This document shows positions 1-64,000 of a DNA stretch of 64,000 nt, in pieces. Source of the stretch: Butyrivibrio sp. CB08 (lineage in GTDB: Bacteria; Bacillota; Clostridia; Lachnospirales; Lachnospiraceae). Position 1 is the stretch's first letter. Every line of letters begins with the position of its first letter. Under the pieces are notes generated by a model. That model did no database searches. It had not been told where the DNA came from and was given only the letters and a program-made list of their open reading frames with translations. The translations under genes and the position numbers were made by a program. The stretch is from positions 62,001 through 126,000 of the forward strand of contig NZ_RAIR01000005.1 of assembly GCF_003625485.1 (NCBI RefSeq), written 5' to 3'.

Positions 1-266
1 ATCAGATGGGCTCTGTTTCCAGATGGGTGTGAAAAGGTTGGCATGATCCTGATAAAGCTCATGGATGCGCATCCTATAGCCCTGTCTCCGTCTATGGCAA
101 GAACTGTGACCTGATCTCCATTCAGGAAATAGTCCCTGCTGTAATCTACAATCTCCCTGGAAAACTCGTAAGTTTCATCCAGATTGTTAACTACTTTCAG
201 CATTTCAAGTCTGCTGCTCATAAGAAGTTCAATATCCTTAGCTGTTGCAATCTTGTACTCTATCAT
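1..266 (-). CDS. GNAT-family N-acetyltransferase, N-terminal part (runs off the window)
   Basis: Translating the minus strand from an ATG at 264-266 gives an open frame of 88 codons reaching the window edge. It begins MIEYKIATAKDIELLM and contains the acidic and hydrophobic strands typical of the first half of a GNAT acetyltransferase. It ends in a segment HPSGNRAHL that resembles the acceptor-side region before the acetyl-CoA motif, so the catalytic half lies outside. The ribosome binding site is GGCAGGGAG just upstream. It is the last visible gene of a minus-strand run, 24 bp after the IlvD-like gene. The substrate cannot be told. Confidence 0.7.
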   Translation of the reverse strand, partial: MIEYKIATAKDIELLMSSRLEMLKVVNNLDETYEFSREIVDYSRDYFLNGDQVTVLAIDGDRAIGCASMSFIRIMPTFSHPSGNRAHL

Positions 267-290
267 ATCTCCCTGCCTTTTTTCATACTT

Positions 291-2033
291 TTACCCTATA
301 TATGCCCCTTTCATCGGGCTTACTGCATGCTCCGCAAAGAGCTTTAACACTCCCTTTGTGTACTTGCTCTTTTTAGGCACCCATTTCCCAGCTCTTGCCT
401 TTAGGATTTCGTCTATCTCTTCGGGAGTCTTCCTCTCTCCCTTAACTCCAACGATATCGAGTTTCCTCTCAAATACGTCAAGCTCTATGAGGTCCCCTTC
501 TTCCACCAGGGCTATTGGTCCTCCTGATGCTGCTTCCGGAGAACAGTGCCCAATAACAGGGCCTGTGGATGCTCCTGAGAACCTTCCGTCAGTAATAAGG
601 GCTATGGATCTTCCAAGCTCTTTATCAGAGCTTATGGCCTCAGAAGTGTAGAACATTTCAGGCATTCCGCTGCCCTTAGGTCCTTCATATCTGATAAATA
701 CAGCATCGCCCTTTTGAACCTTGTGGTGAAGCACCGCATCAAGACACTCCTCTTCAGAATCAAAGGGCCTTGCGTTAAGAACAGCCTTCATCATCTCCTT
801 AGGGCATGCTGTGTGCTTTATTACAGCTCCCTCTGGGGCAAGATTGCCCTTTAGGATAGCGATACTGCCATCTGTGCCAATAGCATTGTCATAGGGCCTT
901 ATAACGTCGTTTTTTGAGACGTTTACGCTATAGCGCCTGTTAAAGTCATCAAGGCCCTCTTTGCATCTTTCATAGAACCCGTTTTCTTTAAGATCCTTAA
1001 GGTTCTCTCCAAGGGTTTTACCTGTAACAGTCATTACATCAAGGTGAAGGTGATCTTTTATCTCCTCCATAATCTGCGGAACCCCGCCAGCGTAGTAAAA
1101 GCACTCAGCAGGCCACTTACCAGCAGGACGGATATCCAGAAGGTAGTGTGCTCCGCGATGGAGCTTATCAAATGTATCACCGTCAATCTCTATTCCAACT
1201 TCGTGGGCTATGGCAGGCAGATGCATAAGCGCATTGGTAGATCCTGAAATAGCTGCGTGTACAAGGATCGCGTTCTCAAAACTTTTCTTTGTAAGGATGT
1301 TAGAGGGCTTTAGCTTGTCGTTTCCTGCAATTGTCGCTGCATGTTTGCCGGATCTGTAGGCGATATCCAGTAGCTCTTTTCCCTCCGCAGAAAGTAGGGC
1401 GCTTCCAGGAAGTGCAAGGCCCAGAGCCTCAGCCATTATCTGCATGGTGGATGCGGTTCCGATAAAAGAGCATGCTCCGCAACCGGGGCAGGCATTTGCT
1501 TTTGCCCAGTTTAACTTATCCTCGCCGATCTCGCCCCTTTCAAACCTTGCGCTGTACATTCCAAGCTGCTCAAGGGTCAACATTTCAGGACCGGCTTTCA
1601 TGACGCCTCCCGGGATGAACACAGAAGGGATATCCACTCTCAGCATGCCCATGAGGTTTCCAGGTACGGATTTATCGCAGCTTGCAAGGTAAACACCCGC
1701 ATCAAAAGGCGTTGCAAAGGCCTGTATCTCGATCATGTTGGCCATCATCTCGCGGCTTGCAAGGCTGTAGTTTATGCCGTCTGTGCCCTGGCTCTCGCCG
1801 TCGCACATATCTGTGCAGTAATACCTTGCTCCGTGGCCGCCAGCGTCGTTTATGCCCCTTATGGCCTCATCTGCAAGGTGCTTTAAGTGCACGCTTCCAG
1901 GGTGGCTGTCTCCAAAAGAGCTCTCCACATAGACCTGGGGCTTACCCAGATCCTCACTTTTCCATCCGGTTCCAAGGCGCAGCGGATCAAGCTCCGGCGC
2001 AAGCTTTCTCATTTCCTGACTTTGTAGCTCCAT
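291..2033 (-). CDS. ilvD: IlvD/Edd-family dehydratase, probably dihydroxy-acid dehydratase
   Basis: This 580-residue protein is a full-length member of the IlvD/Edd family of iron-sulfur sugar-acid and dihydroxy-acid dehydratases. Cluster cysteines appear in CTDMCDG (about 73-79), SCDKSVPG (118-125) and ACPGCGACSF (181-190), and the family C-terminal signature DGRFSGAS is present near 490. If it is IlvD, it makes 2-keto acids for valine, leucine and isoleucine in the cytoplasm. The CPGCGAC region is closer to the sugar-acid dehydratase branch than to the E. coli-type IlvD sequence, so a pentonate or hexonate dehydratase is a real alternative. No other ilv genes are nearby. The start ATG has AAGGA seven bases upstream. 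It sits 45 bp after the FIST-GGDEF gene. Confidence 0.75.
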   Translation of the reverse strand: MELQSQEMRKLAPELDPLRLGTGWKSEDLGKPQVYVESSFGDSHPGSVHLKHLADEAIRGINDAGGHGARYYCTDMCDGESQGTDGINYSLASREMMANMIEIQAFATPFDAGVYLASCDKSVPGNLMGMLRVDIPSVFIPGGVMKAGPEMLTLEQLGMYSARFERGEIGEDKLNWAKANACPGCGACSFIGTASTMQIMAEALGLALPGSALLSAEGKELLDIAYRSGKHAATIAGNDKLKPSNILTKKSFENAILVHAAISGSTNALMHLPAIAHEVGIEIDGDTFDKLHRGAHYLLDIRPAGKWPAECFYYAGGVPQIMEEIKDHLHLDVMTVTGKTLGENLKDLKENGFYERCKEGLDDFNRRYSVNVSKNDVIRPYDNAIGTDGSIAILKGNLAPEGAVIKHTACPKEMMKAVLNARPFDSEEECLDAVLHHKVQKGDAVFIRYEGPKGSGMPEMFYTSEAISSDKELGRSIALITDGRFSGASTGPVIGHCSPEAASGGPIALVEEGDLIELDVFERKLDIVGVKGERKTPEEIDEILKARAGKWVPKKSKYTKGVLKLFAEHAVSPMKGAYIG

Positions 2034-2078
2034 ATTTATGTCCTTATCTGCTCTGGTCTTAGCTTCGCCAGATCATTG

Positions 2079-3839
2079 TCACTTGGCGACCACGCGGTTT
2101 CTGCCGCCTTCCTTAGCTGCGTAGAGGTTCTCGTCAGCTCTTTTTATAAATGATTCCATGTCGTCACCAGCTCTTGCCTCTGTGACGCCAAAGCTCATGG
2201 TGATGTGCCCTACAGTGGCATATTTGTTGTCTTCTATCTGGGTCCTTAAAACTTCTGCGTGCTGCCTTGCACTCTCAAGGTCAGTATCCGGAAGGGCGTA
2301 TATGAACTCCTCACCGCCCCAGCGGCCAAACACATGCATCGGGCCAAGGTTCTCTTTTACAATGTCCACGGACTCCCTAAGGACCATATCTCCCACGTCG
2401 TGACCATAGGTGTCGTTGACGTGCTTGAAGTGGTCGATGTCCATAAATATAAGGGAAACTGGGGACTTGCCTGGCTCGCTCATCTCTAAGATATCGCCAA
2501 GCTTATGCTCAAGCTCCCACCTGTTGTAGATCTTGGTCAGACGGTCTGTATAGGCGATCTTGCCAAGCTCCTTGTTTATGGAATCAAGCTCTATGGAAGT
2601 TCTCTCAAGAAAATGAAGAATCCTGTCCACAAACGGGATAAACTCGCGCTCATCCTCTGCGGTCTTGGTATCTTTGAGGAAATTTATGCATGGCCTTACT
2701 TCGTCGGCAACATTTTTCTCCTCCGACAGTCCAACAGCTACCAGTGAGCTGTTTAAAGCTCCTCCGCCGCCTTCAGCAGGGAAAAAGAGCTCTGCATATC
2801 CGAAAGCCACTGAAGCCTGCGGCGCAAACTCTAAGAATCTTTCAACCTCTTTATACGCCTGATCCTTAAGGAACCTGACTCTGTTGCCACATTCAAAGAT
2901 ATACAGAGCCTCTGGCTTAAAGTCCTGAAGGCCCTTTATGGACCTTCCTATGATGTGGAAGAGATTTTCAGGAACTCCGTAAGAGAGCCTGAAGGTCTCA
3001 CCCTTTATAATATCCGCCGTAAAGCGGATTGAGCCATCTTCTCCATAGCCTGAAGGAACTCGTGCAACCAGGCAGTCTTTTCTGTGAAATACAAATGGGA
3101 ATTCGCAGGTGTTCTCTACGAAATACTTGTTAGGTTTTACATTCAGATACTTGGAATAGACCTCCACTGCGGGCTTGTGGTCTATGGTTGCTATGACGTT
3201 GTCGCCATCTGTCTTGGTGACCAGCATCTCCACTCCGATTTCCTTAAACCCGAGGCAGTTATCCATGTACAGATGGAGGTTGTCACTTGCAAATATCACG
3301 GTTACAATGCCGTTTTTGCTGGCTCTTTTGCCATAAACCTTAAAGTCATTGAGGGCTCTGATGCTTCGTCCGGCCTTGGCACCAAATATCGGAATCTGGT
3401 GGTGGCTAAACTCATTGGTAAAAGAGTGAATAGTGGCACTGCTACATGAATAGCAGACCTGCATGCACTTTGCATCCGGGAAGTACTCAAGCTGCTCGTT
3501 GACCATTCGGCCTGCAACGAAGCCTGTGGCATACTGAAGATCAAAATCCAGCTCGATCAGCTTGGTGTCTTTAAAGAACGTGGCGTTAAGCTCGATGGGA
3601 CAATCCTTGATATCGTACTCCTCATCGGCGATATTGGCACATGTAAAGCCTATCAGACAGGCGTTGCTGCAATTGGCATTGATATAATCAACCATGGCGT
3701 CGTCATCTGCGTCAATCTTGGGATTATTCATCTGAAGCAGAACTCCGCTGGCATTTTTGTAGTCTTCGCTCTCTGTGATCTGCGATACTACGTCTTTTAA
3801 CTCATCAAGGGTGTGAAACGTGTATTTCTTCTGGATCAT
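2079..3839 (-). CDS. FIST sensory domain-GGDEF diguanylate cyclase
   Basis: Residues 1 to about 390 match the FIST_N and FIST_C pattern, a cytoplasmic ligand-sensing module proposed to bind small molecules such as amino acids. Residues about 420-586 form a GGDEF domain with the active-site motif GGEEF at 508-512 and an IYNRW segment at its start. No RxxD inhibitory site is seen just before the motif, so product inhibition may be absent. No membrane segment is visible. The inferred role is synthesis of cyclic di-GMP in response to an internal ligand. It lies 21 bp after the CobW-like GTPase, which suggests co-transcription. The ribosome binding site is GGGAGGG. Confidence 0.85.
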   Translation of the reverse strand: MIQKKYTFHTLDELKDVVSQITESEDYKNASGVLLQMNNPKIDADDDAMVDYINANCSNACLIGFTCANIADEEYDIKDCPIELNATFFKDTKLIELDFDLQYATGFVAGRMVNEQLEYFPDAKCMQVCYSCSSATIHSFTNEFSHHQIPIFGAKAGRSIRALNDFKVYGKRASKNGIVTVIFASDNLHLYMDNCLGFKEIGVEMLVTKTDGDNVIATIDHKPAVEVYSKYLNVKPNKYFVENTCEFPFVFHRKDCLVARVPSGYGEDGSIRFTADIIKGETFRLSYGVPENLFHIIGRSIKGLQDFKPEALYIFECGNRVRFLKDQAYKEVERFLEFAPQASVAFGYAELFFPAEGGGGALNSSLVAVGLSEEKNVADEVRPCINFLKDTKTAEDEREFIPFVDRILHFLERTSIELDSINKELGKIAYTDRLTKIYNRWELEHKLGDILEMSEPGKSPVSLIFMDIDHFKHVNDTYGHDVGDMVLRESVDIVKENLGPMHVFGRWGGEEFIYALPDTDLESARQHAEVLRTQIEDNKYATVGHITMSFGVTEARAGDDMESFIKRADENLYAAKEGGRNRVVAK

Positions 3840-3860
3840 AGCTGTGGCCCTCCCACAAAG

Positions 3861-4814
3861 TCAAAGTGAAACTACTGAACAATAATCACGCCATATCTCG
3901 TTGATGTATTCCTTGTTTAAATTCTCTCCAATTATTATGATAACGTTTCTGCTACTGACCACTGGACTTGTCTTTATCTCTTCCTCTGTGGCGTTTATCT
4001 GAAGCTGGGTGTCTTCTGCAGTTTTGACAAAGCCCTTTACTCTTATGACCTTTCCGGCATTTTCGTCGGTGAAAAGAGCTTGTACCGTGCTCTTTAGTTT
4101 ATCCTCCGGCATTTCCACATCAAAATAGAAAAGCGGAAGGTACTGTTTTTCCTCTATCTGGAGCTTTTTGTATGAGGATTTGCGGTATCCAGCGTTTTGG
4201 ATCGAAGTAAAGTCATGTTCTGTCAGGGCATCAAATGGCTTGGCAATAATGTCCCTGGCCTCGTCAAACCTGGCGCTGCAGCCATAGTCCTCCATGGTCT
4301 TATTGATGAAGGCGGAGATTGCTGCTACGTCTGTATCTGCCGTCATCTTGCTAAAAATAAGCTTTCCTGCCCAGGCTATCTCTGACATAAAGAGGTACCT
4401 TGCGGTATCCTCAAGCATCATGGTGGTTCCAGCATCCACGATAGCTATAACGCTTCCAATCTCGTACCACCGATCCAGTGGTTCATCGTACAGAACATCA
4501 AAGAATTCATCAGCGTCGTAGATCCCAGAGGGCTCAATGATAACTCTTGTGTAGTCACTCATGCCCATAGAGATCAGCTTGGTCCTGAACCTTCGCCTGT
4601 GGGCTTCCTTGCCATCGCCGCCAACTATCATCTCCAGGTTGCAGTTTTCCCCAAGAAGATCCTGAAGTAGCACCATATCGATGTTTACAGCGCCGTAGTC
4701 ATTCTCAATAATGGCAATCTTCTCGCCCCTGCCAAGCAGGTATTTTACATATTCTCTTATGAATGTGGTCTTTCCGGAACCCAGAAAACCTGTAATAAGA
4801 TCAATCTTTACCAT
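3861..4814 (-). CDS. CobW/P47K-family (G3E) GTPase without the CxCC metal motif
   Basis: The 317-residue protein has a Walker A motif GFLGSGKTT (9-17), an ENDYG segment and EPSG (94-97), all typical of COG0523 G3E GTPases, and a SKMTAD specificity region. The family normally delivers or inserts metals (Zn, Co, Ni) and carries a CxCC site between Walker A and EPSG. Here the corresponding stretch reads VGGDGKEAHRRR (from 64) with no such cysteines. The metal chaperone role is therefore uncertain, and this looks like a separate subfamily. No clear Shine-Dalgarno precedes the ATG, and a terminator hairpin of the upstream gene ends only about 30 bp before it. It heads the run CobW, FIST-GGDEF, IlvD, GNAT. 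Confidence 0.8.
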   Translation of the reverse strand: MVKIDLITGFLGSGKTTFIREYVKYLLGRGEKIAIIENDYGAVNIDMVLLQDLLGENCNLEMIVGGDGKEAHRRRFRTKLISMGMSDYTRVIIEPSGIYDADEFFDVLYDEPLDRWYEIGSVIAIVDAGTTMMLEDTARYLFMSEIAWAGKLIFSKMTADTDVAAISAFINKTMEDYGCSARFDEARDIIAKPFDALTEHDFTSIQNAGYRKSSYKKLQIEEKQYLPLFYFDVEMPEDKLKSTVQALFTDENAGKVIRVKGFVKTAEDTQLQINATEEEIKTSPVVSSRNVIIIIGENLNKEYINEIWRDYCSVVSL

Positions 4815-4846
4815 GGTTTAATTGTAATATTATGCATAAATAAAAA

Positions 4847-4870
4847 AAAGCCCACAATTTTGTGGGCTTT
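4847..4870 (-). terminator. Rho-independent terminator of the GNAT-methyltransferase gene
   Basis: A perfect 10-bp stem (AAAGCCCACA / TGTGGGCTTT) with a 4-base loop is followed on the minus strand by a run of Ts. It lies just past the stop of the fusion gene at 4882 and before the CobW-like gene. Confidence 0.85.
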
Positions 4871-4881
4871 TGAAAGTCTAT

Positions 4882-6171
4882 TCACTTTTTCCTGCAGATG
4901 TATAAAAGATGGTTGGTATTGCCTAAAAGCTCCCTCTTTTCTGATACAGAAAGATACCACTTAGCCATCTTCTCAAACTGCTCATCTGTAAACGAAAAGT
5001 CCGGTCTGTGCTCGATCGGCTCTATGAGGCCATCAACTCCTGTGGTTGTAACATACTCTACAGGCTTGTCAGCAAACAGCTCCTCGAATTCTGCAACATC
5101 ATAGCCAGTAAACAGCTGCTCTTTGAAATGCTTTACCTTGTAGTCCTCAGTAAAGTTCTCTTCCTCTCCTACAGACCAGTTGCCATAAAAGTAGTTTGAA
5201 TACATTATCGCATAAACAGAGATAAACGCAAAGAAAATTACCCCTCCTGGCCTTGTAACCCTGATGGCTTCATCGATTGCCTTGCCTACCTCTTCCGGCT
5301 CGTAGAGGTGGTATAAAGGTCCAAATACAAGAGTTACATCAAATGTATCATCAGAAAGGCTATCAAGGTTTGTAGCGTCCCCCTTAAGAGCCTTAAGGTT
5401 ATCTAATCCCTTGCTGTTTTCACGCAAAATCTCCAGGTTCTTGTCAACCAGCTCAACTGCTGTGACATCCATGCCCTCTTTGGCAAGCGCTATGGAATAT
5501 CTGCCTGTTCCTGCACCAACCTCAAGGACTTTGGCGCCCTTACTTGCGTATCTGTGGATATAGTTCATGGTTGTGGCATACTCAAGTCTTCCGTGTACGC
5601 TCCTCTCAAGGCGTCCATCCTCCTCATACTGGGTATAGAACTTGCTGACGATCTCCTGCCTTGAATCCTCACCACTTATGGCGTTTATCCTGGTAAAATA
5701 CTCTGTTTCATTCTCATGGTGGATATACGCGCCGTTCTTTTGCTGAACGCGAAGGCTGGCTGGGTTATCCTTGTTAACACTCATGTACACCTCGTGAATG
5801 CACATCTGTCTTGCCTTATCAAGTGCCATAGAAAGCGCCTTGGTAGCATATCCCTTACCTCTGTACTTCTTGGATACGCAGTAGCCTATATGTCCCGGTC
5901 CCTCTCTTAAGAAGTCATTTAAGCAGTGACGAAGGTTCACTACTCCCACATATGTATCTCCATCAACTATTACAAAGGTTGTATCAGGTACAAAGCCCTC
6001 TGGGAGCTCTTTGCCCAAGGTCCAGTTGCGTTTTTTCTCGATCCAACCTAAAAATTCATCGTAGCTGTAGCCGTATACGTTGTTGATATAACCGTTCTCA
6101 TTCTGAGGGAAGGACATATACAGCTCATAAGTCTTCTTGTAATCTGAATCCTGCACTCTAATCAGTTCCAT
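4882..6171 (-). CDS. GNAT acetyltransferase-SAM methyltransferase fusion
   Basis: The start is set at the ATG at 6171, which has GGGGAGAG ahead of it; a longer frame to 6207 lacks a good site. Residues 1-165 are a GNAT domain with the acetyl-CoA loop YRGKGYA (103-109). Residues about 170-429 are a class I methyltransferase with motif I VLEVGAGTGRY (215-225) and the later GPLYHLY segment. It is therefore a cytoplasmic protein predicted to acetylate and methylate; whether both act on one substrate is unknown. A consensus promoter lies at 6207-6235 and a terminator at 4847-4870, so it appears to be a single-gene unit. The domain pairing is unusual, though each domain is ordinary. Confidence 0.8.
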   Translation of the reverse strand: MELIRVQDSDYKKTYELYMSFPQNENGYINNVYGYSYDEFLGWIEKKRNWTLGKELPEGFVPDTTFVIVDGDTYVGVVNLRHCLNDFLREGPGHIGYCVSKKYRGKGYATKALSMALDKARQMCIHEVYMSVNKDNPASLRVQQKNGAYIHHENETEYFTRINAISGEDSRQEIVSKFYTQYEEDGRLERSVHGRLEYATTMNYIHRYASKGAKVLEVGAGTGRYSIALAKEGMDVTAVELVDKNLEILRENSKGLDNLKALKGDATNLDSLSDDTFDVTLVFGPLYHLYEPEEVGKAIDEAIRVTRPGGVIFFAFISVYAIMYSNYFYGNWSVGEEENFTEDYKVKHFKEQLFTGYDVAEFEELFADKPVEYVTTTGVDGLIEPIEHRPDFSFTDEQFEKMAKWYLSVSEKRELLGNTNHLLYICRKK

Positions 6172-6206
6172 AATCTCTCCCCACTTTCTGAAAATAATTA
6201 GAAGCA

Positions 6207-6235
6207 AGTATAATTGACAGACAACTTGCTGTCAA
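6207..6235 (-). promoter_or_regulatory. Consensus sigma-A promoter for the GNAT-methyltransferase gene
   Basis: Read on the minus strand, TTGACA (6230-6235) and TATACT (6207-6212) are separated by exactly 17 bp. The spacer contains a second TGTCAA, giving an inverted repeat (TTGACA and TGTCAA ten bases apart) that could be an operator. Confidence 0.8.
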
Positions 6236-6245
6236 CAACTTTATG

Positions 6246-6530
6246 TCAAATAGCAATTCTCCAGGAACATCTGTCGGAATTAAAGTACAGACGAACTGTT
6301 CTGTACATCTCAAGGATAAGTACCCTGCATTCAAAAACCATATCTCTGCTACATACTGTTACGCCATCAGGCGTCGTATAGCAGTCCTTGCGCATGATCT
6401 GCCGATAGCCCTTGATGGTGTATGCCTCATACACACCATCCTCATTCATGAGCCTGAAGCGCATGGGGATCACGCTCCCATCCGCCTTGTGCTCACATAT
6501 AACATCAACCTTATCAACAACCTTACTCAT
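6246..6530 (-). CDS. Conserved hypothetical small protein
   Basis: The frame begins at the ATG at 6530, which overlaps the last 8 bases of the HAD-like gene upstream (ATGAGTAA), a sign of translational coupling. The 94-residue product has a central segment IPMRFRLMNEDGVYEAYTI and a FECRV...VRLYF...WRI tail. It looks like a small beta-rich protein common in Firmicutes and unnamed as far as I can tell. There is no signal peptide or membrane segment. Because it is coupled to the HAD gene, it probably serves the same process, which may include a DNA damage response if the upstream box is real. Confidence 0.65.
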   Translation of the reverse strand: MSKVVDKVDVICEHKADGSVIPMRFRLMNEDGVYEAYTIKGYRQIMRKDCYTTPDGVTVCSRDMVFECRVLILEMYRTVRLYFNSDRCSWRIAI

Positions 6531-6864
6531 GGCACCACATCCTGTCCATATCCTGATAGTAGGTACCTGCGTTGACTGCCCTGTCATCTATGTAGACGTC
6601 ACAGGTGATCTTGCGACTGTTGTTACCATATTTCTCAGTGATCTCTGGCAGGTTGTCGTTTATGGCGTCAAATTCAAGACCATTACCTGTGCACCACTCA
6701 ACAGCATTATCCAGAGCCTCTCCTGCCCTGCAGGTCCACAGTATCAGCTTGTCTCCCAATAGCCGTCTGTTTTTGAGGTAATCTATAAGATTGTAATTGG
6801 CAGGCCCCACTTCTGGCCACTCACCATAGCTAAGCGTTCCATCAAAATCAACCGCAAATATCAT
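6523..6864 (-). CDS. HAD-like hydrolase
   Basis: The start at 6864 follows AGAGAGGGC; an upstream extension to 6963 would run across the promoter and is rejected. The 113-residue protein opens with the HAD motif DFDGTL (residues 5-10), whose first aspartate is the nucleophile. It continues with KLILWTCRAGE (motif II-like threonine) and ends with a motif IV-like DVYIDDRAVN. It has no cap domain, so it is a minimal HAD phosphatase of unknown substrate. It is transcribed from the promoter at 6935-6963, which carries a LexA-like box, and is coupled to the next gene. Confidence 0.75.
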   Translation of the reverse strand: MIFAVDFDGTLSYGEWPEVGPANYNLIDYLKNRRLLGDKLILWTCRAGEALDNAVEWCTGNGLEFDAINDNLPEITEKYGNNSRKITCDVYIDDRAVNAGTYYQDMDRMWCHE

Positions 6865-6934
6865 ATGCAAGCCCTCTCTTTCATCCCAGTCCTTAGAAGC
6901 TTCCGCGGCAAAAACCAAACGTTTGTTTGTCTTT

Positions 6935-6963
6935 ATTATACGAACGTCTGTTCTAATTTTCAA
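6935..6963 (-). promoter_or_regulatory. Sigma-A promoter with a LexA/DinR-like box in its spacer
   Basis: On the minus strand TTGAAA (6958-6963) and TATAAT (6935-6940) are spaced by exactly 17 bp. The spacer holds GAAC-AGAC-GTTC (6942-6953), with a C at 6941 completing CGAAC on the other strand. Gram-positive LexA boxes have the core GAAC-N4-GTTC. Binding here would block the promoter of the HAD operon. Confidence 0.7.
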
Positions 6964-7060
6964 CTACAAGATATGGGCACAAAAAAATAATCCGGACACA
7001 TTTTATTGTGCCCGGAAGCCTGTTAAGAACAATGTTCGAAATTGTGATAAAATATATGTG

Positions 7061-7234
7061 ATGAGAACCGAAGCAGAGATCAGAGAGAAACTAAATAGCG
7101 AGATTAGGGCCTTTCTAACCTGCCCAAAATTCGCCGTAGATGAGCACGCCCACAACATCTATGCCCTGGCCTGGGCCCTTGGCATGTCTGATGATGAGGT
7201 GAGCCGGCTCATGCAGGAAGCTGAAAAGAATTAG
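7061..7234 (+). CDS. Hypothetical 57-residue protein, possibly leaderless
   Basis: An ATG at 7061 opens a 57-codon frame beginning MRTEAEIREKLNSEIRAF, with a predicted all-helical soluble product. No Shine-Dalgarno is visible. A TAAAAT hexamer at 7048-7053 would put transcription initiation close to the start codon, so the message might be leaderless. An upstream extension to 6923 crosses the divergent promoter and is not believed. Its stop overlaps the stop of the convergent kinase gene. The function is unknown; a small regulatory or adaptor protein is possible. Confidence 0.55.
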   Translation: MRTEAEIREKLNSEIRAFLTCPKFAVDEHAHNIYALAWALGMSDDEVSRLMQEAEKN

Positions 7235-7965
7235 ACATGATACTGATCGTCGTCCTCTAAAACCAGCGTAAGATCTGCCTTCTTGGACTTTTCAAGGCAC
7301 AGTTTAACGTTGGCCATATCGCTGTAATCAACAAATCTGGTGGCAACTTCTAAGGAGTTGCCACTTTTTTCTTTTCTGTCTATGAGACGGGTCCTGAGCT
7401 TATCCTCATCTGCCTTAATAAAGATAGTGTAATCCGCAAGCCTTGATAAATCTCTCCAACCATCCTCATCAAGAAGAAGGTAGTTGCCTTCAAGGAGCAC
7501 AATATCCTTATTTACAGTCACTGCATCCTCTACCGGATTGTGTAGATGCCTGTCGTATCCTGGCCACCCCACCTGAGTTTTTTCAAGAACATCTGTTATT
7601 CTATTCCTTAAAAGCTCAAGGTCAAAGGTCACGGGAGCGCCTTTAATTTCAACCATCAGGATCTCTTTTCCATCCCTTATTGTGGTGTGGCTTGTGAGGT
7701 ACTCCTGCCTTCTGTGGAATCCGTCCATTCCGATAGCCTGGACATCAGCAAATTCCTCATGTTCCTCGGAGAGCTTTTGAAGGAAACTGCAAAGAGTGCT
7801 CTTTCCAGCCCCTGGAGGCGCAGCAAGAAACACAAGGAGCCGGCCTTTCTTTTCCCGCTGCATGCGGGTGAGCCTTTCAAGTAGCGGCAAAAACAGCTCT
7901 TTTACCGAATCCTCGCTATATCTGGCATTTACATCAATGCCGTTCATGTTTACTTGATATTCCAT
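7231..7965 (-). CDS. P-loop kinase of the uridine kinase / pantothenate kinase-like family
   Basis: The 244-residue protein has a Walker A motif APPGAGKST (49-57), a DGFHRR segment after the second strand and GNYLLLDEDGW further on. These are hallmarks of the uridine kinase-like family that includes fructose and nucleoside kinases (PRK09270 type). It should phosphorylate a small hydroxyl substrate in the cytoplasm; the substrate is not evident. It starts only 4 bp after the aconitase X small-subunit gene in the same direction, which implies that the two act in one pathway. An alternative is an unrelated salvage kinase captured by the operon. Confidence 0.75.
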   Translation of the reverse strand: MEYQVNMNGIDVNARYSEDSVKELFLPLLERLTRMQREKKGRLLVFLAAPPGAGKSTLCSFLQKLSEEHEEFADVQAIGMDGFHRRQEYLTSHTTIRDGKEILMVEIKGAPVTFDLELLRNRITDVLEKTQVGWPGYDRHLHNPVEDAVTVNKDIVLLEGNYLLLDEDGWRDLSRLADYTIFIKADEDKLRTRLIDRKEKSGNSLEVATRFVDYSDMANVKLCLEKSKKADLTLVLEDDDQYHV

Positions 7966-7969
7966 AGGC

Positions 7970-8413
7970 TTAATCTTCGATTTCTACGATGCCGTCGTCC
8001 TTGACGTTGATCTTCATGCCTGTCTTGACGTACTCAAGGAACTCTTCCCCAAGGCTGTCAATTGTTGGCATCTTGGCGTCTGTCCATATATCTGACAAAA
8101 GAACTCCTGCAGCCCCGATAGAATCAATAGGATTGGCAAATAACATGCACGCAGGCTGTCTTCCGTAGTCCGCAGCTGTAAACAGGATCATTCCGCCAGT
8201 TGTGGAGCCGATGGTCTGTGGAAGGCAAAGAGCCACTCCAGCCATGGGCTTTTTGTAGATATCCGGATTGTTCTGGTCTGAGCAGGTAGCTTTTTTGTCC
8301 CCTGTCAGAAAGCTTGTCTGATAACTTGCAAGTGTATTAAAACCGCCGTGGGAAACCAGTGCTGTAGCGCTGCACTGTCCGGGAATAACGACTCTTCCTT
8401 TAAACTCTTTCAT
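7970..8413 (-). CDS. Aconitase X small (swivel) subunit, DUF126
   Basis: The ATG at 8413 is preferred to the in-frame TTG two codons earlier, because GGGGAGG sits 8 bases before the ATG but only 2 bases before the TTG. The 147-residue product has the swivel-domain pattern KEFKGRVVIPGQC, FNTLASYQ and GSTTGG seen in the small subunit of aconitase X enzymes. It pairs with the large subunit encoded just upstream and nearly overlapping. Known aconitase X enzymes include bacterial cis-3-hydroxy-L-proline dehydratase and archaeal phosphomevalonate dehydratase; the sequence alone does not choose between these or another substrate. Confidence 0.85.
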   Translation of the reverse strand: MKEFKGRVVIPGQCSATALVSHGGFNTLASYQTSFLTGDKKATCSDQNNPDIYKKPMAGVALCLPQTIGSTTGGMILFTAADYGRQPACMLFANPIDSIGAAGVLLSDIWTDAKMPTIDSLGEEFLEYVKTGMKINVKDDGIVEIED

Positions 8414-8415
8414 GT

Positions 8416-9693
8416 TCAATTCCTCCCCTGTCCTGTGATCATGGATAAGATCTTGTCGTCCTCATAGAAGCGGCAAGATGTGTAAGTCCTTAGCTTGTTG
8501 GAGTTGGTAATTATTGGAACCGAGTGTACCAGCGGATTGTCGCAGTACATAAGTGGGCAGATGTAGCTAAGTGTCAGCTTGATCTCTTCTGCCATGCTCT
8601 CTTCTCTTGTTCCCTTAATTGCCTCAAGCACTCCAGGTGCTGCTGTAAGGACAGTGGGCACTGTGGTTGTCTTTCTGCCTGCAGCCTTAACGCCTTCATA
8701 GATGTCATCGATCCATCCGATAAGCTCGTTCTTGGACAGATGTGGGCATCCGATAAAGCACATCTTTGGCTTGGCATCAGCGTTTTTCCAGATGATCGGA
8801 TAGCTGTCTATTACACGCTGGATCTCAGCGTCGTCGATAACATAGGTCCTGGCGTTATCTGCGATAAGGCTCTCTCCAAGCTCAGCAGCTTCAGGTGTCA
8901 GCTTATCGATATGATAAAGGCCTACAGCACCGTTTGATGCTGTGGCAGCGCCAAAGTTCTTAAGGTAGTCGCATACGCTTGGTGTAAGCTCTGTTCCAAG
9001 GTACTCTGAAAGGCCGTATACGTATGGAACATCCTCCATTACCTTCATTCCAATAGCGGAGCCCAGAACCTGTGCTGGAGGGAGCTTAGTTGTCTTAACT
9101 TCTACCTTCCATGTAGCCTTTCTTCCCTCGTCAGTAAGAAGGCCAAACTTTGGAACACATCCAAGGATGGATCCAAAGAGCTCGATGATTCCTGAGTTTC
9201 TGTTGCACCTTGCGCCAAGAACTGAGTTGGCGTAAACAACAGCAGATGACTCTGCCCAGCTTAAGATATCGCCCTTCTTTGGTCTGTTTCCCTGCTCGTC
9301 AAAGTAGCAGGCGCAGGAGAACCCGTCCTTGCTCTTTAATCCAAGCTTTGAAAGCTGTTTCTCGTATCTTCCCTGCTCTGAATACATGAACTTGTAAAAT
9401 ACAAGGTCCTGTATAGGGCCTGAAGGCACGTTTTTATCCAGTGGCCTTGGATCCATGGTGAACTTCTGCTTAGAGACTACTCCCGCCTCAATAAGCTCGT
9501 CCATAAGCTTGTACACGGGATCGATAACCTTAAGTCCAAAGCTGGTTACCAGATGTCCGTACTCCCCAGTGACTTCTGCCATTTCCTCGGCGCCAAAGAG
9601 CTCGCCATAGCGAACCAGCGTCTCCATGATCTTGGCATAGGTCTTCCCCTTTTTTCCGTCAAGAATTTCCTGTTGCTCTGTTGTAAGCCTCAT
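8416..9693 (-). CDS. Aconitase X catalytic subunit, DUF521
   Basis: The 425-residue protein matches the aconitase X catalytic subunit throughout. It has an N-terminal helical start, GARCNRNSGI, the glycine-rich SAIGMKV region, MCFIGCPHLS and a C-terminal YTSCRFYEDD. The conserved cysteines would bind an iron-sulfur cluster used for dehydration of a hydroxy acid. The ribosome binding site is AGGAGGAG. It forms a two-subunit enzyme with the following gene, and a P-loop kinase comes next in the operon. The CmpB-like membrane protein gene lies 21 bp upstream in the same direction. A phosphorylated substrate would explain the kinase, but that is inference. Confidence 0.88.
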   Translation of the reverse strand: MRLTTEQQEILDGKKGKTYAKIMETLVRYGELFGAEEMAEVTGEYGHLVTSFGLKVIDPVYKLMDELIEAGVVSKQKFTMDPRPLDKNVPSGPIQDLVFYKFMYSEQGRYEKQLSKLGLKSKDGFSCACYFDEQGNRPKKGDILSWAESSAVVYANSVLGARCNRNSGIIELFGSILGCVPKFGLLTDEGRKATWKVEVKTTKLPPAQVLGSAIGMKVMEDVPYVYGLSEYLGTELTPSVCDYLKNFGAATASNGAVGLYHIDKLTPEAAELGESLIADNARTYVIDDAEIQRVIDSYPIIWKNADAKPKMCFIGCPHLSKNELIGWIDDIYEGVKAAGRKTTTVPTVLTAAPGVLEAIKGTREESMAEEIKLTLSYICPLMYCDNPLVHSVPIITNSNKLRTYTSCRFYEDDKILSMITGQGRN

Positions 9694-9714
9694 CCTGTCT
9701 TCTCCTCCTAAACA

Positions 9715-10542
9715 TTACTTCTTGTTGTTTCTTAGCTCCCTTACCTTATCTTTTAGTGAACTTACTAAAATATTTTTATTCTTAAACTCTGCTGGAAGCT
9801 CTGCCTTTGGCATGAACTTCTCAATTCCAAGCAGGATTCTCTTCTGGTTAAGTGAAAGCCTCTCAGCATAGGCCTTTGCCAGCTGTTCATGGCGTTCCTC
9901 AGCAAGCTCTTTTCCCTCAGCGATCTTCTGTTCAATAACCATAGGCGCTGAAGCAACCTTCTCGTATCTTGCCTGTGCCTTCTGGTTGAACTCCTCGTGC
10001 ATCTGCTTAACGTCCTTAAGAAGTGCAGAGAGACTTGCCTCTGTAAGGGCGTAATCAGCACCAAATATAGCCGCAAGGACGATTGCCAGAATCTCGTAAA
10101 CTGTTGGGCTGACAATTGTGTGAACGTTCTCTACAGCCGGGATAAGGAACTTAACTACCGCTACTCCCGCAAGGCCAAAGGCGATGCTGACCGGGACACA
10201 GATCCTTCCCTGAATGTTTAGTGGCATCTCGCTGTAATCCCACCATCTTGCATTAAAGCGCTTCTCAAGTATCCATGAGGTTCCAAATTCCGCGATGGCA
10301 CTTCCTATGTAGGACAGAATAAATATTCCCCAGATAGGGAAATCTGGTGACTTCAGGACATCAACTGATGAGAATACCGCGGAAGCCACAACCACGCAGG
10401 AGCCATAAATTGGGCAAATAGGGCCAAAAAGAAATCCTCTGTCCGCCCACTTTTTCTCCTTGGCTGAGCAGTATATTGACTCCCATACCCATCCTAAAAA
10501 GCTGTAAAAGATGAACTCTACAAAGTACTGTGCAACGACCAT
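9715..10542 (-). CDS. Putative ABC-transporter type IV membrane protein (CmpB-like)
   Basis: The start is placed at 10542 with AAGGAG upstream; the longer frame to 10623 is mostly charged and lacks a site. The 275-residue product starts MVVAQYFVEFIFYSFLGW and has about five membrane segments in its first 170 residues, including a GPICPIYG motif typical of the CmpB-like family. A charged helical C-terminal tail of about 100 residues follows. The family is named as a putative ABC permease but has no firm function. It precedes the aconitase X operon by 21 bp and may be co-transcribed with it. Confidence 0.75.
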   Translation of the reverse strand: MVVAQYFVEFIFYSFLGWVWESIYCSAKEKKWADRGFLFGPICPIYGSCVVVASAVFSSVDVLKSPDFPIWGIFILSYIGSAIAEFGTSWILEKRFNARWWDYSEMPLNIQGRICVPVSIAFGLAGVAVVKFLIPAVENVHTIVSPTVYEILAIVLAAIFGADYALTEASLSALLKDVKQMHEEFNQKAQARYEKVASAPMVIEQKIAEGKELAEERHEQLAKAYAERLSLNQKRILLGIEKFMPKAELPAEFKNKNILVSSLKDKVRELRNNKK

Positions 10543-10626
10543 CTTAAATAGTCTCCTTAATCTCTTTTCTGTTTTTCGAACCTTTCCATCCATTATAACA
10601 GAAATCCGCATATTTAGGCGCATTCA

Positions 10627-10635
10627 TGTTATACT
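10627..10635 (+). promoter_or_regulatory. Extended -10 promoter element for the M32 carboxypeptidase
   Basis: TGTTATACT (TG-N-TATACT) lies about 31 bp ahead of the carboxypeptidase start. No convincing -35 is seen, as is usual for extended -10 promoters. Confidence 0.5.
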
Positions 10636-10665
10636 TATGCAAGATTAACTGACAGGAGAGCCAAA

Positions 10666-12150
10666 ATGACATTATTAGAACAATACAAAGATAAACAGAA
10701 AAAGATCAGCTACCTTGGCCACGCAGCATCACTGATGAACTGGGACAAGGAGACAACAACCCCTGAGGGCGGCATGGAGAAGCTTGCTGAAGCCCTCAAC
10801 TACTTCCAGACTGAGATCTTCAAGCTTTCAACCAGCGACGAGGCCTTTGACCTTGTTTGCAAGCTGGCTGAACCAGAAGAGTTCGACAAGCTGGACGATG
10901 TAATGAAATTCGACATTACCCGCAACAAGAGGGATCTTGAGAAGATGAGAAGACTTCCTCAGGAAGTTTTTGAGGAGTACGTCAAGGCCGTTACCAAATC
11001 CAGCATCGTATGGCCTTCAGCCAAGAGAGCGAGCGACTTTTCCAAGTTTGAAAAAGAGCTCGGCGCAACAATCGAGGCTGTTAAGAAGTATCAGAGCTAC
11101 GTAAACCCTGACAAAAAGCCTTATGACGCCCTTATCGACCAGTTCGAAGAGGGAATGACTCAGGAGACAATTGACCGCGTATTTGGCGATCTGAGAAAAG
11201 AGCTTGTTCCTCTGGTTGAAGAGGTTACAAGCCGCCCAGAGCCTGACCACAGCAAGTTTGCCTTCAAGGTTCCAGCACACGTTCAGGACAAGGTCTGCAG
11301 ATTCCTTGTTGAATACATGGGCATGGACATGACAAGGATCGCTTTTGGCGAGACTGAGCATCCTTTCACAACCAGCATGAATCTGGATGATGTGAGGATC
11401 ACCAACCACTACAAAGAAGATAACTTCATAGAGCCTATTTTCTCCGCAATCCACGAGGGAGGCCACGCTATCTTTTGCCAGAACGTAGACCACAAGTACG
11501 AGGGAACTGAAGGCGGAGTCATTAACTACATGGGCCTTCACGAGAGCCAGTCAAGGTTCTTTGAGAACATCCTTGGCCGCAACATCAACTTCTGGAAGCC
11601 CATCTGGCCTAAGATGGTTGAGATGATCCCAGAGCTTGCCAACGTAACTTTAGAGGACTTCTACAAAGAGATCAACTTCGTGCAAAAGAGCTATATCAGA
11701 ACTGAAGCGGACGAGCTGACATATTGTCTTCACGTTATCTTAAGATATGAGATCGAGCGTGAGATCTTCAAGGGAAATGTAGAGGTTAAGGACCTTCCTG
11801 CTGTTTGGAACAAGAAGATGGAAGAGCTTCTTGGCATCACTCCAAGAAATGACTCTGAGGGCGTCCTTCAGGATATGCACTGGTCTGACGGAAGCTTTGG
11901 CTACTTCCCTTCATACCTTCTTGGCAGCATCTACGACGGAATGCTCCTTGAGGCTGTTGAAAGAGATCTTGGTAGCGTAGATGATATCCTTGCTGCCGGT
12001 GATATCAGGAAGATCACCAAGTGGCTTAACGAAAACATCCACCAGTATGGCTCCACAAGAATCTCCAGCGAAGTTCTTAAAGAAGTTTGCGGCAAGGAAC
12101 TTACCGCCGAGCCACTTATCAAGTACTTCAAGAAAAAATATTCTGCATAA
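10666..12150 (+). CDS. Carboxypeptidase Taq (M32 family metallopeptidase)
   Basis: The 494-residue length and the N-terminal pattern, with SYLGHAASLMNWDKET near 15-30, fit the M32 family. The zinc-binding motif HEGGH is at 263-267, followed by the glutamate-bearing HESQSRFFEN segment around 294-303. DVRITNHY near 242-249 is also a family signature. It removes C-terminal residues from peptides in the cytoplasm. It is a single-gene unit with an extended -10 promoter upstream and a strong terminator downstream. The ribosome binding site is AGGAGAG. Confidence 0.95.
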   Translation: MTLLEQYKDKQKKISYLGHAASLMNWDKETTTPEGGMEKLAEALNYFQTEIFKLSTSDEAFDLVCKLAEPEEFDKLDDVMKFDITRNKRDLEKMRRLPQEVFEEYVKAVTKSSIVWPSAKRASDFSKFEKELGATIEAVKKYQSYVNPDKKPYDALIDQFEEGMTQETIDRVFGDLRKELVPLVEEVTSRPEPDHSKFAFKVPAHVQDKVCRFLVEYMGMDMTRIAFGETEHPFTTSMNLDDVRITNHYKEDNFIEPIFSAIHEGGHAIFCQNVDHKYEGTEGGVINYMGLHESQSRFFENILGRNINFWKPIWPKMVEMIPELANVTLEDFYKEINFVQKSYIRTEADELTYCLHVILRYEIEREIFKGNVEVKDLPAVWNKKMEELLGITPRNDSEGVLQDMHWSDGSFGYFPSYLLGSIYDGMLLEAVERDLGSVDDILAAGDIRKITKWLNENIHQYGSTRISSEVLKEVCGKELTAEPLIKYFKKKYSA

Positions 12151-12153
12151 AAC

Positions 12154-12178
12154 AAGCGCCTCGCGAAGCGAGGCGCTT
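12154..12178. terminator. Bidirectional terminator
   Basis: A perfect 11-bp stem (AAGCGCCTCGC / GCGAGGCGCTT) with a GAA loop lies between the carboxypeptidase and the convergent membrane protein gene. T-rich stretches follow on both strands. Confidence 0.9.
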
Positions 12179-12183
12179 TAATT

Positions 12184-13791
12184 TTATTCAAGATCCAGTA
12201 TCATATCATTTATCAAAACATGCAATTTACCATCAGTATCAGCAAAAACCATAGCCTGATCGCCGTAGTTCCTGAAATCAAAGTGATCACAGCTGTCACA
12301 GACAACGGTTTTCTCCTTAAAGCGCCTGTCTGCGCAGTATAGGGTGTTCTGGCTGATGTAATACCATTTTTCAGTGCACTGGTCCCATTTGACCATCGTG
12401 TTGGCACTATAAGTGGTTTCTGCTATGAAAACCGGCTTCTTGCCTTCATGGTAGTAATACAGGTTGTAAATGTCATCATTCTTCTCGTTCTTTTCCATGG
12501 CGATAAAGACGCATTCTGAGAAGTCATCGCTTGTAAATATCTGCTTGATCTTGCCATTTTCCCAGGTGAAAAAGTCTTCTCTTACGGCTTTGCCGTCCAG
12601 GATCCTAACCTTTTTAGCCTCGCCCTCTGTGAGATAAACGCTTACCGGACCATCTGAAGTGAAGGTCTCATGGGAATTAGCACCCTCGTTTCTAAGAAGT
12701 ACCTCGGAAGGGATAGCATCTCCCTGAAGGCAGTAGGTCTTTTCCCCGGTGGTGACCATGCTGACGTCTGAAAAGCAGTCCGTATCGAGGATATATATAG
12801 GCTCAAAGACCATCTGTCTGTTAACACCTGCGCTTACGCCAAAGAACTCTAAATCTCGTAGCATCCCAAAAATAGACAGATTCTCGGCCTTTGCCATGCC
12901 AGGCCTGAAATAGCTGATATTCTTGGAGGTCGAAACAAAGGCCTGCTTGCAATCCCTTGTAAACTGCGCTCCCCTTAAGTAGCCGGAAGCAATCTTTTTC
13001 TCAACACCGTCATCGCTGCAGTAGAATCCGTCTCTGGTCTTGTCGTTGGAAAGCTCGTAGTAAACCACTTTTCCGTCATCGGAAACAGCTGTTGGTGTGT
13101 AGTATCCGCTGCTACTTGAGCTTACAGCATGGGTCTTCACATTAATTCCCCCGACGTAAACCAGTGCGTTCGTGCCGGAAAAAGAGTAGTAGCTCACTGT
13201 CTGTCCATTTGGAGAAATGCAGGGGTTAAAGCCCGACCTTGCCAGAACTGTCTCTTCTCCGGTTTTGACCTCATAGAGCCTGAGCTCTGCGCCGCTGTTG
13301 TAGGCGATATATCCGCCTTCGTAGTTTATGCAGGAATCGCTGCACTCATCAGAAACCAGCGTGTATTCAAGGTCTCCGTTGATGCAGTAGCACTTTCCGT
13401 TTATGTTAAATACAGCTTCGCTTCTGTCTGCGTTAAAAGAGATATACAGACCGTAGCCGTCTTTCTCGTAAAAGTCAGTCAGCACCTTCCCCTGGTCGTT
13501 ATAGATATAGCCATAGGACTCATAGATTCTTGGCCCGTCGTAGTTTCTGGTTCCCTGCTTTTTGTAAACATATGGAGGACCCTCAAAGGTTTCCTTAACC
13601 TTGGATAAGTCTATTCCGCAGTAGTCTTTTGCCTTATCCTCTACAAGCTGCCCTACTTCCCTGAACTGGTCATCTACGTCCTTGTTAAAGTAAGTCACCA
13701 TCTTGTATCCAGCGTAGATAGAGCCGGTGAAAAGAGCTGCCAGCGCAACCACTAGAACTATCCCTACGCCCAGATTTCTTTTATTCTTCAT
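12184..13791 (-). CDS. Membrane-anchored hypothetical protein with propeller-like repeats
   Basis: The 535-residue protein has one N-terminal membrane segment (about 8-30) with a short basic lead, so most of it lies outside the membrane. The remainder is made of repeated short beta-strand units with patterns such as YYELSNDKTRDGFY and KVVYYE. This resembles TolB/WD40-like propellers, but I cannot name the family. It follows the TM protein gene by 21 bp and is probably the third gene of the bioY run. The start has AGGAAA seven bases ahead. A sensory or cell-envelope role is possible but not shown. Confidence 0.6.
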   Translation of the reverse strand: MKNKRNLGVGIVLVVALAALFTGSIYAGYKMVTYFNKDVDDQFREVGQLVEDKAKDYCGIDLSKVKETFEGPPYVYKKQGTRNYDGPRIYESYGYIYNDQGKVLTDFYEKDGYGLYISFNADRSEAVFNINGKCYCINGDLEYTLVSDECSDSCINYEGGYIAYNSGAELRLYEVKTGEETVLARSGFNPCISPNGQTVSYYSFSGTNALVYVGGINVKTHAVSSSSSGYYTPTAVSDDGKVVYYELSNDKTRDGFYCSDDGVEKKIASGYLRGAQFTRDCKQAFVSTSKNISYFRPGMAKAENLSIFGMLRDLEFFGVSAGVNRQMVFEPIYILDTDCFSDVSMVTTGEKTYCLQGDAIPSEVLLRNEGANSHETFTSDGPVSVYLTEGEAKKVRILDGKAVREDFFTWENGKIKQIFTSDDFSECVFIAMEKNEKNDDIYNLYYYHEGKKPVFIAETTYSANTMVKWDQCTEKWYYISQNTLYCADRRFKEKTVVCDSCDHFDFRNYGDQAMVFADTDGKLHVLINDMILDLE

Positions 13792-13812
13792 ATCAATTTC
13801 CTATTACAATCT

Positions 13813-14472
13813 TTACCAGTCTGAATCCCAGTCTGTGTAGCCGGAATCCCAGTTGTCAGAACTCCATCCAGAATCGTAGTTATAGTCGTAGCTACTGCTA
13901 TAGCCCGAATGGCGGTCATAGCTGCTGTAGCTTCCACCACCGCCGCCTCCTGCAAATCCAAATAGGAGGGATAAGATGATGGCGATGATTCCAATTAAAA
14001 CTCCGAGAGGACTCTTTTCCCCGGAATCTCCGCTTCCACCTGAGTATCCAGAAGAATCGGAGATGCTGTCAAAGCCAGATCTTACCGGATAATCATTGAT
14101 GTTGAAGCTCTTGATGCTGCTGTAAGCATCGTTCTGCTCATACTTGTTCCTCTCACGCTCTGCCATATCTGCAGCATAGCTGAGTTTCTGGTTGGCAATC
14201 TCTGCCTGAAGGCGGTCGTAGAGCTCAACTACTGCGAACTCCTCGTCCTTACCCCTGTAGCGGACAGCTCTTGTGCCGTCTGCCTTGTTCTTGTAAACTA
14301 CGAACTCACCCGTAGCCTCATCTTTGTAGATTCCAAAGGCCTTGGGCCCCTTGTAGTCAAATCCAACAAAAAACCTGGTTTTGCTGGAAGTAAAGCCATT
14401 CCTCTCGCAGTAGTCCTGGAGCTCTGCAATGGTCTTTGGAATTCCACCCTCTGAGTAGTCATGTACACTCAT
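13813..14472 (-). CDS. Hypothetical single-pass membrane protein with Ser/Tyr/Gly/Asp-rich tail
   Basis: The N-terminal 130 residues are soluble and contain KTIAELQDYCERNGFTSSK and a beta-rich segment ending RAVRYRGKDEEFAVVEL. One membrane segment follows near 153-170. The C-terminal 45 residues are low in complexity and rich in glycine, serine, tyrosine, tryptophan and aspartate (repeats such as DSGWSSD and WDSGYTDWD). The family is not recognised. The gene lies 12 bp after bioY and 21 bp before the propeller-like gene. The tail may be disordered or wall-interacting. Confidence 0.6.
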   Translation of the reverse strand: MSVHDYSEGGIPKTIAELQDYCERNGFTSSKTRFFVGFDYKGPKAFGIYKDEATGEFVVYKNKADGTRAVRYRGKDEEFAVVELYDRLQAEIANQKLSYAADMAERERNKYEQNDAYSSIKSFNINDYPVRSGFDSISDSSGYSGGSGDSGEKSPLGVLIGIIAIILSLLFGFAGGGGGGSYSSYDRHSGYSSSYDYNYDSGWSSDNWDSGYTDWDSDW

Positions 14473-14484
14473 GGTTTTACCCCC

Positions 14485-15045
14485 TTAGTTCTCGATTCTA
14501 ATAACCCTTCTAAGCCTTGATCCAAGCACCACAGCAAGGGCAAGCTTGGCAAGGTCTGGAACGATAAATGGGAATACGCACCAGCCAAGGGCTGTCATAA
14601 GGCTGATTGGGCCTGACTGCCTTGTGTAAACCACCATAAACCAGCCTGTTCCAAAGGCGTAGCAGACAAGAAGTCCCGCGATAAGAGTGATGATCCTTAT
14701 AGGAAGCATATTTCCGATAAGAGCCTCGCTCATCCAGTAAAGAAGGCCAATAAAGATAAAGCCTAAGATATATCCACCAGTAAGACCAAGGACGCTTCCA
14801 AGTCCGCCGGAAAATCCTGCAAGAACTGGAACTCCAACTGATGCAAGTAAAATGTATGTAAGTATAGCTAAAGTGCCGCGTCTTCCGCCCACCAGCTCAA
14901 GAACGATAAATACTGCAAAAGTCTGAAGTGTAAATGGCACCACAGTTGGAATACTGATCCATGAGCAGATGGCCATAAGTGCTGTGCAGATCGCAATATA
15001 TGCCAGATCAACTGTTTTAAATTTCATTTGTCCCCTTGTTTTCAT
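14485..15045 (-). CDS. bioY: Biotin transporter BioY
   Basis: The start at 15045 has GGGGAGAAAAGGA upstream; the longer frame to 15117 overlaps the divergent promoter. The 186-residue product is a polytopic membrane protein with AICTALMAICSW, PFTLQTFAVF and the glycine-rich GLTGGYILGF segment, all typical of BioY. This is the substrate-binding S component for biotin uptake, acting with a shared ECF module or alone. No ecfAAT genes are in the window. Two membrane proteins of unknown role follow closely. I see no clear BirA operator. Confidence 0.93.
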   Translation of the reverse strand: MKTRGQMKFKTVDLAYIAICTALMAICSWISIPTVVPFTLQTFAVFIVLELVGGRRGTLAILTYILLASVGVPVLAGFSGGLGSVLGLTGGYILGFIFIGLLYWMSEALIGNMLPIRIITLIAGLLVCYAFGTGWFMVVYTRQSGPISLMTALGWCVFPFIVPDLAKLALAVVLGSRLRRVIRIEN

Positions 15046-15098
15046 ATCCTTTTCTCCCCGTCTATAAATAAAGCCTTTTGCATTATAGCACCTATCGT

Positions 15099-15127
15099 TT
15101 GAAAAATCCCCATTCAAAACTTATAAT
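15099..15127 (+). promoter_or_regulatory. Consensus sigma-A promoter for the DUF3298 lipoprotein
   Basis: TTGAAA (15099-15104) and TATAAT (15122-15127) are separated by exactly 17 bp, and the start codon follows 38 bp later. Confidence 0.85.
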
Positions 15128-15165
15128 TCTTCTATCACTTATGAGTGGAAAAAAAGGAGATTATT

Positions 15166-17085
15166 ATGAAAAAGAAACTAGTATGTCTGACACTGTCAGC
15201 TGTCATGGCACTTTCCATGGCTGGCTGCGGTCTTTTCGGGGTAAAGAATGAACTTCCCCCTGACATGAACGAGCCTAAACAGGAAGAACCTGCAGCATCT
15301 GCAGAAGATAGCATAGAAGAAATAAAAGAGGAAGCTACAAGTGAGCTCGCTCCATTTACCAACGAGGGGCTTATTCTCGTAACCCCTGAAAGATACAGCA
15401 CAGAGTCTTTATACGTCTTTAAAGCAGACGGCTCTTTAGTGGATCAGTTCGATATTGAGGCTATAACAAAAGAGCTTATGGAGAACGGAGATGCCCAGAG
15501 CTACACCTATCAGGCTTACGGCGATGGCATACTCTTTTTCACAGGCTACAAATACGAAGATGGCGAAAACTACTATGATCTCGTGGCTTACGACACCTCC
15601 AGCAAAGAGATAACAGATGTTATTTATTGGGGAACAGACAATTTCTACGACATAGAAGTATACGATGGCAAGCTGAACCTGTCTGTTTATCACGAATTCA
15701 ACAACTGGTCTGTGAAGTGCTTTGAGAAGGACGAGAACGCCCTCGCTTTCAAGGAAGCTACCCCAAAATACTCAGATATCTACCAGCAGATCGGCAATTA
15801 CAACATCAGCTACATCGAGAGAAACTGCTGCTTGGACCACTACCTTGATAAGAACGGAGCTATAGTTGCCCGCCTCGATGACTCTTTTTACCTGATAAAG
15901 ACAGACGGTTCTATCAAGGAAAACACCTTCGTTAAGACCAACATGTCCAGCATGTATGGCGACGACAAATACGCTTTATTTCACGAATTTGATGACAGCT
16001 ACGAAACTATAGGCCTTTTTGCCATGAACCTGGAAAACGGCGAAAAAACTCAGATCGCAGGAAAAGATGCTACCGTGATTGCCTTCGAGGATGGAGTTTT
16101 ATACTACATCGACAGAGAGAAGCTTGAGTTTGAGGTATATAACGACAAGATCACCAGCTACAACGCTGCTACCGGAGAGACAACAGTTCTTTTTGAGAAA
16201 AAGACAATTCCAGGTACGGAAATGTACTCAGCAATAGCTACAGGCTTTACCCTTGGCGAGGGAAAAGCTTTTTATACCGACTTTAAGGACGGCAAAGTGG
16301 AAATCCTTTATGCTGATGTTGTAGATGGAAAGTTTGAAAACGAGCAGGAAACAGGCTTATTTGTTCAGACGTTCTCAGCCTACGAGTATGGAACAGCGGA
16401 ATACAAGACAATCGCTTCCTACTGCGAAAACTGCGGAATCCCGCTTACAGAGGCTTATGCTGAGATCTTTACACTTGATCCAAAGTACTCAGATAAGGCA
16501 GCTGAGATAAATAGCGCTATCAGGGAAGCATCAGAAGCGTTCCTTAGTAACTACGCAGAACAGCCTGAGAGCTGGCTTGGAGATTATGGTGGTGACTGCG
16601 AGGATCATAAGGCTTACCCTCAGCAGTACGATATGACCGACTCAAGTATGATAGACGAAGTGGGAATCATTGAAGACCGCTATCTCTTTATCAACAAGAG
16701 CGGATACTGGTATGGCGGAGGCGCCCACGGAATGCCTTCAAGAGACCAGATGCTCTTTGACCTTACAACCGGTCAGGAGCTTAAGCTTTCTGACTTCTAC
16801 AAGGGATCAGAGGAAGATTATAAGACTCTTGTAGCAACCAAGACCAGGGAAGACTACGAGAGTTATGGCACAGAAAAGGGCGCTTCTCCGTATTTCGCGG
16901 ATAACGCCCAGGATGTATATGATCAGGCCTATGAAACAGTACATCTCGACATGAATATGTACTTTGAACAAGATGGTATCATCTACTACTTCTACCCATA
17001 TGATATGGGCTCCTACGCAGACGGCTTCAGAGATATCTTTATCTCTTACAAGGATCTGCTTGGAAGAGATACACTTTCTGAGTAA
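15166..17085 (+). CDS. Lipoprotein with propeller-like region and C-terminal DUF3298 (RsiV-like) domain
   Basis: The ATG at 15166 has AAGGAG six bases upstream; a GTG seven codons earlier overlaps that site. The 639-residue product starts with a lipoprotein signal and a lipobox ending in Cys21 (SMAGC). Residues about 60-430 are repeated beta units that may form a propeller. The last 180 residues carry the DUF3298 pattern, including GYWYGGGAHG, DLTTGQELKLSDFY and a tail ending YKDLLG, as in RsiV and PdaC. It should be anchored outside the membrane, and RsiV-like domains can bind lysozyme or glycans. It has its own consensus promoter. Confidence 0.8.
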   Translation: MKKKLVCLTLSAVMALSMAGCGLFGVKNELPPDMNEPKQEEPAASAEDSIEEIKEEATSELAPFTNEGLILVTPERYSTESLYVFKADGSLVDQFDIEAITKELMENGDAQSYTYQAYGDGILFFTGYKYEDGENYYDLVAYDTSSKEITDVIYWGTDNFYDIEVYDGKLNLSVYHEFNNWSVKCFEKDENALAFKEATPKYSDIYQQIGNYNISYIERNCCLDHYLDKNGAIVARLDDSFYLIKTDGSIKENTFVKTNMSSMYGDDKYALFHEFDDSYETIGLFAMNLENGEKTQIAGKDATVIAFEDGVLYYIDREKLEFEVYNDKITSYNAATGETTVLFEKKTIPGTEMYSAIATGFTLGEGKAFYTDFKDGKVEILYADVVDGKFENEQETGLFVQTFSAYEYGTAEYKTIASYCENCGIPLTEAYAEIFTLDPKYSDKAAEINSAIREASEAFLSNYAEQPESWLGDYGGDCEDHKAYPQQYDMTDSSMIDEVGIIEDRYLFINKSGYWYGGGAHGMPSRDQMLFDLTTGQELKLSDFYKGSEEDYKTLVATKTREDYESYGTEKGASPYFADNAQDVYDQAYETVHLDMNMYFEQDGIIYYFYPYDMGSYADGFRDIFISYKDLLGRDTLSE

Positions 17086-17087
17086 GC

Positions 17088-18791
17088 TTACTCAGTTATA
17101 GGCTTAAATGGGTTTGTCTTGATAATGTCGGTTGCTGCCTTATAATCTACAGGCCTGCTGTAATAGTAGCCTTGCGCATAGTTGCAGCCCATATCAACAA
17201 GTGCTTTACCCTGTTCTTTAGTTTCAACACCTTCAGCTATAGTCTGCATGTCCAACTTCTGAGCGATGGTTATAACGCTCTCAATGAGGACTGCAGACTT
17301 TTTATCTTCTGTGATCATGTCTACAAAGGACTTGTCCAGCTTGATCACATCTGCATCTATGTTGTGAAGGAGCGACAACGACGAATAGCCTGTTCCAAAA
17401 TCGTCGATGGAGATGAAAAGGCCATGCTCCTTGAGGTTTTTAACAAACTGTATCAGTCTGTCATACTCAATATCCTTGGTACTTTCTGTGATCTCTATCT
17501 CAACATCATCAGCACCAAGTCCGTTATCCTCTAAAATCTTGAGGATCTTGTTCTCAATCTTTGGCACAAAAAGGTTCTTTCTTGAGAAGTTACTGGAAAT
17601 TCTTGGGGGATTATACCCCATGTCTTTCCATCTTCTGATAGCTCTGCAGGTCTCATCAAAGATTGTAAGATCCAGGTCAGGAATAAGACCTTCTCTGTCC
17701 AGAATAGGGATGAACTGGTCAGGGAAAATAAAATGCCCGTCGTGGAACCATCTACAAAGTGCCTCGAATCCCACAAGCTTACCTGTGGTCATATCAACCT
17801 TAGGCTGGAAGAATGGCTCAAACTCGTGGTTCTTAACAGCTGCAGGAAAAGCAGCTATGATGTCTCTTCCCTGCATTATCATCTTTTTAAGGTCGTCGCC
17901 GTAAAAAACAACGTCCTGCTTAAGCCTGCTTCTTCCTATACCGCAGGCCACATTGGCATCGTTAAGTCTCTCCTGGAAGTTTTTATTCTCATCATCAGCA
18001 AGGCTTGAAACACCGATCCAGGTGGTGATATCAAACTGGTTGTTAGGTGCAGTCTTAAGCTTTGAAATAGTTACAGAAGACACCTTTTTAAGGAACTTCT
18101 TAAGGTTTTCTTTGTGGACATATACGATGAAATTGTCGCCTCCTAGACGGCATACACATTCATCATCTTCCACCATCTGTAAAAGCTTCCTGGAATACTG
18201 GATTATAGCTTCATCTCCACTGTTTCCACCTGCCACCTCATTGACATACTTAAAGTTCCTCAGATTCATCCTGAGAAGGATAAGATCCTGCGGGCGGTAG
18301 GTCTGCAACATTTTGTGGTATTTCTTTTTAAAATAAACTATGTTGGGAATTCCAGTAAGAACGTCAGATGATTCTGCGTGGTCCAGCATCCTTCGCATAT
18401 TCTGCCTGCTGGCAAGGATATAGACCATATCTGCGCAGAAATCGTAAATAGAGATATCAAGATCTTCCTCCTTGATACCCTCTTCAAACTCTATATAGGC
18501 ATGAACATACTCATAGCCATCGAAATAATACTTGTACTGCTTAGTCAGACCGCCTTTTTTGCCGGAATCGTACAGGATAAGCTGTTTGTCGACTTCCTTT
18601 GTTCCAAGCACAAGCTCACCAGTCCTGTGGTTGCGATACCTGTCTTCGCCGCCCAGGTCCATGTCGTAATACATTTTTACAACATGAAGCTTATCACAGA
18701 TGGATTTATAAAGATCCTCGGTGATATTATCCATTGCCGCAGCGCGGAAAATTGCCTTTATATCTTCGGTAAGCTGCTTGTTTAAATCCAT
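17088..18791 (-). CDS. Degenerate GGDEF-EAL protein, probable c-di-GMP phosphodiesterase
   Basis: The 567-residue cytoplasmic protein has an N-terminal region of about 150 residues of unknown fold and a GGDEF domain whose motif is changed to GGDNF, so cyclase activity is unlikely. It ends in a full EAL domain with FEALCRWF, IEITEST, DDFGTGYSSL and KLDKSF. It probably degrades cyclic di-GMP, with the altered GGDEF domain perhaps sensing GTP. The start has GAAGGA upstream. It lies 13 bp after a small hypothetical gene in the same direction and meets the DUF3298 gene tail to tail. Confidence 0.9.
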   Translation of the reverse strand: MDLNKQLTEDIKAIFRAAAMDNITEDLYKSICDKLHVVKMYYDMDLGGEDRYRNHRTGELVLGTKEVDKQLILYDSGKKGGLTKQYKYYFDGYEYVHAYIEFEEGIKEEDLDISIYDFCADMVYILASRQNMRRMLDHAESSDVLTGIPNIVYFKKKYHKMLQTYRPQDLILLRMNLRNFKYVNEVAGGNSGDEAIIQYSRKLLQMVEDDECVCRLGGDNFIVYVHKENLKKFLKKVSSVTISKLKTAPNNQFDITTWIGVSSLADDENKNFQERLNDANVACGIGRSRLKQDVVFYGDDLKKMIMQGRDIIAAFPAAVKNHEFEPFFQPKVDMTTGKLVGFEALCRWFHDGHFIFPDQFIPILDREGLIPDLDLTIFDETCRAIRRWKDMGYNPPRISSNFSRKNLFVPKIENKILKILEDNGLGADDVEIEITESTKDIEYDRLIQFVKNLKEHGLFISIDDFGTGYSSLSLLHNIDADVIKLDKSFVDMITEDKKSAVLIESVITIAQKLDMQTIAEGVETKEQGKALVDMGCNYAQGYYYSRPVDYKAATDIIKTNPFKPITE

Positions 18792-18804
18792 AAGAAATCC
18801 TTCT

Positions 18805-19206
18805 TTACTGTATGGGCCTGCTCAGCTGGGTATAACCCTGTAGTAAACCCATGGCCCTGTTATAGGATTCAAGCATATCCTTGGGGTTCTGAACCTTGAA
18901 AGCAGGCGCTTCCTCTCCCTCTTTAAGGCTTCCGATAAATAAAACCGCTGTCTCGTCGTGACCATAGGTCTTACAGCAATCCTTTACCAGATTCCCTGTA
19001 GTCCTGCCTTCTCTGGATATCACATCCTCGAAAAGCCCCGGAACATGCTCATTGAACCACTTCCTTGCGTTAGCTATGGAATACATGTCTTCCACAATTG
19101 CTATGATCCTGCCCTTGTGTCTTTCTTTCAGCATCCGTAGCTGCTTAACGAGAATTTCCCCCGGCTTCTCATCAAAGTTCACAATGATCGTTTCATATCT
19201 GGCCAT
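18805..19206 (-). CDS. Hypothetical protein upstream of the EAL gene
   Basis: The ATG at 19206 follows a GGGGGTG site. The 133-residue product begins MARYETIIVNFDEKPGE and contains an alternating strand-helix pattern with an EDMYSIANARKWF segment and TAVLFIGSLKEGEE. This suggests a small alpha/beta fold, perhaps related to HAD or receiver domains, but no catalytic motif is clear. The C-terminal helix resembles a short dimerising segment. It is 13 bp upstream of the phosphodiesterase gene and probably co-transcribed with it. I cannot assign a function. Confidence 0.55.
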   Translation of the reverse strand: MARYETIIVNFDEKPGEILVKQLRMLKERHKGRIIAIVEDMYSIANARKWFNEHVPGLFEDVISREGRTTGNLVKDCCKTYGHDETAVLFIGSLKEGEEAPAFKVQNPKDMLESYNRAMGLLQGYTQLSRPIQ

Positions 19207-19261
19207 ATAGCACCCCCAATGCATTAACCAAACGATAAACTTTTTATTCTTTTGTATGAGA

Positions 19262-19567
19262 TTACTTGCTGCGATCCTCTTTCATAGTTTCCTGACCGCT
19301 GTTGCGGATCATCTTGATCCCCTCTATGGCAACCTGATAGATCATCGCCATCTCTCTGGACGCAGGGTCTGTGTAGCTGCACTTGGTCTTAAGACCCTTA
19401 AAATACTGCTCAGCCTTCTCGATTACAGGCTTGGTGATCATGATTCCATCACAATAAAGGGTTCCAGTCTGTGAATCATATCTGGAATCTGTGTACTTAG
19501 TCTGGGCAAAATCTCCAGCACCCATCTTGGCTGCGAGCTGATTGATAAGTTCTTCTCTTCCTGCCAT
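19262..19567 (-). CDS. Hypothetical 101-residue protein
   Basis: The protein starts MAGREELINQLAAKMGAGDF with a good AAGGAG site upstream. It is soluble, with an N-terminal helix and a C-terminal helix around EMAMIYQVAIEGIKMIRNS, and has only one cysteine and no metal motif. It stands alone between the small gene at 18805 and the feoB leader, and reads away from feoB. The family is not recognised. The length and clean ribosome binding site support a real gene. Confidence 0.55.
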   Translation of the reverse strand: MAGREELINQLAAKMGAGDFAQTKYTDSRYDSQTGTLYCDGIMITKPVIEKAEQYFKGLKTKCSYTDPASREMAMIYQVAIEGIKMIRNSGQETMKEDRSK

Positions 19568-19785
19568 GTTTCACTCCTTGTGTTGTAATCTGTAATGTAT
19601 CAAAAAACGTCCATTCCTTTATAATATAATATCACGTTATCTAAAATATCATGCGTTATTTATGATTTAAAAACTCTTAATCTTTCATAAAATTTTATAC
19701 TTATTTAATACCATTTTATGAACATGTAGTATATAATCCATGTATAAAGCACAAGATGTTGTATTTTGTGAATCAGGAGGGGTGT

Positions 19786-19839
19786 ATGGAATTAGCAATA
19801 ATCTCCATAAGGAAGGTTAACCTGCGTCACTGCAGCTAA
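19786..19839 (+). CDS. Upstream leader ORF of 17 codons before feoB
   Basis: An ATG at 19786 is preceded by AGGAGGGG with GGAGG five bases away, which is a strong translation signal. The frame encodes MELAIISIRKVNLRHCS and stops at TAA 19837-19839. It is too short for a normal gene. Its last codons and stop lie inside the second stem of the leader RNA, so a ribosome stalled near the terminal Arg-His-Cys-Ser codons would change folding ahead of the terminator. This is the layout of an attenuation leader peptide. The cysteine and histidine near the end are candidate sensing codons. Translation is not shown. Confidence 0.55.
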   Translation: MELAIISIRKVNLRHCS

Positions 19840-19891
19840 CCTCCAAAGCGTAGAAAGATTTCTACCGAATGGAAGCCCTGATCGGGCATGG

Positions 19892-19919
19892 AAAGAGCCG
19901 GACCCATCGCCGGCTCTTT
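19892..19919 (+). terminator. Intrinsic terminator in the feoB leader
   Basis: A perfect 10-bp GC-rich stem (AAAGAGCCGG / CCGGCTCTTT) is followed by TTTTATT and lies about 50 bp before the feoB start, so feoB expression must involve read-through. Confidence 0.88.
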
Positions 19920-19967
19920 TATTGTGCTTAAAAATGTGTTATTTTTTAGTCTGAGAGGATTAAAAAA

Positions 19968-22310
19968 ATGAACTTAGATGCTTTAAAGCCGGGTCAGTCA
20001 GCCCGGATTCTTACTGTTGGGGGCCAGGGAGCCCTCCGTCAACACTTTCTTGATATGGGTGTTATCCCAGGCGCAGAGGTCACAACCATAAAGCTCGCAC
20101 CTATGGGAGATCCCATGGAGCTTCGGATCCATGGCTACGAACTCACCCTTCGTCTTGCTGATGCACAGCAGATCGAGATTGAGCCAATAGAAAAAGTTGA
20201 AGCCAAAGAGGAAAAGAAGGATGCTGTCAGGCACACTGAGCACCCTGGTCTTGGTGAGGAAGGCAGATTCCACCCAAAGGGAAGCGGCGATCCACTTCCA
20301 GAGGGCACCACACTTACCTTTGCCCTTGTTGGCAATCAGAACAGTGGCAAGACTTCTCTTTTCAACCAATTAACAGGCTCCAATCAGCACGTAGGTAATT
20401 TCCCCGGAGTAACTGTAGACAGGAAAGACGGCGTTATAAGAGACCACGCAGACACTTTGATAACAGACCTTCCCGGTATCTACTCCATGTCTCCATATTC
20501 AAGCGAGGAGCGTGTATCCAGGGATTTTGTCCTTAAAGAAAAACCAAAGGGCATCATTAACATCGTCGATGCCACAAATATAGAACGTAACCTCTATCTG
20601 ACCATGCAGCTCCTTAGAATGAACATTCCAATGGTAGTTGCCCTTAACATGATGGATGAGATGCGCGGAAATGGCGGAACTGTAGATGTTAACACCATGG
20701 AAGCCATGCTTGGCGTACCTGTTGTACCTATCTCAGCTGCCAAGAACGAAGGCGTAGACGAGCTTGTCCGTCACGCAATCCATGTTGCCAAGAACCAGGA
20801 GCGCCCTATTCCACAGGATTTCTGTAGCCCGGACGATCGCGGCGGCGCTGTACATAGGGCTTTCCACGCTGTCTGCCACCTTATAGAGGACCACGCCAAA
20901 GCAGCGGATATCCCCTGCGAATTTGCAGCCAGCAAGCTCCTTGAGGGCGAGCAGGAAATGGCTGACCAGCTTCAGCTTGATACCAATGAAAAAGAGCTTT
21001 TGGAGCACATCATACTTCAGATGGAAAAAGAGTGCGGCCTGGACCACAGCGCTGCTGTAGCCAACATGCGCTTTGACTACATCAAGAGAGTATGCGACAG
21101 CTGTGTCATTAAGCCCCACGAGAGCAAAGAACATATAAGAAGCCAGAAGATAGATAAGATCCTTACAGGCCGCTACACCGCAATCCCTATGTTTGTGGGA
21201 ATTATGGCCCTTGTCTTCTATCTCACATTCTTCCTCATTGGCCCATTTTTCCAGGGCCTTCTGGAAACAGCCATAGATTCACTAAAAGGGCTGGTTGACT
21301 TTACAATGGATAAAACCGGCGTTACTCAGGCTATTCAGAGCCTGGTTTTAGACGGCATCTTTGAAGGAGTTGGCACGGTTGTCAGTTTCCTTCCTATCAT
21401 CGTCATTTTGTTCTTCTTCCTGTCAATGCTGGAAGATAGCGGATATATCGCAAGAGTTGCCTTTGTTATGGACAAGCTCCTGCGTCACATGGGCCTTTCT
21501 GGAAGAAGCATCGTACCAATGCTCCTTGGCTTTGGCTGCACCGTTCCTGCAGTTATGTCCACAAGGACTCTTCCAAGTGAGAGAGACCGTAAGATGACGA
21601 TACTTCTAACACCATTTATGTCCTGCACCGCAAAGCTCCCAATTTACGGCTTCTTTGTGGCTGCTTTCTTCCCAAAGCAGAGCTGGATCATCATTACAGG
21701 TCTGTACCTTCTTGGAATACTGACAGGAATCATCATGGCTTACCTCTTAAAGTTCACACTCTTTAAGGGCGAAGCGGTTCCTTTTGTTATGGAGCTCCCT
21801 AACTACCGCGTTCCCACTCCAAGAAACGTCATTCAGCTTCTGTGGGAAAAGGCAAAGGACTTCCTGCACCGCGCATTTTCAATCATCCTTATCGCAACCA
21901 TCGTTGTATGGTTCCTTAAGAGCTTTGATTTTGGCCTGAACCTTGTTTCAGACTCACATACCAGCATGCTTGCCACAATTTCAGGCATATTCGCTCCTAT
22001 CATGAAACCAATAGGCCTTGGTGACTGGAGAATCGTCACATCCCTTATAAGCGGATTTATGGCAAAAGAGAGCGTCGTTTCCGTTATGGAAACCCTCTTT
22101 AGCGACGGTCTTGCATCCCTTGGTGCTCTTTCAGCAGCATCAATGCTGACCTTCAGCCTTCTCTACACCCCTTGTGTTGCGGCTGTTGCTGCAATTTCAA
22201 GAGAACTTGGTAAAAAATGGGCTATCTGCGTTGTACTTTGGCAGTGCTGCATTGCATGGCTTGGTGCACTGGCAGTAAGACTTATTGGTCTTGCAATAGG
22301 AATGCAGTAA
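19968..22310 (+). CDS. feoB: FeoA-FeoB fusion, ferrous iron transporter
   Basis: Residues 1-75 form a FeoA-like SH3 domain (LDALKPGQSARI, GVIPGAEV). A linker of about 35 residues leads into the FeoB G domain with G1 VGNQNSGKTS (121-130), G3 DLPG (167-170) and G4 NMMD (227-230). The membrane part contains the gate motifs GFGCTVPAVMSTRTL and PFMSCTAKLPIYGF and ends in further membrane segments. At 780 residues it is a complete transporter that imports Fe2+ across the cytoplasmic membrane. FeoA and FeoB are usually separate genes in Firmicutes, and here they are fused. The ribosome binding site is GAGAGGA. Expression is probably controlled by the leader at 19785-19919. Confidence 0.96.
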   Translation: MNLDALKPGQSARILTVGGQGALRQHFLDMGVIPGAEVTTIKLAPMGDPMELRIHGYELTLRLADAQQIEIEPIEKVEAKEEKKDAVRHTEHPGLGEEGRFHPKGSGDPLPEGTTLTFALVGNQNSGKTSLFNQLTGSNQHVGNFPGVTVDRKDGVIRDHADTLITDLPGIYSMSPYSSEERVSRDFVLKEKPKGIINIVDATNIERNLYLTMQLLRMNIPMVVALNMMDEMRGNGGTVDVNTMEAMLGVPVVPISAAKNEGVDELVRHAIHVAKNQERPIPQDFCSPDDRGGAVHRAFHAVCHLIEDHAKAADIPCEFAASKLLEGEQEMADQLQLDTNEKELLEHIILQMEKECGLDHSAAVANMRFDYIKRVCDSCVIKPHESKEHIRSQKIDKILTGRYTAIPMFVGIMALVFYLTFFLIGPFFQGLLETAIDSLKGLVDFTMDKTGVTQAIQSLVLDGIFEGVGTVVSFLPIIVILFFFLSMLEDSGYIARVAFVMDKLLRHMGLSGRSIVPMLLGFGCTVPAVMSTRTLPSERDRKMTILLTPFMSCTAKLPIYGFFVAAFFPKQSWIIITGLYLLGILTGIIMAYLLKFTLFKGEAVPFVMELPNYRVPTPRNVIQLLWEKAKDFLHRAFSIILIATIVVWFLKSFDFGLNLVSDSHTSMLATISGIFAPIMKPIGLGDWRIVTSLISGFMAKESVVSVMETLFSDGLASLGALSAASMLTFSLLYTPCVAAVAAISRELGKKWAICVVLWQCCIAWLGALAVRLIGLAIGMQ

Positions 22311-22344
22311 ATATCAGCAATTCAAATTCATGACATTTAAAAAA

Positions 22345-22358
22345 AGGGCTTTAGCCCT
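22345..22358. terminator. Bidirectional terminator downstream of feoB
   Basis: A short AGGGC/GCCCT stem flanked by A-runs and T-runs lies between feoB and the convergent gene at 22383. Confidence 0.75.
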
Positions 22359-22382
22359 CTTTTTTAACGCGATTTTTTGTGG

Positions 22383-22880
22383 TCAAAACAATATATCATC
22401 TTCTCCCAGGGCGTTTTTTTCCCCAGCTGGAAGGCTTATCCCTGACTCTGTAGCGGATTTAAGCCTCTTATACATCCCGGATTTGTTCATGCCTATCATC
22501 TCTGCAGCCTTCATGGCGCCGTAGTCCTTAATTAGCTTTCTTACCCTGTTTACCGTAGCTCTGTAGGTCACACCTTCCTCTTCGTAGGAGATATAGTTTT
22601 TTCGTCTTCCAGCATCTCTTTTGGTCCTGTATTTAACCTGCTCTGGCCTGTAGGACACAACCAGCGTATCGCTGGAAAACCCTTCAGGGCTCTCATTGTG
22701 GACGATCTTAAACTCGGCCCCGGTAGGTCCAAGCACTCTGTTTAGCTTATCAACCATCTCATGGGAGCTGTCATCTACGCTTTTAAGCGTGAAAAAGCAT
22801 TTGTCAAAAGAGCTGTTTTCAACCCTCTGACGCCTCTCCTGAGATAGCTTTTGTTTGATTTTCTTGTCCATATCGCTCAT
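22383..22880 (-). CDS. Hypothetical protein with a possible C-terminal helix-turn-helix
   Basis: The 165-residue protein is strongly basic at both the N-terminus (MDKKIKQKLSQERRQR) and the middle. A segment MKAAEMIGMNKSGMYKRLKSA near 130-150 looks like a helix-turn-helix of the kind seen in small DNA-binding proteins. No membrane segment is present. It reads away from the MATE gene at 22947, with a 66-bp shared upstream region, so it might regulate that gene. The start has AGGAAA upstream. The family is not named. Confidence 0.55.
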   Translation of the reverse strand: MSDMDKKIKQKLSQERRQRVENSSFDKCFFTLKSVDDSSHEMVDKLNRVLGPTGAEFKIVHNESPEGFSSDTLVVSYRPEQVKYRTKRDAGRRKNYISYEEEGVTYRATVNRVRKLIKDYGAMKAAEMIGMNKSGMYKRLKSATESGISLPAGEKNALGEDDILF

Positions 22881-22904
22881 TTGTCTTTATTTCCTATGCG
22901 CTTG

Positions 22905-22913
22905 TGTTATACT
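22905..22913 (+). promoter_or_regulatory. Extended -10 promoter for the first MATE gene
   Basis: TGTTATACT (TG-N-TATACT) lies 33 bp before the MATE start codon. Confidence 0.5.
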
Positions 22914-22946
22914 AGTCTCACTGATTTCTAAAGGATTTTGATTTAA

Positions 22947-24365
22947 ATGAAGATTGATTATTTTGAGAAAATTCGAAACGGCGAGGAAATGTCTTTTACT
23001 GAGCAGGTCATCATGATCACAATGCTCAGCATTCCTGCTATCTTCTCACAAATTTCCACTGTGATAATGGAATATGTTGACCAATCCATGGTTGGAAGAC
23101 TTGGTGCCAACCCTTCAGCAGCTATTGGCCTTATCTCCTCAACCACCTGGCTTATTGGCGGTATCTGCAACGCTGTCAGCACCGGCTTTACCGTTCAGGT
23201 TGCCCACAGCATCGGCGCCAAAAATGATGCAAAGGCAAGAGCCATCGTTAAGCACGGCCTTATTGCTGTTCTTTGCTTTAGCGCAGCTATTTCCATGCTG
23301 TGCCTTCTTGTCAGCAGCCGTCTTCCTTACTGGCTTGGCGGAAGTGATTCTATCGCAGCTGGATCCACCACCTATTTTCGCATATTTGGCGCTGCTCTTC
23401 CACTTATCCACCTGTGCGGTGTATCTTCAGGAATGCTTCAGTGCAGCGGAAATATCAGAACTCCAAGCATCTTAAACGTAGTTGGATGCTTTATGAACAT
23501 TATCTTCAACTTCCTTTTGATCTTCCCCACAAGAACTGCCCTTATTCTGGGAAAAGAGCTGATGATCCCCGGTGCAGGCCTTGGTATAGCCGGAGCTGCT
23601 CTTGGAACAGCCTTGGCTGAAGGAATGATAGCGGTTGTTATGTTATATTTCCTGCTTCTACGCTCTCCTCTTCTGCATCTTAGGAAAGAAGCAAGGATTC
23701 CTTTTACTCTGGAGGAACTTAGGACAGCTGTGAAAATTGCTGTTCCTGTAGGTGTTGAACAGGGAATCATGGGTCTTGGCTATGTTATGGCAACAAGGAT
23801 TGTTTCTCCTCTTGGAAACATCGCCCTTGCAGCTAACTCTTTTTCCGTGACCGCAGAAGGACTGTGCTATATGCCTGGCTTTGGTATCGCCAACGCAGCA
23901 ACTGCCATTATCGGTCAGACTCTCGGCGCAGGAAGAAAAAAGCTGGCAAACCGCCTTGGGTGGCTTGCAACAGCTCTTGGAATGCTTGTTATGACTGGAA
24001 CCGGAATTCTTATGTATATCTTCGCCCCTCAGCTTCTTGGACTTATGACAACTGATCCGGAGATCCAGGCTCTTGGCGTTAAGGTCCTGAGGATTGAGGC
24101 CTTTGCTGAGCCTATGTTTGCCGCTTCTATCGTCGGTACCGGCGTATTCAGGGGCGCTGGAGACACTCTTGGCCCTTCAGTCATCAATTTTATCAGTATG
24201 TGGGCTGTGCGCCTTACTCTGGGTTCTATTCTGGCACCAAGAATTGGTCTTCCTGGTGTGTGGACAGCCATGTGTATCGATATCTGTGTCCGCGGTGCTC
24301 TGTTCCTGCTTCGTCTGTACTTTAAGCCTGTTGGATCTTCCAAGATCATCAAGGCTTCTTCATAA
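22947..24365 (+). CDS. MATE-family efflux transporter
   Basis: The 472-residue protein has twelve predicted membrane segments and the MATE pattern in both halves: a first segment ending VDQSMVGRLG, and a second repeat containing GIANAATAIIGQTLGAG. MATE carriers export drugs or metabolites in exchange for Na+ or H+. The substrate cannot be told. It has an extended -10 promoter upstream, and its stop overlaps the stop of the convergent GNAT gene. A regulator-like gene diverges from the same upstream region. Confidence 0.92.
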   Translation: MKIDYFEKIRNGEEMSFTEQVIMITMLSIPAIFSQISTVIMEYVDQSMVGRLGANPSAAIGLISSTTWLIGGICNAVSTGFTVQVAHSIGAKNDAKARAIVKHGLIAVLCFSAAISMLCLLVSSRLPYWLGGSDSIAAGSTTYFRIFGAALPLIHLCGVSSGMLQCSGNIRTPSILNVVGCFMNIIFNFLLIFPTRTALILGKELMIPGAGLGIAGAALGTALAEGMIAVVMLYFLLLRSPLLHLRKEARIPFTLEELRTAVKIAVPVGVEQGIMGLGYVMATRIVSPLGNIALAANSFSVTAEGLCYMPGFGIANAATAIIGQTLGAGRKKLANRLGWLATALGMLVMTGTGILMYIFAPQLLGLMTTDPEIQALGVKVLRIEAFAEPMFAASIVGTGVFRGAGDTLGPSVINFISMWAVRLTLGSILAPRIGLPGVWTAMCIDICVRGALFLLRLYFKPVGSSKIIKASS

Positions 24366-24827
24366 TATCTTTTCCATGCCGGTTTTCTGGACGCCCATGC
24401 CCATGGCCTCGTAAAAGGCCCTGGCGCCTGGATTACACTCCCAGACGTTTAGTGTGATGTTGTGGCACTTTTCCTTTTTGGCGAAGTTCTCAACGAACTG
24501 GTATAGCTCTTTTCCCACATGCAGGCCCCTGCTGTTCTCATCAACGCAGATATCGTCGATATAGAGGGTCTTGCAGTCCTCAAGGAGCCTCTCGCCCTTA
24601 TGCTCCTGAAATACGCAAAATGCATGTCCAAGAACTTTTTCTCCATCGACAGCCACAAATACCGGCTTGGTATCGTCTAAAAGAAGGAGTTTAAGCTCTT
24701 CTTCTGAATATTTTGTAGTTGGTCCTTTAAACAGATCAGGTCTTCCGATGTGATGAACCATGTTTACCTGAACAAGTAGCTCTAAAATGCCTTTTATGTC
24801 CCCATTTTGGGCTCTTCTAATTTCCAT
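24360..24827 (-). CDS. GNAT-family N-acetyltransferase
   Basis: The ATG at 24827 is preferred to a TTG five codons upstream, which overlaps the GGGGA site. The 155-residue product has the full GNAT core: MEIRRAQNGDIKGIL at the N-terminus, TLYIDDICVDENSRGLHVG with the acetyl-CoA loop RGLHVG, and LNVWECNPGARAFYEAMGM at the C-terminus. It is a cytoplasmic acetyltransferase of unknown substrate. It overlaps the MATE stop by 6 bp, tail to tail. Confidence 0.9.
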   Translation of the reverse strand: MEIRRAQNGDIKGILELLVQVNMVHHIGRPDLFKGPTTKYSEEELKLLLLDDTKPVFVAVDGEKVLGHAFCVFQEHKGERLLEDCKTLYIDDICVDENSRGLHVGKELYQFVENFAKKEKCHNITLNVWECNPGARAFYEAMGMGVQKTGMEKIL

Positions 24828-24858
24828 GATGATTTTCCCCAACCTTTAACTCTTTTTC

Positions 24859-25845
24859 CTAATATAGGCCTTTAATCGCCTTAATATCCCTGGTAAATCT
24901 ATCTACCACTTCCTGCGGGCCAATAATCTTAATATTGGTTCCAAGAGAGAAAATCCAGCCAAGGAACTGCTCACTTAATGCAACGTCCACATTGGCTACT
25001 GACCATCCCTCTTCATCTGATGGCCTTATGGAAATACCTTTCCCAAATCTGTCCAGCAAAACTCCCACGATCTCGTTCTTAAACTTAAGTTTTACCGTTA
25101 CCTCTTTTCCCCCAAACATTCCAAAATTCATTCTGGCATAAGCTGCCATATCGAAGTTCTTAAAATGCTCTTTTCCCTGGCGCTTCTTGTCCAGGATTTC
25201 CACATTTCGGATCTTATCAACCCTGTAATGCTTGATCTTTTCAGCCTCGTCATCGTAAGCGATAAGGTAATAGTTCTCGTCGTCCCAGCTAAGGGCCCAG
25301 GGACTTACCTCGTACTTTTCATCTTTTCTTGGGACCATCTCTTTTTTGAGATTCCACGTTAGATAATCGAATTTTATCATCTGATTGTTGCTGATGGCAC
25401 TATGAATCTCATCTACGATGTAGTAGATGCTTTCGTTCATAGTCTTAATACGCCCCTGGACTACAACCTGTCGTTTTAGTCCGGAGGCTTCATAATCGCT
25501 GACAAAGCCAGTCAGCTTTTTTATCAGCTCACTTGATTTCTTTTCTGTGATGAATTTTGACGACTGAATAGCGTCAACAAGAAGTTTGAGCTCAGCAATT
25601 TCAAGCTCTTTACTGCCCATGTGATAGTTGAAGTTTCTGCCATCTTTTTCTCCGATGACATCAAACCCCAGGTCTCTGAGGGCGTTTATATCGTCGTATA
25701 AGCTCTTTCTATCCGCAGTTATATCATATCCTTCAAGATATTCCCGGATTTCTGGCATCGTAAGCGAATGGTTATCATCAGTCTTGTCGTGAAGAATTTT
25801 GTAAACGTAGTAGAGTTTTAGCTTCTGATTGGATCCCTTTGGCAT
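24859..25845 (-). CDS. WYL-domain transcriptional regulator (DeoR-type HTH)
   Basis: The 328-residue protein has an N-terminal winged helix (about 5-70, with TMPEIREYL...ITADRKSLYDDINALRDLG) and a WYL domain. The WYL domain includes the stretch SPWALSWDDENYYLIAYDD with its hallmark tyrosine pair and RVDKI, plus a C-terminal WCX-like region. WYL proteins sense nucleic acid or nucleotide ligands and control transcription. It follows the RsbW-like gene by 21 bp in the same direction with GGAGG upstream, so it is probably the last gene of the STAS operon. Confidence 0.9.
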   Translation of the reverse strand: MPKGSNQKLKLYYVYKILHDKTDDNHSLTMPEIREYLEGYDITADRKSLYDDINALRDLGFDVIGEKDGRNFNYHMGSKELEIAELKLLVDAIQSSKFITEKKSSELIKKLTGFVSDYEASGLKRQVVVQGRIKTMNESIYYIVDEIHSAISNNQMIKFDYLTWNLKKEMVPRKDEKYEVSPWALSWDDENYYLIAYDDEAEKIKHYRVDKIRNVEILDKKRQGKEHFKNFDMAAYARMNFGMFGGKEVTVKLKFKNEIVGVLLDRFGKGISIRPSDEEGWSVANVDVALSEQFLGWIFSLGTNIKIIGPQEVVDRFTRDIKAIKGLY

Positions 25846-25866
25846 GACAACGCCTCCAGCTTATTT

Positions 25867-26274
25867 TCAAATATTCTTTTCGATAGTCAGGACATTCTTA
25901 TTATCTTTATGCTCATAATAGATATTGTCCATGCTCTGTTTGACCATATAAATACCAAGCCCGCCGATCTGTCTTTCTTCTGCGGACAAAGTAATATCAG
26001 GATCCTCTTTCTGAAGTGGATCGTATGGAACACCTTCATCGATAAAGGTGACCTGAACCCTCTTCGGAGCATCCAGTTCTTTTATCTGTATCAGTGCATA
26101 TCCTGTTCCAGGCTCGTATGCATAGCTTGCGATGTTGACAAATATCTCCTCGACAGCAACGTCAAGCTGCATTTGTTCCTTCATAGGGCAATCCATGCCC
26201 TCGAGTTCGCCGTCAAGAAAAGCAAGCACTTCATCCAGATTCTGGACTGTAGCGTCGATCTTTAGCTCTTTCAT
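25867..26274 (-). CDS. RsbW/SpoIIAB-like anti-sigma factor serine kinase
   Basis: The ATG at 26274 is used because AAAGGA sits 8 bases before it; an in-frame GTG two codons earlier is too close. The 135-residue protein has the GHKL ATPase N box (QLDVAVEEIFVNIASYAY), a DEGVPYDP G1 box and GGLGIYMVKQSMD as the G2 box. This is the anti-sigma kinase family of RsbW and SpoIIAB. It should phosphorylate the STAS protein encoded upstream. No sigma factor gene is next to it. A hairpin lies between the two partner genes. Confidence 0.88.
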   Translation of the reverse strand: MKELKIDATVQNLDEVLAFLDGELEGMDCPMKEQMQLDVAVEEIFVNIASYAYEPGTGYALIQIKELDAPKRVQVTFIDEGVPYDPLQKEDPDITLSAEERQIGGLGIYMVKQSMDNIYYEHKDNKNVLTIEKNI

Positions 26275-26300
26275 ATTCACGTTCCTTTAGGCTGCTACAA

Positions 26301-26334
26301 AAAAGCCTTTCTTGTTTGATGAAGAAAGGCTTTT
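26301..26334 (-). terminator. Terminator or attenuator between the STAS and RsbW-like genes
   Basis: A 13-bp stem (AAAAGCCTTTCTT / AAGAAAGGCTTTT) with an 8-base loop is followed on the minus strand by a T-run. It sits inside what should be one operon, 8 bp past the STAS stop at 26342. Confidence 0.8.
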
Positions 26335-26341
26335 ATCATCA

Positions 26342-26638
26342 TCACTCGATTGTAAGGATATCAACAAATCCAGTTACTTCGAAGATCTCGCTAATCTCCT
26401 CACTTACATTCTTAACGATCATGCTGCCCTGCTTGTTCATAACCTTCTGAGCAGATAAGAGAACTCTGAGTCCTGCTGAAGAGATATATTCAAGCCCTGA
26501 AAAATCGAAGCTCAGCTTTTGTACACCATCCAGCGCTGTCTTGAGTTCGTCATCCAGCTGTGGAGCAGTAGTTGTGTCAAGCCTTCCAGTAAGAGAGATT
26601 ACCAGCTCGTTTCCGTTTTGTGTTTTGTTAATTGTCAT
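26342..26638 (-). CDS. STAS-domain anti-anti-sigma factor
   Basis: The ATG at 26638 has GGAGG at a good distance; the longer frame to 26782 crosses the promoter region. The 98-residue protein is a single STAS domain with SLTGRLDTTTAPQLDDEL and the phospho-acceptor segment FDFSGLEYISSAGLRVLL, whose serine pair is the usual site of phosphorylation. It should bind the RsbW-like kinase and release a target when dephosphorylated. It is the first gene of the regulatory operon. Confidence 0.92.
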   Translation of the reverse strand: MTINKTQNGNELVISLTGRLDTTTAPQLDDELKTALDGVQKLSFDFSGLEYISSAGLRVLLSAQKVMNKQGSMIVKNVSEEISEIFEVTGFVDILTIE

Positions 26639-26781
26639 GAATTTCTCCTCCATAGTCGAATTATCATAATTCCAATTATAATTATATTGCATAAATGGAA
26701 AAAACCGTAAATTAATTATATACTTTTTTATTGAGAATATTACTAAATTTTTTCTAATTTCTGTTGGAGAGGGGTTACACA

Positions 26782-27567
26782 ATGAAAATACTGCAGAGTA
26801 AAGTCTTTAGAATCATCGTATTTATCATATGTTTGGGGGTTATTGTCTATGAATCCATAGGGCTTTATAGAGACAATAAAGAATATAATGTGGCTGACAC
26901 TGAGTACGAAGTACTTACAGATGATGCTGTGTCCACCGCAAAAGCTGACGAATTACCAGAGGGCGCAACTTATCCTCCTCTTCGTATCAACTATTCACAG
27001 CTTGAGTCAATAAATCCTGACTTTGTGGGATGGCTCTATTTCCCATATTTTGATATCAGCTATCCTGTTGTTCACGAAAATGAGATCGATCAGTACCTCA
27101 GGACCACCTTTGATGGAACTCCTAACAAGGCAGGATGTCTTTTCACAGACGTACTTAGCACTGAGACCTTCACAGGCTATCACGATATAATTTTTGGACA
27201 CAATATGAGAAACGGATCCATGTTTGGTAAGCTCAAAAAGCTCAATCAGACCGAGGACCAGGAGGGTATCAAACAAAATCCTTACATCTATGTATATACA
27301 GAAAACGCTGTTTATCAGTACCAGATATTTGCTTTCTACATCACCAGCGTTGGAAGCGATGCTTATAAAGTAGTTACAAATGACGAGGAATACGAGGACT
27401 TCCTGCATTTCATTTACAGCCACTCAGCATTTAAAAAGCCAGATTCTCTCGATCTTAGTAATCACCCTTGTCTCCTGACACTCTCCACATGTAGCGGAAG
27501 CTCAGGAAGCGGCAGACGTTTCGTAATCCATGCAGCAAAGGTTGGAGCTTGGGCAAACGAGAACTAA
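26782..27567 (+). CDS. srtB: Class B sortase
   Basis: The start at 26782 follows GGAGAGGGG. The 261-residue protein has an N-terminal membrane segment (9-26) and a sortase core with the catalytic histidine in FGHNM (His140), cysteine in LSTCSG (Cys237) and arginine in GRRFV (Arg245 or 246). The insertion before the cysteine is typical of class B. It joins secreted proteins to cell-wall peptides outside the membrane. No LPXTG- or NPXTN-like substrate is encoded in this window, so its targets lie elsewhere. It diverges from the STAS gene. Confidence 0.93.
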   Translation: MKILQSKVFRIIVFIICLGVIVYESIGLYRDNKEYNVADTEYEVLTDDAVSTAKADELPEGATYPPLRINYSQLESINPDFVGWLYFPYFDISYPVVHENEIDQYLRTTFDGTPNKAGCLFTDVLSTETFTGYHDIIFGHNMRNGSMFGKLKKLNQTEDQEGIKQNPYIYVYTENAVYQYQIFAFYITSVGSDAYKVVTNDEEYEDFLHFIYSHSAFKKPDSLDLSNHPCLLTLSTCSGSSGSGRRFVIHAAKVGAWANEN

Positions 27568-27585
27568 TTATATATGTATTAAATA

Positions 27586-27597
27586 TGTTATATAACA
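27586..27597. repeat. Isolated copy of the parS-like palindrome TGTTATATAACA
   Basis: An exact 12-bp copy lies between the convergent sortase and ACT genes, about 4.7 kb from the cluster upstream of parA. Confidence 0.7.
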
Positions 27598-27615
27598 TTT
27601 ATATCGTAAATAATA

Positions 27616-27640
27616 AGGGCTCTGTCGATGGCAGAGCCCT
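27616..27640. terminator. Bidirectional terminator between srtB and the ACT gene
   Basis: A 9-bp stem (AGGGCTCTG / CAGAGCCCT) with a 7-base loop is followed by GTTTTTA on the plus strand. Confidence 0.85.
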
Positions 27641-27652
27641 GTTTTTATGGGA

Positions 27653-28057
27653 TTACATGCAATTATAACCTTTATTGATCAGGATATTCTCAACCTGGGT
27701 AGCATCCTCTGTGTGCATAACCATGATAGGAAGACCTGAATCTCTGTTAAAGGAAAGATATATATAATTGACATTGATATTGCTTGCATAAAGAGTTTTA
27801 AGGATCTTATCAAGAGCTCCGACCTCGTCTGGACACTCTACAGCAAGAACTGGAGTAGTCTTGCAGATAAATCCGTTGTTTCTAAGCACATCAACGCATT
27901 TGTCAGGGTCTGAAACGACCATCCTGATAATACCGTACTCCGCAGAGTCATTGGTTACAGATCCAAGAATATTGATGCCATTGTCATTGAGAAGTCCAGT
28001 AATACTCTGGAAACAGCCTTTTTTGTTCTCCGCGTAAATTGATACCTGTTTTAACAT
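27653..28057 (-). CDS. Tandem ACT-domain protein
   Basis: The 134-residue protein consists of two ACT-like repeats. The first begins KQVSIYAENKKGCFQSITGLLNDNGINI and the second PVLAVECPDEVGALDKILKTLYASNINV. These bind amino acids and usually regulate enzymes or report nitrogen status, and stand-alone tandem ACT proteins are common in Lachnospiraceae. There is no catalytic domain. It follows the CheY-like gene by 21 bp, and AAGGTGG precedes the start. The ligand is unknown. Confidence 0.85.
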   Translation of the reverse strand: MLKQVSIYAENKKGCFQSITGLLNDNGINILGSVTNDSAEYGIIRMVVSDPDKCVDVLRNNGFICKTTPVLAVECPDEVGALDKILKTLYASNINVNYIYLSFNRDSGLPIMVMHTEDATQVENILINKGYNCM

Positions 28058-28078
28058 ATCTTTCCACCTTCTGTCATT

Positions 28079-28441
28079 TTATTCAAAGAGCTTCTTTACC
28101 GCCAAAAGTATATCATAAGAAGTAAATGGCTTGATAACAAAGTCCTTAGCTCCCTTTTTAAGGGCCATCATGATCATTGACTCATATTTCTGGTCAGAGC
28201 ACATGATAACCTTAGCATTAGGATCAATCTTCATGATCTCTCCCAGTGCATCAATACCATTCATCTTAGGCATATTGATGTCAAGGATCATAACATCTGG
28301 CTGGGTTTCCTTGTATTTCTCTACAGCCTGATCCCCTGAAGTAGCCTCTCCAACTATCTGATATTCCTCAGCTGGAAGAGCTCCTCTGATCATCTCTCGC
28401 ATCAATGCAGTATCGTCGGCAATAAGCACTTTCCTCTTCAT
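28079..28441 (-). CDS. CheY-like single-domain response regulator
   Basis: The 120-residue protein is one receiver domain with the acidic pair Asp9 and Asp10, the phospho-acceptor Asp54 in LDINMPKMNG, Ser82 in the Thr/Ser position and Lys104 in IKPF. No output domain is present, so it acts by protein contact, as CheY does at the flagellar motor or in phosphorelays. No chemotaxis genes are nearby. AAGGAGG precedes the start. It is co-directional with, and 21 bp from, the ACT protein gene. Confidence 0.92.
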   Translation of the reverse strand: MKRKVLIADDTALMREMIRGALPAEEYQIVGEATSGDQAVEKYKETQPDVMILDINMPKMNGIDALGEIMKIDPNAKVIMCSDQKYESMIMMALKKGAKDFVIKPFTSYDILLAVKKLFE

Positions 28442-28827
28442 TTAGCCTCCTTCTCGGAAACGCCCGATAAAAAGTCTTCTTAGCTTATATTATCATTTAT
28501 ATTCTGAGAAAAAAAGACGAAACGCACCAACTTCTCAGATAATAACGAAAAATTAGTGCGTTTGAAAGCCAATCTATCTACATTCTAAGACGTAAAATGT
28601 GTGGGGAACTAATAGATGGAAGACGTGCCCAGATGTGAGCATGTGTAATTTAGCATTATATTATGCGGAGCGCAATTAAATTTAACGCGATACTGTGAAT
28701 TATTTGTGATTTATGAAACTGATTTTTATATTTTATTGCTTACAATGAAATTTCTTTTACCTGAATCTATTTTTTATGCTATACTAGCTATCCGTAACAA
28801 GTTTCATTACATTTTGAAGGAATAATT
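28442..28827. other. Intergenic region of 386 bp before the second MATE gene
   Basis: It is AT-rich and holds no gene that I can support. The left part contains the promoter of the CheY-like gene. AAACGCAC (28520-28527) and GTGCGTTT (28556-28563) form an 8-bp inverted repeat with a 28-base loop. An extended -10 (TGCTATACT, 28777-28785) lies 42 bp before the MATE start. Confidence 0.5.
28777..28785 (+). promoter_or_regulatory. Extended -10 promoter for the second MATE gene
   Basis: TG-C-TATACT lies 42 bp before the start codon; only a weak -35 (TTACCT) is seen 17 bp upstream. Confidence 0.5.
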
Positions 28828-30177
28828 ATGGCAAAAGAAAACAGAATGGGCACACAGCCCGTAAAGCAACTTATAATTTCAATGTCACTTCCTATGATGA
28901 TATCAATGCTGGTTCAGGCATTATATAACGTCGTAGACAGTATATTTGTAGCAAGAGTAGGTGAAGGGGCTCTGACTGCAGTTACCCTTGCATTTCCCAT
29001 GCAGAACCTCATGATTGCTGTTGGTTCCGGTACCGGAGTTGGTATTAACGCTCTCCTTTCCCGTTCTCTTGGAGAAAAGAGATTTGACAGATCCGATTCT
29101 GCAGCTAACAACGGTATCTTTTTGACATTTTTAAGCTTTATACTATTCCTTATTATAGGATTGTTCTTTTCTGAGCCTTTTATCAGATCACAGATATCTG
29201 ACCCTCAGATCATTGCTTATGGCGCTACTTACCTGAGAATTGTATCCTGCCTTTCATTTGGTATATTCTTTCAGATGACCTTTGAAAGACTTCTTCAGTC
29301 TACTGGTAAGACCATCTACAGCATGATCTCTCAGGGCACTGGTGCCATCATCAATATCATATTTGACCCGCTTCTTATCTTTGGTATTGGTCCGTTTCCT
29401 GAACTTGGCGTAGCAGGAGCTGCTTATGCTACAGTTCTCGGACAGCTTGTTGGTTCATCCATAGGTCTCTTCTGCAATTTGAAGTTCAATAACGAAATTA
29501 ACATTTCTATCAAGAAGATCTTAAAGCCAGAAGCATCTACTATCGGAGAGATTTATTTTGTAGGTGTTCCTTCCATGCTTATGATGTCCATAGGTTCAGC
29601 CATGACATACCTCATGAACCTTATTCTTGGAACATTTTCAGCTACTGCTACCGCAGTATTTGGCGTTTACTTCAAACTTCAGAGCTTCTTCTTTATGCCA
29701 GTATTTGGCCTTAATAACGGCCTTATTCCTGTTTTGGCATATAACTACGGAGCAAAGCGCAAAGACCGCATTAAAGAGGCTTTAAAGTTCGCTATTGTAC
29801 TGGCTGTTTCAATCATGGTTATTGGCTGTGTGACATTCCTTGCGATTCCAGAACTTCTATTGTCATTCTTCAAAGCATCAGATGACATGCTGGCAATTGG
29901 TGTTCCTGCACTCAGGACTATCTGCCTGTCATTCCCATTAGCAGGTGTCTGTATTGCCATGGGATCTATTTTCCAGGCCTTTTCAAAGAGCTTTTACTCA
30001 CTGATAGTGTCTATTGGAAGACAGCTTGTTGTACTTATCCCAGTAGCATGGCTTTTCTCAAAGACAGGTAATGTCAACATGGTATGGTGGGCGTTTCCTA
30101 TAGCTGAGCTCATGTCTTTAGCACTCTCCTCCTACTTCTTTAGGAAGTTATATAGGGAAAAAGTAGCAACAATGTGA
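28828..30177 (+). CDS. MATE-family efflux transporter
   Basis: The 449-residue protein has about twelve membrane segments and the MATE pattern. The first repeat reads YNVVDSIFVARVGEGALTAV and the second ends in NNGLIPVLAYNYGAKR. This version is close to the NorM/MepA-like branch common in Clostridia, which exports cationic drugs or metabolites in exchange for ions. It is unrelated in operon terms to the MATE gene at 22947. An extended -10 promoter lies upstream and AAGGAA precedes the start. Confidence 0.92.
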   Translation: MAKENRMGTQPVKQLIISMSLPMMISMLVQALYNVVDSIFVARVGEGALTAVTLAFPMQNLMIAVGSGTGVGINALLSRSLGEKRFDRSDSAANNGIFLTFLSFILFLIIGLFFSEPFIRSQISDPQIIAYGATYLRIVSCLSFGIFFQMTFERLLQSTGKTIYSMISQGTGAIINIIFDPLLIFGIGPFPELGVAGAAYATVLGQLVGSSIGLFCNLKFNNEINISIKKILKPEASTIGEIYFVGVPSMLMMSIGSAMTYLMNLILGTFSATATAVFGVYFKLQSFFFMPVFGLNNGLIPVLAYNYGAKRKDRIKEALKFAIVLAVSIMVIGCVTFLAIPELLLSFFKASDDMLAIGVPALRTICLSFPLAGVCIAMGSIFQAFSKSFYSLIVSIGRQLVVLIPVAWLFSKTGNVNMVWWAFPIAELMSLALSSYFFRKLYREKVATM

Positions 30178-30254
30178 GTTTTAGAACACTCTTTTGCAAA
30201 AAGTCAATACTTTAGCGCTTTTTCAGAATTGTGCACTAAAAAACATTCTTAATT

Positions 30255-30283
30255 TTGGCATTTTTTCGTCTTTAGCCTATTGT
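30255..30283 (+). promoter_or_regulatory. Probable promoter of the HU gene
   Basis: TTGGCA (30255-30260) and TATTGT (30278-30283) are spaced by exactly 17 bp, about 70 bp before the HU start. The -35 matches 5 of 6 consensus bases and the -10 matches 4 of 6. Confidence 0.5.
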
Positions 30284-30353
30284 ATTAGGTACAAAAGTGC
30301 AGTAGAATTTTGTTTGTAGTAAAAATACTCACATTTTGAGGGAGGTATAATCC

Positions 30354-30638
30354 ATGAATAAGACAGAACTTGTTGATGCTATCGCAAAGGAAACTGGTCT
30401 TTCTAAGAAGGATTCAGAGAAGGCTGTTAAGGCTTTCACAGACGCTGTATCTAAAGAGCTCAAGAAAAAGGGCAAAGTTCAGCTTGTAGGCTTCGGTACA
30501 TTCGAGACTGCTAAGAGAGCAGCTAGAACTGGTAAGAATCCTCAGACTGGCGCAGCTATCAAGATTCCTGCAGCTACAGTTCCTAAGTTCAAAGCTGGTA
30601 AGGCTCTCAAGGACGCTGTTAACGGCAAGAAGAAATAA
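30354..30638 (+). CDS. hup: HU-family DNA-binding protein
   Basis: The 94-residue protein begins MNKTELVDAIAKETGLSKKD and contains the beta-arm signature GFGTFETAKRAARTGKNPQTG with IKIPA after it, so it is a standard HU. HU bends and compacts DNA and assists initiator binding at origins. GGGAGG precedes the start. Its position next to parA and the origin suggests that the replicon carries its own HU, though a general nucleoid role is equally possible. A strong terminator follows. Confidence 0.95.
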   Translation: MNKTELVDAIAKETGLSKKDSEKAVKAFTDAVSKELKKKGKVQLVGFGTFETAKRAARTGKNPQTGAAIKIPAATVPKFKAGKALKDAVNGKKK

Positions 30639-30651
30639 TTCAGAGCATATT

Positions 30652-30682
30652 AAAACCCTTGGATCTTTGATCCAAGGGTTTT
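30652..30682. terminator. Terminator after HU
   Basis: A perfect 14-bp stem (AAAACCCTTGGATC / GATCCAAGGGTTTT) with a TTT loop is followed by a T-run. It can also serve the convergent parB-like gene. Confidence 0.92.
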
Positions 30683-30753
30683 TTATTGCGTTTTTGTGAG
30701 CCAAAAGGCTCAATATATCACTTGCGTAAGCCAATCTTTTAACACAGAGGCTT

Positions 30754-31302
30754 TTAGTTGCCTGTTCTACCTCTAAGCTTCTCTTCCAATGCCTTGTGAG
30801 CCTCGTAAATATCCATATTCTTATCCATATCAAGCTGAATAAGATTTCTGATATACTTTGTAGCTGACATGTTGGCTGCCTTAGCCATATGCTCTACATA
30901 ATCTCTGTATCCCCTGACATCAAGAAGAAGGAATTTCTCTTTTTCGTATCTGCTATTTGCTTTCTCCTTCTGAGATTTAACAGGTTCTTCTGGTTTATTA
31001 ATTTCTACATTAATTTCTTCTTTATCTTTTGGTTCTTCAACCACTACGGTTTTTACAGGAGCTACAGGCTCTACTTTAGGCTCTTCTACAACTTCTACTA
31101 CTTCTGGCTTTTTAATTTCTGGCTCAACAGGTCTTCTGGCTGCTTTTTCGGTGACCTGTCCGGTCAATTTTTCAGTATCGCTTGTTACTTCATTTTCTGT
31201 CTGAGGCGCATCATCTCTGGTTTCCAGCTTGGTCATTCCTGCAAATAATCCCTTACCAGTCTTATTCGCACCCTGCTTTAACATACTCGCTTTGCTTGCC
31301 AT
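30754..31302 (-). CDS. ParB-like centromere-binding protein with ribbon-helix-helix end
   Basis: The ATG at 31302 overlaps the parA stop by one base (TGATG) and has GGAGGAGG upstream, indicating coupled translation. The 182-residue protein has a disordered N-terminal half rich in Glu, Lys, Pro and Val (about 40-120). Its C-terminal domain (about 120-182) has a strand KFLLLDV and helices GYRDYVEHMAKAANMSATKYIRNLIQL, the ribbon-helix-helix pattern of small ParB or ParG partners. It should bind the palindromic sites upstream of parA and stimulate ParA. It has no similarity to canonical Spo0J-type ParB. Confidence 0.75.
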   Translation of the reverse strand: MASKASMLKQGANKTGKGLFAGMTKLETRDDAPQTENEVTSDTEKLTGQVTEKAARRPVEPEIKKPEVVEVVEEPKVEPVAPVKTVVVEEPKDKEEINVEINKPEEPVKSQKEKANSRYEKEKFLLLDVRGYRDYVEHMAKAANMSATKYIRNLIQLDMDKNMDIYEAHKALEEKLRGRTGN

Positions 31303-32129
31303 CACTCATCCTCCTCCAGAAATTCATCAATAAAGTCATCGTAATCTCTTGCAGCTGCAGATCCCCCTGCATATTCGAAGATATCCATCTTCATTGTCTG
31401 CGCTTCTTCTACTGATACGTTAAGCCTTATCTTGGACTTAAATACCTTGGTTCCTAAAAGCTCAGCCTTTTCCTCAATATCGTTAATCCAAATCTTAGAA
31501 TTGGCTGTATTTCTAACCTTTGTAACAAGAATTCCGTCTACCTTAAGCTTATCATTAGTAAAATCGTGGATCTGATCAATGAACTTATATAATCTTGATA
31601 ATCCCTGAAGTGAATATGCTCCTGGCTCCAGTGGGATGATTACCTCATCTGCTACTGTCAGGATATTCATAAGAACTACGCCAAGAGCTGGGCTACAATC
31701 AAAAATGCAGAAATCATAGTTCTTTTTTAGCTTGCTAAAAGCTTCCTTAATAAGTCTCTCTCTTCCAAGTGCTCCAAAGGTCATATCTGCGGAAGCAAGA
31801 TCAATTCCACCAACAATGAGGTCCAGGTTCTCAGCAATAGGAATTATTGCTTTATTTATATCCTTTTCCCCTTTCATAACCTCAAAGAGCTTGGCTGGTA
31901 CATTCTTATAGAAGTATTCCTGCTGTTCTGCTGTAAGCTGCTCAATATCTTCTGGATCAGGATCAATCTCATTTAAATCGATTCCAGCTGTCATAGACAG
32001 GTTCTCCTGTGGATCAGCATCTACCACCAGGACTTTATTGCCCCTTTTGGCAAGGCCAACAGCCATTGCGTAACTTGAAGTGGTCTTGGCCACTCCTCCC
32101 TTTTGATTACTAAATGCAATTATTCGCAT
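31302..32129 (-). CDS. parA: ParA partition ATPase
   Basis: The start at 32129 follows AAGGGG; the longer frame to 32219 runs into the AT-rich site region. The 275-residue protein has a deviant Walker A KGGVAKTT (10-17), the DADPQENLS switch region, and FCIFDCSPALGV as Walker B. It lacks an N-terminal helix-turn-helix, so it is a short-type ParA as on many Firmicute plasmids. With the ParB-like partner it moves the replicon apart before division, using nucleoid-bound ATPase gradients. The promoter must lie within or beside the palindrome cluster, which implies autoregulation. Confidence 0.92.
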   Translation of the reverse strand: MRIIAFSNQKGGVAKTTSSYAMAVGLAKRGNKVLVVDADPQENLSMTAGIDLNEIDPDPEDIEQLTAEQQEYFYKNVPAKLFEVMKGEKDINKAIIPIAENLDLIVGGIDLASADMTFGALGRERLIKEAFSKLKKNYDFCIFDCSPALGVVLMNILTVADEVIIPLEPGAYSLQGLSRLYKFIDQIHDFTNDKLKVDGILVTKVRNTANSKIWINDIEEKAELLGTKVFKSKIRLNVSVEEAQTMKMDIFEYAGGSAAARDYDDFIDEFLEEDE

Positions 32130-32241
32130 ACTACTACCCCTTACTATTTCTTTTTTCCAAAAACTATTATAAGGGTTGGTATATTTATTTTCAATATATA
32201 ATATGTAAAATATATCCAATATATTATCTATGTCGTATATA

Positions 32242-32841
32242 TGTTATATATCATTACATACTAATATATTTTCCGCTCGCCATACTAATGATATATATCA
32301 TATACATAATATCTATTCGATATATATTATTTAGTTTATATTATCTTTGTGATTTTTATTTGCTTTATCCAAAATCTAGATTTTTAACATTATTTAAATA
32401 TGTTATATAACTTATATTACATATTATATCTTCGCTTTTTTATGTAATTCTTTTGTCATTGGATCATTTTCATTTTCTTCAAGGGTCAATTTTTTCCTTC
32501 CAGAAGTCCTGGCACAAGAAGAAAGATCTAAAATATTTCCATTGTTTTTATATATGTTATATATCATTAATGAGGTTTATTGTTCTTTCTAAAGCGTTCT
32601 ACCCCCTGTGTTTATGCTGTTTTCAGCAAAAAGCATATATCTTGGTATCATTACGCCTTCTCAGGAAGCTTCTCTTATAGTTTCTTTGATCTGTGGTCTG
32701 CGCAGAAGCCAATGTTATATAACATATACATCTTATTAATTTATACATTGTTATATAACACATATAGTTTATTAATCAGAATTTTGTTATATAACATATC
32801 TATCATACTAATATCTCTATAAATATAGATGTTATATATCA
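32242..32841. repeat. Cluster of parS-like palindromes (TGTTATATAACA and variants)
   Basis: Exact copies start at 32713, 32749 and 32785, spaced exactly 36 bp. One-mismatch copies start at 32242, 32401, 32555 and 32830, and a two-mismatch copy that is itself palindromic starts at 32289. All are upstream of parA. A cluster of 12-bp palindromes beside parA and a ribbon-helix-helix gene fits a plasmid centromere. The DNA between the 36-bp units is also loosely repeated (TTATTAAT in the first two). Confidence 0.82.
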
Positions 32842-33406
32842 TCTATATTTTCAATATTTTCAATATTTCAAATATAATATATTTCATATATCTATAATAT
32901 ATTCTTAATATAATGCATATAATATATGTTTTCTATGTAATATGTATATTTTATATTTACCATATATATTATGTATCTTATATATTTTTAACAATACATG
33001 TATGTTAAATATAATATTTATAGAATAGAACAAATATATATTAATTAATAAATATATTGAATATATGATTTATACCATAAATATGTTGTATTTGTTAGAT
33101 AAATATAGTATCATATATAAGAGAGATAATTTATATGTTATACATGTAGATGATCCATTTTTACCTTCCTGGATGAAGATCAGGTGGCCAGGATGCTTAT
33201 TGATAAGAAAATCGGTTAAAAGCATTAATTATGATCAATAATGTAGCGTTTTTAATCATAATTCTCTCAAAAAGCTTTTAGGATCATTCAGGAATAAATA
33301 GTCCATAAATAATGTCTAAAAAATGAATTTTATAAAATATAAATAAACAAAATAACGTGTATCGCATTGGTGCAAGAGGTAAACAGACCCCAAAACCGCG
33401 CCAACC

Positions 33407-34507
33407 CGCATGAATACAGGGCTTTTTCAGTCAGTAGAAGTGTATGGAATATAAAGATTTAATTGTTTGCAAGATTACTTGCGTCATAAAATTACAAAAA
33501 TAATGATTTTTATACAATAGCGCATGTTACTGATTTAGTATTTATAGGATATAAGATATATAATTAATACTAGATTCAAGAAATTAAAGTCATATATAAT
33601 TATTTTGACTTGAATCAATATTGAATTTATCAAAATAGTCAATTGCATTTTTGATGTTTTTTATGGAACAGATTAAATGTTATCAACAACTATCTAAATA
33701 TTATGAAGTAGTAATACTATAACAATAGACAAATTAGAATACTATTATTTAGTTACACATGTTATTGAAATAGAAAATATCGTACTGACATCATATAATT
33801 AATTTTGATAATAATTTTAGAATTTATGCTACATTCCTGATAAATTAAAATCAATTTTATTTATATAGAATACATATAATTTGTTAGATTTTAGAGATAT
33901 AATTCAATTTATATCTCTTTTTTGTTGCAAGAATATTGCAAGTTGGTTGCAAGATATAAAGTAAATCCAGTATTTATCTACACTGATCAGAAGTTGTTTT
34001 TTTATATTTTTTAACAGACAATTGTTTATTAATTAATAGCCCTGAAAACATTGATAAATACTGGATTCCTGGATTTTGAAGTGACTTAAATAGGGATGTA
34101 GAGTGAGTAGAAAGGGATTCAAATGTGACAACAATGGGAATCTAAAGTGAACAAATAGGGGATGAGTAGAACCTGGTGTAAGTGATGTCTTTAGGGATAT
34201 AGAGGCACCAAAAAAGGGAACAATGGTGACTAAAAAGGGAAGATTGTAAATAAAGAACAGTACATATTTGAAACGCGCATAAATAGTGGCTTTCAGAAGG
34301 ATTTTGGTTTAAGGGTGACTAAAAGGGGAATATAAAGGTGACTAAAAAGGGAACGAATAAAAACACCTTTTTCAGCTATTTCGGGTAATTAACAGTAAAG
34401 GAAGAATAAGGTATTAGATCCTGATGTAAACCAAAATCAAATTAAACCAGGCATATCTACGAATGGTATCATGAACTAAAACTTGGTGTAAGCCGCATAA
34501 ATACAGG
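33407..34507 (+). repeat. Three dispersed copies of a CGCATAAATACAGG-like motif
   Basis: Copies occur at 33407-33420 (CGCATGAATACAGG, followed by GCTTTTTCAG), 34276-34296 (CGCATAAATAGTGGCTTTCAG with small changes) and 34494-34507 (exact). A looser TTGGTGTAAG-like string lies some bases before the first and third. They may be a second protein-binding family in the origin. Confidence 0.4.
33680..33982 (+). other. Two near-consensus DnaA boxes in the AT-rich region
   Basis: TTATCAACA (33680-33688) and TTATCTACA (33974-33982) each match 8 of 9 bases of TTATNCACA. In such AT-rich DNA this is weak evidence. Confidence 0.3.
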
Positions 34508-35051
34508 AAATTTTATTAAAGGTGACTAAAAAGGGAATGAAATAGATTATAAAGCTTTTCCATATAAGGACCATTTATATAAAGAGCTGCAATTGAGGTA
34601 TAAAACTAAATATTAGGACGTAAAAGAGAAAATAAAGGTCAAAAATCGTCTATAAAAGGCCGTATCGATCTGGTATGGCATCCCAGGATGTAAATCTTTA
34701 TAAGAAATAAAGTTTATGGCGACTTATTTGGTTAGAAATGGTGACAGAAAAGGGAATAAAATTGACTAATAAGATTAATACAATCAGGTCAAAAGTGATG
34801 TAAAGGGGCGCATATTTTTATAAAGGTGCATAAAAAGGGAAGAAAAAAGATTGACCGGATAGGACAACTGAAAATAGTGGTTTTAAGCTGATTTAGCCAC
34901 AAAATATTGTGAAAAATTGCTTGAAAGTGACAAAAAAGGGAATATAATAGAATTAAGGTTGATAAAAAGGGAATGTTATTTATTCCATAGAAACTAAAGG
35001 TGAATAAAAAAGGAACATCTTTATTATACCAATAGGTGTACAAAAAAGGAA
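34081..35051 (+). repeat. Iteron array of the replication initiator
   Basis: About 15 direct repeats related to GTGACTAAAAAGGGAA are all on the plus strand. Exact copies start at 34226, 34338 and 34522. Variants start at 34081, 34103, 34125, 34147, 34315, 34741, 34795, 34826, 34927, 34958, 35000 and 35036, with a weaker one near 34205. The first four are spaced exactly 22 bp, which is one repeat every two helical turns and is classic for theta plasmid iterons. The last copy (35036-35051) covers the ribosome binding site of the initiator gene. Confidence 0.88.
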
Positions 35052-35059
35052 CAATACCT

Positions 35060-36235
35060 ATGCAGAATGAAAAGAGAGATCAGCTTGTAGTAAGTAAGAA
35101 GACTTACAAGAAATCCAACGAACTCATCAACGCCATGGGAAAGGGAACGGCCCTGAGCCAGAAGCTTTTTGCTATCGGAATGCAGAATATTAAGGTTGAT
35201 GAGACCAATAATGTAGTTGCTACTATATATGGAACGGAGCTTCGTAAGATGTTTAAATCAAGCTCTGGGTCTTTGTATGAGCATATTGAAGCTCTTTGCG
35301 ACAGACAGATCAAGGGAGCTACAATTTTCGATTGGAATCTTCTTATGAAGGACAAGGAAAACGGTAAGATTGAGGCTCACCAGGTTGTAACTGATGCTTC
35401 TTTCAAGAATGGAACCCTTACACTTCGTTATAACAACTCTTTGACGGATAAAATCGTCAATCTGCAGAAGGATTACACCGTTCTTAGTTTGGCAGACACC
35501 TTGAGTTTAAAGAGTGTATATTCCTTAAGACTTTATGAGATGCTCAAGTCTGCATATGATTACCAGAGGGCTGTAACCAAGATGCAGGGAGAGATGGTAT
35601 TTGAATACAAGCTTACTGAGCTTAAGCTTGAGCTGGGCATAATTAACTCTGGCGGTAGCAAGGAGATCAAGACTGAGCTTGAAAAAGAGTTCCCAGATTA
35701 CGATAGAATTGACGAACTGGCTGAGAAAACAGGCCAGACCAAGTATAAAGAGTACAAGATATTCAACAGAAACGTATTATCCAAGGCTAAAGAGGAACTC
35801 AATAAAAAGACAAGCCTTCAGGTAGACTATGAGCCCATAAAGAACGGCCGTAAAACTGAAGGAATCAGATTCTTTGTAACCAAGAAAGATGCTGAAGCTG
35901 TTGAGAAAACAGCAGAAGTAGCTGTCAATAAGGACGAGATCTTAGACGATCTTATTGATCTTATGCATGACGACTTTAAGCTCAGGGAGATCAGGGAGCT
36001 GGCTGAACTTGCAGAATATGACTATGACAAGATCAAGAAGTCTTATGATTACATGAACAGTTACAGTTCACCAGTAGATGTTCCCATAGCTTTTATGAAG
36101 GATTGCATCAAGAACGAGTATTATAACAATAAGACCACTAAATTCAGGCCAAAAAGCAGCAATTCCTTCAATAATTTTGAGCAGCGAAATGACTATGATT
36201 TTGAGGAATTGGAAAAGAAATTACTAGACAACTAA
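35060..36235 (+). CDS. Plasmid-type replication initiator (Rep_3 / RepB family)
   Basis: The ATG at 35060 is chosen because AAAAAGGA precedes it; a GTG at 35036 lies inside the last iteron. The 391-residue protein has two winged-helix-like halves. The segment LADTLSLKSVYSLRLYEMLKSAYDYQ near 145-170 is a clear signature of Rep_3 initiators. The C-terminal third is helical and charged. It should bind the iterons upstream, open the AT-rich region and recruit the replisome. The final iteron over its ribosome binding site suggests autoregulation. It is followed by a palindrome site and the AAA+ ATPase gene. Confidence 0.85.
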   Translation: MQNEKRDQLVVSKKTYKKSNELINAMGKGTALSQKLFAIGMQNIKVDETNNVVATIYGTELRKMFKSSSGSLYEHIEALCDRQIKGATIFDWNLLMKDKENGKIEAHQVVTDASFKNGTLTLRYNNSLTDKIVNLQKDYTVLSLADTLSLKSVYSLRLYEMLKSAYDYQRAVTKMQGEMVFEYKLTELKLELGIINSGGSKEIKTELEKEFPDYDRIDELAEKTGQTKYKEYKIFNRNVLSKAKEELNKKTSLQVDYEPIKNGRKTEGIRFFVTKKDAEAVEKTAEVAVNKDEILDDLIDLMHDDFKLREIRELAELAEYDYDKIKKSYDYMNSYSSPVDVPIAFMKDCIKNEYYNNKTTKFRPKSSNSFNNFEQRNDYDFEELEKKLLDN

Positions 36236-36241
36236 TATATA

Positions 36242-36253
36242 TGTTATATAACA
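36242..36253. repeat. Isolated parS-like palindrome between the initiator and ATPase genes
   Basis: An exact TGTTATATAACA lies 6 bp after the initiator stop and about 16 bp before the ATPase start. Confidence 0.75.
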
Positions 36254-36269
36254 AATATAAAGGGGCTTT

Positions 36270-37580
36270 ATGGAAAAAATCGTAGCAAAACTGCTTATTT
36301 TCGGGGATTTACCAGAAGATTCAATTCTTATTCAGCTATCTAAGGTATACAGAGATTTCCACAGCGGAGATTATTCAAAAGATGATCTTATAGCAAGATG
36401 CTACAAGCAGATCAAGTGTCTTTTGGAGCTTGGTACTGCCTGTGCTTTTGACAAGAATCTCTGGCACAATTATCTGACCTATATCCTTATCATGAGTGAG
36501 AATCCATTTACCTTAACCTGTGAAAAAGTGGGCTATAAGGATGGAAGTGTCAATCATTTCGCAAAAAGCGATTTTAAGGCCTTTAAAGAGCTTTTTGACT
36601 ATGACTTTACTGAGCTTGAAAAAGAGCTGGATATAGACTGTTTTAGCTGCATAACTAACTATAAAGCTATAGATAAGCCTCAGCTGATGTATAACAAGAA
36701 TGTCAGCGAAAAAGTCAGGGGACTTAGTGAGAAATTAGAGCAGACAAAAGATGTAGAAGAGTTTTTTGAGGCTGTAACAGGCTTTTACAAGGCTATTGGC
36801 GTGGGAGCATTTGGACTTAACAAGGCCTTCAGGTTTAGAGAATTGCCTACAGGATCCGTGGAATTTATGGCAATAAATAATATGGACACTGTAGTTTTAA
36901 GTGACCTGGTGGGCTATGAGCTTCAAAAAGAAAAGCTCGTTGCCAATACAAGAGCTTTCGTTAAGGGGCAGAGAGCTAACAATGTGCTTCTTTTTGGCGA
37001 CAGTGGAACTGGAAAATCCACCAGTATCAAGGCTATAGTCAATGAATTCTATTCAGAAGGCCTTAGGATGATAGAGATATACAAGCATCAGTTCAAGTAT
37101 CTGTCGCAGGTTATTGCCCAGATAAAGAACAGGAACTACAAGTTTATCATCTACATGGATGACCTGTCTTTTGAAGAGGATGAGTCTGATTACAAGTTCT
37201 TAAAGGCACTTATAGAGGGCGGTGTAGAGACAAGGCCTGACAACATTCTTATCTACGCCACTTCAAACAGAAGGCATCTTATCAAGGAAACCTGGAGAGA
37301 CAGGACAGATGTGGAGCAGGATGGTGATATCCACAGGTCCGACACCATGGAAGAGAAGCTTTCCCTGGCAAACAGATTTGGCGTTACTATCGGTTATTAC
37401 AAGCCTTCAAGGCAGGAGTTCTATGAGATCGTAAGAGAACTGGCCGAGAGAAATGGTCTGGATATTGCCCAGGATGAGCTTAAGCTTGAAGCGGACAGAT
37501 GGGAAATGAGCCATGGAGGCATATCTGGAAGAACTGCCCAGCAGTTTATCGACCATCTCCTTGGAAAGAATGTTATATAA
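36270..37580 (+). CDS. AAA+ ATPase of the DUF815 type
   Basis: The 436-residue protein has an N-terminal helical region of about 200 residues and then an ATPase core. The core shows a VELVGYE-like lead ([17 protein letters not shown]), Walker [10 protein letters not shown] (243-251), Walker [11 protein letters not shown] (292-301), a sensor-type YATSNRRHL and a C-terminal lid with [12 protein letters not shown]. This is the DUF815 family, which is chromosomal in many Clostridia and of unknown role. It starts 34 bp after the initiator stop with AAAGGGG upstream, so it is probably co-transcribed. A helicase-loader-like role is an inference from position only. Its stop codon lies inside a parS-like palindrome. 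Confidence 0.82.
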
Positions 37581-37582
37581 CA
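37571..37582. repeat. parS-like palindrome overlapping the ATPase stop codon
   Basis: An exact TGTTATATAACA includes the last codons and the TAA of the ATPase gene. Confidence 0.75.
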
Positions 37583-37587
37583 AATAT

Positions 37588-37619
37588 AAAGCATATAACC
37601 AATATAAGTTATATGCTTT
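37588..37619. terminator. Terminator after the ATPase gene
   Basis: A perfect 12-bp stem (AAAGCATATAAC / GTTATATGCTTT) with an 8-base loop and a following T-rich run lies between the convergent ATPase and cysteine-rich genes. Confidence 0.75.
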
Positions 37620-37627
37620 ATTTATTA

Positions 37628-37843
37628 TCATGGATTCCATTTTAAGTTAGGACAATTAGGAGCGCAGCCTGCCAGTGCGTTATTTCTGACCTCACAGGAA
37701 GCATTACGGCAGTCACTGCACTTAAATGTATAGTGATATGAATATCTTATCTTGCATGTTCTGCAGCAAAATGGATTGGCGCTGTTTCTCGCGGTGAAAG
37801 ATCGTCCGCATCCCACACAAGTAATGACAACATTATGAGCCAT
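37628..37843 (-). CDS. Small cysteine-rich zinc-ribbon-like protein
   Basis: The ATG at 37843 has GGAGG six bases away; a longer frame to 38083 reads through the divergent hypA start and is rejected. The 71-residue protein has nine cysteines, including CVGCGRSF, CCRTC, CSDC and a C-terminal CAPNC. The paired CxxC and CxxxC spacings suggest two zinc sites. No membrane segment is present. Such proteins often bind nucleic acid or act as small adaptors. It converges with the ATPase gene and diverges from hypA. Confidence 0.65.
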   Translation of the reverse strand: MAHNVVITCVGCGRSFTARNSANPFCCRTCKIRYSYHYTFKCSDCRNASCEVRNNALAGCAPNCPNLKWNP

Positions 37844-37948
37844 ACTCCACCTCCTAACAGTATTATTACAAGAAAATCGGTGACATTCAATTAAATTGTA
37901 GTAAAATGGACATAAAAAATAAATAGTTTCTGAAGTTAGGGATAAGAA

Positions 37949-38296
37949 ATGCATGAAATGAGCTATATTGCAAGAATGGTTTCTCTTGCAGTAGAGGTGG
38001 CAAATGATAATAATGCCAAGAAAGTTAAGAGCATAGAAGTTAGTATAGGTAAAACAAGTGGTGTAATGCCATATTATATGCATAAATACTATCCAGATGC
38101 CTCCAGAGGAACGATTCTGGAAGGAGCTGAGCTTATATGCAATGAAGTACCTGTAACAGCATTATGCGAGGAGTGTGACAGGAAATATGAGCCATCAAGG
38201 GAAAATAACTACCTTTGTCCTCACTGCGGCGGACGTAAGGCTCACATAATTGCTGGAAAAGACGTAGTACTTACAAATGTTGTCATTGAAGACTAA
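37949..38296 (+). CDS. hypA: HypA/HybF-type nickel metallochaperone
   Basis: The 115-residue protein starts MHEMSY, the family N-terminus whose His2 binds nickel. It has the structural zinc site formed by Cys73, Cys76, Cys90 and Cys93 (CEEC and CPHC) followed by GGRKAHIIAG. HypA delivers nickel during maturation of hydrogenase or urease. No hydrogenase or urease gene is in the window. Its direct neighbour is larC, 14 bp downstream, so its nickel may go to the LarC pathway or to a hydrogenase encoded elsewhere. Confidence 0.88.
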   Translation: MHEMSYIARMVSLAVEVANDNNAKKVKSIEVSIGKTSGVMPYYMHKYYPDASRGTILEGAELICNEVPVTALCEECDRKYEPSRENNYLCPHCGGRKAHIIAGKDVVLTNVVIED

Positions 38297-38310
38297 AGAA
38301 AGGCGGATTT

Positions 38311-39564
38311 ATGAAGATACTTTACCTGGAGTGTAAGATGGGCATTGCTGGCGATATGCTGGCTTCAGCTTTACTTAGCCTTTTTGATGACAAAGAAAAG
38401 GTGATTGCAGAGCTTAATGCCATGGGAATCCCCAAGGTTAAATATCAGTTCGGTAAAACGGAAAAATGCGGAATTGTTGGAGATCATATCTCTGTCCTTA
38501 TTGATGGAGTAGAGGAAGAGAGTGTAGATGCAGATCATCATGACCATGACAACGATCACCACCATCATGAACATGATCATCACGAGCATAATGATCACCA
38601 TGAGCACAGACACAATTCACTGTATCAGATAGAAGAAATTATAGAAGGACTTAACATTTCAAAAGAGATTCGCAGCGACATTAGAGAGGTTTATCAGTTA
38701 CTTGCTGAAGCTGAGAGTGAAGTACATGGAGTGAGCGTATCAGAGATCCACTTCCATGAGGTGGGCAATCTGGACGCCATAGCAGATATATCTGCTGTAT
38801 GTTACCTGATGCATGAGCTCGATCCGGACAAGGTTATTGTATCCCCCATAAATGTCGGAAATGGCCAGGTTAAGACCTCGCACGGTATTCTGCCAGTACC
38901 AGCTCCCGCAACAGCGAACCTTTTAAAGGGAATACCAAGCTATTCCTCTGACAGGATAAATGGAGAGCTATGTACTCCTACAGGAGCAGCTCTTGTTAAA
39001 TATTTTGCCTTTGATTTTGGTCCTCAGCCTGTTATGTCAGTAGAGCAGATTGGCTATGGTATGGGCAAAAAAGATTTTCCTCAGGCTAACTGCGTAAGGG
39101 CGCTTTGGGGCGACGCCAAGGACGAGGCAGATGTGGTAGTAGAGCTGTCCTGCAATGTAGATGATATGACTCCAGAAGAGATTGGATTTGCTACAGAGAT
39201 GCTCTTTGAAGCAGGTGCACTGGAGGTTTATACAATATCAATTGATATGAAAAAGAACAGACCAGGCTTCCTTTTGACCTGCATGTGCAGAGAGGATAAA
39301 AAGGAAACAATAGTAAAAACTATCTTCAAGCACACGACAACGATAGGGATCAGAGAGAATATAAGCAGCAGATATGTGCTAAATAGAGAGATCAGAAGGA
39401 TAGAGACGCCCTATGGAGAGGTAAGAATCAAAACTTCTTCTGGATATGACGTAAAACGTAGCAAGTTTGAATACGATGATCTTGCTGGAATCTCCAGAAG
39501 GACAGGAAAATCTGTTTTAGAGCTCAAAAACGAGCTTAAAGATCTGCTACCGTATGAAGAGTAA
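38311..39564 (+). CDS. larC: Nickel pincer cofactor biosynthesis protein LarC
   Basis: The 417-residue protein matches LarC (formerly DUF111): MKILYLECKMGIAGDMLASALL at the N-terminus, HFHEVGNLDAIADI, TPTGAAL, and the C-terminal domain with CNVDDMTPEEIG. A histidine-rich stretch at 75-101 contains 15 His residues and should hold nickel. LarC inserts nickel into the pyridinium-thiol cofactor, using CTP. In some bacteria larC is read as two frames, but here it is one continuous frame. No larA, larB or larE is nearby. AAAGG precedes the start. Confidence 0.93.
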   Translation: MKILYLECKMGIAGDMLASALLSLFDDKEKVIAELNAMGIPKVKYQFGKTEKCGIVGDHISVLIDGVEEESVDADHHDHDNDHHHHEHDHHEHNDHHEHRHNSLYQIEEIIEGLNISKEIRSDIREVYQLLAEAESEVHGVSVSEIHFHEVGNLDAIADISAVCYLMHELDPDKVIVSPINVGNGQVKTSHGILPVPAPATANLLKGIPSYSSDRINGELCTPTGAALVKYFAFDFGPQPVMSVEQIGYGMGKKDFPQANCVRALWGDAKDEADVVVELSCNVDDMTPEEIGFATEMLFEAGALEVYTISIDMKKNRPGFLLTCMCREDKKETIVKTIFKHTTTIGIRENISSRYVLNREIRRIETPYGEVRIKTSSGYDVKRSKFEYDDLAGISRRTGKSVLELKNELKDLLPYEE

Positions 39565-39570
39565 AAATAA

Positions 39571-39603
39571 GAGCTTTAAAGGCTAAAATCGCCTTTAAAG
39601 CTC
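39571..39603. terminator. Bidirectional terminator after larC
   Basis: A perfect 13-bp stem (GAGCTTTAAAGGC / GCCTTTAAAGCTC) with a 7-base loop lies between larC and the convergent lipoprotein gene. Confidence 0.88.
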
Positions 39604-39614
39604 ATTTTTATGTG

Positions 39615-40850
39615 TTATTCGTTTGCAAGTTCCTGTATGGCGTTATGTGAGTTTGTAATAGCTTCATCTACGCTTATTTCGCCGTCAATACACTTTACCA
39701 GCTCTTCGCCAAATACTTCCTCTATTCTTGCCCATTTTGTTGTTCTTGGACGAACTCTTGAGTTGTTGGTTCCGCTATAGAGCTGCTCAAAGAATGGGTA
39801 TTTGCTAAGGACCTCAGGATCTCTGAAAATGCTCTTTCTGGTGGGGACACCACCATATTCAAGGGCCTGTCTTTGTACATCTTCGCTGGTAAGATATGCA
39901 GCAAGCTTAAGAGCCAGTTGTGGGTCTTTTGAATTGCTTGTAACTCCGAGAAGCCAGTTGCCAATCTCTCCGGTAGCAAGAACCTGGGAAGATGAAGTCT
40001 TTTTTCCAGGTATCTGAGCAATCGCTGCGCTCGAACCGCTTCCAGAAATAAACCATGATGGCCACCCCAGTGCTATTCCAGCTTCGCCTGTGGTGATGGC
40101 TTCTATAAGCTCATCTTTACTGTAATTGCCACCAGTCTGGTAGAGCTTGCAGTAGAACTCCAAAGCCTCGCGGCTTTGTCTTGAATCCAGGACAACTTTT
40201 CCGTCTTCGTCAAACAGATCCCCGCCAAAAGCCCATAAAATTGGGAGGAAATCCGATACAATGGGGTTTCCTGACTGGCCGCGGATGGCATAGCCTTTCT
40301 TTCCACTAAGTTTTAGCTCTTCGCATTTTCCATAGATGCCGCTCCAGCTACTAAGAATTGATGGATCTGATATCAGATTTTCATTGTAGAATATCAGCTG
40401 GACATTGCCTGAAAATGGCAGGGCATAAGTAGCCCCAAGTGGATAGGGGTCTTTCCCGAGAAGCTTAGATTTTTCAACGAAATCCTCATCATCAGAATAA
40501 CCAAGCTGAGTGAGGTTTTGTATTATCTTTTTCTCGATGTATTCAGGCATAAGAGGGTCATCTATCATGATGACATCATATATACCTTCAGGATTTGACG
40601 CGTCATCGAGAGCATTTTTATGAATGTCGTCCGCACTCAGTGGAACAACATTTACTACACAGTTATTCTCTGCCTCAAAGGCACCTTTAACTGCGTTTAT
40701 AACATCAGTGTGAGATCCGTCTCTGGCGGCGATAGTAATAGTAGTCTGCGGGCCTTTGGAAGCTTCATTTTTGCCTTCGCATCCAAAGCATGTTACCAGG
40801 AGAACAGATATTAAAAAAACGACAACGGTTTTTTTAAGTATTTGTCTCAT
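39615..40850 (-). CDS. Extracellular solute-binding lipoprotein (ABC carbohydrate type)
   Basis: The 411-residue protein has a lipoprotein signal with Cys24 and the two-lobed solute-binding fold of family 1. Recognisable parts include TITIAARDGSHTDVI near the start, PEGIYDVIMIDDP, LPFSGNVQLIFYN and the C-terminal VPTRKSIFRDPEVL. It would capture a sugar or related solute outside the membrane and pass it to an ABC permease. No permease or ATPase genes are next to it, so it is an orphan receptor or serves a distant or shared transporter. GGAGGGG precedes the start. Confidence 0.88.
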   Translation of the reverse strand: MRQILKKTVVVFLISVLLVTCFGCEGKNEASKGPQTTITIAARDGSHTDVINAVKGAFEAENNCVVNVVPLSADDIHKNALDDASNPEGIYDVIMIDDPLMPEYIEKKIIQNLTQLGYSDDEDFVEKSKLLGKDPYPLGATYALPFSGNVQLIFYNENLISDPSILSSWSGIYGKCEELKLSGKKGYAIRGQSGNPIVSDFLPILWAFGGDLFDEDGKVVLDSRQSREALEFYCKLYQTGGNYSKDELIEAITTGEAGIALGWPSWFISGSGSSAAIAQIPGKKTSSSQVLATGEIGNWLLGVTSNSKDPQLALKLAAYLTSEDVQRQALEYGGVPTRKSIFRDPEVLSKYPFFEQLYSGTNNSRVRPRTTKWARIEEVFGEELVKCIDGEISVDEAITNSHNAIQELANE

Positions 40851-40999
40851 TTTATTCCCCTCCGAATAAGAATAATTTTATCATGTTTTCGATGTGAAAT
40901 ATATGAAAAATTAATAATATATTGATAAAAGTTTGCGCGTTACTGTTGTATAATTATAATTGGAAACTTGTAACCTACACAAACTTTAAGGAAACTGCG

Positions 41000-42403
41000 A
41001 TGCAAGAAAAAGACATAGAGGGAAAAATTGGATATTTGGCAGATGCAGATCTTTCGCCCAGTGACATTCTTTTCATGTTAAAAGAGCTGCCAGACGCCTG
41101 CTGTATATTCAAGGTCCTTACGGATCCCTTTGGAACAGTAAAAGACATGCTGTTTCTTTTTGCCAATGAAAAATATGCACAGCTTACCGGTTATTCTACT
41201 GCAGAGCTTGTCGGAAATACATTTTATAAAACTGTGAATAATCAGGATGAAGACTGGATAAAATTCAGCTATCAGGCTGCGATCCTGCGCCAGTCATCTA
41301 TCAACAGATCTTACAACAGCCAGCATGATATGTGGCTGGAGTTTTGGGTTGTTCCTGTATATCAGAAGGGCTTCTGTGCCTACATTATCCATGACGTAAC
41401 GGCTACTAAAAAAGAAGAGGACACAAGGGCGTTTCAGACCAAGACCAGCAACCTTGTTATTGAGTGTGCAAAGGCAGCTTCAACCTCTGATTTTGCCAAA
41501 GGAACGAAGAGAGTTCTAAGGATACTTGGTCAGACCCTTGAGGCTGACAGGGTATATGTGGTAAGAACTGAAGGAAATAAGCTTATTGACAGGTATGAGT
41601 GGATAAGTAAGAGCGGTTCCTCAGATCTTCCCTCCAAAAAGGTGTTTGAAAAGTACGACCTCGTAGATAAGTGGAACAGGCAGCTTAAGGGCAAGGATTT
41701 CTCCTGCGTGAATGACACTTCTCTTTTAGCGGATCTCGTTCCTGATATATACAATGAGTATTTGGCTGGTAGATGCGCCAGATTTGCAATTTCTGTCCTG
41801 AGGAATAAGGATGAGAGGTTAGGATTTCTTGTAGCGGACAATTACGCCTTGGATTTACAGGTAGATATCTCTGAAGTTATGGAGACCGTAAGTATTTTCT
41901 TATCCTCACAGATCACTAACCACGAGCTCAATCAGGAGCTGAGGTTCCTTGGTGGTCACGATGCGCTTACAGGCCTTGGAAACAGGTACTCTTTAAGTCA
42001 GGAGCTTGGCCTTCTTAGAGAGATGTCAGTATCAGTGGGAGTGTGTTATACCGACATTAATGGTCTTAAGGCTATTAACGATGAAAAGGGACATGAAGCC
42101 GGAGATAAGCTTATCACGGACACTGCAGCGCTCTTCGGAGCGATCTTCAAGAAAAAGTTCTGCTACAGATTTGGCGGAGATGAGTTTATAGCAGTGGTGC
42201 CTGAAATTGACAGGGAGAAATTCTCTGAACTGGTAGAAAAGTTCAGGACCAAGGCAAAAGGTGTTGCCATAGCTGTTGGATGGGAGTGGTCGGACAATTC
42301 CAGCGATGTAAATAAACTCATCAAAAAAGCTGACGACGAAATGTACAAGGACAAGGCCAGATATTATAAGAGCCATGAAAGACGTCATGCCAATAATACA
42401 TAA
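41000..42403 (+). CDS. PAS-GAF-GGDEF diguanylate cyclase
   Basis: The ATG at 41000 follows AAGGAAAC; a longer frame to 40922 lacks a site. The 467-residue protein has a PAS domain at about 20-140 (FANEKYAQLTGYSTAELVGN), a GAF-like domain at about 145-310 and a GGDEF domain from about 320 with LGNRYSL and the intact motif RFGGDEF. No membrane segment is seen, so it senses an internal signal and makes cyclic di-GMP. No RxxD site just ahead of the motif is evident. It diverges from the solute-binding lipoprotein gene and ends at a terminator. Confidence 0.9.
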   Translation: MQEKDIEGKIGYLADADLSPSDILFMLKELPDACCIFKVLTDPFGTVKDMLFLFANEKYAQLTGYSTAELVGNTFYKTVNNQDEDWIKFSYQAAILRQSSINRSYNSQHDMWLEFWVVPVYQKGFCAYIIHDVTATKKEEDTRAFQTKTSNLVIECAKAASTSDFAKGTKRVLRILGQTLEADRVYVVRTEGNKLIDRYEWISKSGSSDLPSKKVFEKYDLVDKWNRQLKGKDFSCVNDTSLLADLVPDIYNEYLAGRCARFAISVLRNKDERLGFLVADNYALDLQVDISEVMETVSIFLSSQITNHELNQELRFLGGHDALTGLGNRYSLSQELGLLREMSVSVGVCYTDINGLKAINDEKGHEAGDKLITDTAALFGAIFKKKFCYRFGGDEFIAVVPEIDREKFSELVEKFRTKAKGVAIAVGWEWSDNSSDVNKLIKKADDEMYKDKARYYKSHERRHANNT

Positions 42404-42410
42404 TAAAAAA

Positions 42411-42436
42411 GAGCAGCTCCCATGCGGAAGCTGCTC
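42411..42436. terminator. Terminator after the PAS-GGDEF gene
   Basis: An 8-bp stem (GAGCAGCT / AGCTGCTC) with a 10-base loop is flanked by an A-run on the left and a T-rich run on the right. Confidence 0.75.
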
Positions 42437-42453
42437 TATATTTTAAACCAAAA

Positions 42454-42465
42454 TGTTATATAACA
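42454..42465. repeat. Isolated parS-like palindrome between convergent genes
   Basis: An exact TGTTATATAACA lies between the PAS-GGDEF terminator and the pta stop, about 9.7 kb from the main cluster. Confidence 0.7.
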
Positions 42466-42481
42466 TATATGCTACATATAA

Positions 42482-43465
42482 TTAAGCAAGAGATGCTGTA
42501 ATGATAGCCATTGAGTAAACCTCGATAGCGTTGCATCCACGAGAAAGGTCATTGATTGGTGCGTTAAGACCAAGAAGGATAGGGCCATAAGCCTCGAAGT
42601 TACCCATTCTCTGAGCGATCTTGTAACCAATGTTACCTGCGTTGATGTCAGGGAAGATGAAGGTGTTAGCGTGACCAGCTACTTTTGAGCCAGGAGCCTT
42701 CTGCTTAGCAACACGAGGTGCAACAGCAGCGTCAAACTGAAGCTCTCCATCAATAGGGATCTCAGGGTATTTCTCCTGAGCCTTCTTAGTAGCGTTCTGC
42801 ATCTTAGTTACTGTGTCGTCCTTAGCTGATCCCATAGTTGAGAATGAAAGGAAAGCAACCTTAGGCTCGATACCAAATCTCTGAGCGCAGTTTACTGTCT
42901 CGCCGCAGATCTCAACAAGCTCATCCTCGTTAGGATTGATGTTGATTCCGCAGTCAGCCATAGCGATAACTTCGTTGTCACCTGTTGCTGAAGGGCGAAC
43001 AAGGATGAAACAAGAAGAAACGATTGTGTTCTCAGGCTTGGTCTTGATGATCTGAAGAGCTGGACGAACTGTATCAGCTGTTGAATATGTAGCACCACCT
43101 AAAAGACAGTCACCAATGCCCATCTTTACGAGCATTGTTCCGAAGTAGTTGGTCTGCTTGAGCATTGGGATAGCCTTCTCAGGTGTCATTCCCTTGCTCT
43201 TTCTAAGTTCGCAGAACTGCTCAACCATTTCGTCAAATCTGTCATAATTCTCAGGATCGATGATCTGTGCGCCGCGGATGTTATAACCAGCATCCTCAGC
43301 AACCTTGATGATCTCTTCCTCATTACCTAAAAGAATAGGTCTGATAAAGTTACTTGCAAGAAGACGAGAAGCAGCTTCAAGAATTCTAGGATCGTTACCC
43401 TCTGGGAATACGATTGATTTAGGATCTTTCTTGAGCTTGTCTATCATATCTCCAAATCCGTACAT
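42482..43465 (-). CDS. pta: Phosphate acetyltransferase
   Basis: The ATG at 43465 has AAGGAGG at good spacing. The 327-residue protein is a full-length short-type phosphotransacetylase: MIDKLKKDPKSIVFPEGNDPRIL at the N-terminus, LGGATYSTADTVRPALQ, the SCFILVRP segment and NPNEDEL. It ends with a GPILLGLNAPINDLSRGC region. It converts acetyl-CoA and phosphate to acetyl phosphate, the step before acetate kinase in fermentation. The acetate kinase gene is not adjacent. It is probably transcribed alone. Confidence 0.95.
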   Translation of the reverse strand: MYGFGDMIDKLKKDPKSIVFPEGNDPRILEAASRLLASNFIRPILLGNEEEIIKVAEDAGYNIRGAQIIDPENYDRFDEMVEQFCELRKSKGMTPEKAIPMLKQTNYFGTMLVKMGIGDCLLGGATYSTADTVRPALQIIKTKPENTIVSSCFILVRPSATGDNEVIAMADCGININPNEDELVEICGETVNCAQRFGIEPKVAFLSFSTMGSAKDDTVTKMQNATKKAQEKYPEIPIDGELQFDAAVAPRVAKQKAPGSKVAGHANTFIFPDINAGNIGYKIAQRMGNFEAYGPILLGLNAPINDLSRGCNAIEVYSMAIITASLA

Positions 43466-43631
43466 TACATTTTCCTCCTTAATTTGTGCGAATTTTAGTA
43501 TTTTATGAAAGCGCATACATCAAGCGCAAGCGTATTATAGAACAATGAAATCAAAAAAAGTTTGATTTCGCTCAAGTTTTCTATTAAAATTCAATTGTTA
43601 ATTAATAAACTATTGAGTGAGGATAAATACT

Positions 43632-43871
43632 ATGAATATGAACCCTATGATGCTGATGAAATTGCAGCAGAGAATACAGACTTTCCAGCAGGATCATCCA
43701 AAGGTAATGCCATTTTTTATGGCTGTAAAAGATACCGCTATGGTAGAGGGGACAGTTCTGGCCATGAAGGTCACAACTCCAGATGGTAAAACATTAGAAT
43801 CCAACATCAAGCTTACCGCCAACGATATCGAGACGATAAAGATGATGTCGGATCCGAATTTGCAGGGCTGA
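43632..43871 (+). CDS. Small conserved hypothetical protein
   Basis: The ATG at 43632 has GTGAGGAT upstream. The 79-residue protein begins MNMNPMMLMKLQQRIQTFQQDHPKV and has a helical first half and a beta-rich second half ending IKMMSDPNLQG. It has no cysteine, signal peptide or membrane segment. I know of similar small proteins in Lachnospiraceae but no function. It diverges from pta, and its last base abuts the stop of the convergent membrane gene. Confidence 0.65.
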   Translation: MNMNPMMLMKLQQRIQTFQQDHPKVMPFFMAVKDTAMVEGTVLAMKVTTPDGKTLESNIKLTANDIETIKMMSDPNLQG

Positions 43872-44489
43872 TCAGAGAACTTTCAGATAGCGATCGCCGC
43901 TCTTTGTAAAGTTGTTCTTGCTAAGATATTCCTGATGATAGGTATCAGGGCCGCTAAAGGTAACTGAACTGATTCCTTCAGCCTGAAGATTGGCATAGAG
44001 GAACTTACCAATTGAGAAATCTCTGTACTCAGGAACACAGTAGTCGATAAGGATGTCAACACAGCCGTTCTCATCCTTGGTTCCGGCAAAAACGCCTACT
44101 GGAGCGCCCTTATAGCACACTATAAAGGCAGTGTTGGTATCAGAGACCATATCTGTAGTTCCTGGGAAGTATTTTTCTACGTCGTCTTTTTGTCTTTCAA
44201 TTGTATATTGGAGCATAGAATCGTCAGGGGATACCTTAACAAGGTCGTATTCCCTGGCGTTTTGACTTGTATTGCTCATTTTAACCAGGTAATAGATATT
44301 GATCATTACCAGGCACAGATTCATGATAGCTGTTGGATAGGAGTGAATGATAAAGGCGTAGATCGTAAAGATCACGCTACCAATAGTGTTCACGATACGC
44401 AGCTTAACTACTGACACCATTAAGAATGATACCAGTACAAGTGCAGATCCTGTGTATCCGATTGCTTCTATCAGTACTTTTGTGTTCAT
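43872..44489 (-). CDS. YgjV-like membrane domain joined to a GNAT-like domain
   Basis: The ATG at 44489 follows AAGGAAAGAGG. Residues 1-75 hold three membrane segments with IEAIGYTGSALVLVSFLMVSVVKLRIVN, a pattern of the YgjV family. Residues about 85-205 form a small alpha/beta domain with DTNTAFIVCYKGAPVGVFAG and IDYCVPEYRDFSIGKFLYANL, which matches a truncated acetyltransferase fold. It is therefore a membrane-tethered GNAT-like protein of 205 residues. The substrate is unknown. Its stop directly abuts that of the convergent small gene. Confidence 0.7.
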   Translation of the reverse strand: MNTKVLIEAIGYTGSALVLVSFLMVSVVKLRIVNTIGSVIFTIYAFIIHSYPTAIMNLCLVMINIYYLVKMSNTSQNAREYDLVKVSPDDSMLQYTIERQKDDVEKYFPGTTDMVSDTNTAFIVCYKGAPVGVFAGTKDENGCVDILIDYCVPEYRDFSIGKFLYANLQAEGISSVTFSGPDTYHQEYLSKNNFTKSGDRYLKVL

Positions 44490-44621
44490 AAAAACCTCTT
44501 TCCTTAATGTGATGGTTTTTTGATATAATAAAATTGCCATCAGGTAAATAACTTCGTATAAATAATTATAAAGCGATTGAAATATTTATCCAAGAGATAA
44601 TCACATAAGGAGGATACTACA

Positions 44622-44855
44622 ATGGGAACAAATGAGAGATTAACAGATGATGAACTTATGAAGGTTTCAGGCGGAGCTGGAAGAGGCATAAATCCGGATT
44701 TAGTAGACAAGAGACTGGAGTTTGATAAAGCCTGGGCGGCTAAGGAATATGATAAGAATAAAGATATTACCGGAATGAAGAGAGCCGAAATCTATGATAA
44801 ATGGACTGAATCAGGACAAAGTGCTGAAGCGTTCCTTGGTAGTTATAAGATCTGA
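44622..44855 (+). CDS. Double-glycine leader peptide (bacteriocin-like precursor)
   Basis: The 77-residue product begins MGTNERLTDDELMKVSGGAGRG. The LTDDELMKVSGG segment is a typical double-glycine leader, with the glycine pair at 17-18, as cut by C39-type exporters. The mature part would be 59 residues, highly charged and without cysteines, unlike a classical hydrophobic bacteriocin; a signalling peptide is equally possible. AAGGAGG precedes the start. An ABC exporter gene lies 1.1 kb downstream but has no peptidase domain. Confidence 0.7.
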   Translation: MGTNERLTDDELMKVSGGAGRGINPDLVDKRLEFDKAWAAKEYDKNKDITGMKRAEIYDKWTESGQSAEAFLGSYKI

Positions 44856-44868
44856 TTAATACAACAAA

Positions 44869-44903
44869 AAGGCAAGGAGGCCACAAGCGGGTCTCCCTGC
44901 CTT
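44869..44903. terminator. Terminator after the leader-peptide gene
   Basis: An 11-bp stem with one mismatch (AAGGCAAGGAG / CTCCCTGCCTT) is followed by ATTTTAATT on the plus strand. Confidence 0.75.
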
Positions 44904-44921
44904 ATTTTAATTAATCAAAAG

Positions 44922-45104
44922 TCACATAAAAAGCAGCGCTACAAAGGTAGCAAATGCAGCCAGAAATGCAGATGATGCTGCTATGGTCACGATTCTTGAC
45001 TTAAATGCAGTTGAATCTACATACTTGCCATTAACGTTAATTGTATCTATGGTCTTAGGCTCAGATACCTTGTTGTATTCGCTGTATGATGTATTGATGT
45101 CCAT
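44922..45104 (-). CDS. Small single-pass membrane protein
   Basis: The ATG at 45104 has GGAGG eight bases upstream. The 60-residue protein begins MDINTSYSEYNKVSEPKTID and ends in a membrane segment of about 20 residues (from about 38 to the end, VTIAASSAFLAAFATFVALLFM). It could be an immunity-type or toxin-type peptide beside the double-glycine leader gene, with which it converges, but no family is recognised. The region from 45105 to 45348 is AT-rich with a TATAAT before the next gene. Confidence 0.6.
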   Translation of the reverse strand: MDINTSYSEYNKVSEPKTIDTINVNGKYVDSTAFKSRIVTIAASSAFLAAFATFVALLFM

Positions 45105-45348
45105 CGGTCTGTCCTCCAAAAAACTTTTTTTATCAAAAAATACCAAATATCCAAATTAACCACTTTAGTAAATCATAAACCATAAATGTGTATTTTTGCT
45201 TATCATGACCTTAAGATTTTATTAAAAAATTATTAAGTGCAAAAAATGTGCATATTTATGGAAAATTATTACTTTTTTTCGAACATTATCCGAAATATGC
45301 TATATAATATAAACAGGGAAACTATGTAATCAAAGGAGGTGAGTGCAG

Positions 45349-46002
45349 ATGAGAAGAAATAGTATTGTTGGATTACTTCTTGCGACGACTCTCTTATTAA
45401 CAACAGGATGTAGCGGATATGCAGCTGAGCACCGCGTTGCAAGTCAGAACAAGGACTTAAAGCCTGTCATATATCTTTATCCTCAGGAGGATGGACAGGA
45501 GATCTCTGTCAGCCTCGATTACAATGGAGATATCACGGATCTCATACCGGAGTTTAATGCTGAAAACACATGGAATGTAACAGCTACTACGGATGGAAAG
45601 ATAACCTTTGAAGGAACTGAGTACGATTACCTCTTCTGGGAGGGAGTTCCAAAGTTCGAATATGATTTCTTCACAGGCTACTGTGTAAAGGGATCAGAAA
45701 CAGAAGCTTTCCTGAGGGATATGCTTCCAAAGCTTGGACTTAATGATTCAGAAATGGAAGAATTTTTAAAATTCTGGCTTCCAGACCTTGAAGGAAACCC
45801 CTATAACATGATAAGCTTCCAGGATAGAACTTATCGTAACGGGGCGAAACTCTCCGTAACACCACAGCCAGATACCGTGATCCGCGTGTTCATGGCATGG
45901 TATCCATCTGATGTATACGTAAAGATCTGCCCTCAGATTATTGAGACCCCAGAGAGAAACGGCTTTACAGTTGTAGAGTGGGGCGGAAACAAGGTTAAAT
46001 GA
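45349..46002 (+). CDS. Lipoprotein coupled to an ABC exporter
   Basis: The ATG at 45349 has AAAGGAGGTGA upstream. The 217-residue protein has a lipoprotein signal with Cys21 (LTTGC) and a mature domain containing KPVIYLYPQEDGQEISVSLDY, DYLFWEGVPKFEYDF and a C-terminal VVEWGG. This is a beta-rich extracellular domain known from many Clostridial lipoproteins, with no assigned function. Its stop overlaps the ABC gene start by 4 bp, so the two are translationally coupled. Confidence 0.7.
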   Translation: MRRNSIVGLLLATTLLLTTGCSGYAAEHRVASQNKDLKPVIYLYPQEDGQEISVSLDYNGDITDLIPEFNAENTWNVTATTDGKITFEGTEYDYLFWEGVPKFEYDFFTGYCVKGSETEAFLRDMLPKLGLNDSEMEEFLKFWLPDLEGNPYNMISFQDRTYRNGAKLSVTPQPDTVIRVFMAWYPSDVYVKICPQIIETPERNGFTVVEWGGNKVK

Positions 46003-47732
46003 AGCTCATTAAAAAATTTATTCCCTACTACAAGCCTTACATAGGCGTATTTTTACTAGATTTATTTTGTGCCACGATCATGTCGGGTATTGATCTGGCA
46101 TTTCCACAATTCTTGAGGTTCCTTAGGGCGACCCTTTATCTGGAAGCCCCGGAAGTGATCCTTAAGAGAATAGGAATTCTTGCAGCGCTTCTGGTCGCAA
46201 TGTATCTGATCAGAAGCCTTTGCAGATATTATGTAACTTATCAGGGGCACATGATGGGTGCCAGGATGGAGTCTGAGATGAGAAGGGAGCTCTTCGAGAG
46301 GTTCGAAGCGTTTTCCTTCTCTTATTATGATACTCACAACACAGGTGAGATGATGTCAAAGCTTGTATCTGACCTGTTTGATGTATCAGAGCTTGCCCAC
46401 CACGGCCCTGAGAATATCTTTATTTCTGTGGTAAAGATAATAGGCTCATTTATCCTTCTTATGAGGATCAATGTTCCAATGACCCTTTGCCTGTCCTTTG
46501 TCGTTATCCTGATGGCACTCTTTTCCGTAAGCAAAAACAAGAAAATGAGAAGTACCTTCTCTGATAACAGGAAAAAGATCGCAGGAATTAACTCATCCCT
46601 GCAGGATACCCTTGGGGGAATCCGCGTGGTTAAGTCCTTTACCGGAGAGGATATCGAGCAGGCCAAATTCGACAGATCCAATCAGGCTTTCCTTGATTCT
46701 AAGCAGGCCAACTACAGACAGATGGCTCTTTTCTTTTCAGGAAACAACTTCTTTGAGGGTCTTATGTATGTGGCAGTTCTTGTTGCAGGTGCTATCTTTA
46801 TTGCAACAGGGCAGCTTACAGGCGAAGATATCGCTATCTATGCGCTTTACATCAACATCTTTATTAATCCTGTGAATGTCCTTGTTGAGTTTACTGAGCA
46901 GCTCCAGAAGGGAATGGCAGGATTTGAGAGATTCTCAGATGTCATGGATACAATGCCTGAGATTGTTGATAAAGAAGGTGCAGGAGAGCTTAAGGACGTA
47001 AAGGGAGTTATTGATTACAAGAACGTATCCTTCTCATACGGCGACGAAGAGGAGGTTCTAAACGATATTAACCTTCATGTGGAGGCTGGCAAGTCTATCG
47101 CCATTGTAGGGCCCTCTGGAGGCGGTAAAACCACCCTTTGCTCTCTTCTTCCAAGGTTCTATGATGTTACAGGGGGAGCGGTCCTTATCGATGGAACAGA
47201 CATAAGAGATGTGACCCAGAAGTCACTCAGGTCCTTCATCGGAATTGTTCAGCAGGACGTATACCTGTTTAATGGCACGGTAAAAGAGAATATCGCCTAC
47301 GGAAAACCTGATGCCACCATGGAAGAAATAGTGGAAGCTGCCAAAAATGCAGATCTGCTTGGCTTTATAGAGACTCTCCCTAAGGGCTTTGATACAGAAG
47401 TGGGAGAGAGGGGAGCAAGGCTCTCTGGAGGTCAGAAACAGAGAATCGCCATTGCAAGAGTATTCCTTAAGAATCCGCCGATCCTTATCCTGGATGAGGC
47501 TACAAGCGCCCTTGATAATGAGAGCGAGAGATACATCCAGGAAAGTCTTGATAAGTTGGCGGTTGGAAGAACAACCATCACCATTGCCCACAGGCTTTCA
47601 ACAATCCTTGGGGCAGACGAGATCATCGTTCTTGATGGCGACGGCATAAAAGAGCGTGGTAAACACAAAGAACTGATCCAGAAGGGCGGTCTGTACGAGA
47701 AGTACTACCGCATGCAGCTTGGAAAAGTCTAA
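45999..47732 (+). CDS. ABC transporter, fused permease-ATPase (MdlB-like exporter)
   Basis: The 577-residue protein has six membrane segments in the first 310 residues and an ATPase domain with Walker A GPSGGGKTT, Q loop VQQDVYLF, signature LSGGQKQR, Walker B ILILDEATSALD and the H loop AHRLS. This is the half-size exporter architecture that works as a homodimer. There is no N-terminal C39 peptidase domain, so it cannot itself cleave the double-glycine peptide at 44622. The substrate may be a lipid, a drug or a peptide. Confidence 0.92.
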   Translation: MKLIKKFIPYYKPYIGVFLLDLFCATIMSGIDLAFPQFLRFLRATLYLEAPEVILKRIGILAALLVAMYLIRSLCRYYVTYQGHMMGARMESEMRRELFERFEAFSFSYYDTHNTGEMMSKLVSDLFDVSELAHHGPENIFISVVKIIGSFILLMRINVPMTLCLSFVVILMALFSVSKNKKMRSTFSDNRKKIAGINSSLQDTLGGIRVVKSFTGEDIEQAKFDRSNQAFLDSKQANYRQMALFFSGNNFFEGLMYVAVLVAGAIFIATGQLTGEDIAIYALYINIFINPVNVLVEFTEQLQKGMAGFERFSDVMDTMPEIVDKEGAGELKDVKGVIDYKNVSFSYGDEEEVLNDINLHVEAGKSIAIVGPSGGGKTTLCSLLPRFYDVTGGAVLIDGTDIRDVTQKSLRSFIGIVQQDVYLFNGTVKENIAYGKPDATMEEIVEAAKNADLLGFIETLPKGFDTEVGERGARLSGGQKQRIAIARVFLKNPPILILDEATSALDNESERYIQESLDKLAVGRTTITIAHRLSTILGADEIIVLDGDGIKERGKHKELIQKGGLYEKYYRMQLGKV

Positions 47733-47755
47733 TAATTCAACGAAAAATTTATGGT

Positions 47756-47784
47756 ATTGCTCACCGCAGTATGCGGTGAGCAAT
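47756..47784. terminator. Terminator between the convergent ABC and glycosyltransferase genes
   Basis: A perfect 13-bp stem (ATTGCTCACCGCA / TGCGGTGAGCAAT) with a GTA loop is followed by ATTTTT. It overlaps the last codons of the glycosyltransferase gene. Confidence 0.85.
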
Positions 47785-50700
47785 ATTTTTAAACAGATGA
47801 TTAAAGATACCATAATCCCTTGACAGTGACTGAGGAAGTGTCGGAACTCTGTCAAAGAGGATCTGCTGATATTCATTCTCATTTCCCTTAGTATCCAGTA
47901 TCTCAACTGAATAAACTGCTGAAACACCTGATCTTGAAGGTGTTATTCCTGTAACGACGCAGCCAAGATCTGCGCTGGCAGTCATGGTTTCAACGTTTAC
48001 ATCAAGCATGTCACCAATGACGATGCCCCCTGCTTCATCCAGGAATATCTTAAGGCTGTGCTCAGTAAGGAAGGTGGTGATGCCCTCGAACTTACTGCCA
48101 TCAGCTCTTTTTGTCATGACAACTGGCTCAGCGTCAATTACGTGGACTTCATCAGCTTCGCTGTCTCTTCCATCCTCAAGGAACATAGACATTGCAAGGA
48201 AGTACATGTTTCTGATGATCCAGAAGATCAGGATGACAACAGAAAGTGACTGAAGACCCTTGGCAATTGCAATACACCTTATTATTCCCACGATTGAAAG
48301 GGAAATAAGCAGTATATAAGGCCACATGGACTTAAGGTCAGAGCCTCTCTTAACCTTCTTGGCGGACTTGTCAGTAACTGCGAATTTCTTGGTGGTTATT
48401 CCAAAGAACTCCTTGGTTATTGGAACCAGAAGATGAGGCATTACGCTGGTCTCATAGATTCCGCTCCACTTAAGGGATACAGCGTTTTTACTGTAGGCCC
48501 TAAGGCACAGATCCTGCATGATGAACATAGGCGCCCAGAACATCAAAAGATCCATCCAGGAACACTTAAATACAGGAATCGCAAATACAGCAAAAACAAG
48601 GGGTGAGATCATGTAGATAAGGTTCTTGACAGGGGAGTACCAATATACAACGGAGCTCCAGTAGGACATACGCTGAGCAAAGGTAAGGCCCTTTCTCCTA
48701 AAGAGATGGAGCTGCCTCGCAGTACTGATAACGCCTCGGCCCCAGCGGATACGCTGTTTGATGTGCTCCTTGAAGGTGTCTGGAGTCTTGCCGCTGGCCA
48801 GTGGCTCAGGAAGGGCAAGGCTTACAAAGCCATTGGACTCTATAAGAAGACCAGTTGCAAAGTCCTCAGTAATGGTCTCTGTGTAGAAGCCGCCTATTGC
48901 TTCCAGCGCTTCTCTTGCGATAACGGTGTTGGAACCGCCGTAGATTACGCTGTTTGTGGAAGTCTTGGCAACTTCAATAGTCCTGTAAAAGAAATCCTGC
49001 TCGTTTGGAGCACTTGTCTCTGAATAAAGAGCAAACTGGAAGATATCAGGCTCATAGAAGCACTGAGGAGTCTGAAGAAGTCCAAGTTTGATCTTTTTAT
49101 TTTCTGGAAGGCTTTCACTTCTCTTTTTGGCGTCAACAAAGTAAGGAATGGTCTTAAGGAGGAAATCGCTCTTTACAAGCATATCCGCATCGAGAGTTAC
49201 AACGTAAGGAGCGCTGGTCTTACCAAGAGCGTTGTTTAAGTTTCCTGCCTTGGCACCCTTGTTATCCGGGCGGTCAAAATAGCCTATTCCCATGGACTCT
49301 GCAAGTGCACGCATCTCGCTTCTTCTGTTATCGTCGCAGAGCCATACATGGACCTTAGACTTATCAGGGTAGCTTAAGTGGTTGCAGGCATTTATGGTCT
49401 TGCTTAAAAGATCTGACGGCTCGTTGTAGGTAGCTATGAAAATATCTACATCCGGGAACTCCTCATCGGAGATCTTTGGAAGAGGATGGTCTTTTAATGC
49501 AAGCAGGTGAACATAGAGGATCAGGGACTCAATAAATCCAAAGACCTCTACTATAAGCAGCATTATATTGGCAGTTACTGCGATTGGTCCCTTATCCACT
49601 GGAAGTGAGTAAGACATACGCCAGCACAGGTACATCAGAGTAAAGAACACGCTAAGAAGAAGGACTATCCTTCTTAGGAACCCCCAGAGAGCCTCTTTTG
49701 CCTTGTTCTTGTCTGTAGATTCGATGGCGTCGAGAGTTTCATAGGTCTTGTTCTTTTTACTGGTAATGGCCCTGTGAAGGGTCACAATGAGAAAGGCTAT
49801 AGCCTCAAAAATGAGGATGCAAAGGGCCATAACAGGCCAGTTTTTGGCAATCATGATATCCCTTTGTGACAGGGACTGCTCAAGTGCTGGGGGCAGGATG
49901 GATATCTTTTCCTCAGAAGAAGGAATCGGTATCTGGTCAGGCGCCTGACCCTGTACAAGGGCTTTAACCCAGGTTCCTGAAGGCGAAAGGTCAGCATCAG
50001 TCATAGGGTTCTTGGGATCGTATTCAGGTTTTAGCATGGCAGAGGACTCATCCTTGTTGGAGAGAGACCAGATTGCGTAGCTTATGCCATGTTCATGGAG
50101 GATGTCAAACCACTTTGCCGCTGAAGCGTAGTCAACAGCGCCGTCGCCACTGGCTTCGCAGATACCGCACTCTGAGATAAACACAGGAAGACCTCTGTCC
50201 AGGGCTTCAAGAAGCTCGCCCTGCAGATCACTTCTGTGAGTTGCTGTATAGAAATGAAGAACGTACATAACGTTGTCAAAGCTAAGAGGGTTTCTGGATG
50301 CTATGATAAGGTCTCTGTCATAGGTTGTGGTACCCACCAGAACTACAGCATCCGGGCTGTTTTCGCGGATAACTGGAATGACCTTGTTAGAATACTCATA
50401 GACATCAGACCATGAACAGGAGCCATTTGGCTCATTACAGATCTCATAGATGATATTTGGAACACCGGCGTAATCAGATGAAATCCGGCTAAAGAAGTCC
50501 ATAGCCTCGTCGATGTTCATGTTGGGGTCATAGTCATTAAGGATATGCCAGTCAACCATGACATACATATCGTTCTTAATAGCCAGATCAACGCCTTTTC
50601 TCAGCATCTCTTCACTAAGGCGTTCTTCGCCGTCGCAGTAGATTTCAGAATACATGGGAAGTCTTATGAGATTGCAGTCCCACTCAGTAGCAAGCTGCCT

Positions 50701-50955
50701 GAAGATATCTTCGTCAATAAAATCAGGAAACCACGTAAGACCGTGGGTACTGATGCCTTTAAGGAGTACAGGAGATCCGTTTTTATCCACAAGCTGTGTG
50801 CCTTCAACAGAAAGCTGTCCATTGACTGAAGGCCTTGCGTGAATAAACTTATCCTCATTGGCGTAAGAGGTACTTTTAATGGCAAGGAGCCCCAAAAGCA
50901 TTGAAAATACAGAGAGAATTGATAGAAGTCGGATTATTCTTTTCATTTTTGCCAT
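47761..50955 (-). CDS. GH5 glucanase fused to a cellulose-synthase-type GT2 glycosyltransferase
   Basis: The ATG at 50955 follows GAAAGG. The 1064-residue protein starts with a signal or anchor segment (6-27), then a GH5 domain (about 45-340) with the acid/base Glu175 in CNEP and the nucleophile Glu262 in SECG. A membrane region follows (about 373-395 and 430-490), and then a GT2 domain with DDN (541-543), DAD (589-591), TEDFA (696-700) and QRIRWGRG (734-741), all cellulose synthase hallmarks. More membrane segments and a PilZ-like C-terminal region come last, but the PilZ signature is degenerate. It should polymerise a beta-glucan and trim it outside. In Clostridioides difficile these functions (CcsA, CcsZ) are on separate proteins. 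Confidence 0.9.
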   Translation of the reverse strand: MAKMKRIIRLLSILSVFSMLLGLLAIKSTSYANEDKFIHARPSVNGQLSVEGTQLVDKNGSPVLLKGISTHGLTWFPDFIDEDIFRQLATEWDCNLIRLPMYSEIYCDGEERLSEEMLRKGVDLAIKNDMYVMVDWHILNDYDPNMNIDEAMDFFSRISSDYAGVPNIIYEICNEPNGSCSWSDVYEYSNKVIPVIRENSPDAVVLVGTTTYDRDLIIASRNPLSFDNVMYVLHFYTATHRSDLQGELLEALDRGLPVFISECGICEASGDGAVDYASAAKWFDILHEHGISYAIWSLSNKDESSAMLKPEYDPKNPMTDADLSPSGTWVKALVQGQAPDQIPIPSSEEKISILPPALEQSLSQRDIMIAKNWPVMALCILIFEAIAFLIVTLHRAITSKKNKTYETLDAIESTDKNKAKEALWGFLRRIVLLLSVFFTLMYLCWRMSYSLPVDKGPIAVTANIMLLIVEVFGFIESLILYVHLLALKDHPLPKISDEEFPDVDIFIATYNEPSDLLSKTINACNHLSYPDKSKVHVWLCDDNRRSEMRALAESMGIGYFDRPDNKGAKAGNLNNALGKTSAPYVVTLDADMLVKSDFLLKTIPYFVDAKKRSESLPENKKIKLGLLQTPQCFYEPDIFQFALYSETSAPNEQDFFYRTIEVAKTSTNSVIYGGSNTVIAREALEAIGGFYTETITEDFATGLLIESNGFVSLALPEPLASGKTPDTFKEHIKQRIRWGRGVISTARQLHLFRRKGLTFAQRMSYWSSVVYWYSPVKNLIYMISPLVFAVFAIPVFKCSWMDLLMFWAPMFIMQDLCLRAYSKNAVSLKWSGIYETSVMPHLLVPITKEFFGITTKKFAVTDKSAKKVKRGSDLKSMWPYILLISLSIVGIIRCIAIAKGLQSLSVVILIFWIIRNMYFLAMSMFLEDGRDSEADEVHVIDAEPVVMTKRADGSKFEGITTFLTEHSLKIFLDEAGGIVIGDMLDVNVETMTASADLGCVVTGITPSRSGVSAVYSVEILDTKGNENEYQQILFDRVPTLPQSLSRDYGIFNHLFKNIAHRILR

Positions 50956-51023
50956 TTGCCTTTCTGCTTCGTATAAACACTTGTAAGAGCAATACAAATT
51001 AAAAAGAAAAGAGGTACAAAAAT

Positions 51024-51152
51024 ATGTCAAAAATAAAAGATTTCATTATAGATAGTCAGATAAATGTTGTTTTCGCCGTTACTCTTGCCAAGGATGTGGC
51101 AAAATATCTCAGGGAAGAAAGCAGGAGCGAGAAGCTCTGCCTCCACCTGTGA
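51024..51152 (+). CDS. Possible small ORF of 42 codons
   Basis: An ATG at 51024 has AGAGGT eight bases upstream and opens a 42-codon frame beginning MSKIKDFIIDSQINVVFAVT. It ends with a helical, charged tail and the TGA at 51150-51152. It diverges from the glycosyltransferase gene and falls between it and the convergent HAD gene. The sequence composition looks coding, but there is no family and no promoter that I can point to. Confidence 0.4.
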   Translation: MSKIKDFIIDSQINVVFAVTLAKDVAKYLREESRSEKLCLHL

Positions 51153-51164
51153 TCTGACCTTAAA

Positions 51165-51941
51165 TCATAACAATTGATATTTTTCGAGGGCCTTCCAAAT
51201 ACCGTCATCTTCCAGATTGGCAGTGACGTAATCTGCGAGGGCTTTTGTTTCGTCTGTAGATCTGCCCATGGCAACTGCGATGCCAGCGGTCTGAAGCATC
51301 TCTTTATCGTTGATACTGTCCCCAAAAGCCATGGTGTTCTTTGGGTCCTCATTAAGGAGTTCGCACACCTTTAAGACGCCAGTTCCCTTGTTAAAGCCCC
51401 TTGGAACCATCTCAACTATGGTGTCCGTGTGGAGCATGAAGTCGTAGAGGTCAGAGAGTTCATCAAAGCACTGATCTCTTGTAGGGCTGTCGCAGATGCA
51501 GGAGAGCTTGTTGATCTCCCAGTTTCCCCAGTTTTCAGTTATACCAAGAAGGCCGTTGCCCATCTCGTCTATGACTTTTTCACCGAACATATCGCCTTTA
51601 AAGTCAGGCTTATCCATGTAAAGGTACCTTGGGCCCTCCAAAATGGTCTTAAATCCATGTTTGTTTACAGTTTCAACGGTACGGATAGTATCTTCTTTAC
51701 TGATTATCCTGTTAAAAAGAGTCTCTCCCTTATATTCGATCATGCATCCGCAGGCGGATACAATCCCATCAAATCCAATACTGAGAAGGTCCTCGTTGTG
51801 TACGAAGGCTCTTGCACGTCCTGTGTTGATAAAGCAGTGATGCCCGTTTTCCTGGGCAATCTTTATAGCTCTCCTTGTGCTGTCCGGGATGTAGTTCTTG
51901 TAATCCCACAAAGTTCCGTCGATGTCAAAAAACAAAATCAT
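51165..51941 (-). CDS. Cof-type HAD-superfamily hydrolase
   Basis: The 258-residue protein opens with the HAD nucleophile motif FFDIDGTLWDYKN (Asp6 and Asp8). It has NTGRARAF as the motif II region, a central cap of the Cof (C2B) type, and GFNKGTGVLKVCE, then AFGDSINDKEML as motif IV and AVAMGRSTDETKALADYVT at the end. Cof-type enzymes dephosphorylate sugar phosphates or nucleotides in the cytoplasm, so the specific substrate is not predictable. GGAGA precedes the start. Confidence 0.93.
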   Translation of the reverse strand: MILFFDIDGTLWDYKNYIPDSTRRAIKIAQENGHHCFINTGRARAFVHNEDLLSIGFDGIVSACGCMIEYKGETLFNRIISKEDTIRTVETVNKHGFKTILEGPRYLYMDKPDFKGDMFGEKVIDEMGNGLLGITENWGNWEINKLSCICDSPTRDQCFDELSDLYDFMLHTDTIVEMVPRGFNKGTGVLKVCELLNEDPKNTMAFGDSINDKEMLQTAGIAVAMGRSTDETKALADYVTANLEDDGIWKALEKYQLL

Positions 51942-52031
51942 AAATAAATCTCCAATATTTCTATGCTATGATTATTATAGCCTAATATATGGTCGGAAAA
52001 ATGTAAAATTTTTACGCGGGAGCATGTTAAT

Positions 52032-52910
52032 TTGAGCGGGAAAGTTACTCTCTTAAACGAATACCTAAGGGACAGATTTGGCTGTAAGGTCTATAAAATA
52101 GCCCTAAATGGCGGTTTTACCTGCCCCAACAGGGATGGGAAGATCGATACGAGGGGATGTATCTTTTGTTCAGAGGGCGGAAGCGGAGAGTTCGCCCAAA
52201 GTGCCAGGTTGTCTGTAACTGAGCAGATCGAGCTTGGGAAAAGAAAAGTCGAAAAGAAGATAAAGGATGGCAAATACATAGCGTATTTCCAGGCCTATAC
52301 GGGAACATACGATAAAGTGGAACGGCTCAGAGCTCTTTTTACTGAGGCTATTGATCACCCTGATATTGTGGTGTTGTCTGTGGCCACAAGGCCAGACTGC
52401 CTGCCAGAGGAGGTTCTGGACCTTTTAGAGGAGCTAAACAGGATAAAACCTGTGTGGGTGGAACTGGGGCTTCAGACTATACATGAACAGTCTGCAAGAT
52501 ACATCAGAAGGGGATATGAGCTTTCTGTGTATGATGAGGCGATAGCTGCCCTTAGAAGCAGGGGAATAGAAGTCATAACTCACCTTATCATCGGACTTCC
52601 GGGGGAGAGTAAGAGCGACATATTAGAATCTGTGGACTATGTCTGCAAAAGCGGCGCAAATGGCATAAAGCTTCAGCTTCTTCACATACTTAAGGGGACA
52701 GATCTGCAAAAAGAGTACGAACAAGGCCGCGTAACTGTTCTTTCAGAAGATGAATATGTCGATATATTGAAAGAGTGTGTGGAAATAATCCCGGAAAACG
52801 TGGTGATCCACAGACTGACTGGGGATGGGGATAAAAAGATACTGATCGCCCCTATGTGGAGCGGAAATAAAAAACATGTTTGGAATCACATTCAAAAAGA
52901 CGTGTTATAA
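52032..52910 (+). CDS. Radical SAM protein of the YhcC family
   Basis: The frame begins with a TTG at 52032; GGGAG lies nine bases before it, and the only nearby ATG is out of frame. The 292-residue protein has NEYLRDRFGCKVYKI at the N-terminus, the family cluster motif with Cys31, Cys43 and Cys46 (CPNRDG...GCIFCSEGG), and the later GLQTIHEQSARYIRRGY. This is the YhcC/TIGR01212 family, of unknown substrate. It precedes the EAL membrane gene by 21 bp. Confidence 0.9.
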   Translation: MSGKVTLLNEYLRDRFGCKVYKIALNGGFTCPNRDGKIDTRGCIFCSEGGSGEFAQSARLSVTEQIELGKRKVEKKIKDGKYIAYFQAYTGTYDKVERLRALFTEAIDHPDIVVLSVATRPDCLPEEVLDLLEELNRIKPVWVELGLQTIHEQSARYIRRGYELSVYDEAIAALRSRGIEVITHLIIGLPGESKSDILESVDYVCKSGANGIKLQLLHILKGTDLQKEYEQGRVTVLSEDEYVDILKECVEIIPENVVIHRLTGDGDKKILIAPMWSGNKKHVWNHIQKDVL

Positions 52911-52931
52911 TGTTTTTAGGAGAGAAACATT

Positions 52932-54848
52932 ATGCTAGTTGCTACAGACGTGCTGAACAATAGCAGTTATACTCCAGTCGGGGATATACTTGTTATGGCG
53001 ATAATAGGTATTTTCCTGATACTAATTCGTGCGGCCTTTATCAAGAAGACCAGAGAATTTAGGATATTCAAGCATATCCTGATCACTCTTTGTCTTGCGG
53101 CGGTTGCGGATATCCTCTATCACGTATTTTTAGTGAATGTAGGTCATGTCCCCAATTATGCCATCTATATTCTCAGATTTGCTTACCATTTTCTTTTATT
53201 CCAGGAATTTGTTTTATACGTAAGGTACTTTGAGTATACGCTTCAGCTCACCAGAAAGGGCGAGAAGATATACTGGTATCTGGCTCTGGCTGGATTTGTG
53301 ATCTTTTGCTTGATCGATATCTTTGGAAGTATCTTTGGATTTGGCTTCCGTATCACGAACGATTTCGTGGCTGTTTCTGGTGTAAATATCTTTGCCCTTG
53401 AGTACTTCTTCTTTGTGGGAATTGTGATCTTTGAGATGCTATGGTACAGAAACCGCGTGTACAAGCCTATCATCGGAGCTTTTGTGGGCTCTGAGGTTGT
53501 GGCTCTTATTGTTATGTACCTGCAGGGATCACATCATCAGCAGTCCTTTACTACTGCGACATTTCTTTTCCCGGCGTTCTGCATACTGTACCTCTTGCAT
53601 GCAAACCCATACGATCCGGAAATGGGCACGCTGCGCCTGGATTCCTTCGAGGCTGCCATATCCTATGCCTCACAGCACAAGCATAAACTCATTATCCTAA
53701 GTCTCTTCCTTCATGAGTTTGACGAGGCGGGGCGCAAGTATCCAAAAGAGATCAAGGACACCATAAGGAAATACATAGAGAATTACTTCAAAAATGCCAC
53801 CATTTTTCAGATTTCAGGCGGAAGACTTATCCTTACTGCAGATATGGCGGCAAACCCCGACCACGAGGCAAAAACCGAAGAAATCCTCGGGGTATTCAGG
53901 GGCCAGTACAAGACCTATGGCCATGACTACAAGGTGGTTATCCTTCGAAGCTTTGACAGCATAACTGATCCTGATGACTATATAAGCCTTATCCAGTACG
54001 TTGAGAACAGGATGTTTGAAAATGAGATAAAGTTCGTAGATGACACTGATCTGGACAAGTTCTTCAGCCACAAGTATATAGTGGACGAGCTTGTAGATAT
54101 CAACGAAAAGAAAGATCTCTTCGACGACAGGGTAGTGGTATTCTGCCAGCCTGTTTATAACTTAAGGACCCACAAGTTCGACACAGCTGAGGCCCTTATG
54201 AGGATGAGGCTTGAGAAAACCGGAATGGTATTCCCTGACAGGTTTATCCCTATCGCGGAAAAGCACAACAGTATTCATCAGCTGAGTTTGATCATCCTGG
54301 CCAAGACCTGTAGGGAGGTAAAAAGACTTCTCGATGAAGGTTACGATGTTCAGAGAATTTCAGTTAACTTTTCCATCATGGATGTCAGAGAGAGGCAGTT
54401 TTCTGAGAATGTAAGAAAGATCGTGGCTGACAGTGGAATTCCATTCGAGAAGATAGCCATAGAAATTACAGAGAGCCAGAACGAGCGAGATTTCTCCATC
54501 GTAAAAGAGAAGATCTCAGAGCTTAAGGCAAGTGGAATCACCTTCTATCTGGATGACTTTGGAACAGGATATTCCAGCTTTGAGAGGATCATGCAGCTGC
54601 CATTTGATATCATCAAGTTCGATAAGTCCATGGTCAGCGCCAGCAGGCAGAGCCCCAAGTCAGAGACCATGGTATCTTACCTGGCTCATATGTTTACAGA
54701 TATGAACTATGCAGTTCTGTACGAGGGAATAGAAGATGAGGCTGATGAAGAGCTTTGTAACCGCATGTATGCAAGATATCTGCAGGGTTACAAGTACTCT
54801 AAGCCGATACCTATCGAAGAGCTAACAAACTTTTTTGAGAAAAAATAA
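52932..54848 (+). CDS. Membrane-bound EAL-domain c-di-GMP phosphodiesterase
   Basis: The 638-residue protein has seven to eight membrane segments in the first 230 residues, a degenerate GGDEF-like region (about 240-390) without a recognisable motif, and a C-terminal EAL domain with AEALMRM, IEITESQ, YLDDFGTGYSS and IKFDKSM. The EAL signature reads EALM rather than EALL but keeps the catalytic residues I can see. It probably degrades cyclic di-GMP in response to a membrane signal. AGGAGAG precedes the start, and a strong terminator follows. Confidence 0.88.
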   Translation: MLVATDVLNNSSYTPVGDILVMAIIGIFLILIRAAFIKKTREFRIFKHILITLCLAAVADILYHVFLVNVGHVPNYAIYILRFAYHFLLFQEFVLYVRYFEYTLQLTRKGEKIYWYLALAGFVIFCLIDIFGSIFGFGFRITNDFVAVSGVNIFALEYFFFVGIVIFEMLWYRNRVYKPIIGAFVGSEVVALIVMYLQGSHHQQSFTTATFLFPAFCILYLLHANPYDPEMGTLRLDSFEAAISYASQHKHKLIILSLFLHEFDEAGRKYPKEIKDTIRKYIENYFKNATIFQISGGRLILTADMAANPDHEAKTEEILGVFRGQYKTYGHDYKVVILRSFDSITDPDDYISLIQYVENRMFENEIKFVDDTDLDKFFSHKYIVDELVDINEKKDLFDDRVVVFCQPVYNLRTHKFDTAEALMRMRLEKTGMVFPDRFIPIAEKHNSIHQLSLIILAKTCREVKRLLDEGYDVQRISVNFSIMDVRERQFSENVRKIVADSGIPFEKIAIEITESQNERDFSIVKEKISELKASGITFYLDDFGTGYSSFERIMQLPFDIIKFDKSMVSASRQSPKSETMVSYLAHMFTDMNYAVLYEGIEDEADEELCNRMYARYLQGYKYSKPIPIEELTNFFEKK

Positions 54849-54878
54849 ACGGTAACTGATCTTTAGATCAGTTACCGT
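54849..54878. terminator. Bidirectional terminator after the EAL gene
   Basis: A perfect 13-bp stem (ACGGTAACTGATC / GATCAGTTACCGT) with a TTTA loop lies between the convergent EAL and small hypothetical genes. Confidence 0.9.
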
Positions 54879-54886
54879 AATTTATT

Positions 54887-55228
54887 TTAGAGAACTGCGC
54901 TGTTTATTGCGCTGTGAACCTTAGCTGTCATCTCGTCGGAAAGCTGGATGTTCAGCATATCTATCACTCTGTTGTCTATAGAGTATCCAAGCCTGTTGGC
55001 ATGGAATCTGAAATCGTCTTGGTGGGCAGCTTCATAGCTGTTTTTCATGCTATCGCTGAGTGCCTTGGTAGCAACCATTGAATCATAGGCCTGCTCAAAG
55101 GCTTCACCAAACTTTCTTTTGGTCTCTTCATCAAGTCCTGTAAGTTCCTTCACAGACTGAGAAGCAACGTTCTGATTGAGATATTTACTTGCTATTCCGT
55201 TAGCAGTCGCCAAGAAGTTAAAATCCAT
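54887..55228 (-). CDS. Hypothetical protein ending the AmmeMemoRadiSam run
   Basis: The 113-residue protein begins MDFNFLATANGIASKYLNQN and is predicted to be all-helical, with a DDFRFHANRLGYSIDNRVIDML segment. There is no signal peptide, cysteine or membrane segment. It lies 66 bp after the membrane protein gene at 55295 in the same direction, and the run ends at the bidirectional terminator. Co-transcription is plausible but not shown. The family is unknown. Confidence 0.55.
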   Translation of the reverse strand: MDFNFLATANGIASKYLNQNVASQSVKELTGLDEETKRKFGEAFEQAYDSMVATKALSDSMKNSYEAAHQDDFRFHANRLGYSIDNRVIDMLNIQLSDEMTAKVHSAINSAVL

Positions 55229-55294
55229 TTTATACCCTCGCTTAAAACATTGTCGAAATATATATCGGAGGGCTCAGGAAAAAATTAAGGGGTT

Positions 55295-56077
55295 TTAGTT
55301 GTCTTTTTTTAATGTCAGTTTCTTCACCAGATTATCAACACTGGAAGCGTCGATAGTCAGTACATTTGTGGAGAAAATGGTCTTAACAAGCCATACCAGG
55401 AACACAAAAACAAGGATCGGAACCACGCAGGCTGTGACTATCATTACAGCCAGAGATTCCAGTAAACTTGTGGCAAAATCAGTAATCTTCTGAACGGTAT
55501 CAGTTGTTATTGTTGTGAGATTTCCAATGATTCCGTCGTCTGAATCCCCATCGATTTCCAGTTCGTTGTATTCATTTATTGTGCTCTCGACCTGCTTTGC
55601 CTGGGTTTGATATATTTTATCCGACAAAAGAACGCTTGCAGGTACGATAAGGTAGATAACAAAGCCGATGACCATGATCTTTCCTGCCACTGAGTAGAAC
55701 TTCTCCTTGCTAGATGCGATACCTACGCAGATCAGGATACATGCTATTGGGATAAGTACTGCAAAGGTGATGTATCCGGCGATGGTGATAAGGAATTTCT
55801 CCAGATACAGTGCGCTTAAGATCAATAGGAAATACTTGGCAAGCTCAGCCATCTGCTCAGCAAGTGGTGTGCAGAGGTCTCCTGGAAGAAGGGACAGGGT
55901 TGCTGATGTTCCTGCTGCGCCTCCAGAAAGTGTCATGACTGTGGCGATCTTGTCATCAGTCTGCTCTATGGAATGAGTGTGGTTAGCCGGGTCAGCAGAC
56001 CAGGGCGCAACCTTGGTCAGGGATATAACTGCGATCAGCAGTATTATGGCGATAAGGGTTATTTTCTTAAGATTCAT
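55295..56077 (-). CDS. Polytopic membrane protein of unknown function
   Basis: The 260-residue protein starts with a signal-like hydrophobic segment, then has an extracellular-type loop of about 50 residues. Three to four membrane segments follow between about 85 and 160, then a Thr/Asp-rich loop and one or two more near 210-235. I recognise no transporter motif. It begins 4 bp after the DUF4230 gene, so the two are almost certainly co-expressed. Its membrane position could make it the partner of the DUF4230 protein. Confidence 0.6.
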   Translation of the reverse strand: MNLKKITLIAIILLIAVISLTKVAPWSADPANHTHSIEQTDDKIATVMTLSGGAAGTSATLSLLPGDLCTPLAEQMAELAKYFLLILSALYLEKFLITIAGYITFAVLIPIACILICVGIASSKEKFYSVAGKIMVIGFVIYLIVPASVLLSDKIYQTQAKQVESTINEYNELEIDGDSDDGIIGNLTTITTDTVQKITDFATSLLESLAVMIVTACVVPILVFVFLVWLVKTIFSTNVLTIDASSVDNLVKKLTLKKDN

Positions 56078-56081
56078 GAGC

Positions 56082-56753
56082 TTACTCCTTAGTGCGGAAA
56101 TCTACCTGGTAATCTGATACTGAGGCGAAATTCTTGATAAAGTTTGTAATAAGGACTCTGGCGTGGTCATCGCTCTTTTTAAGGATGCCATTGTCCAGGG
56201 CCTTTTGCTTGGCAGCTTCTTCAAAGTCCGTGAGAGAAGCGTTGAAATCCTCAAGCTTCATGGGATTCCAGATGGAATCCTTTTCTGAATACACCTGGAA
56301 GGTGTTTGTATCTATGTTTACTGTCTGTATCTCAGACTCTGGGATATCCACAGTGATGGTCTTGTTTTCGTCGTCCTTAGTCAGTGTAATCCCGCCAAAA
56401 TCAATGCCTGCAGATACACTTCCGTCGTAGCTGTAGATAAATTCTGAGGAAGAGTTGATCATGTTGAGGATCTTCTTTTCCTTGGTGTACTTCTCAACTT
56501 GGGTAAAGTAGTACTCCTGGGTTATGAGAACGCCCATGTCCCTAAGGCCGTCTTCGATAGTCTCTGTGCTTGTGGTCACAAGGACTTTTTCCTTCTTTGG
56601 TGCCAGGGTAGCGTGGGCCGTGGCAGAATCTGTATCGCTACCTGACTTATCCTTCAGGAACCCTGTAAAAAGAACTATCATCGCGATTACAGAGATCCCT
56701 ATGACGCTAAGATAAAAGATATTCTTTGGTGATCTGAAGTCAAAATCTTTCAT
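56082..56753 (-). CDS. DUF4230-family membrane-anchored protein
   Basis: The 223-residue protein has one N-terminal membrane segment (about 12-32) and an extracytoplasmic domain with STETIEDGLRDMGVLITQEYYFTQVEKY and GSVSAGIDFGGITL, the pattern of DUF4230. The C-terminal part has EEAAKQKALDNGILKKSDDHA, resembling the helical end of the family. Its function is not known to me. It lies 16 bp after the AmrS gene and 4 bp before the membrane protein gene. Confidence 0.78.
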   Translation of the reverse strand: MKDFDFRSPKNIFYLSVIGISVIAMIVLFTGFLKDKSGSDTDSATAHATLAPKKEKVLVTTSTETIEDGLRDMGVLITQEYYFTQVEKYTKEKKILNMINSSSEFIYSYDGSVSAGIDFGGITLTKDDENKTITVDIPESEIQTVNIDTNTFQVYSEKDSIWNPMKLEDFNASLTDFEEAAKQKALDNGILKKSDDHARVLITNFIKNFASVSDYQVDFRTKE

Positions 56754-56769
56754 GATGCTTCCTCCAAGT

Positions 56770-57615
56770 TTAGTTTCCTACAAAGACGTGGTCCAGATAC
56801 TTCGATGCAGCAGCTTTAAGCTCTGCCATTTTCTCGTAGGTAGGGGCAGGTATATCCGTTAAGTGAAAACGCGGGAAATAGCGGGTTACGTGAAGGGCGA
56901 TGGACTCTTTTCCCTTGCCATGGTTAAGACCTGCTATCCACTCTGCGATCTGGGCTATCTCTTCTGGATTATCGTTATGGGTTGGGACGATGAGGGTAGT
57001 GACCTCTACGTGGCACTTTTCAGAGGCCATTTCGATAAAGTCCATGACCATCTGCCTGTTGCCCTTTAGGAAATCCGTGTAATAGGTATCTGTAAAGCCC
57101 TTAAGGTCGATGTTCATGGCATCTATGTGGGGAATGACCTTTTCTGCGATCTCCTTTGTCACATTTCCGTTGGAGACAAGGACAGTTTTCATTCCCTTTT
57201 TGTGCACCTGTAGCGACGCATCGATGACATATTCATAGCCTACAAGGGGCTCATTATAGGTAAATGCAACGCCTATATTGCCGTGAGGCTTGTACTGCTC
57301 CGCGATGTCCGCCAGGTCCTGTGGCGAAATGTAGCGATAGCCCATGTCGTACTCCTGACCGAACCCGTAAGAGATCTCATGGTTCTGGCAGAAGGGACAG
57401 CGAAGGTTACACCCGTAGCTTCCCACAGATACGATATTTGAGCCCGGGAAAAAGAGATTTAGAGGCTTTTTCTCTATCGGATCTAAGGCAATGGATGTTA
57501 CAAGCCCGTAGTTTGTGCACTTTATCTCGCCGGCATCGCAAATGCGAGCCCGGCAAAGACCAGTGTCTCCATCATTAAGATAACAAGCGTTATGGCAAAC
57601 ATTACATCTGGGCAT
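56770..57615 (-). CDS. amrS: AmmeMemoRadiSam system radical SAM enzyme
   Basis: The 281-residue protein has an N-terminal cysteine cluster (CNVCHNAC...GLCRAR) and the radical SAM motif CNLRCPFC (Cys69, Cys73, Cys76), then GVAFTYNEPLVGYEYV and NIDLKGFTDTYY. This is the radical SAM member of the AmmeMemoRadiSam set, whose reaction is unknown. GAGGAAAG precedes the start. It follows the fused A/B gene by 10 bp, so all three components are present. Confidence 0.9.
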   Translation of the reverse strand: MPRCNVCHNACYLNDGDTGLCRARICDAGEIKCTNYGLVTSIALDPIEKKPLNLFFPGSNIVSVGSYGCNLRCPFCQNHEISYGFGQEYDMGYRYISPQDLADIAEQYKPHGNIGVAFTYNEPLVGYEYVIDASLQVHKKGMKTVLVSNGNVTKEIAEKVIPHIDAMNIDLKGFTDTYYTDFLKGNRQMVMDFIEMASEKCHVEVTTLIVPTHNDNPEEIAQIAEWIAGLNHGKGKESIALHVTRYFPRFHLTDIPAPTYEKMAELKAAASKYLDHVFVGN

Positions 57616-57625
57616 GGCTTTCCTC

Positions 57626-59068
57626 TTAGTAGTGTCTTATAACTTCGAATCTCTCAAGGCTGTAATCTTCGTCCTCTGATATGCCTGCTTTCTGGCGGGC
57701 GATATCAATCTGATCTTCGATGGTGTCTACTCCGTCAAGATTTGGAAGAAGGAGACCCCGCTTACGACCGTGGGTTACGATGACTCCGTAGCGCTTAACA
57801 TCCAGTTGATCCGGGCTGTCTATAGGCTCCGGGGTATCAAGAACGTCAACGCTCATCTCAAGACTTGCCAGCTCATCTTCCCTGATCATAGGAAATCTTG
57901 GGTCATTGGTGCCTGCACTTATGGCGTTTTGCATGATCTCATCAGCAACGTTCCTGCAGGTTGGAAGGATAGTTCCAATGCAGCCCCTCAGAGCTCCGTC
58001 TTTATGGATAGAAACAAAGGCTCCAGCCTGCTGCGAAAACATTTCAGAAGGCATATCTGCCCATTTTTCCCCGGTCAGGTCTGATTTTGAGATCCTTTTT
58101 CCCATGGTGATAAAGCTCTCTAAGGAAAATCTTGCAAGACGAACGTAAGGGTCTTCATCGGCTTTCCTTTTTTCAAGTTCCTCAGCCTTTTTGGCTCTCC
58201 AGACCTCCAAAAAACGCCTTGAATCGTCGGCTTCGCCGACTTCAAATCTGCAGATGCCATATCCTACGCCAAAGGTAGCCTCGTGAGAGAGCTTTTCAGC
58301 TCTTACAGAAAGCCCGTCAAGAGCCCCGGCCATCATGACAAAGGACCTGTGTCCGCACTCAGCAGCTCTTTCACAGAAGATATCATCAAAATCAAGGAGC
58401 CTGTCAAACTGGCCACTGGCTAGGGTTTCCATAATTCGGTCGTCGTATTCAGGGCCTTCCTTGGCAAAGCCGTAAGGGCCCTCTGCCTTCATCTTGTGGG
58501 AGAGGTCTCCGCTTGCTACGTAAACAACCCTTCTGCCAGTGTTTTCTATAGCCTTTTGCATTATCTGGCCCATTTCATAGTGCATTGGGAGAGTAAGGCC
58601 TGAAAGACCGATCCTTACGATCTTAAAGTCCTTGTAGAATTTTCTTATGTAGTAAAGAGGGATCATGGTTCCGTGGTCCAAGCTAGCATCACGCTCGCCA
58701 AGAGTTCCAGCTGGGAATTCCTGGATCTCGGAGTACTCAGAAGGCGCATCGGCGCCGTAAGATGCAGCGATATCACAGATCTCTTTTACCAGTTCTGTGT
58801 CGTACTGCTCGTTAAAAGAAACAGAGGGCGCATTGAACCTTCCCATATCGCCTCTGGCTCCGTCACCTGGAGAAATATGGAAATAATCCCCATACATAAT
58901 GCTGTGAGGACTTGAGATTATGATGGTTTCAGGCGCAAGGTCCGCTATCTCTTTTGCCACCTGCATGTATGCATCGGTGGTAGCCTGGATCTCTTTTTCC
59001 TGGCCGCCTCCAACTTCAGGCAGCATAATAGGTGGATGTGGTACGGCAAAAGCTCCAAGTATTGGCAT
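57626..59068 (-). CDS. AmmeMemoRadiSam system protein: Memo-like and AMMECR1 domains in one chain
   Basis: Residues 1-275 match the Memo / LigB-type domain: VPHPPIML (His11), SSPHS (His55), ASLDHGT (His132), VASGDLSH and a CGHRSF segment that keep a metal-type site. A charged linker (about 290-308) leads to an AMMECR1 domain (309-480) with the hallmark LRGCIG (360-365) and NDPRFPMI. Memo and AMMECR1 are separate proteins in humans and often separate genes in bacteria. GGGGG precedes the start. It heads the run to amrS, DUF4230 and the membrane protein. Confidence 0.9.
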   Translation of the reverse strand: MPILGAFAVPHPPIMLPEVGGGQEKEIQATTDAYMQVAKEIADLAPETIIISSPHSIMYGDYFHISPGDGARGDMGRFNAPSVSFNEQYDTELVKEICDIAASYGADAPSEYSEIQEFPAGTLGERDASLDHGTMIPLYYIRKFYKDFKIVRIGLSGLTLPMHYEMGQIMQKAIENTGRRVVYVASGDLSHKMKAEGPYGFAKEGPEYDDRIMETLASGQFDRLLDFDDIFCERAAECGHRSFVMMAGALDGLSVRAEKLSHEATFGVGYGICRFEVGEADDSRRFLEVWRAKKAEELEKRKADEDPYVRLARFSLESFITMGKRISKSDLTGEKWADMPSEMFSQQAGAFVSIHKDGALRGCIGTILPTCRNVADEIMQNAISAGTNDPRFPMIREDELASLEMSVDVLDTPEPIDSPDQLDVKRYGVIVTHGRKRGLLLPNLDGVDTIEDQIDIARQKAGISEDEDYSLERFEVIRHY

Positions 59069-59139
59069 ATTTCCCCCTCCATATAGTCCTTATAGATAAA
59101 ATATACTACTTCTTATTTTATACTAAATTGGCGATTTTC

Positions 59140-59148
59140 TGTTATAAT
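59140..59148 (+). promoter_or_regulatory. Extended -10 promoter of the Dlt-like operon
   Basis: TGTTATAAT (TG-N-TATAAT) lies 25 bp before the start of the XRE-type gene. Confidence 0.55.
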
Positions 59149-59173
59149 CTTTCTGTAAAGGGAGGGCGGTTTT

Positions 59174-59704
59174 ATGCCAAAGGTATCGAATAAAGAGAAT
59201 AAGAATCCATATTTTAAGAGGAGGGAGGAGCTCAAACTCACCAGAGATCAGGCCAGCGACTTACTTGAGTCCATTCCACCTGAGAGAATAGAGAAGATCG
59301 AGAACGAGAGAGTATCTCCACATCCTGACGAGATCATGATCATGGCGGACAAGTATAAGTCCCCGGAGCTTTGCAACTACTACTGTTCCAATCAGTGTCC
59401 TATCGGAAAGAGGTACGTTCCTGAGATCAAGATGCAGGACCTGTCCCAGATAGTGCTCAACACTGTGGATTCACTTAATACAGTTCAGGACCAGCAGCGC
59501 AGGTTCATCAATATTGCGGCTGATGGTGTTATTGACGACGCTGAAATCGACGATTTCGTGGACATCCAGAACGAGCTTGAGAAGATCTCAATTGCAGTAG
59601 AGACGCTGCAGCTGTGGTCAGAGCAGATGCTTGCTAACGGATCAATCAACGTTGACAAGTACAATGCAAGGAAGAACCTTAAAAAGAAGCCTGGTCAGGA
59701 GTGA
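59174..59704 (+). CDS. XRE-type HTH regulator with cysteine motif
   Basis: The 176-residue protein has an N-terminal Cro/CI-like helix-turn-helix (about 12-58: KRREELKLTRDQASDLLESIPPERIEKIENER). A cysteine motif CNYYCSNQC follows, and a C-terminal helical domain of about 110 residues contains QDQQRRFINIAADGVID. The cysteines suggest a metal or redox site. It precedes the MBOAT gene by 9 bp and probably controls that operon. GGGAGGG precedes the start. Confidence 0.8.
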   Translation: MPKVSNKENKNPYFKRREELKLTRDQASDLLESIPPERIEKIENERVSPHPDEIMIMADKYKSPELCNYYCSNQCPIGKRYVPEIKMQDLSQIVLNTVDSLNTVQDQQRRFINIAADGVIDDAEIDDFVDIQNELEKISIAVETLQLWSEQMLANGSINVDKYNARKNLKKKPGQE

Positions 59705-59713
59705 TAGAGGGAT

Positions 59714-61279
59714 ATGGATTTTTTATCCTTAGGATATATTGCTTTTACAGCAATTTCTTTAGTTTTATATTATAAGCTTCCAAGGCTTCATCAGTGGAAG
59801 GTTCTGCTTGTGGCAAACCTGGTATTCTACCTTCTGGTTGGCAGGCAGAATATCATTTTTATCCTGTTTACAGCATTTACAGTCTGGTACGGAGCCCTTG
59901 TCCTTGATAAGTACAAGGCTTCTTTTGCGGAGGAGAAAAAGGCTGCAGAGAGCCGCGAAGCCAAGAAAGCTCTTAAGACCAGATATCAGAATAAGAAAAG
60001 ACTTGTATTGTTCCTGGTGCTGATCCTTAACTTCGGAGTGCTGGCGTTTATGAAGTACTTCCGCGTCATGGGATCGTGGGGCCAGGGACTTTTGGTGCCA
60101 CTTGGAATTTCTTTTTACACCTTCCAGGCAACTTCATACATCGTAGATATCCACGGTGAGAAGTACGAGGCGGAAAAGAGCTTTTTCCGGTTCCTTTTGT
60201 TTGTCTCCTTCTTTCCACAGCTTATTCAGGGCCCGATTAACCGCTATGACAAGCTGGGAGTTCAGTTTGGCAAGGAGCATACATGGTCAGGAGAGAGGGC
60301 AAAAAGAGCTATCATCTTAATCCTCTTTGGTCTAATGAAGAAGTACGCTGTTGCCAACATGCTTACAGACAGCATTGCAAGGATATTTGATTCGCCGGCA
60401 GATACGATCCCTGGATCTTTGGTGGTCTGCGGAATCCTTCTGTACTCAGTTCAGCAGTACGCGGACTTTTCCGGCGGAATAGACATTGTTCTTGGTGTTG
60501 CACAGCTCTTTGACCTTGAGATGATGCCAAACTTTAGACAGCCATATTTTGCTGTATCTCTTGGAGATTTCTGGAGAAGATGGCATATTTCCCTTGGCGC
60601 GTGGATGAGAGACTACGTTTTCTATCCATTTGCGCTTCTTAAACCCATGCAGAACTTTGGAAAGTGGTGCAGTAAGCACCTTGGCAAGCACTTTGGAAGG
60701 GTGCTTCCAGCTGGAATAGCCAATATTCTGGTGTTCTTCCTTGTTGGTGTGTGGCACGGAGCTGACATGCACTATGTATGGTGGGGACTTTATAACGGAA
60801 TTATCATCGCTCTTAGCGATATTTTAGAGCCTTCCTTTGGACGTCTTTCAGAGATATTACACATCCCTGTAAAGAGCAAGGGAATGCATGTTTTCAGGGT
60901 TATAAGGACATTTATCATCGTAAACATTGGCTGGTACTTTGACAGGATCGAGGATATGGCCCAGTGTATGGCATGCTTTGGAAGGACTCTTTTCCATTTT
61001 CATGGGGATGAGTTCCTGTTCAGCTTTAAAAACGTGTGCCTCAACTCAGATACTGTTAAGCCCATGTACGTCCTTGGCGGAATGGGCATAGCGCTTGTAG
61101 GAACCATAGTTATCTTTGTGGTCAGCCTGTGGAAAGAGCGCAATCCTGAGTCAGATATATATGAGAGATACGGAAGTCAGGCCAAGGTGGGCATATCCTG
61201 GGTGTTCCTGGCGCTTATGATCCTTGTTTCTTTCGTATTTACAACTTCAACAGGAGGTTTCCTATATGCGAATTTTTAA
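59714..61279 (+). CDS. MBOAT-family O-acyltransferase (DltB/AlgI-like)
   Basis: The 521-residue protein has about eleven membrane segments and the MBOAT signature: PLGISFYTFQATSYIVD, SFFPQLIQGPI and VGVWHGADMHYVWWGLYNG, whose histidine is catalytic. In the DltB family it passes D-alanine from a carrier protein across the membrane, and in AlgI-like proteins it transfers acetyl. It forms a unit with the next gene, which overlaps its end by 14 bp. AGAGGG precedes the start. Confidence 0.92.
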   Translation: MDFLSLGYIAFTAISLVLYYKLPRLHQWKVLLVANLVFYLLVGRQNIIFILFTAFTVWYGALVLDKYKASFAEEKKAAESREAKKALKTRYQNKKRLVLFLVLILNFGVLAFMKYFRVMGSWGQGLLVPLGISFYTFQATSYIVDIHGEKYEAEKSFFRFLLFVSFFPQLIQGPINRYDKLGVQFGKEHTWSGERAKRAIILILFGLMKKYAVANMLTDSIARIFDSPADTIPGSLVVCGILLYSVQQYADFSGGIDIVLGVAQLFDLEMMPNFRQPYFAVSLGDFWRRWHISLGAWMRDYVFYPFALLKPMQNFGKWCSKHLGKHFGRVLPAGIANILVFFLVGVWHGADMHYVWWGLYNGIIIALSDILEPSFGRLSEILHIPVKSKGMHVFRVIRTFIIVNIGWYFDRIEDMAQCMACFGRTLFHFHGDEFLFSFKNVCLNSDTVKPMYVLGGMGIALVGTIVIFVVSLWKERNPESDIYERYGSQAKVGISWVFLALMILVSFVFTTSTGGFLYANF

Positions 61280-62330
61280 GAAATATGGAGCCTTCCTGTG
61301 CTTCCTTATATTGTTTATAGTGATCAACCTTGGAATGTCCTTTGCCCTCAGACCATTTAGTGGCTCTGGAAGCGAGATGTGGAGAGGCTTTGCTAATAAG
61401 GGACAGATCGATATGGTCTATACCGGCACTTCATTTTGTCTCTGCGACATAGATCCAGCACTGGTGGACGCTGAGACTGGCCTTAAATCCTACAACATGG
61501 GAACCAACATGCAGTCCATTCAAAGCTCCTATATAGCGCTAAAAGAGGCTATAGAGCGTGGCGGCATAACAAAGGCTATAGTTGGCATAGATCCGGAGAT
61601 CATGGAGATGAACAGGCAGGACAACTTCAGGGCTGAAGCCTGCTTTGTAAGGAACCTTAGTGATACGCTTTCCCCAGCGGCAAGAGTTAAGGCTGGAGCG
61701 AATTTCGTGACATCTAAGGACTTTATCGGGACTCCATCCTCTGTTTTATACTATTTCCCATGGACCTACGACCGCGTAAGCAATATCCCAAATAACATCA
61801 GGGAGAAGCTTCAGAGCCAGATCCTTGATATGACTGACCACAGGGATGAGAACGGACACTACGGATCCGATGAGATGTACGGCGAAGGCAGGCACTTTTT
61901 AGATCTTACAAGCGTAGTAGCGTGGAACAACGAGGTTGACGACCTGTACTACATAAATGTCAGACAGGATAATCTTGATACCCTTGAGGATATAGCAAAG
62001 CTATGCAAGGCAAATGACGTTGAGCTCTTTGTCATTGCATTTCCAACGACCCAGGCCCTGTCCGTATACAGGCTGGACAGCTACAGAGACTACACAGATA
62101 CTGTAAAAGCGCTGCTCTCAGGCTATGGATATGAGTTTTACGATTACACCCTGGCCAAAGAAGAGTATGTGGATGTATTTAACCTTGAGATATACAGAGA
62201 CAACGGGCACCTTAACAATGCGGGAACAGAGCAGTTCTCCAGAGCCCTTGGTATTATGGTCAATAAATATGAGGCGGGAGAGGACGTAACTGAGATGTTT
62301 TACGACCTTCCAGCATATGAAGGGAACTAA
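61266..62330 (+). CDS. SGNH-like membrane-anchored partner of the MBOAT protein (DltD/AlgX-like)
   Basis: The ATG at 61266 has AGGAGG eight bases upstream and lies inside the end of the MBOAT gene. The 354-residue protein has one N-terminal membrane segment (about 8-27) and an extracellular domain with MVYTGTSFCLCDIDPALV (Thr-Ser in the GTSF position) and HLNNAGTEQFSRAL (GH...N block, with a catalytic-type His). These match SGNH-like transferases of the DltD and AlgX group. It probably completes acyl transfer outside the membrane. Confidence 0.8.
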   Translation: MRIFKKYGAFLCFLILFIVINLGMSFALRPFSGSGSEMWRGFANKGQIDMVYTGTSFCLCDIDPALVDAETGLKSYNMGTNMQSIQSSYIALKEAIERGGITKAIVGIDPEIMEMNRQDNFRAEACFVRNLSDTLSPAARVKAGANFVTSKDFIGTPSSVLYYFPWTYDRVSNIPNNIREKLQSQILDMTDHRDENGHYGSDEMYGEGRHFLDLTSVVAWNNEVDDLYYINVRQDNLDTLEDIAKLCKANDVELFVIAFPTTQALSVYRLDSYRDYTDTVKALLSGYGYEFYDYTLAKEEYVDVFNLEIYRDNGHLNNAGTEQFSRALGIMVNKYEAGEDVTEMFYDLPAYEGN

Positions 62331-62332
62331 AA

Positions 62333-63871
62333 ATGAGTTATTGTAACAGCGTTCTTGACCTCATCGAAGGTCAGGCAATTCTGAATAAGGACAAGGTGGC
62401 ATTTACAGATCCGGGGAAAGAGATAACCTTCGGAGAGCTGTATCTCTTTTCCAGAAAAATAGGCACTTTCCTGGCAGATAAGATTGTGAGGAGGAGCCCT
62501 GTTTCATTCTACATGGAAAAGAGCTGTGATGCGCTCGTTGGCATGTTTGGCGCAGTTTACGCAGGGGGCTTTTACTCATTTCTTGATGTAAGGCAGCCAG
62601 CTGCAAGGGCAGAGAGCATCTTAAATACTCTTAAACCAAGGGTTGTGTTCACTGACGCATCCATGTTTGATAAGGCAAAAGAGCTGTCGCTTCCGGAAGG
62701 CACTGAGCTGATCCTTCTTGACGACCTTATCGGGAAAATGGGAGATCTTCCTGTTGATGAGGATAAGCTTGGAGCTATAAGGGACCTTTCACAGGATATT
62801 GACCCGCTTTATGTTAACTTTACCAGCGGAAGCACAGGAGTACCAAAGGGCGTTACAGTATGCCACAGGTCTGTGCTTGAGTTTATCGGCTATTTTGTTG
62901 ATATATTTGGAATCGAAGAAGGCGACGTGCTTGGAAACCAGGCGCCCTTTGACTTTGACGTATCAGTTAAGGACGTTTATTCAGGACTTATGTCCGGAGC
63001 AAGGATAGCCCTTATTCCTAGAGAGTACTTTAGCAATCCAATGACTCTTATGGACTATCTTGCTGACCAGAAGGTTACAGTTATTGTCTGGGCTGTCAGC
63101 GCCATGTGCTTTGTTTCCATCATGAACGGCCTTGAGTACAGATGTCCTGAGGATATCAGAATGATCATGTTCTCAGGCGAAGTTATGCCTGTTAAGCACT
63201 TAAATCACTGGAAAAAGTTCTTTTCCGATGCTACATATGTTAATCTCTATGGACCAACTGAGATTACCTGCAACTGCACATACCACGTTTTAGACAGGGA
63301 TTACGAGGAAAATGAGGTTATTCCAGCTGGAATCCCATTCCCTAACGAGAGCGTGTTCCTTCTTGATGATGAGGACAAGCTTGTTACAGATCCTGGAAAA
63401 GAAGGCGAGATCTGTGTTACAGGCACAAGTCTTGCTCTTGGCTACTACGGCGACAAGGACAAGACCGACGCGGCATTTATGCAGAATCCTCTCAACAACC
63501 TGTTCCAGGAGATGATGTACAGGACTGGCGATATCGGAAGGTACGATGAAAAGGGCATTCTCTACTATGTTTCCAGAAAAGACTTCCAGATCAAGCACAT
63601 GGGCCACAGGATCGAGCTTGGTGAGATCGAGGTTGGCGCAATGGCTGTAGAGGGCGTTACAAGAGCCTGCTGTATCTATGAGCAAGATAAAAAGAAACTT
63701 ATCCTGTTCTACACAGGTGACAAGGACAAAAAAGAGCTCCTAAGTGGGCTTAAGGAGGACCTTCCTCCATACATGGTGCCATCAACGGTCAAGCAACTTG
63801 ACGAGATGCCAATAAACAAGAACGGTAAGATCGACAGAACCTATCTGTTAAAAGAATGGAAGAATCTATGA
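62333..63871 (+). CDS. Adenylating ligase (DltA-like or NRPS A-domain-like)
   Basis: The 512-residue protein is an ANL-family enzyme with FTSGSTGVPKG (163-173), NLYGPTEITC, YRTGDIGRYDE and the C-terminal lysine motif MPINKNGKID. These match the DltA D-alanine:carrier ligase and the amino-acid adenylation domains of NRPSs. It should activate an amino acid and load it onto a carrier protein, but no carrier gene is present up to the window edge. It begins 2 bp after the SGNH-like gene and overlaps the next gene by 4 bp. The amino acid cannot be told. Confidence 0.88.
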   Translation: MSYCNSVLDLIEGQAILNKDKVAFTDPGKEITFGELYLFSRKIGTFLADKIVRRSPVSFYMEKSCDALVGMFGAVYAGGFYSFLDVRQPAARAESILNTLKPRVVFTDASMFDKAKELSLPEGTELILLDDLIGKMGDLPVDEDKLGAIRDLSQDIDPLYVNFTSGSTGVPKGVTVCHRSVLEFIGYFVDIFGIEEGDVLGNQAPFDFDVSVKDVYSGLMSGARIALIPREYFSNPMTLMDYLADQKVTVIVWAVSAMCFVSIMNGLEYRCPEDIRMIMFSGEVMPVKHLNHWKKFFSDATYVNLYGPTEITCNCTYHVLDRDYEENEVIPAGIPFPNESVFLLDDEDKLVTDPGKEGEICVTGTSLALGYYGDKDKTDAAFMQNPLNNLFQEMMYRTGDIGRYDEKGILYYVSRKDFQIKHMGHRIELGEIEVGAMAVEGVTRACCIYEQDKKKLILFYTGDKDKKELLSGLKEDLPPYMVPSTVKQLDEMPINKNGKIDRTYLLKEWKNL

Positions 63872-64000
63872 CAACTGATAACCTTAAGGAAATTGCAAGT
63901 AAATATGGAACTCCGGCATTTCTTTTTGACGAGAAGGCCCTAAAAGACAGGGCTCGCGCCATCAAGGAGATTGTTGGAGATAGTGTTTCTCTATGCTTCA
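63868..64000 (+). CDS. PLP-dependent decarboxylase of the LysA/fold III type, N-terminal part
   Basis: An ATG at 63868 overlaps the ligase stop by 4 bp (ATGA) and opens a frame to the window edge. The first 44 residues read MTTDNLKEIASKYGTPAFLF and then DEKALKDRARAIKE, the start seen in diaminopimelate decarboxylase-like PLP enzymes (GTPAFLFDE). The rest, including the lysine that binds PLP, lies outside. It is coupled to the ligase gene, so the enzyme probably makes or edits the group that is activated and transferred. Confidence 0.7.
   Translation, partial: MTTDNLKEIASKYGTPAFLFDEKALKDRARAIKEIVGDSVSLCF

Follow-up and report, generated by a model that had tools for sequence, protein, structure and literature searches.

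The parS motif of bacterial chromosomes is TGTTTCACGTGAAACA, and HTH ParB proteins use CTP-dependent sliding to draw together DNA over kilobases. Sites of the SopC/OB type, found scattered on plasmids such as RK2 and N15, are bound by HTH-type rather than ribbon-helix-helix (RHH) proteins. The omega protein measures 71 aa, and the centromere-binding protein (CBP) of TP228 is short. Partition systems have recently been subtyped by HTH or RHH motif and not by partner size, and RHH systems are reportedly enriched on plasmids smaller than 50 kb (PMC13245405, accessible text). Like the locus described here, the delta-omega system of pSM19035 pairs ParA with an RHH partner and has short boxes that are not palindromic and stand in direct or inverted orientation, with several parS per replicon, but its boxes are of 7 bp and its sites lie at the copS, delta and omega promoters (PMC9499535, PMC5016525), whereas in Butyrivibrio the boxes are of 9 bp (8 bp in a sister family), the degenerate array is long, and most of the two-box satellites sit at gene ends. 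ParFG-parH of TP228 (type Ib) also has direct and inverted repeats and AT-rich centromere DNA, with a partner composed of a flexible N-terminal tail plus RHH, and in the accessible text dispersed copies, as seen in Butyrivibrio, are not described for it (PMC5016525). Chromosomal ParB-parS (Spo0J type) shares palindromic sites dispersed about the origin (PMC5016525) but uses an HTH, CTP-clamp protein, and SopC/OB-type systems share partition-type inverted repeats that are sometimes scattered on a plasmid-like replicon (PMC5016525) but lack a box array. In the accessible literature the nearest scattered RHH case is archaeal SegB, other RHH centromeres being compact or promoter-bound arrays. The SegAB system of Sulfolobales also combines a ParA orthologue with an RHH protein and has a palindromic site clustered by the operon, with more copies scattered over the chromosome; it differs in being archaeal and in its 13-bp site, which is mostly intragenic and genome-wide, with no box period described in the text available (PMC12284271). 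Moreover, the SegAB site is TCTAGA-S-TCTAGA, whereas the enriched palindrome of Butyrivibrio is a different sequence, TGTTATATAACA.

The window, the whole 64,000-nucleotide stretch of DNA that was analysed, belongs to a 280,568-bp contig, and its 15-kb cluster of TGTTATATAACA is the origin region of the chromid (second chromosome) of a rumen Butyrivibrio, with a sign switch of the GC skew at about 34 kb. The features are as follows.

27586-27597, no strand: satellite site, convergent sortase/ACT gap, exact 12-mer
30354-30638, forward strand: HU-type protein gene, conserved near the par operon (Pfam 4.2e-36)
30754-31302, reverse strand: RHH-like protein, putative centromere-binding (ParB role), from weak profile and Foldseek matches
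31302-32129, reverse strand: ParA, Walker-type partition ATPase, 275 aa (Pfam AAA_31 5.4e-55, residues 1-197)
32230-33130, no strand: candidate centromere, degenerate 9-bp boxes arrayed in AT-rich DNA, with parA on one side and the rep iterons on the other
32242-32253, no strand: one-mismatch copy upstream of parA (scan at up to one mismatch)
32401-32412, no strand: one-mismatch copy upstream of parA (same scan)
32555-32566, no strand: one-mismatch copy upstream of parA (same scan)
32713-32724, no strand: exact copy of TGTTATATAACA in the array
32749-32760, no strand: exact copy in the array, +36 (4 boxes)
32785-32796, no strand: exact copy in the array, +36 (4 boxes)
32830-32841, no strand: one-mismatch copy in the array, +45 (5 boxes)
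34195-35053, forward strand: rep iterons, consensus near GGTGACTAAAAAGGGAA, unrelated to the 12-mer
35036-36235, forward strand: Rep3-type replication initiator (Pfam Rep3_N 8.1e-20, Rep3_C 4.3e-15)
36242-36253, no strand: satellite site, exact 12-mer, in the gap between the co-directional rep and DUF815 AAA genes
36270-37580, forward strand: DUF815 AAA ATPase (Pfam DUF815 2.1e-97)
37571-37582, no strand: satellite site over the DUF815 AAA stop codon, with counterparts between the AAA and zinc-finger genes of G030, G011 and G013
42454-42465, no strand: satellite site, convergent GGDEF/Pta gap, exact 12-mer

The seven exact copies of TGTTATATAACA that the sequence-only reading had reported were all recovered, each precisely in place, against a mean of 0.00 in 100 dinucleotide shuffles. 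Allowing up to one mismatch gives 11 copies (shuffle mean 0.21), including the four one-mismatch copies mentioned earlier, which were located at 32242, 32401, 32555 and 32830, and of the four two-mismatch copies in the window one, at 32289, lies near parA. That reading would have fallen if the 12-mer were equally common genome-wide, but in the whole genome (3,544,402 bp; 3.54 Mb) 7/7 exact copies fall within one 15-kb part of the window, and 11 of the 20 copies with up to one mismatch belong to the same cluster. Among all 4,096 palindromic 12-mers of the contig it ranks first (7 copies; runner-up 2). The canonical 16-mer parS of HTH/CTPase ParB systems (up to two mismatches) occurs at three places in the genome, within about 100 bp of each other on contig C26, and nowhere on the window's contig.

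New here is that TGTTATATAACA reads as two inverted 9-bp boxes, nnnTGTTAT, and that the AT-rich DNA upstream of parA is a degenerate array of such boxes with a 9-bp period. The exact triplet at 32.7 kb has the proposed 36-bp spacing, and the following site lies a further 45 bp on; the gaps between 32242, 32401, 32555 and 32713 are no multiples of 9, and the first three of these sites are mutually out of 9-bp register. Between 32700 and 33130, identity at lags of 9, 18, 27, 36 and 45 is 0.505, 0.492, 0.498, 0.570 and 0.516, compared with 0.284 at lag 8 and 0.228 at lag 10, and 79 of 173 pairs of box centres (set from the spacings) up to 60 bp apart stand at multiples of 9. The period-9 contrast reaches 0.118 in the window against a shuffle maximum of 0.031, with 0/200 shuffles as strong, while the contig-wide baseline is lifted by coding DNA (mean contrast 0.024). 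The top period-9 segment of the window is 32749-33348; the array is weaker around 32.4-32.7 kb and its outer limits are approximate. A codon artefact was rejected, the array being non-coding and lags 3, 6, 12 and 15 unraised, and an 8-bp unit was overturned for this family by the box spacings of 9. Thus, a compact array of about 0.9 kb accompanies the outliers, which the view of a spread rather than compact centromere had missed.

The partition genes run from parA to its partner on the same strand, an order kept in 24/24 regions of the family (family 1) with ParA visible. ParA has no N-terminal HTH, its AAA_31 match spanning residues 1-197 of 275, and a tblastn search of a plasmid collection with it matched at least 5,000 records, none reaching 60% identity among the matches listed. 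The 30754 protein has a conserved basic N-terminal peptide, a long P/E/K-rich linker and a C-terminal RHH-like domain. Its RHH profile matches are all below threshold (RelB-like, 3e-4, below the cutoff; Arc-like phrog_582 in 4/16 members, also sub-threshold), and Foldseek places Arc first at a weak best E of 0.93, with AtaR, CopASO, NikA and CopG among the best 50 rows and non-RHH rows too. The AlphaFold monomer has confident helices and no formed DNA-binding strand, no Pfam match appeared at E<=0.001, and sequence searches of the PDB found no RHH chain. From these sub-threshold profile and weak Foldseek matches we infer an RHH fold. Direct and inverted short repeats lie upstream of the operon, as expected of type Ib, but the family-1 CBPs, at 177-319 aa where complete (G052, whose frame is cut, left out) and with a long linker, are not the small partners of that type.

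Orthologues of the 30754 protein occur in 27 of 79 genus genomes (its own counted) at E<=4e-28, and nine more match weakly; 25 of the 27 strong genomes were examined, over 8 to 64 kb around the RHH gene, and seven of the nine weak ones (six used for the period), these related genomes not being independent of each other. In the 25 family-1 genomes, 46 of 57 exact copies of TGTTATATAACA lie in the region around the parA-RHH operon, and the 11 elsewhere (0.44 per genome) approximate the 25 in the other 54 genomes (0.46 per genome). No exact copy was found in the regions examined of G068, G072 and G038, the last two of which have little parA-upstream DNA in view. Upstream of parA in 24 chromids there are 13 copies, in nine genomes, against 0.06 expected, and the best period among 5-14 bp is 9 in 24/24 (three with less than 800 bp in view). 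In 761,541 bp of 21 chromids with the parA-rep interval removed, no palindromic 12-mer is commoner than TGTTATATAACA (31 copies, against 8 for the runner-up), and 29 further palindromes of its composition have no more than three copies each. The HU gene is present in 24/25 family-1 regions (not detected in that of G072) and adjoins the par operon in all of these but G006, in which about 4.5 kb separate the two.

The putative two-box satellite sites stand about 3.5 to 10 kb off the array, chiefly at gene ends. Three had been placed in intergenic gaps between convergent genes, which is correct for 27586, for 42454 and for the 3' side of 37571; 37571 overlaps the AAA stop codon, and 36242 separates the co-directional rep and AAA genes. 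The outliers are kept between species, several being common to some species only. The rep/AAA site has at most one mismatch in 21/21 chromids with both genes in view and is exact in 14; a site adjoining the ACT 3' end recurs in G030, G011, G013, G052, G022 (where the sortase gene is 1.7 kb farther from it) and G063, in diverged flanking sequence; and the Pta-side site is exact in G030 and G009, with one mismatch in G003 and G067. Past the palindrome itself, most outliers have slight 9-bp phasing, phase 0 being best in 16/64 flanks versus about 7 expected.

A sister family with a diverged RHH protein, whose RHH domain is unlike that of family 1 in its strand region, has another box, TGATGTnn, with an 8-bp period in 6/6 chromids; the best period is 9 (24/24) or 8 (6/6) in these families, not the 7 of the pSM19035 omega heptads. 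In each of seven cases tested, 0/200 shuffles matched the period signal. When all 4,096 hexamers are ranked by correctly spaced pairs outside the sister centromere, TGATGT leads, with 18 across 6/6 genomes (next unrelated hexamer 7), all at three recurring spots: -6.4 to -6.7 kb (5/6), +2.1 to +2.3 kb (2/6) and +7.1 to +7.5 kb (4/5 covered genomes). Since the families also differ in Rep3 and in the presence of DUF815 in the region examined, the change of box fails to single out the RHH protein. In G344, the second distant match, the best period is 6, then 8, with neither a 9- nor an 8-bp peak as best.

The pattern of TGTTATATAACA, its period, its confinement to the locus and its conservation are direct observations. 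We consider it probable, with good confidence, that they mark a Butyrivibrio chromid centromere made of ParA, an RHH CBP, the array and, spread over about 15 kb, conserved satellite parS sites. The earlier proposal that the RHH partner reads a centromere here is thereby supported, as it fits the conservation, the 9-bp period beside parA and the other box that accompanies a diverged RHH protein. RHH dimers would bind the 9-bp boxes cooperatively along the ~0.9-kb AT-rich array, with the inverted box pair, TGTTATATAACA, as their strongest target; the array probably overlays the par promoter as well. Further dimers would occupy the two-box satellites, and looping or bridging may draw about 15 kb of origin DNA into one partition complex, which ParA would move over the nucleoid in segregation.

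It is unlikely, though worth weighing, that the RHH protein reads the sites while the outliers act outside the centromere as operators for rep or copy control, in the manner of omega of pSM19035. There, the RHH-ParB controls promoters overlapping parS (PMC9499535), and the best-kept outlier here does lie directly after rep and ahead of the AAA gene in 21/21 chromids, but 27586, 37571 and 42454 sit at the 3' ends of genes that converge on a neighbour, and promoters of the flanking genes are not expected there. Rather improbable is binding of the 12-mer by Rep3, the DUF815 AAA protein or HU for origin handcuffing or replication control. The array stands immediately upstream of parA, and a 9.7-kb contig from another genus, which carries related genes for ParA and the RHH protein, likewise has a 9-bp array before parA although AAA815 and HU were not detected on it; the Rep3 iterons exist but differ in sequence, which rules out the 12-mer as an iteron element. 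What speaks for such a protein is that the most constant site adjoins rep and AAA, and that the sister regions examined, which have no exact TGTTATATAACA, also yielded no DUF815 homologue (E<=1e-8).

Very unlikely is the idea that the 12-mers are portions of terminators or RNA hairpins at gene ends. In the rep/AAA gap, 9/21 sites have a perfect arm of 8-16 bp past the 12-mer, and pairing at positions 6-8 is 57, 57 and 66% versus 23, 27 and 32% with shuffled partners; 10-bp arms occur at 2/18 other outliers (G011 and G013, sortase/ACT gap), but at the remaining 16/18 the arms are just 0-2 bp, the copies in the array are away from gene ends and the exact 12-mer is not found in the remainder of the genome. 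Moreover, the window's convergent-end sites are each flanked by their own terminator-like hairpin (27616-27640, 37586-37621 and 42410-42437, consensus matches only), and on these separate hairpins terminator identity was rejected for the window sites, with partial overlap kept for the rep/AAA gap and the two others. An origin by chance in AT-rich sequence or from a mobile repeat has practically no standing despite the 24% G+C of the 2-kb bin containing the array, being contradicted by the shuffles, the same-composition palindromes, the genome-wide count and the syntenic conservation despite diverged flanks.

For the RHH centromere as we read it, dispersed sites may replace ParB-style spreading, because the RHH protein lacks a CTP clamp domain and spreading is not known for it. 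RHH systems are said to be incapable of spreading past parS, and their place in the gathering picture is called unclear (PMC9499535, accessible text); the accessible literature on Butyrivibrio chromids and centromeres, on RHH partition on chromids and on DUF815 on chromids does not describe this parS. Quite possibly, though we advance it tentatively, a plasmid-type RHH centromere has here turned chromosome-like, selected satellites and a long, flexible CBP linker giving a bridged complex of ~15 kb without CTP-driven spreading, and the sister families having re-tuned box and step (9 versus 8 bp) on the same dispersed plan. Such a dispersed layout is better known from true chromosomes. The 9-bp/8-bp shift between the sister families offers a natural experiment on RHH dimer spacing, and chromids of 280-300 kb with an RHH-like system and conserved satellites would make it possible to test directly whether scattered sites can take the place of spreading.

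The sequence-only reading had taken the palindromic 12-mer TGTTATATAACA for a probable parS, and all seven of its exact copies (27586, 32713, 32749, 32785, 36242, 37571 and 42454) are confirmed against a shuffle mean of 0.00, while 11 places in the window match with at most one mismatch against a shuffle mean of 0.21. Equal frequency across the genome had been held to speak against that role; in the whole genome (3,544,402 bp, 29 contigs) the seven exact copies are the only ones, every one inside the window, and 11 of the 20 matches with at most one mismatch fall in the window cluster. The features around these copies are as follows.

30754-31302, minus strand: RHH-like partner of ParA (CBP), candidate for the ParB role
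31302-32129, minus strand: parA
about 32230-33130: array of AT-rich, degenerate 9-bp boxes
about 34.2-35.05 kb: rep iterons, adjoining the Rep3 initiator and the skew switch
35036-36235, plus strand: rep (Rep3)
36270-37580, plus strand: DUF815 AAA ATPase gene
37571-37582: satellite copy with which the AAA gene ends, supplying its final codons and stop, so that the DNA site sets the C-terminus of the protein

The source contig measures 280,568 bp, and its GC skew switches sign at about 34 kb, adjoining the Rep3 initiator. All 36 relatives that the RHH domain picked out among the named genomes carry the name Butyrivibrio, and one has a contig of 302,358 bp, the size published for BPc2, a chromid of B. 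proteoclasticus B316 (PMC2914790, in part). In the B. fibrisolvens chromid, repA, parB and hbs are located at the skew switch, and the text of that paper contains neither "palindrom" nor "iteron" (PMC6249431). The DUF815 AAA ATPase, a possible replication partner, comes after rep in the 21 family-1 chromids showing both genes and was not found in the sister regions fetched. The same genome also carries a canonical chromosomal parS, with three matches (one exact, two with one mismatch) in about 100 bp (contig C26, 159291-159393).

The 12-mer is two inverted boxes of the form nnnTGTTAT. In family 1, which comprises the strong relatives of the RHH protein, the half TGTTAT recurs at 9 and 18 bp in direct pairs, 6 in inverted pairs and 12 in divergent pairs, all of which amount to one or two 9-bp steps if nnnTGTTAT is taken as the box. 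The 36-bp spacing noticed earlier corresponds to four 9-bp boxes, with the following site five boxes further; the three sites further upstream are out of this register. Box centres up to 60 bp apart lie at multiples of 9 in 79 of 173 pairs. Upstream of parA, 9 bp is the best period (5-14 compared) in all 24 family-1 chromids. Seven sequences were tested by shuffling for the strength of their period, and in each of them none of 200 shuffles came up to the observed value. Several further hexamers in the AT-rich DNA carry the same period, and therefore the phasing extends beyond the strong boxes. It is weak at about 32.4-32.7 kb in the window, and also past the palindrome at the outliers, where phase 0 is best in 16 of 64 flanks.

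The RHH protein occurs in 36 of 79 genus genomes, the window's own included (27 strong, nine weak), and regions were fetched for 25 and seven of these, leaving out G016, G025 and, on cut contigs, G054 and G073; being related, the genomes do not count as independent. In the 25 family-1 genomes, 46 of 57 exact 12-mers lie in the examined surroundings of the RHH gene. The other 11 amount to 0.44 per genome, on a par with the 0.46 per genome (25 copies) of the 54 genomes outside this set, among which are G054, G073 and the sister genomes. Outside the parA-rep interval, the 12-mer tops all 4,096 palindromic 12-mers (31 copies; runner-up eight). All 21 chromids with both genes in view have a site in the gap between rep and the AAA gene, exact in 14 and never more than one mismatch away. 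In seven genomes, the window's own among them, a copy also adjoins ACT at its 3' end, and in four a copy occupies the AAA/zinc-finger gap. At these conserved outliers the 12-mer is kept and the flanks have diverged. The exact 12-mer is absent from the fetched stretch of three family-1 genomes (G038, G068 and G072). In nine of the 21 rep/AAA gaps (36235-36270 in the window), the site sits within a longer perfect inverted repeat with arms of 8-16 bp, the outer arms varying between genomes yet remaining complementary, hairpin-like.

Directly after parA comes the partner gene, whose product has a C-terminal domain that hardly varies across family 1. Profile matches are weak (RelB-like, Arc-like and NikA-like); the best 50 of 115 Foldseek matches place Arc first and include AtaR, CopASO, NikA and CopG as well as some non-RHH proteins, none better than E 0.9, and the strand is not formed in the monomer model. 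The partner is likely an RHH protein, and we infer that it binds the sites. Its P/Q/E-rich linker varies greatly in length, and complete proteins measure 177-319 aa. The first ~22 residues of the protein are conserved, ending GLFAGM in the window, and are reminiscent of the ParA-activating peptide of ParB.

RHH-ParB systems are described as binding arrays statically without spreading and are reported to be enriched on plasmids below 50 kb (PMC9499535, PMC13245405). Several parS sites, located at promoters, are described for pSM19035 (PMC9499535, in part) and scattered sites for archaeal SegB (PMC12284271, in part). Scattered SopC/OB-type sites are also mentioned (PMC5016525, in part), so dispersal itself is not new on plasmid-like replicons. 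For a bacterial chromid whose dispersed sites go together with an RHH protein, no precedent was found in the literature examined; nor was a published description of this centromere found in the largely open-access literature searched. In the mechanism we propose, RHH dimers would coat the 9-bp array, satellites would contribute two-box sites, and bridging via the long linker or dimer contacts would draw some 15 kb of origin DNA together for ParA to act on. Full ParA activation in pSM19035 is reported to require at least four contiguous boxes (PMC9499535, in part); satellites of only two boxes might thus be unable to activate ParA by themselves and might work instead by coming together with the array.

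The RHH domain is rare outside Butyrivibrio (two of 297 sampled genomes from other genera of the same family). One relative, L150 (G094:C113), a 9.7-kb contig of another genus, has related ParA, RHH-like and Rep3 genes and a 9-bp period upstream of parA; no 9-bp period was found in the other, G344. On L150, a small plasmid-like contig, clear 9-bp tandem repeats immediately precede parA (2981-3518).

The weak relatives form a sister family that serves as a natural control. Its RHH domain is about 34% identical to that of family 1 and differs in the strand region, and the fetched sister regions contain no exact 12-mer. Upstream of parA, the best period (5-14 compared) is 8 bp in six of six sister chromids; TGATGT boxes have a unit distance of 8 whether the pairs are direct, convergent or divergent, with 31 of 74 centre pairs up to 60 bp apart at multiples of 8. 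Outside the sister centromere, none of the 4,096 hexamers forms as many pairs at 8-bp steps as TGATGT (18 in six of six genomes; next unrelated hexamer seven), and outlying pairs recur at -6.4 to -6.7 kb (5/6), +2.1 to +2.3 kb (2/6) and +7.1 to +7.5 kb (4/5 covered). The sister family thus has its own box, its own 8-bp step and its own outlying pairs; therefore the plan of an array at parA with satellites has been kept, with the box and the step changed.
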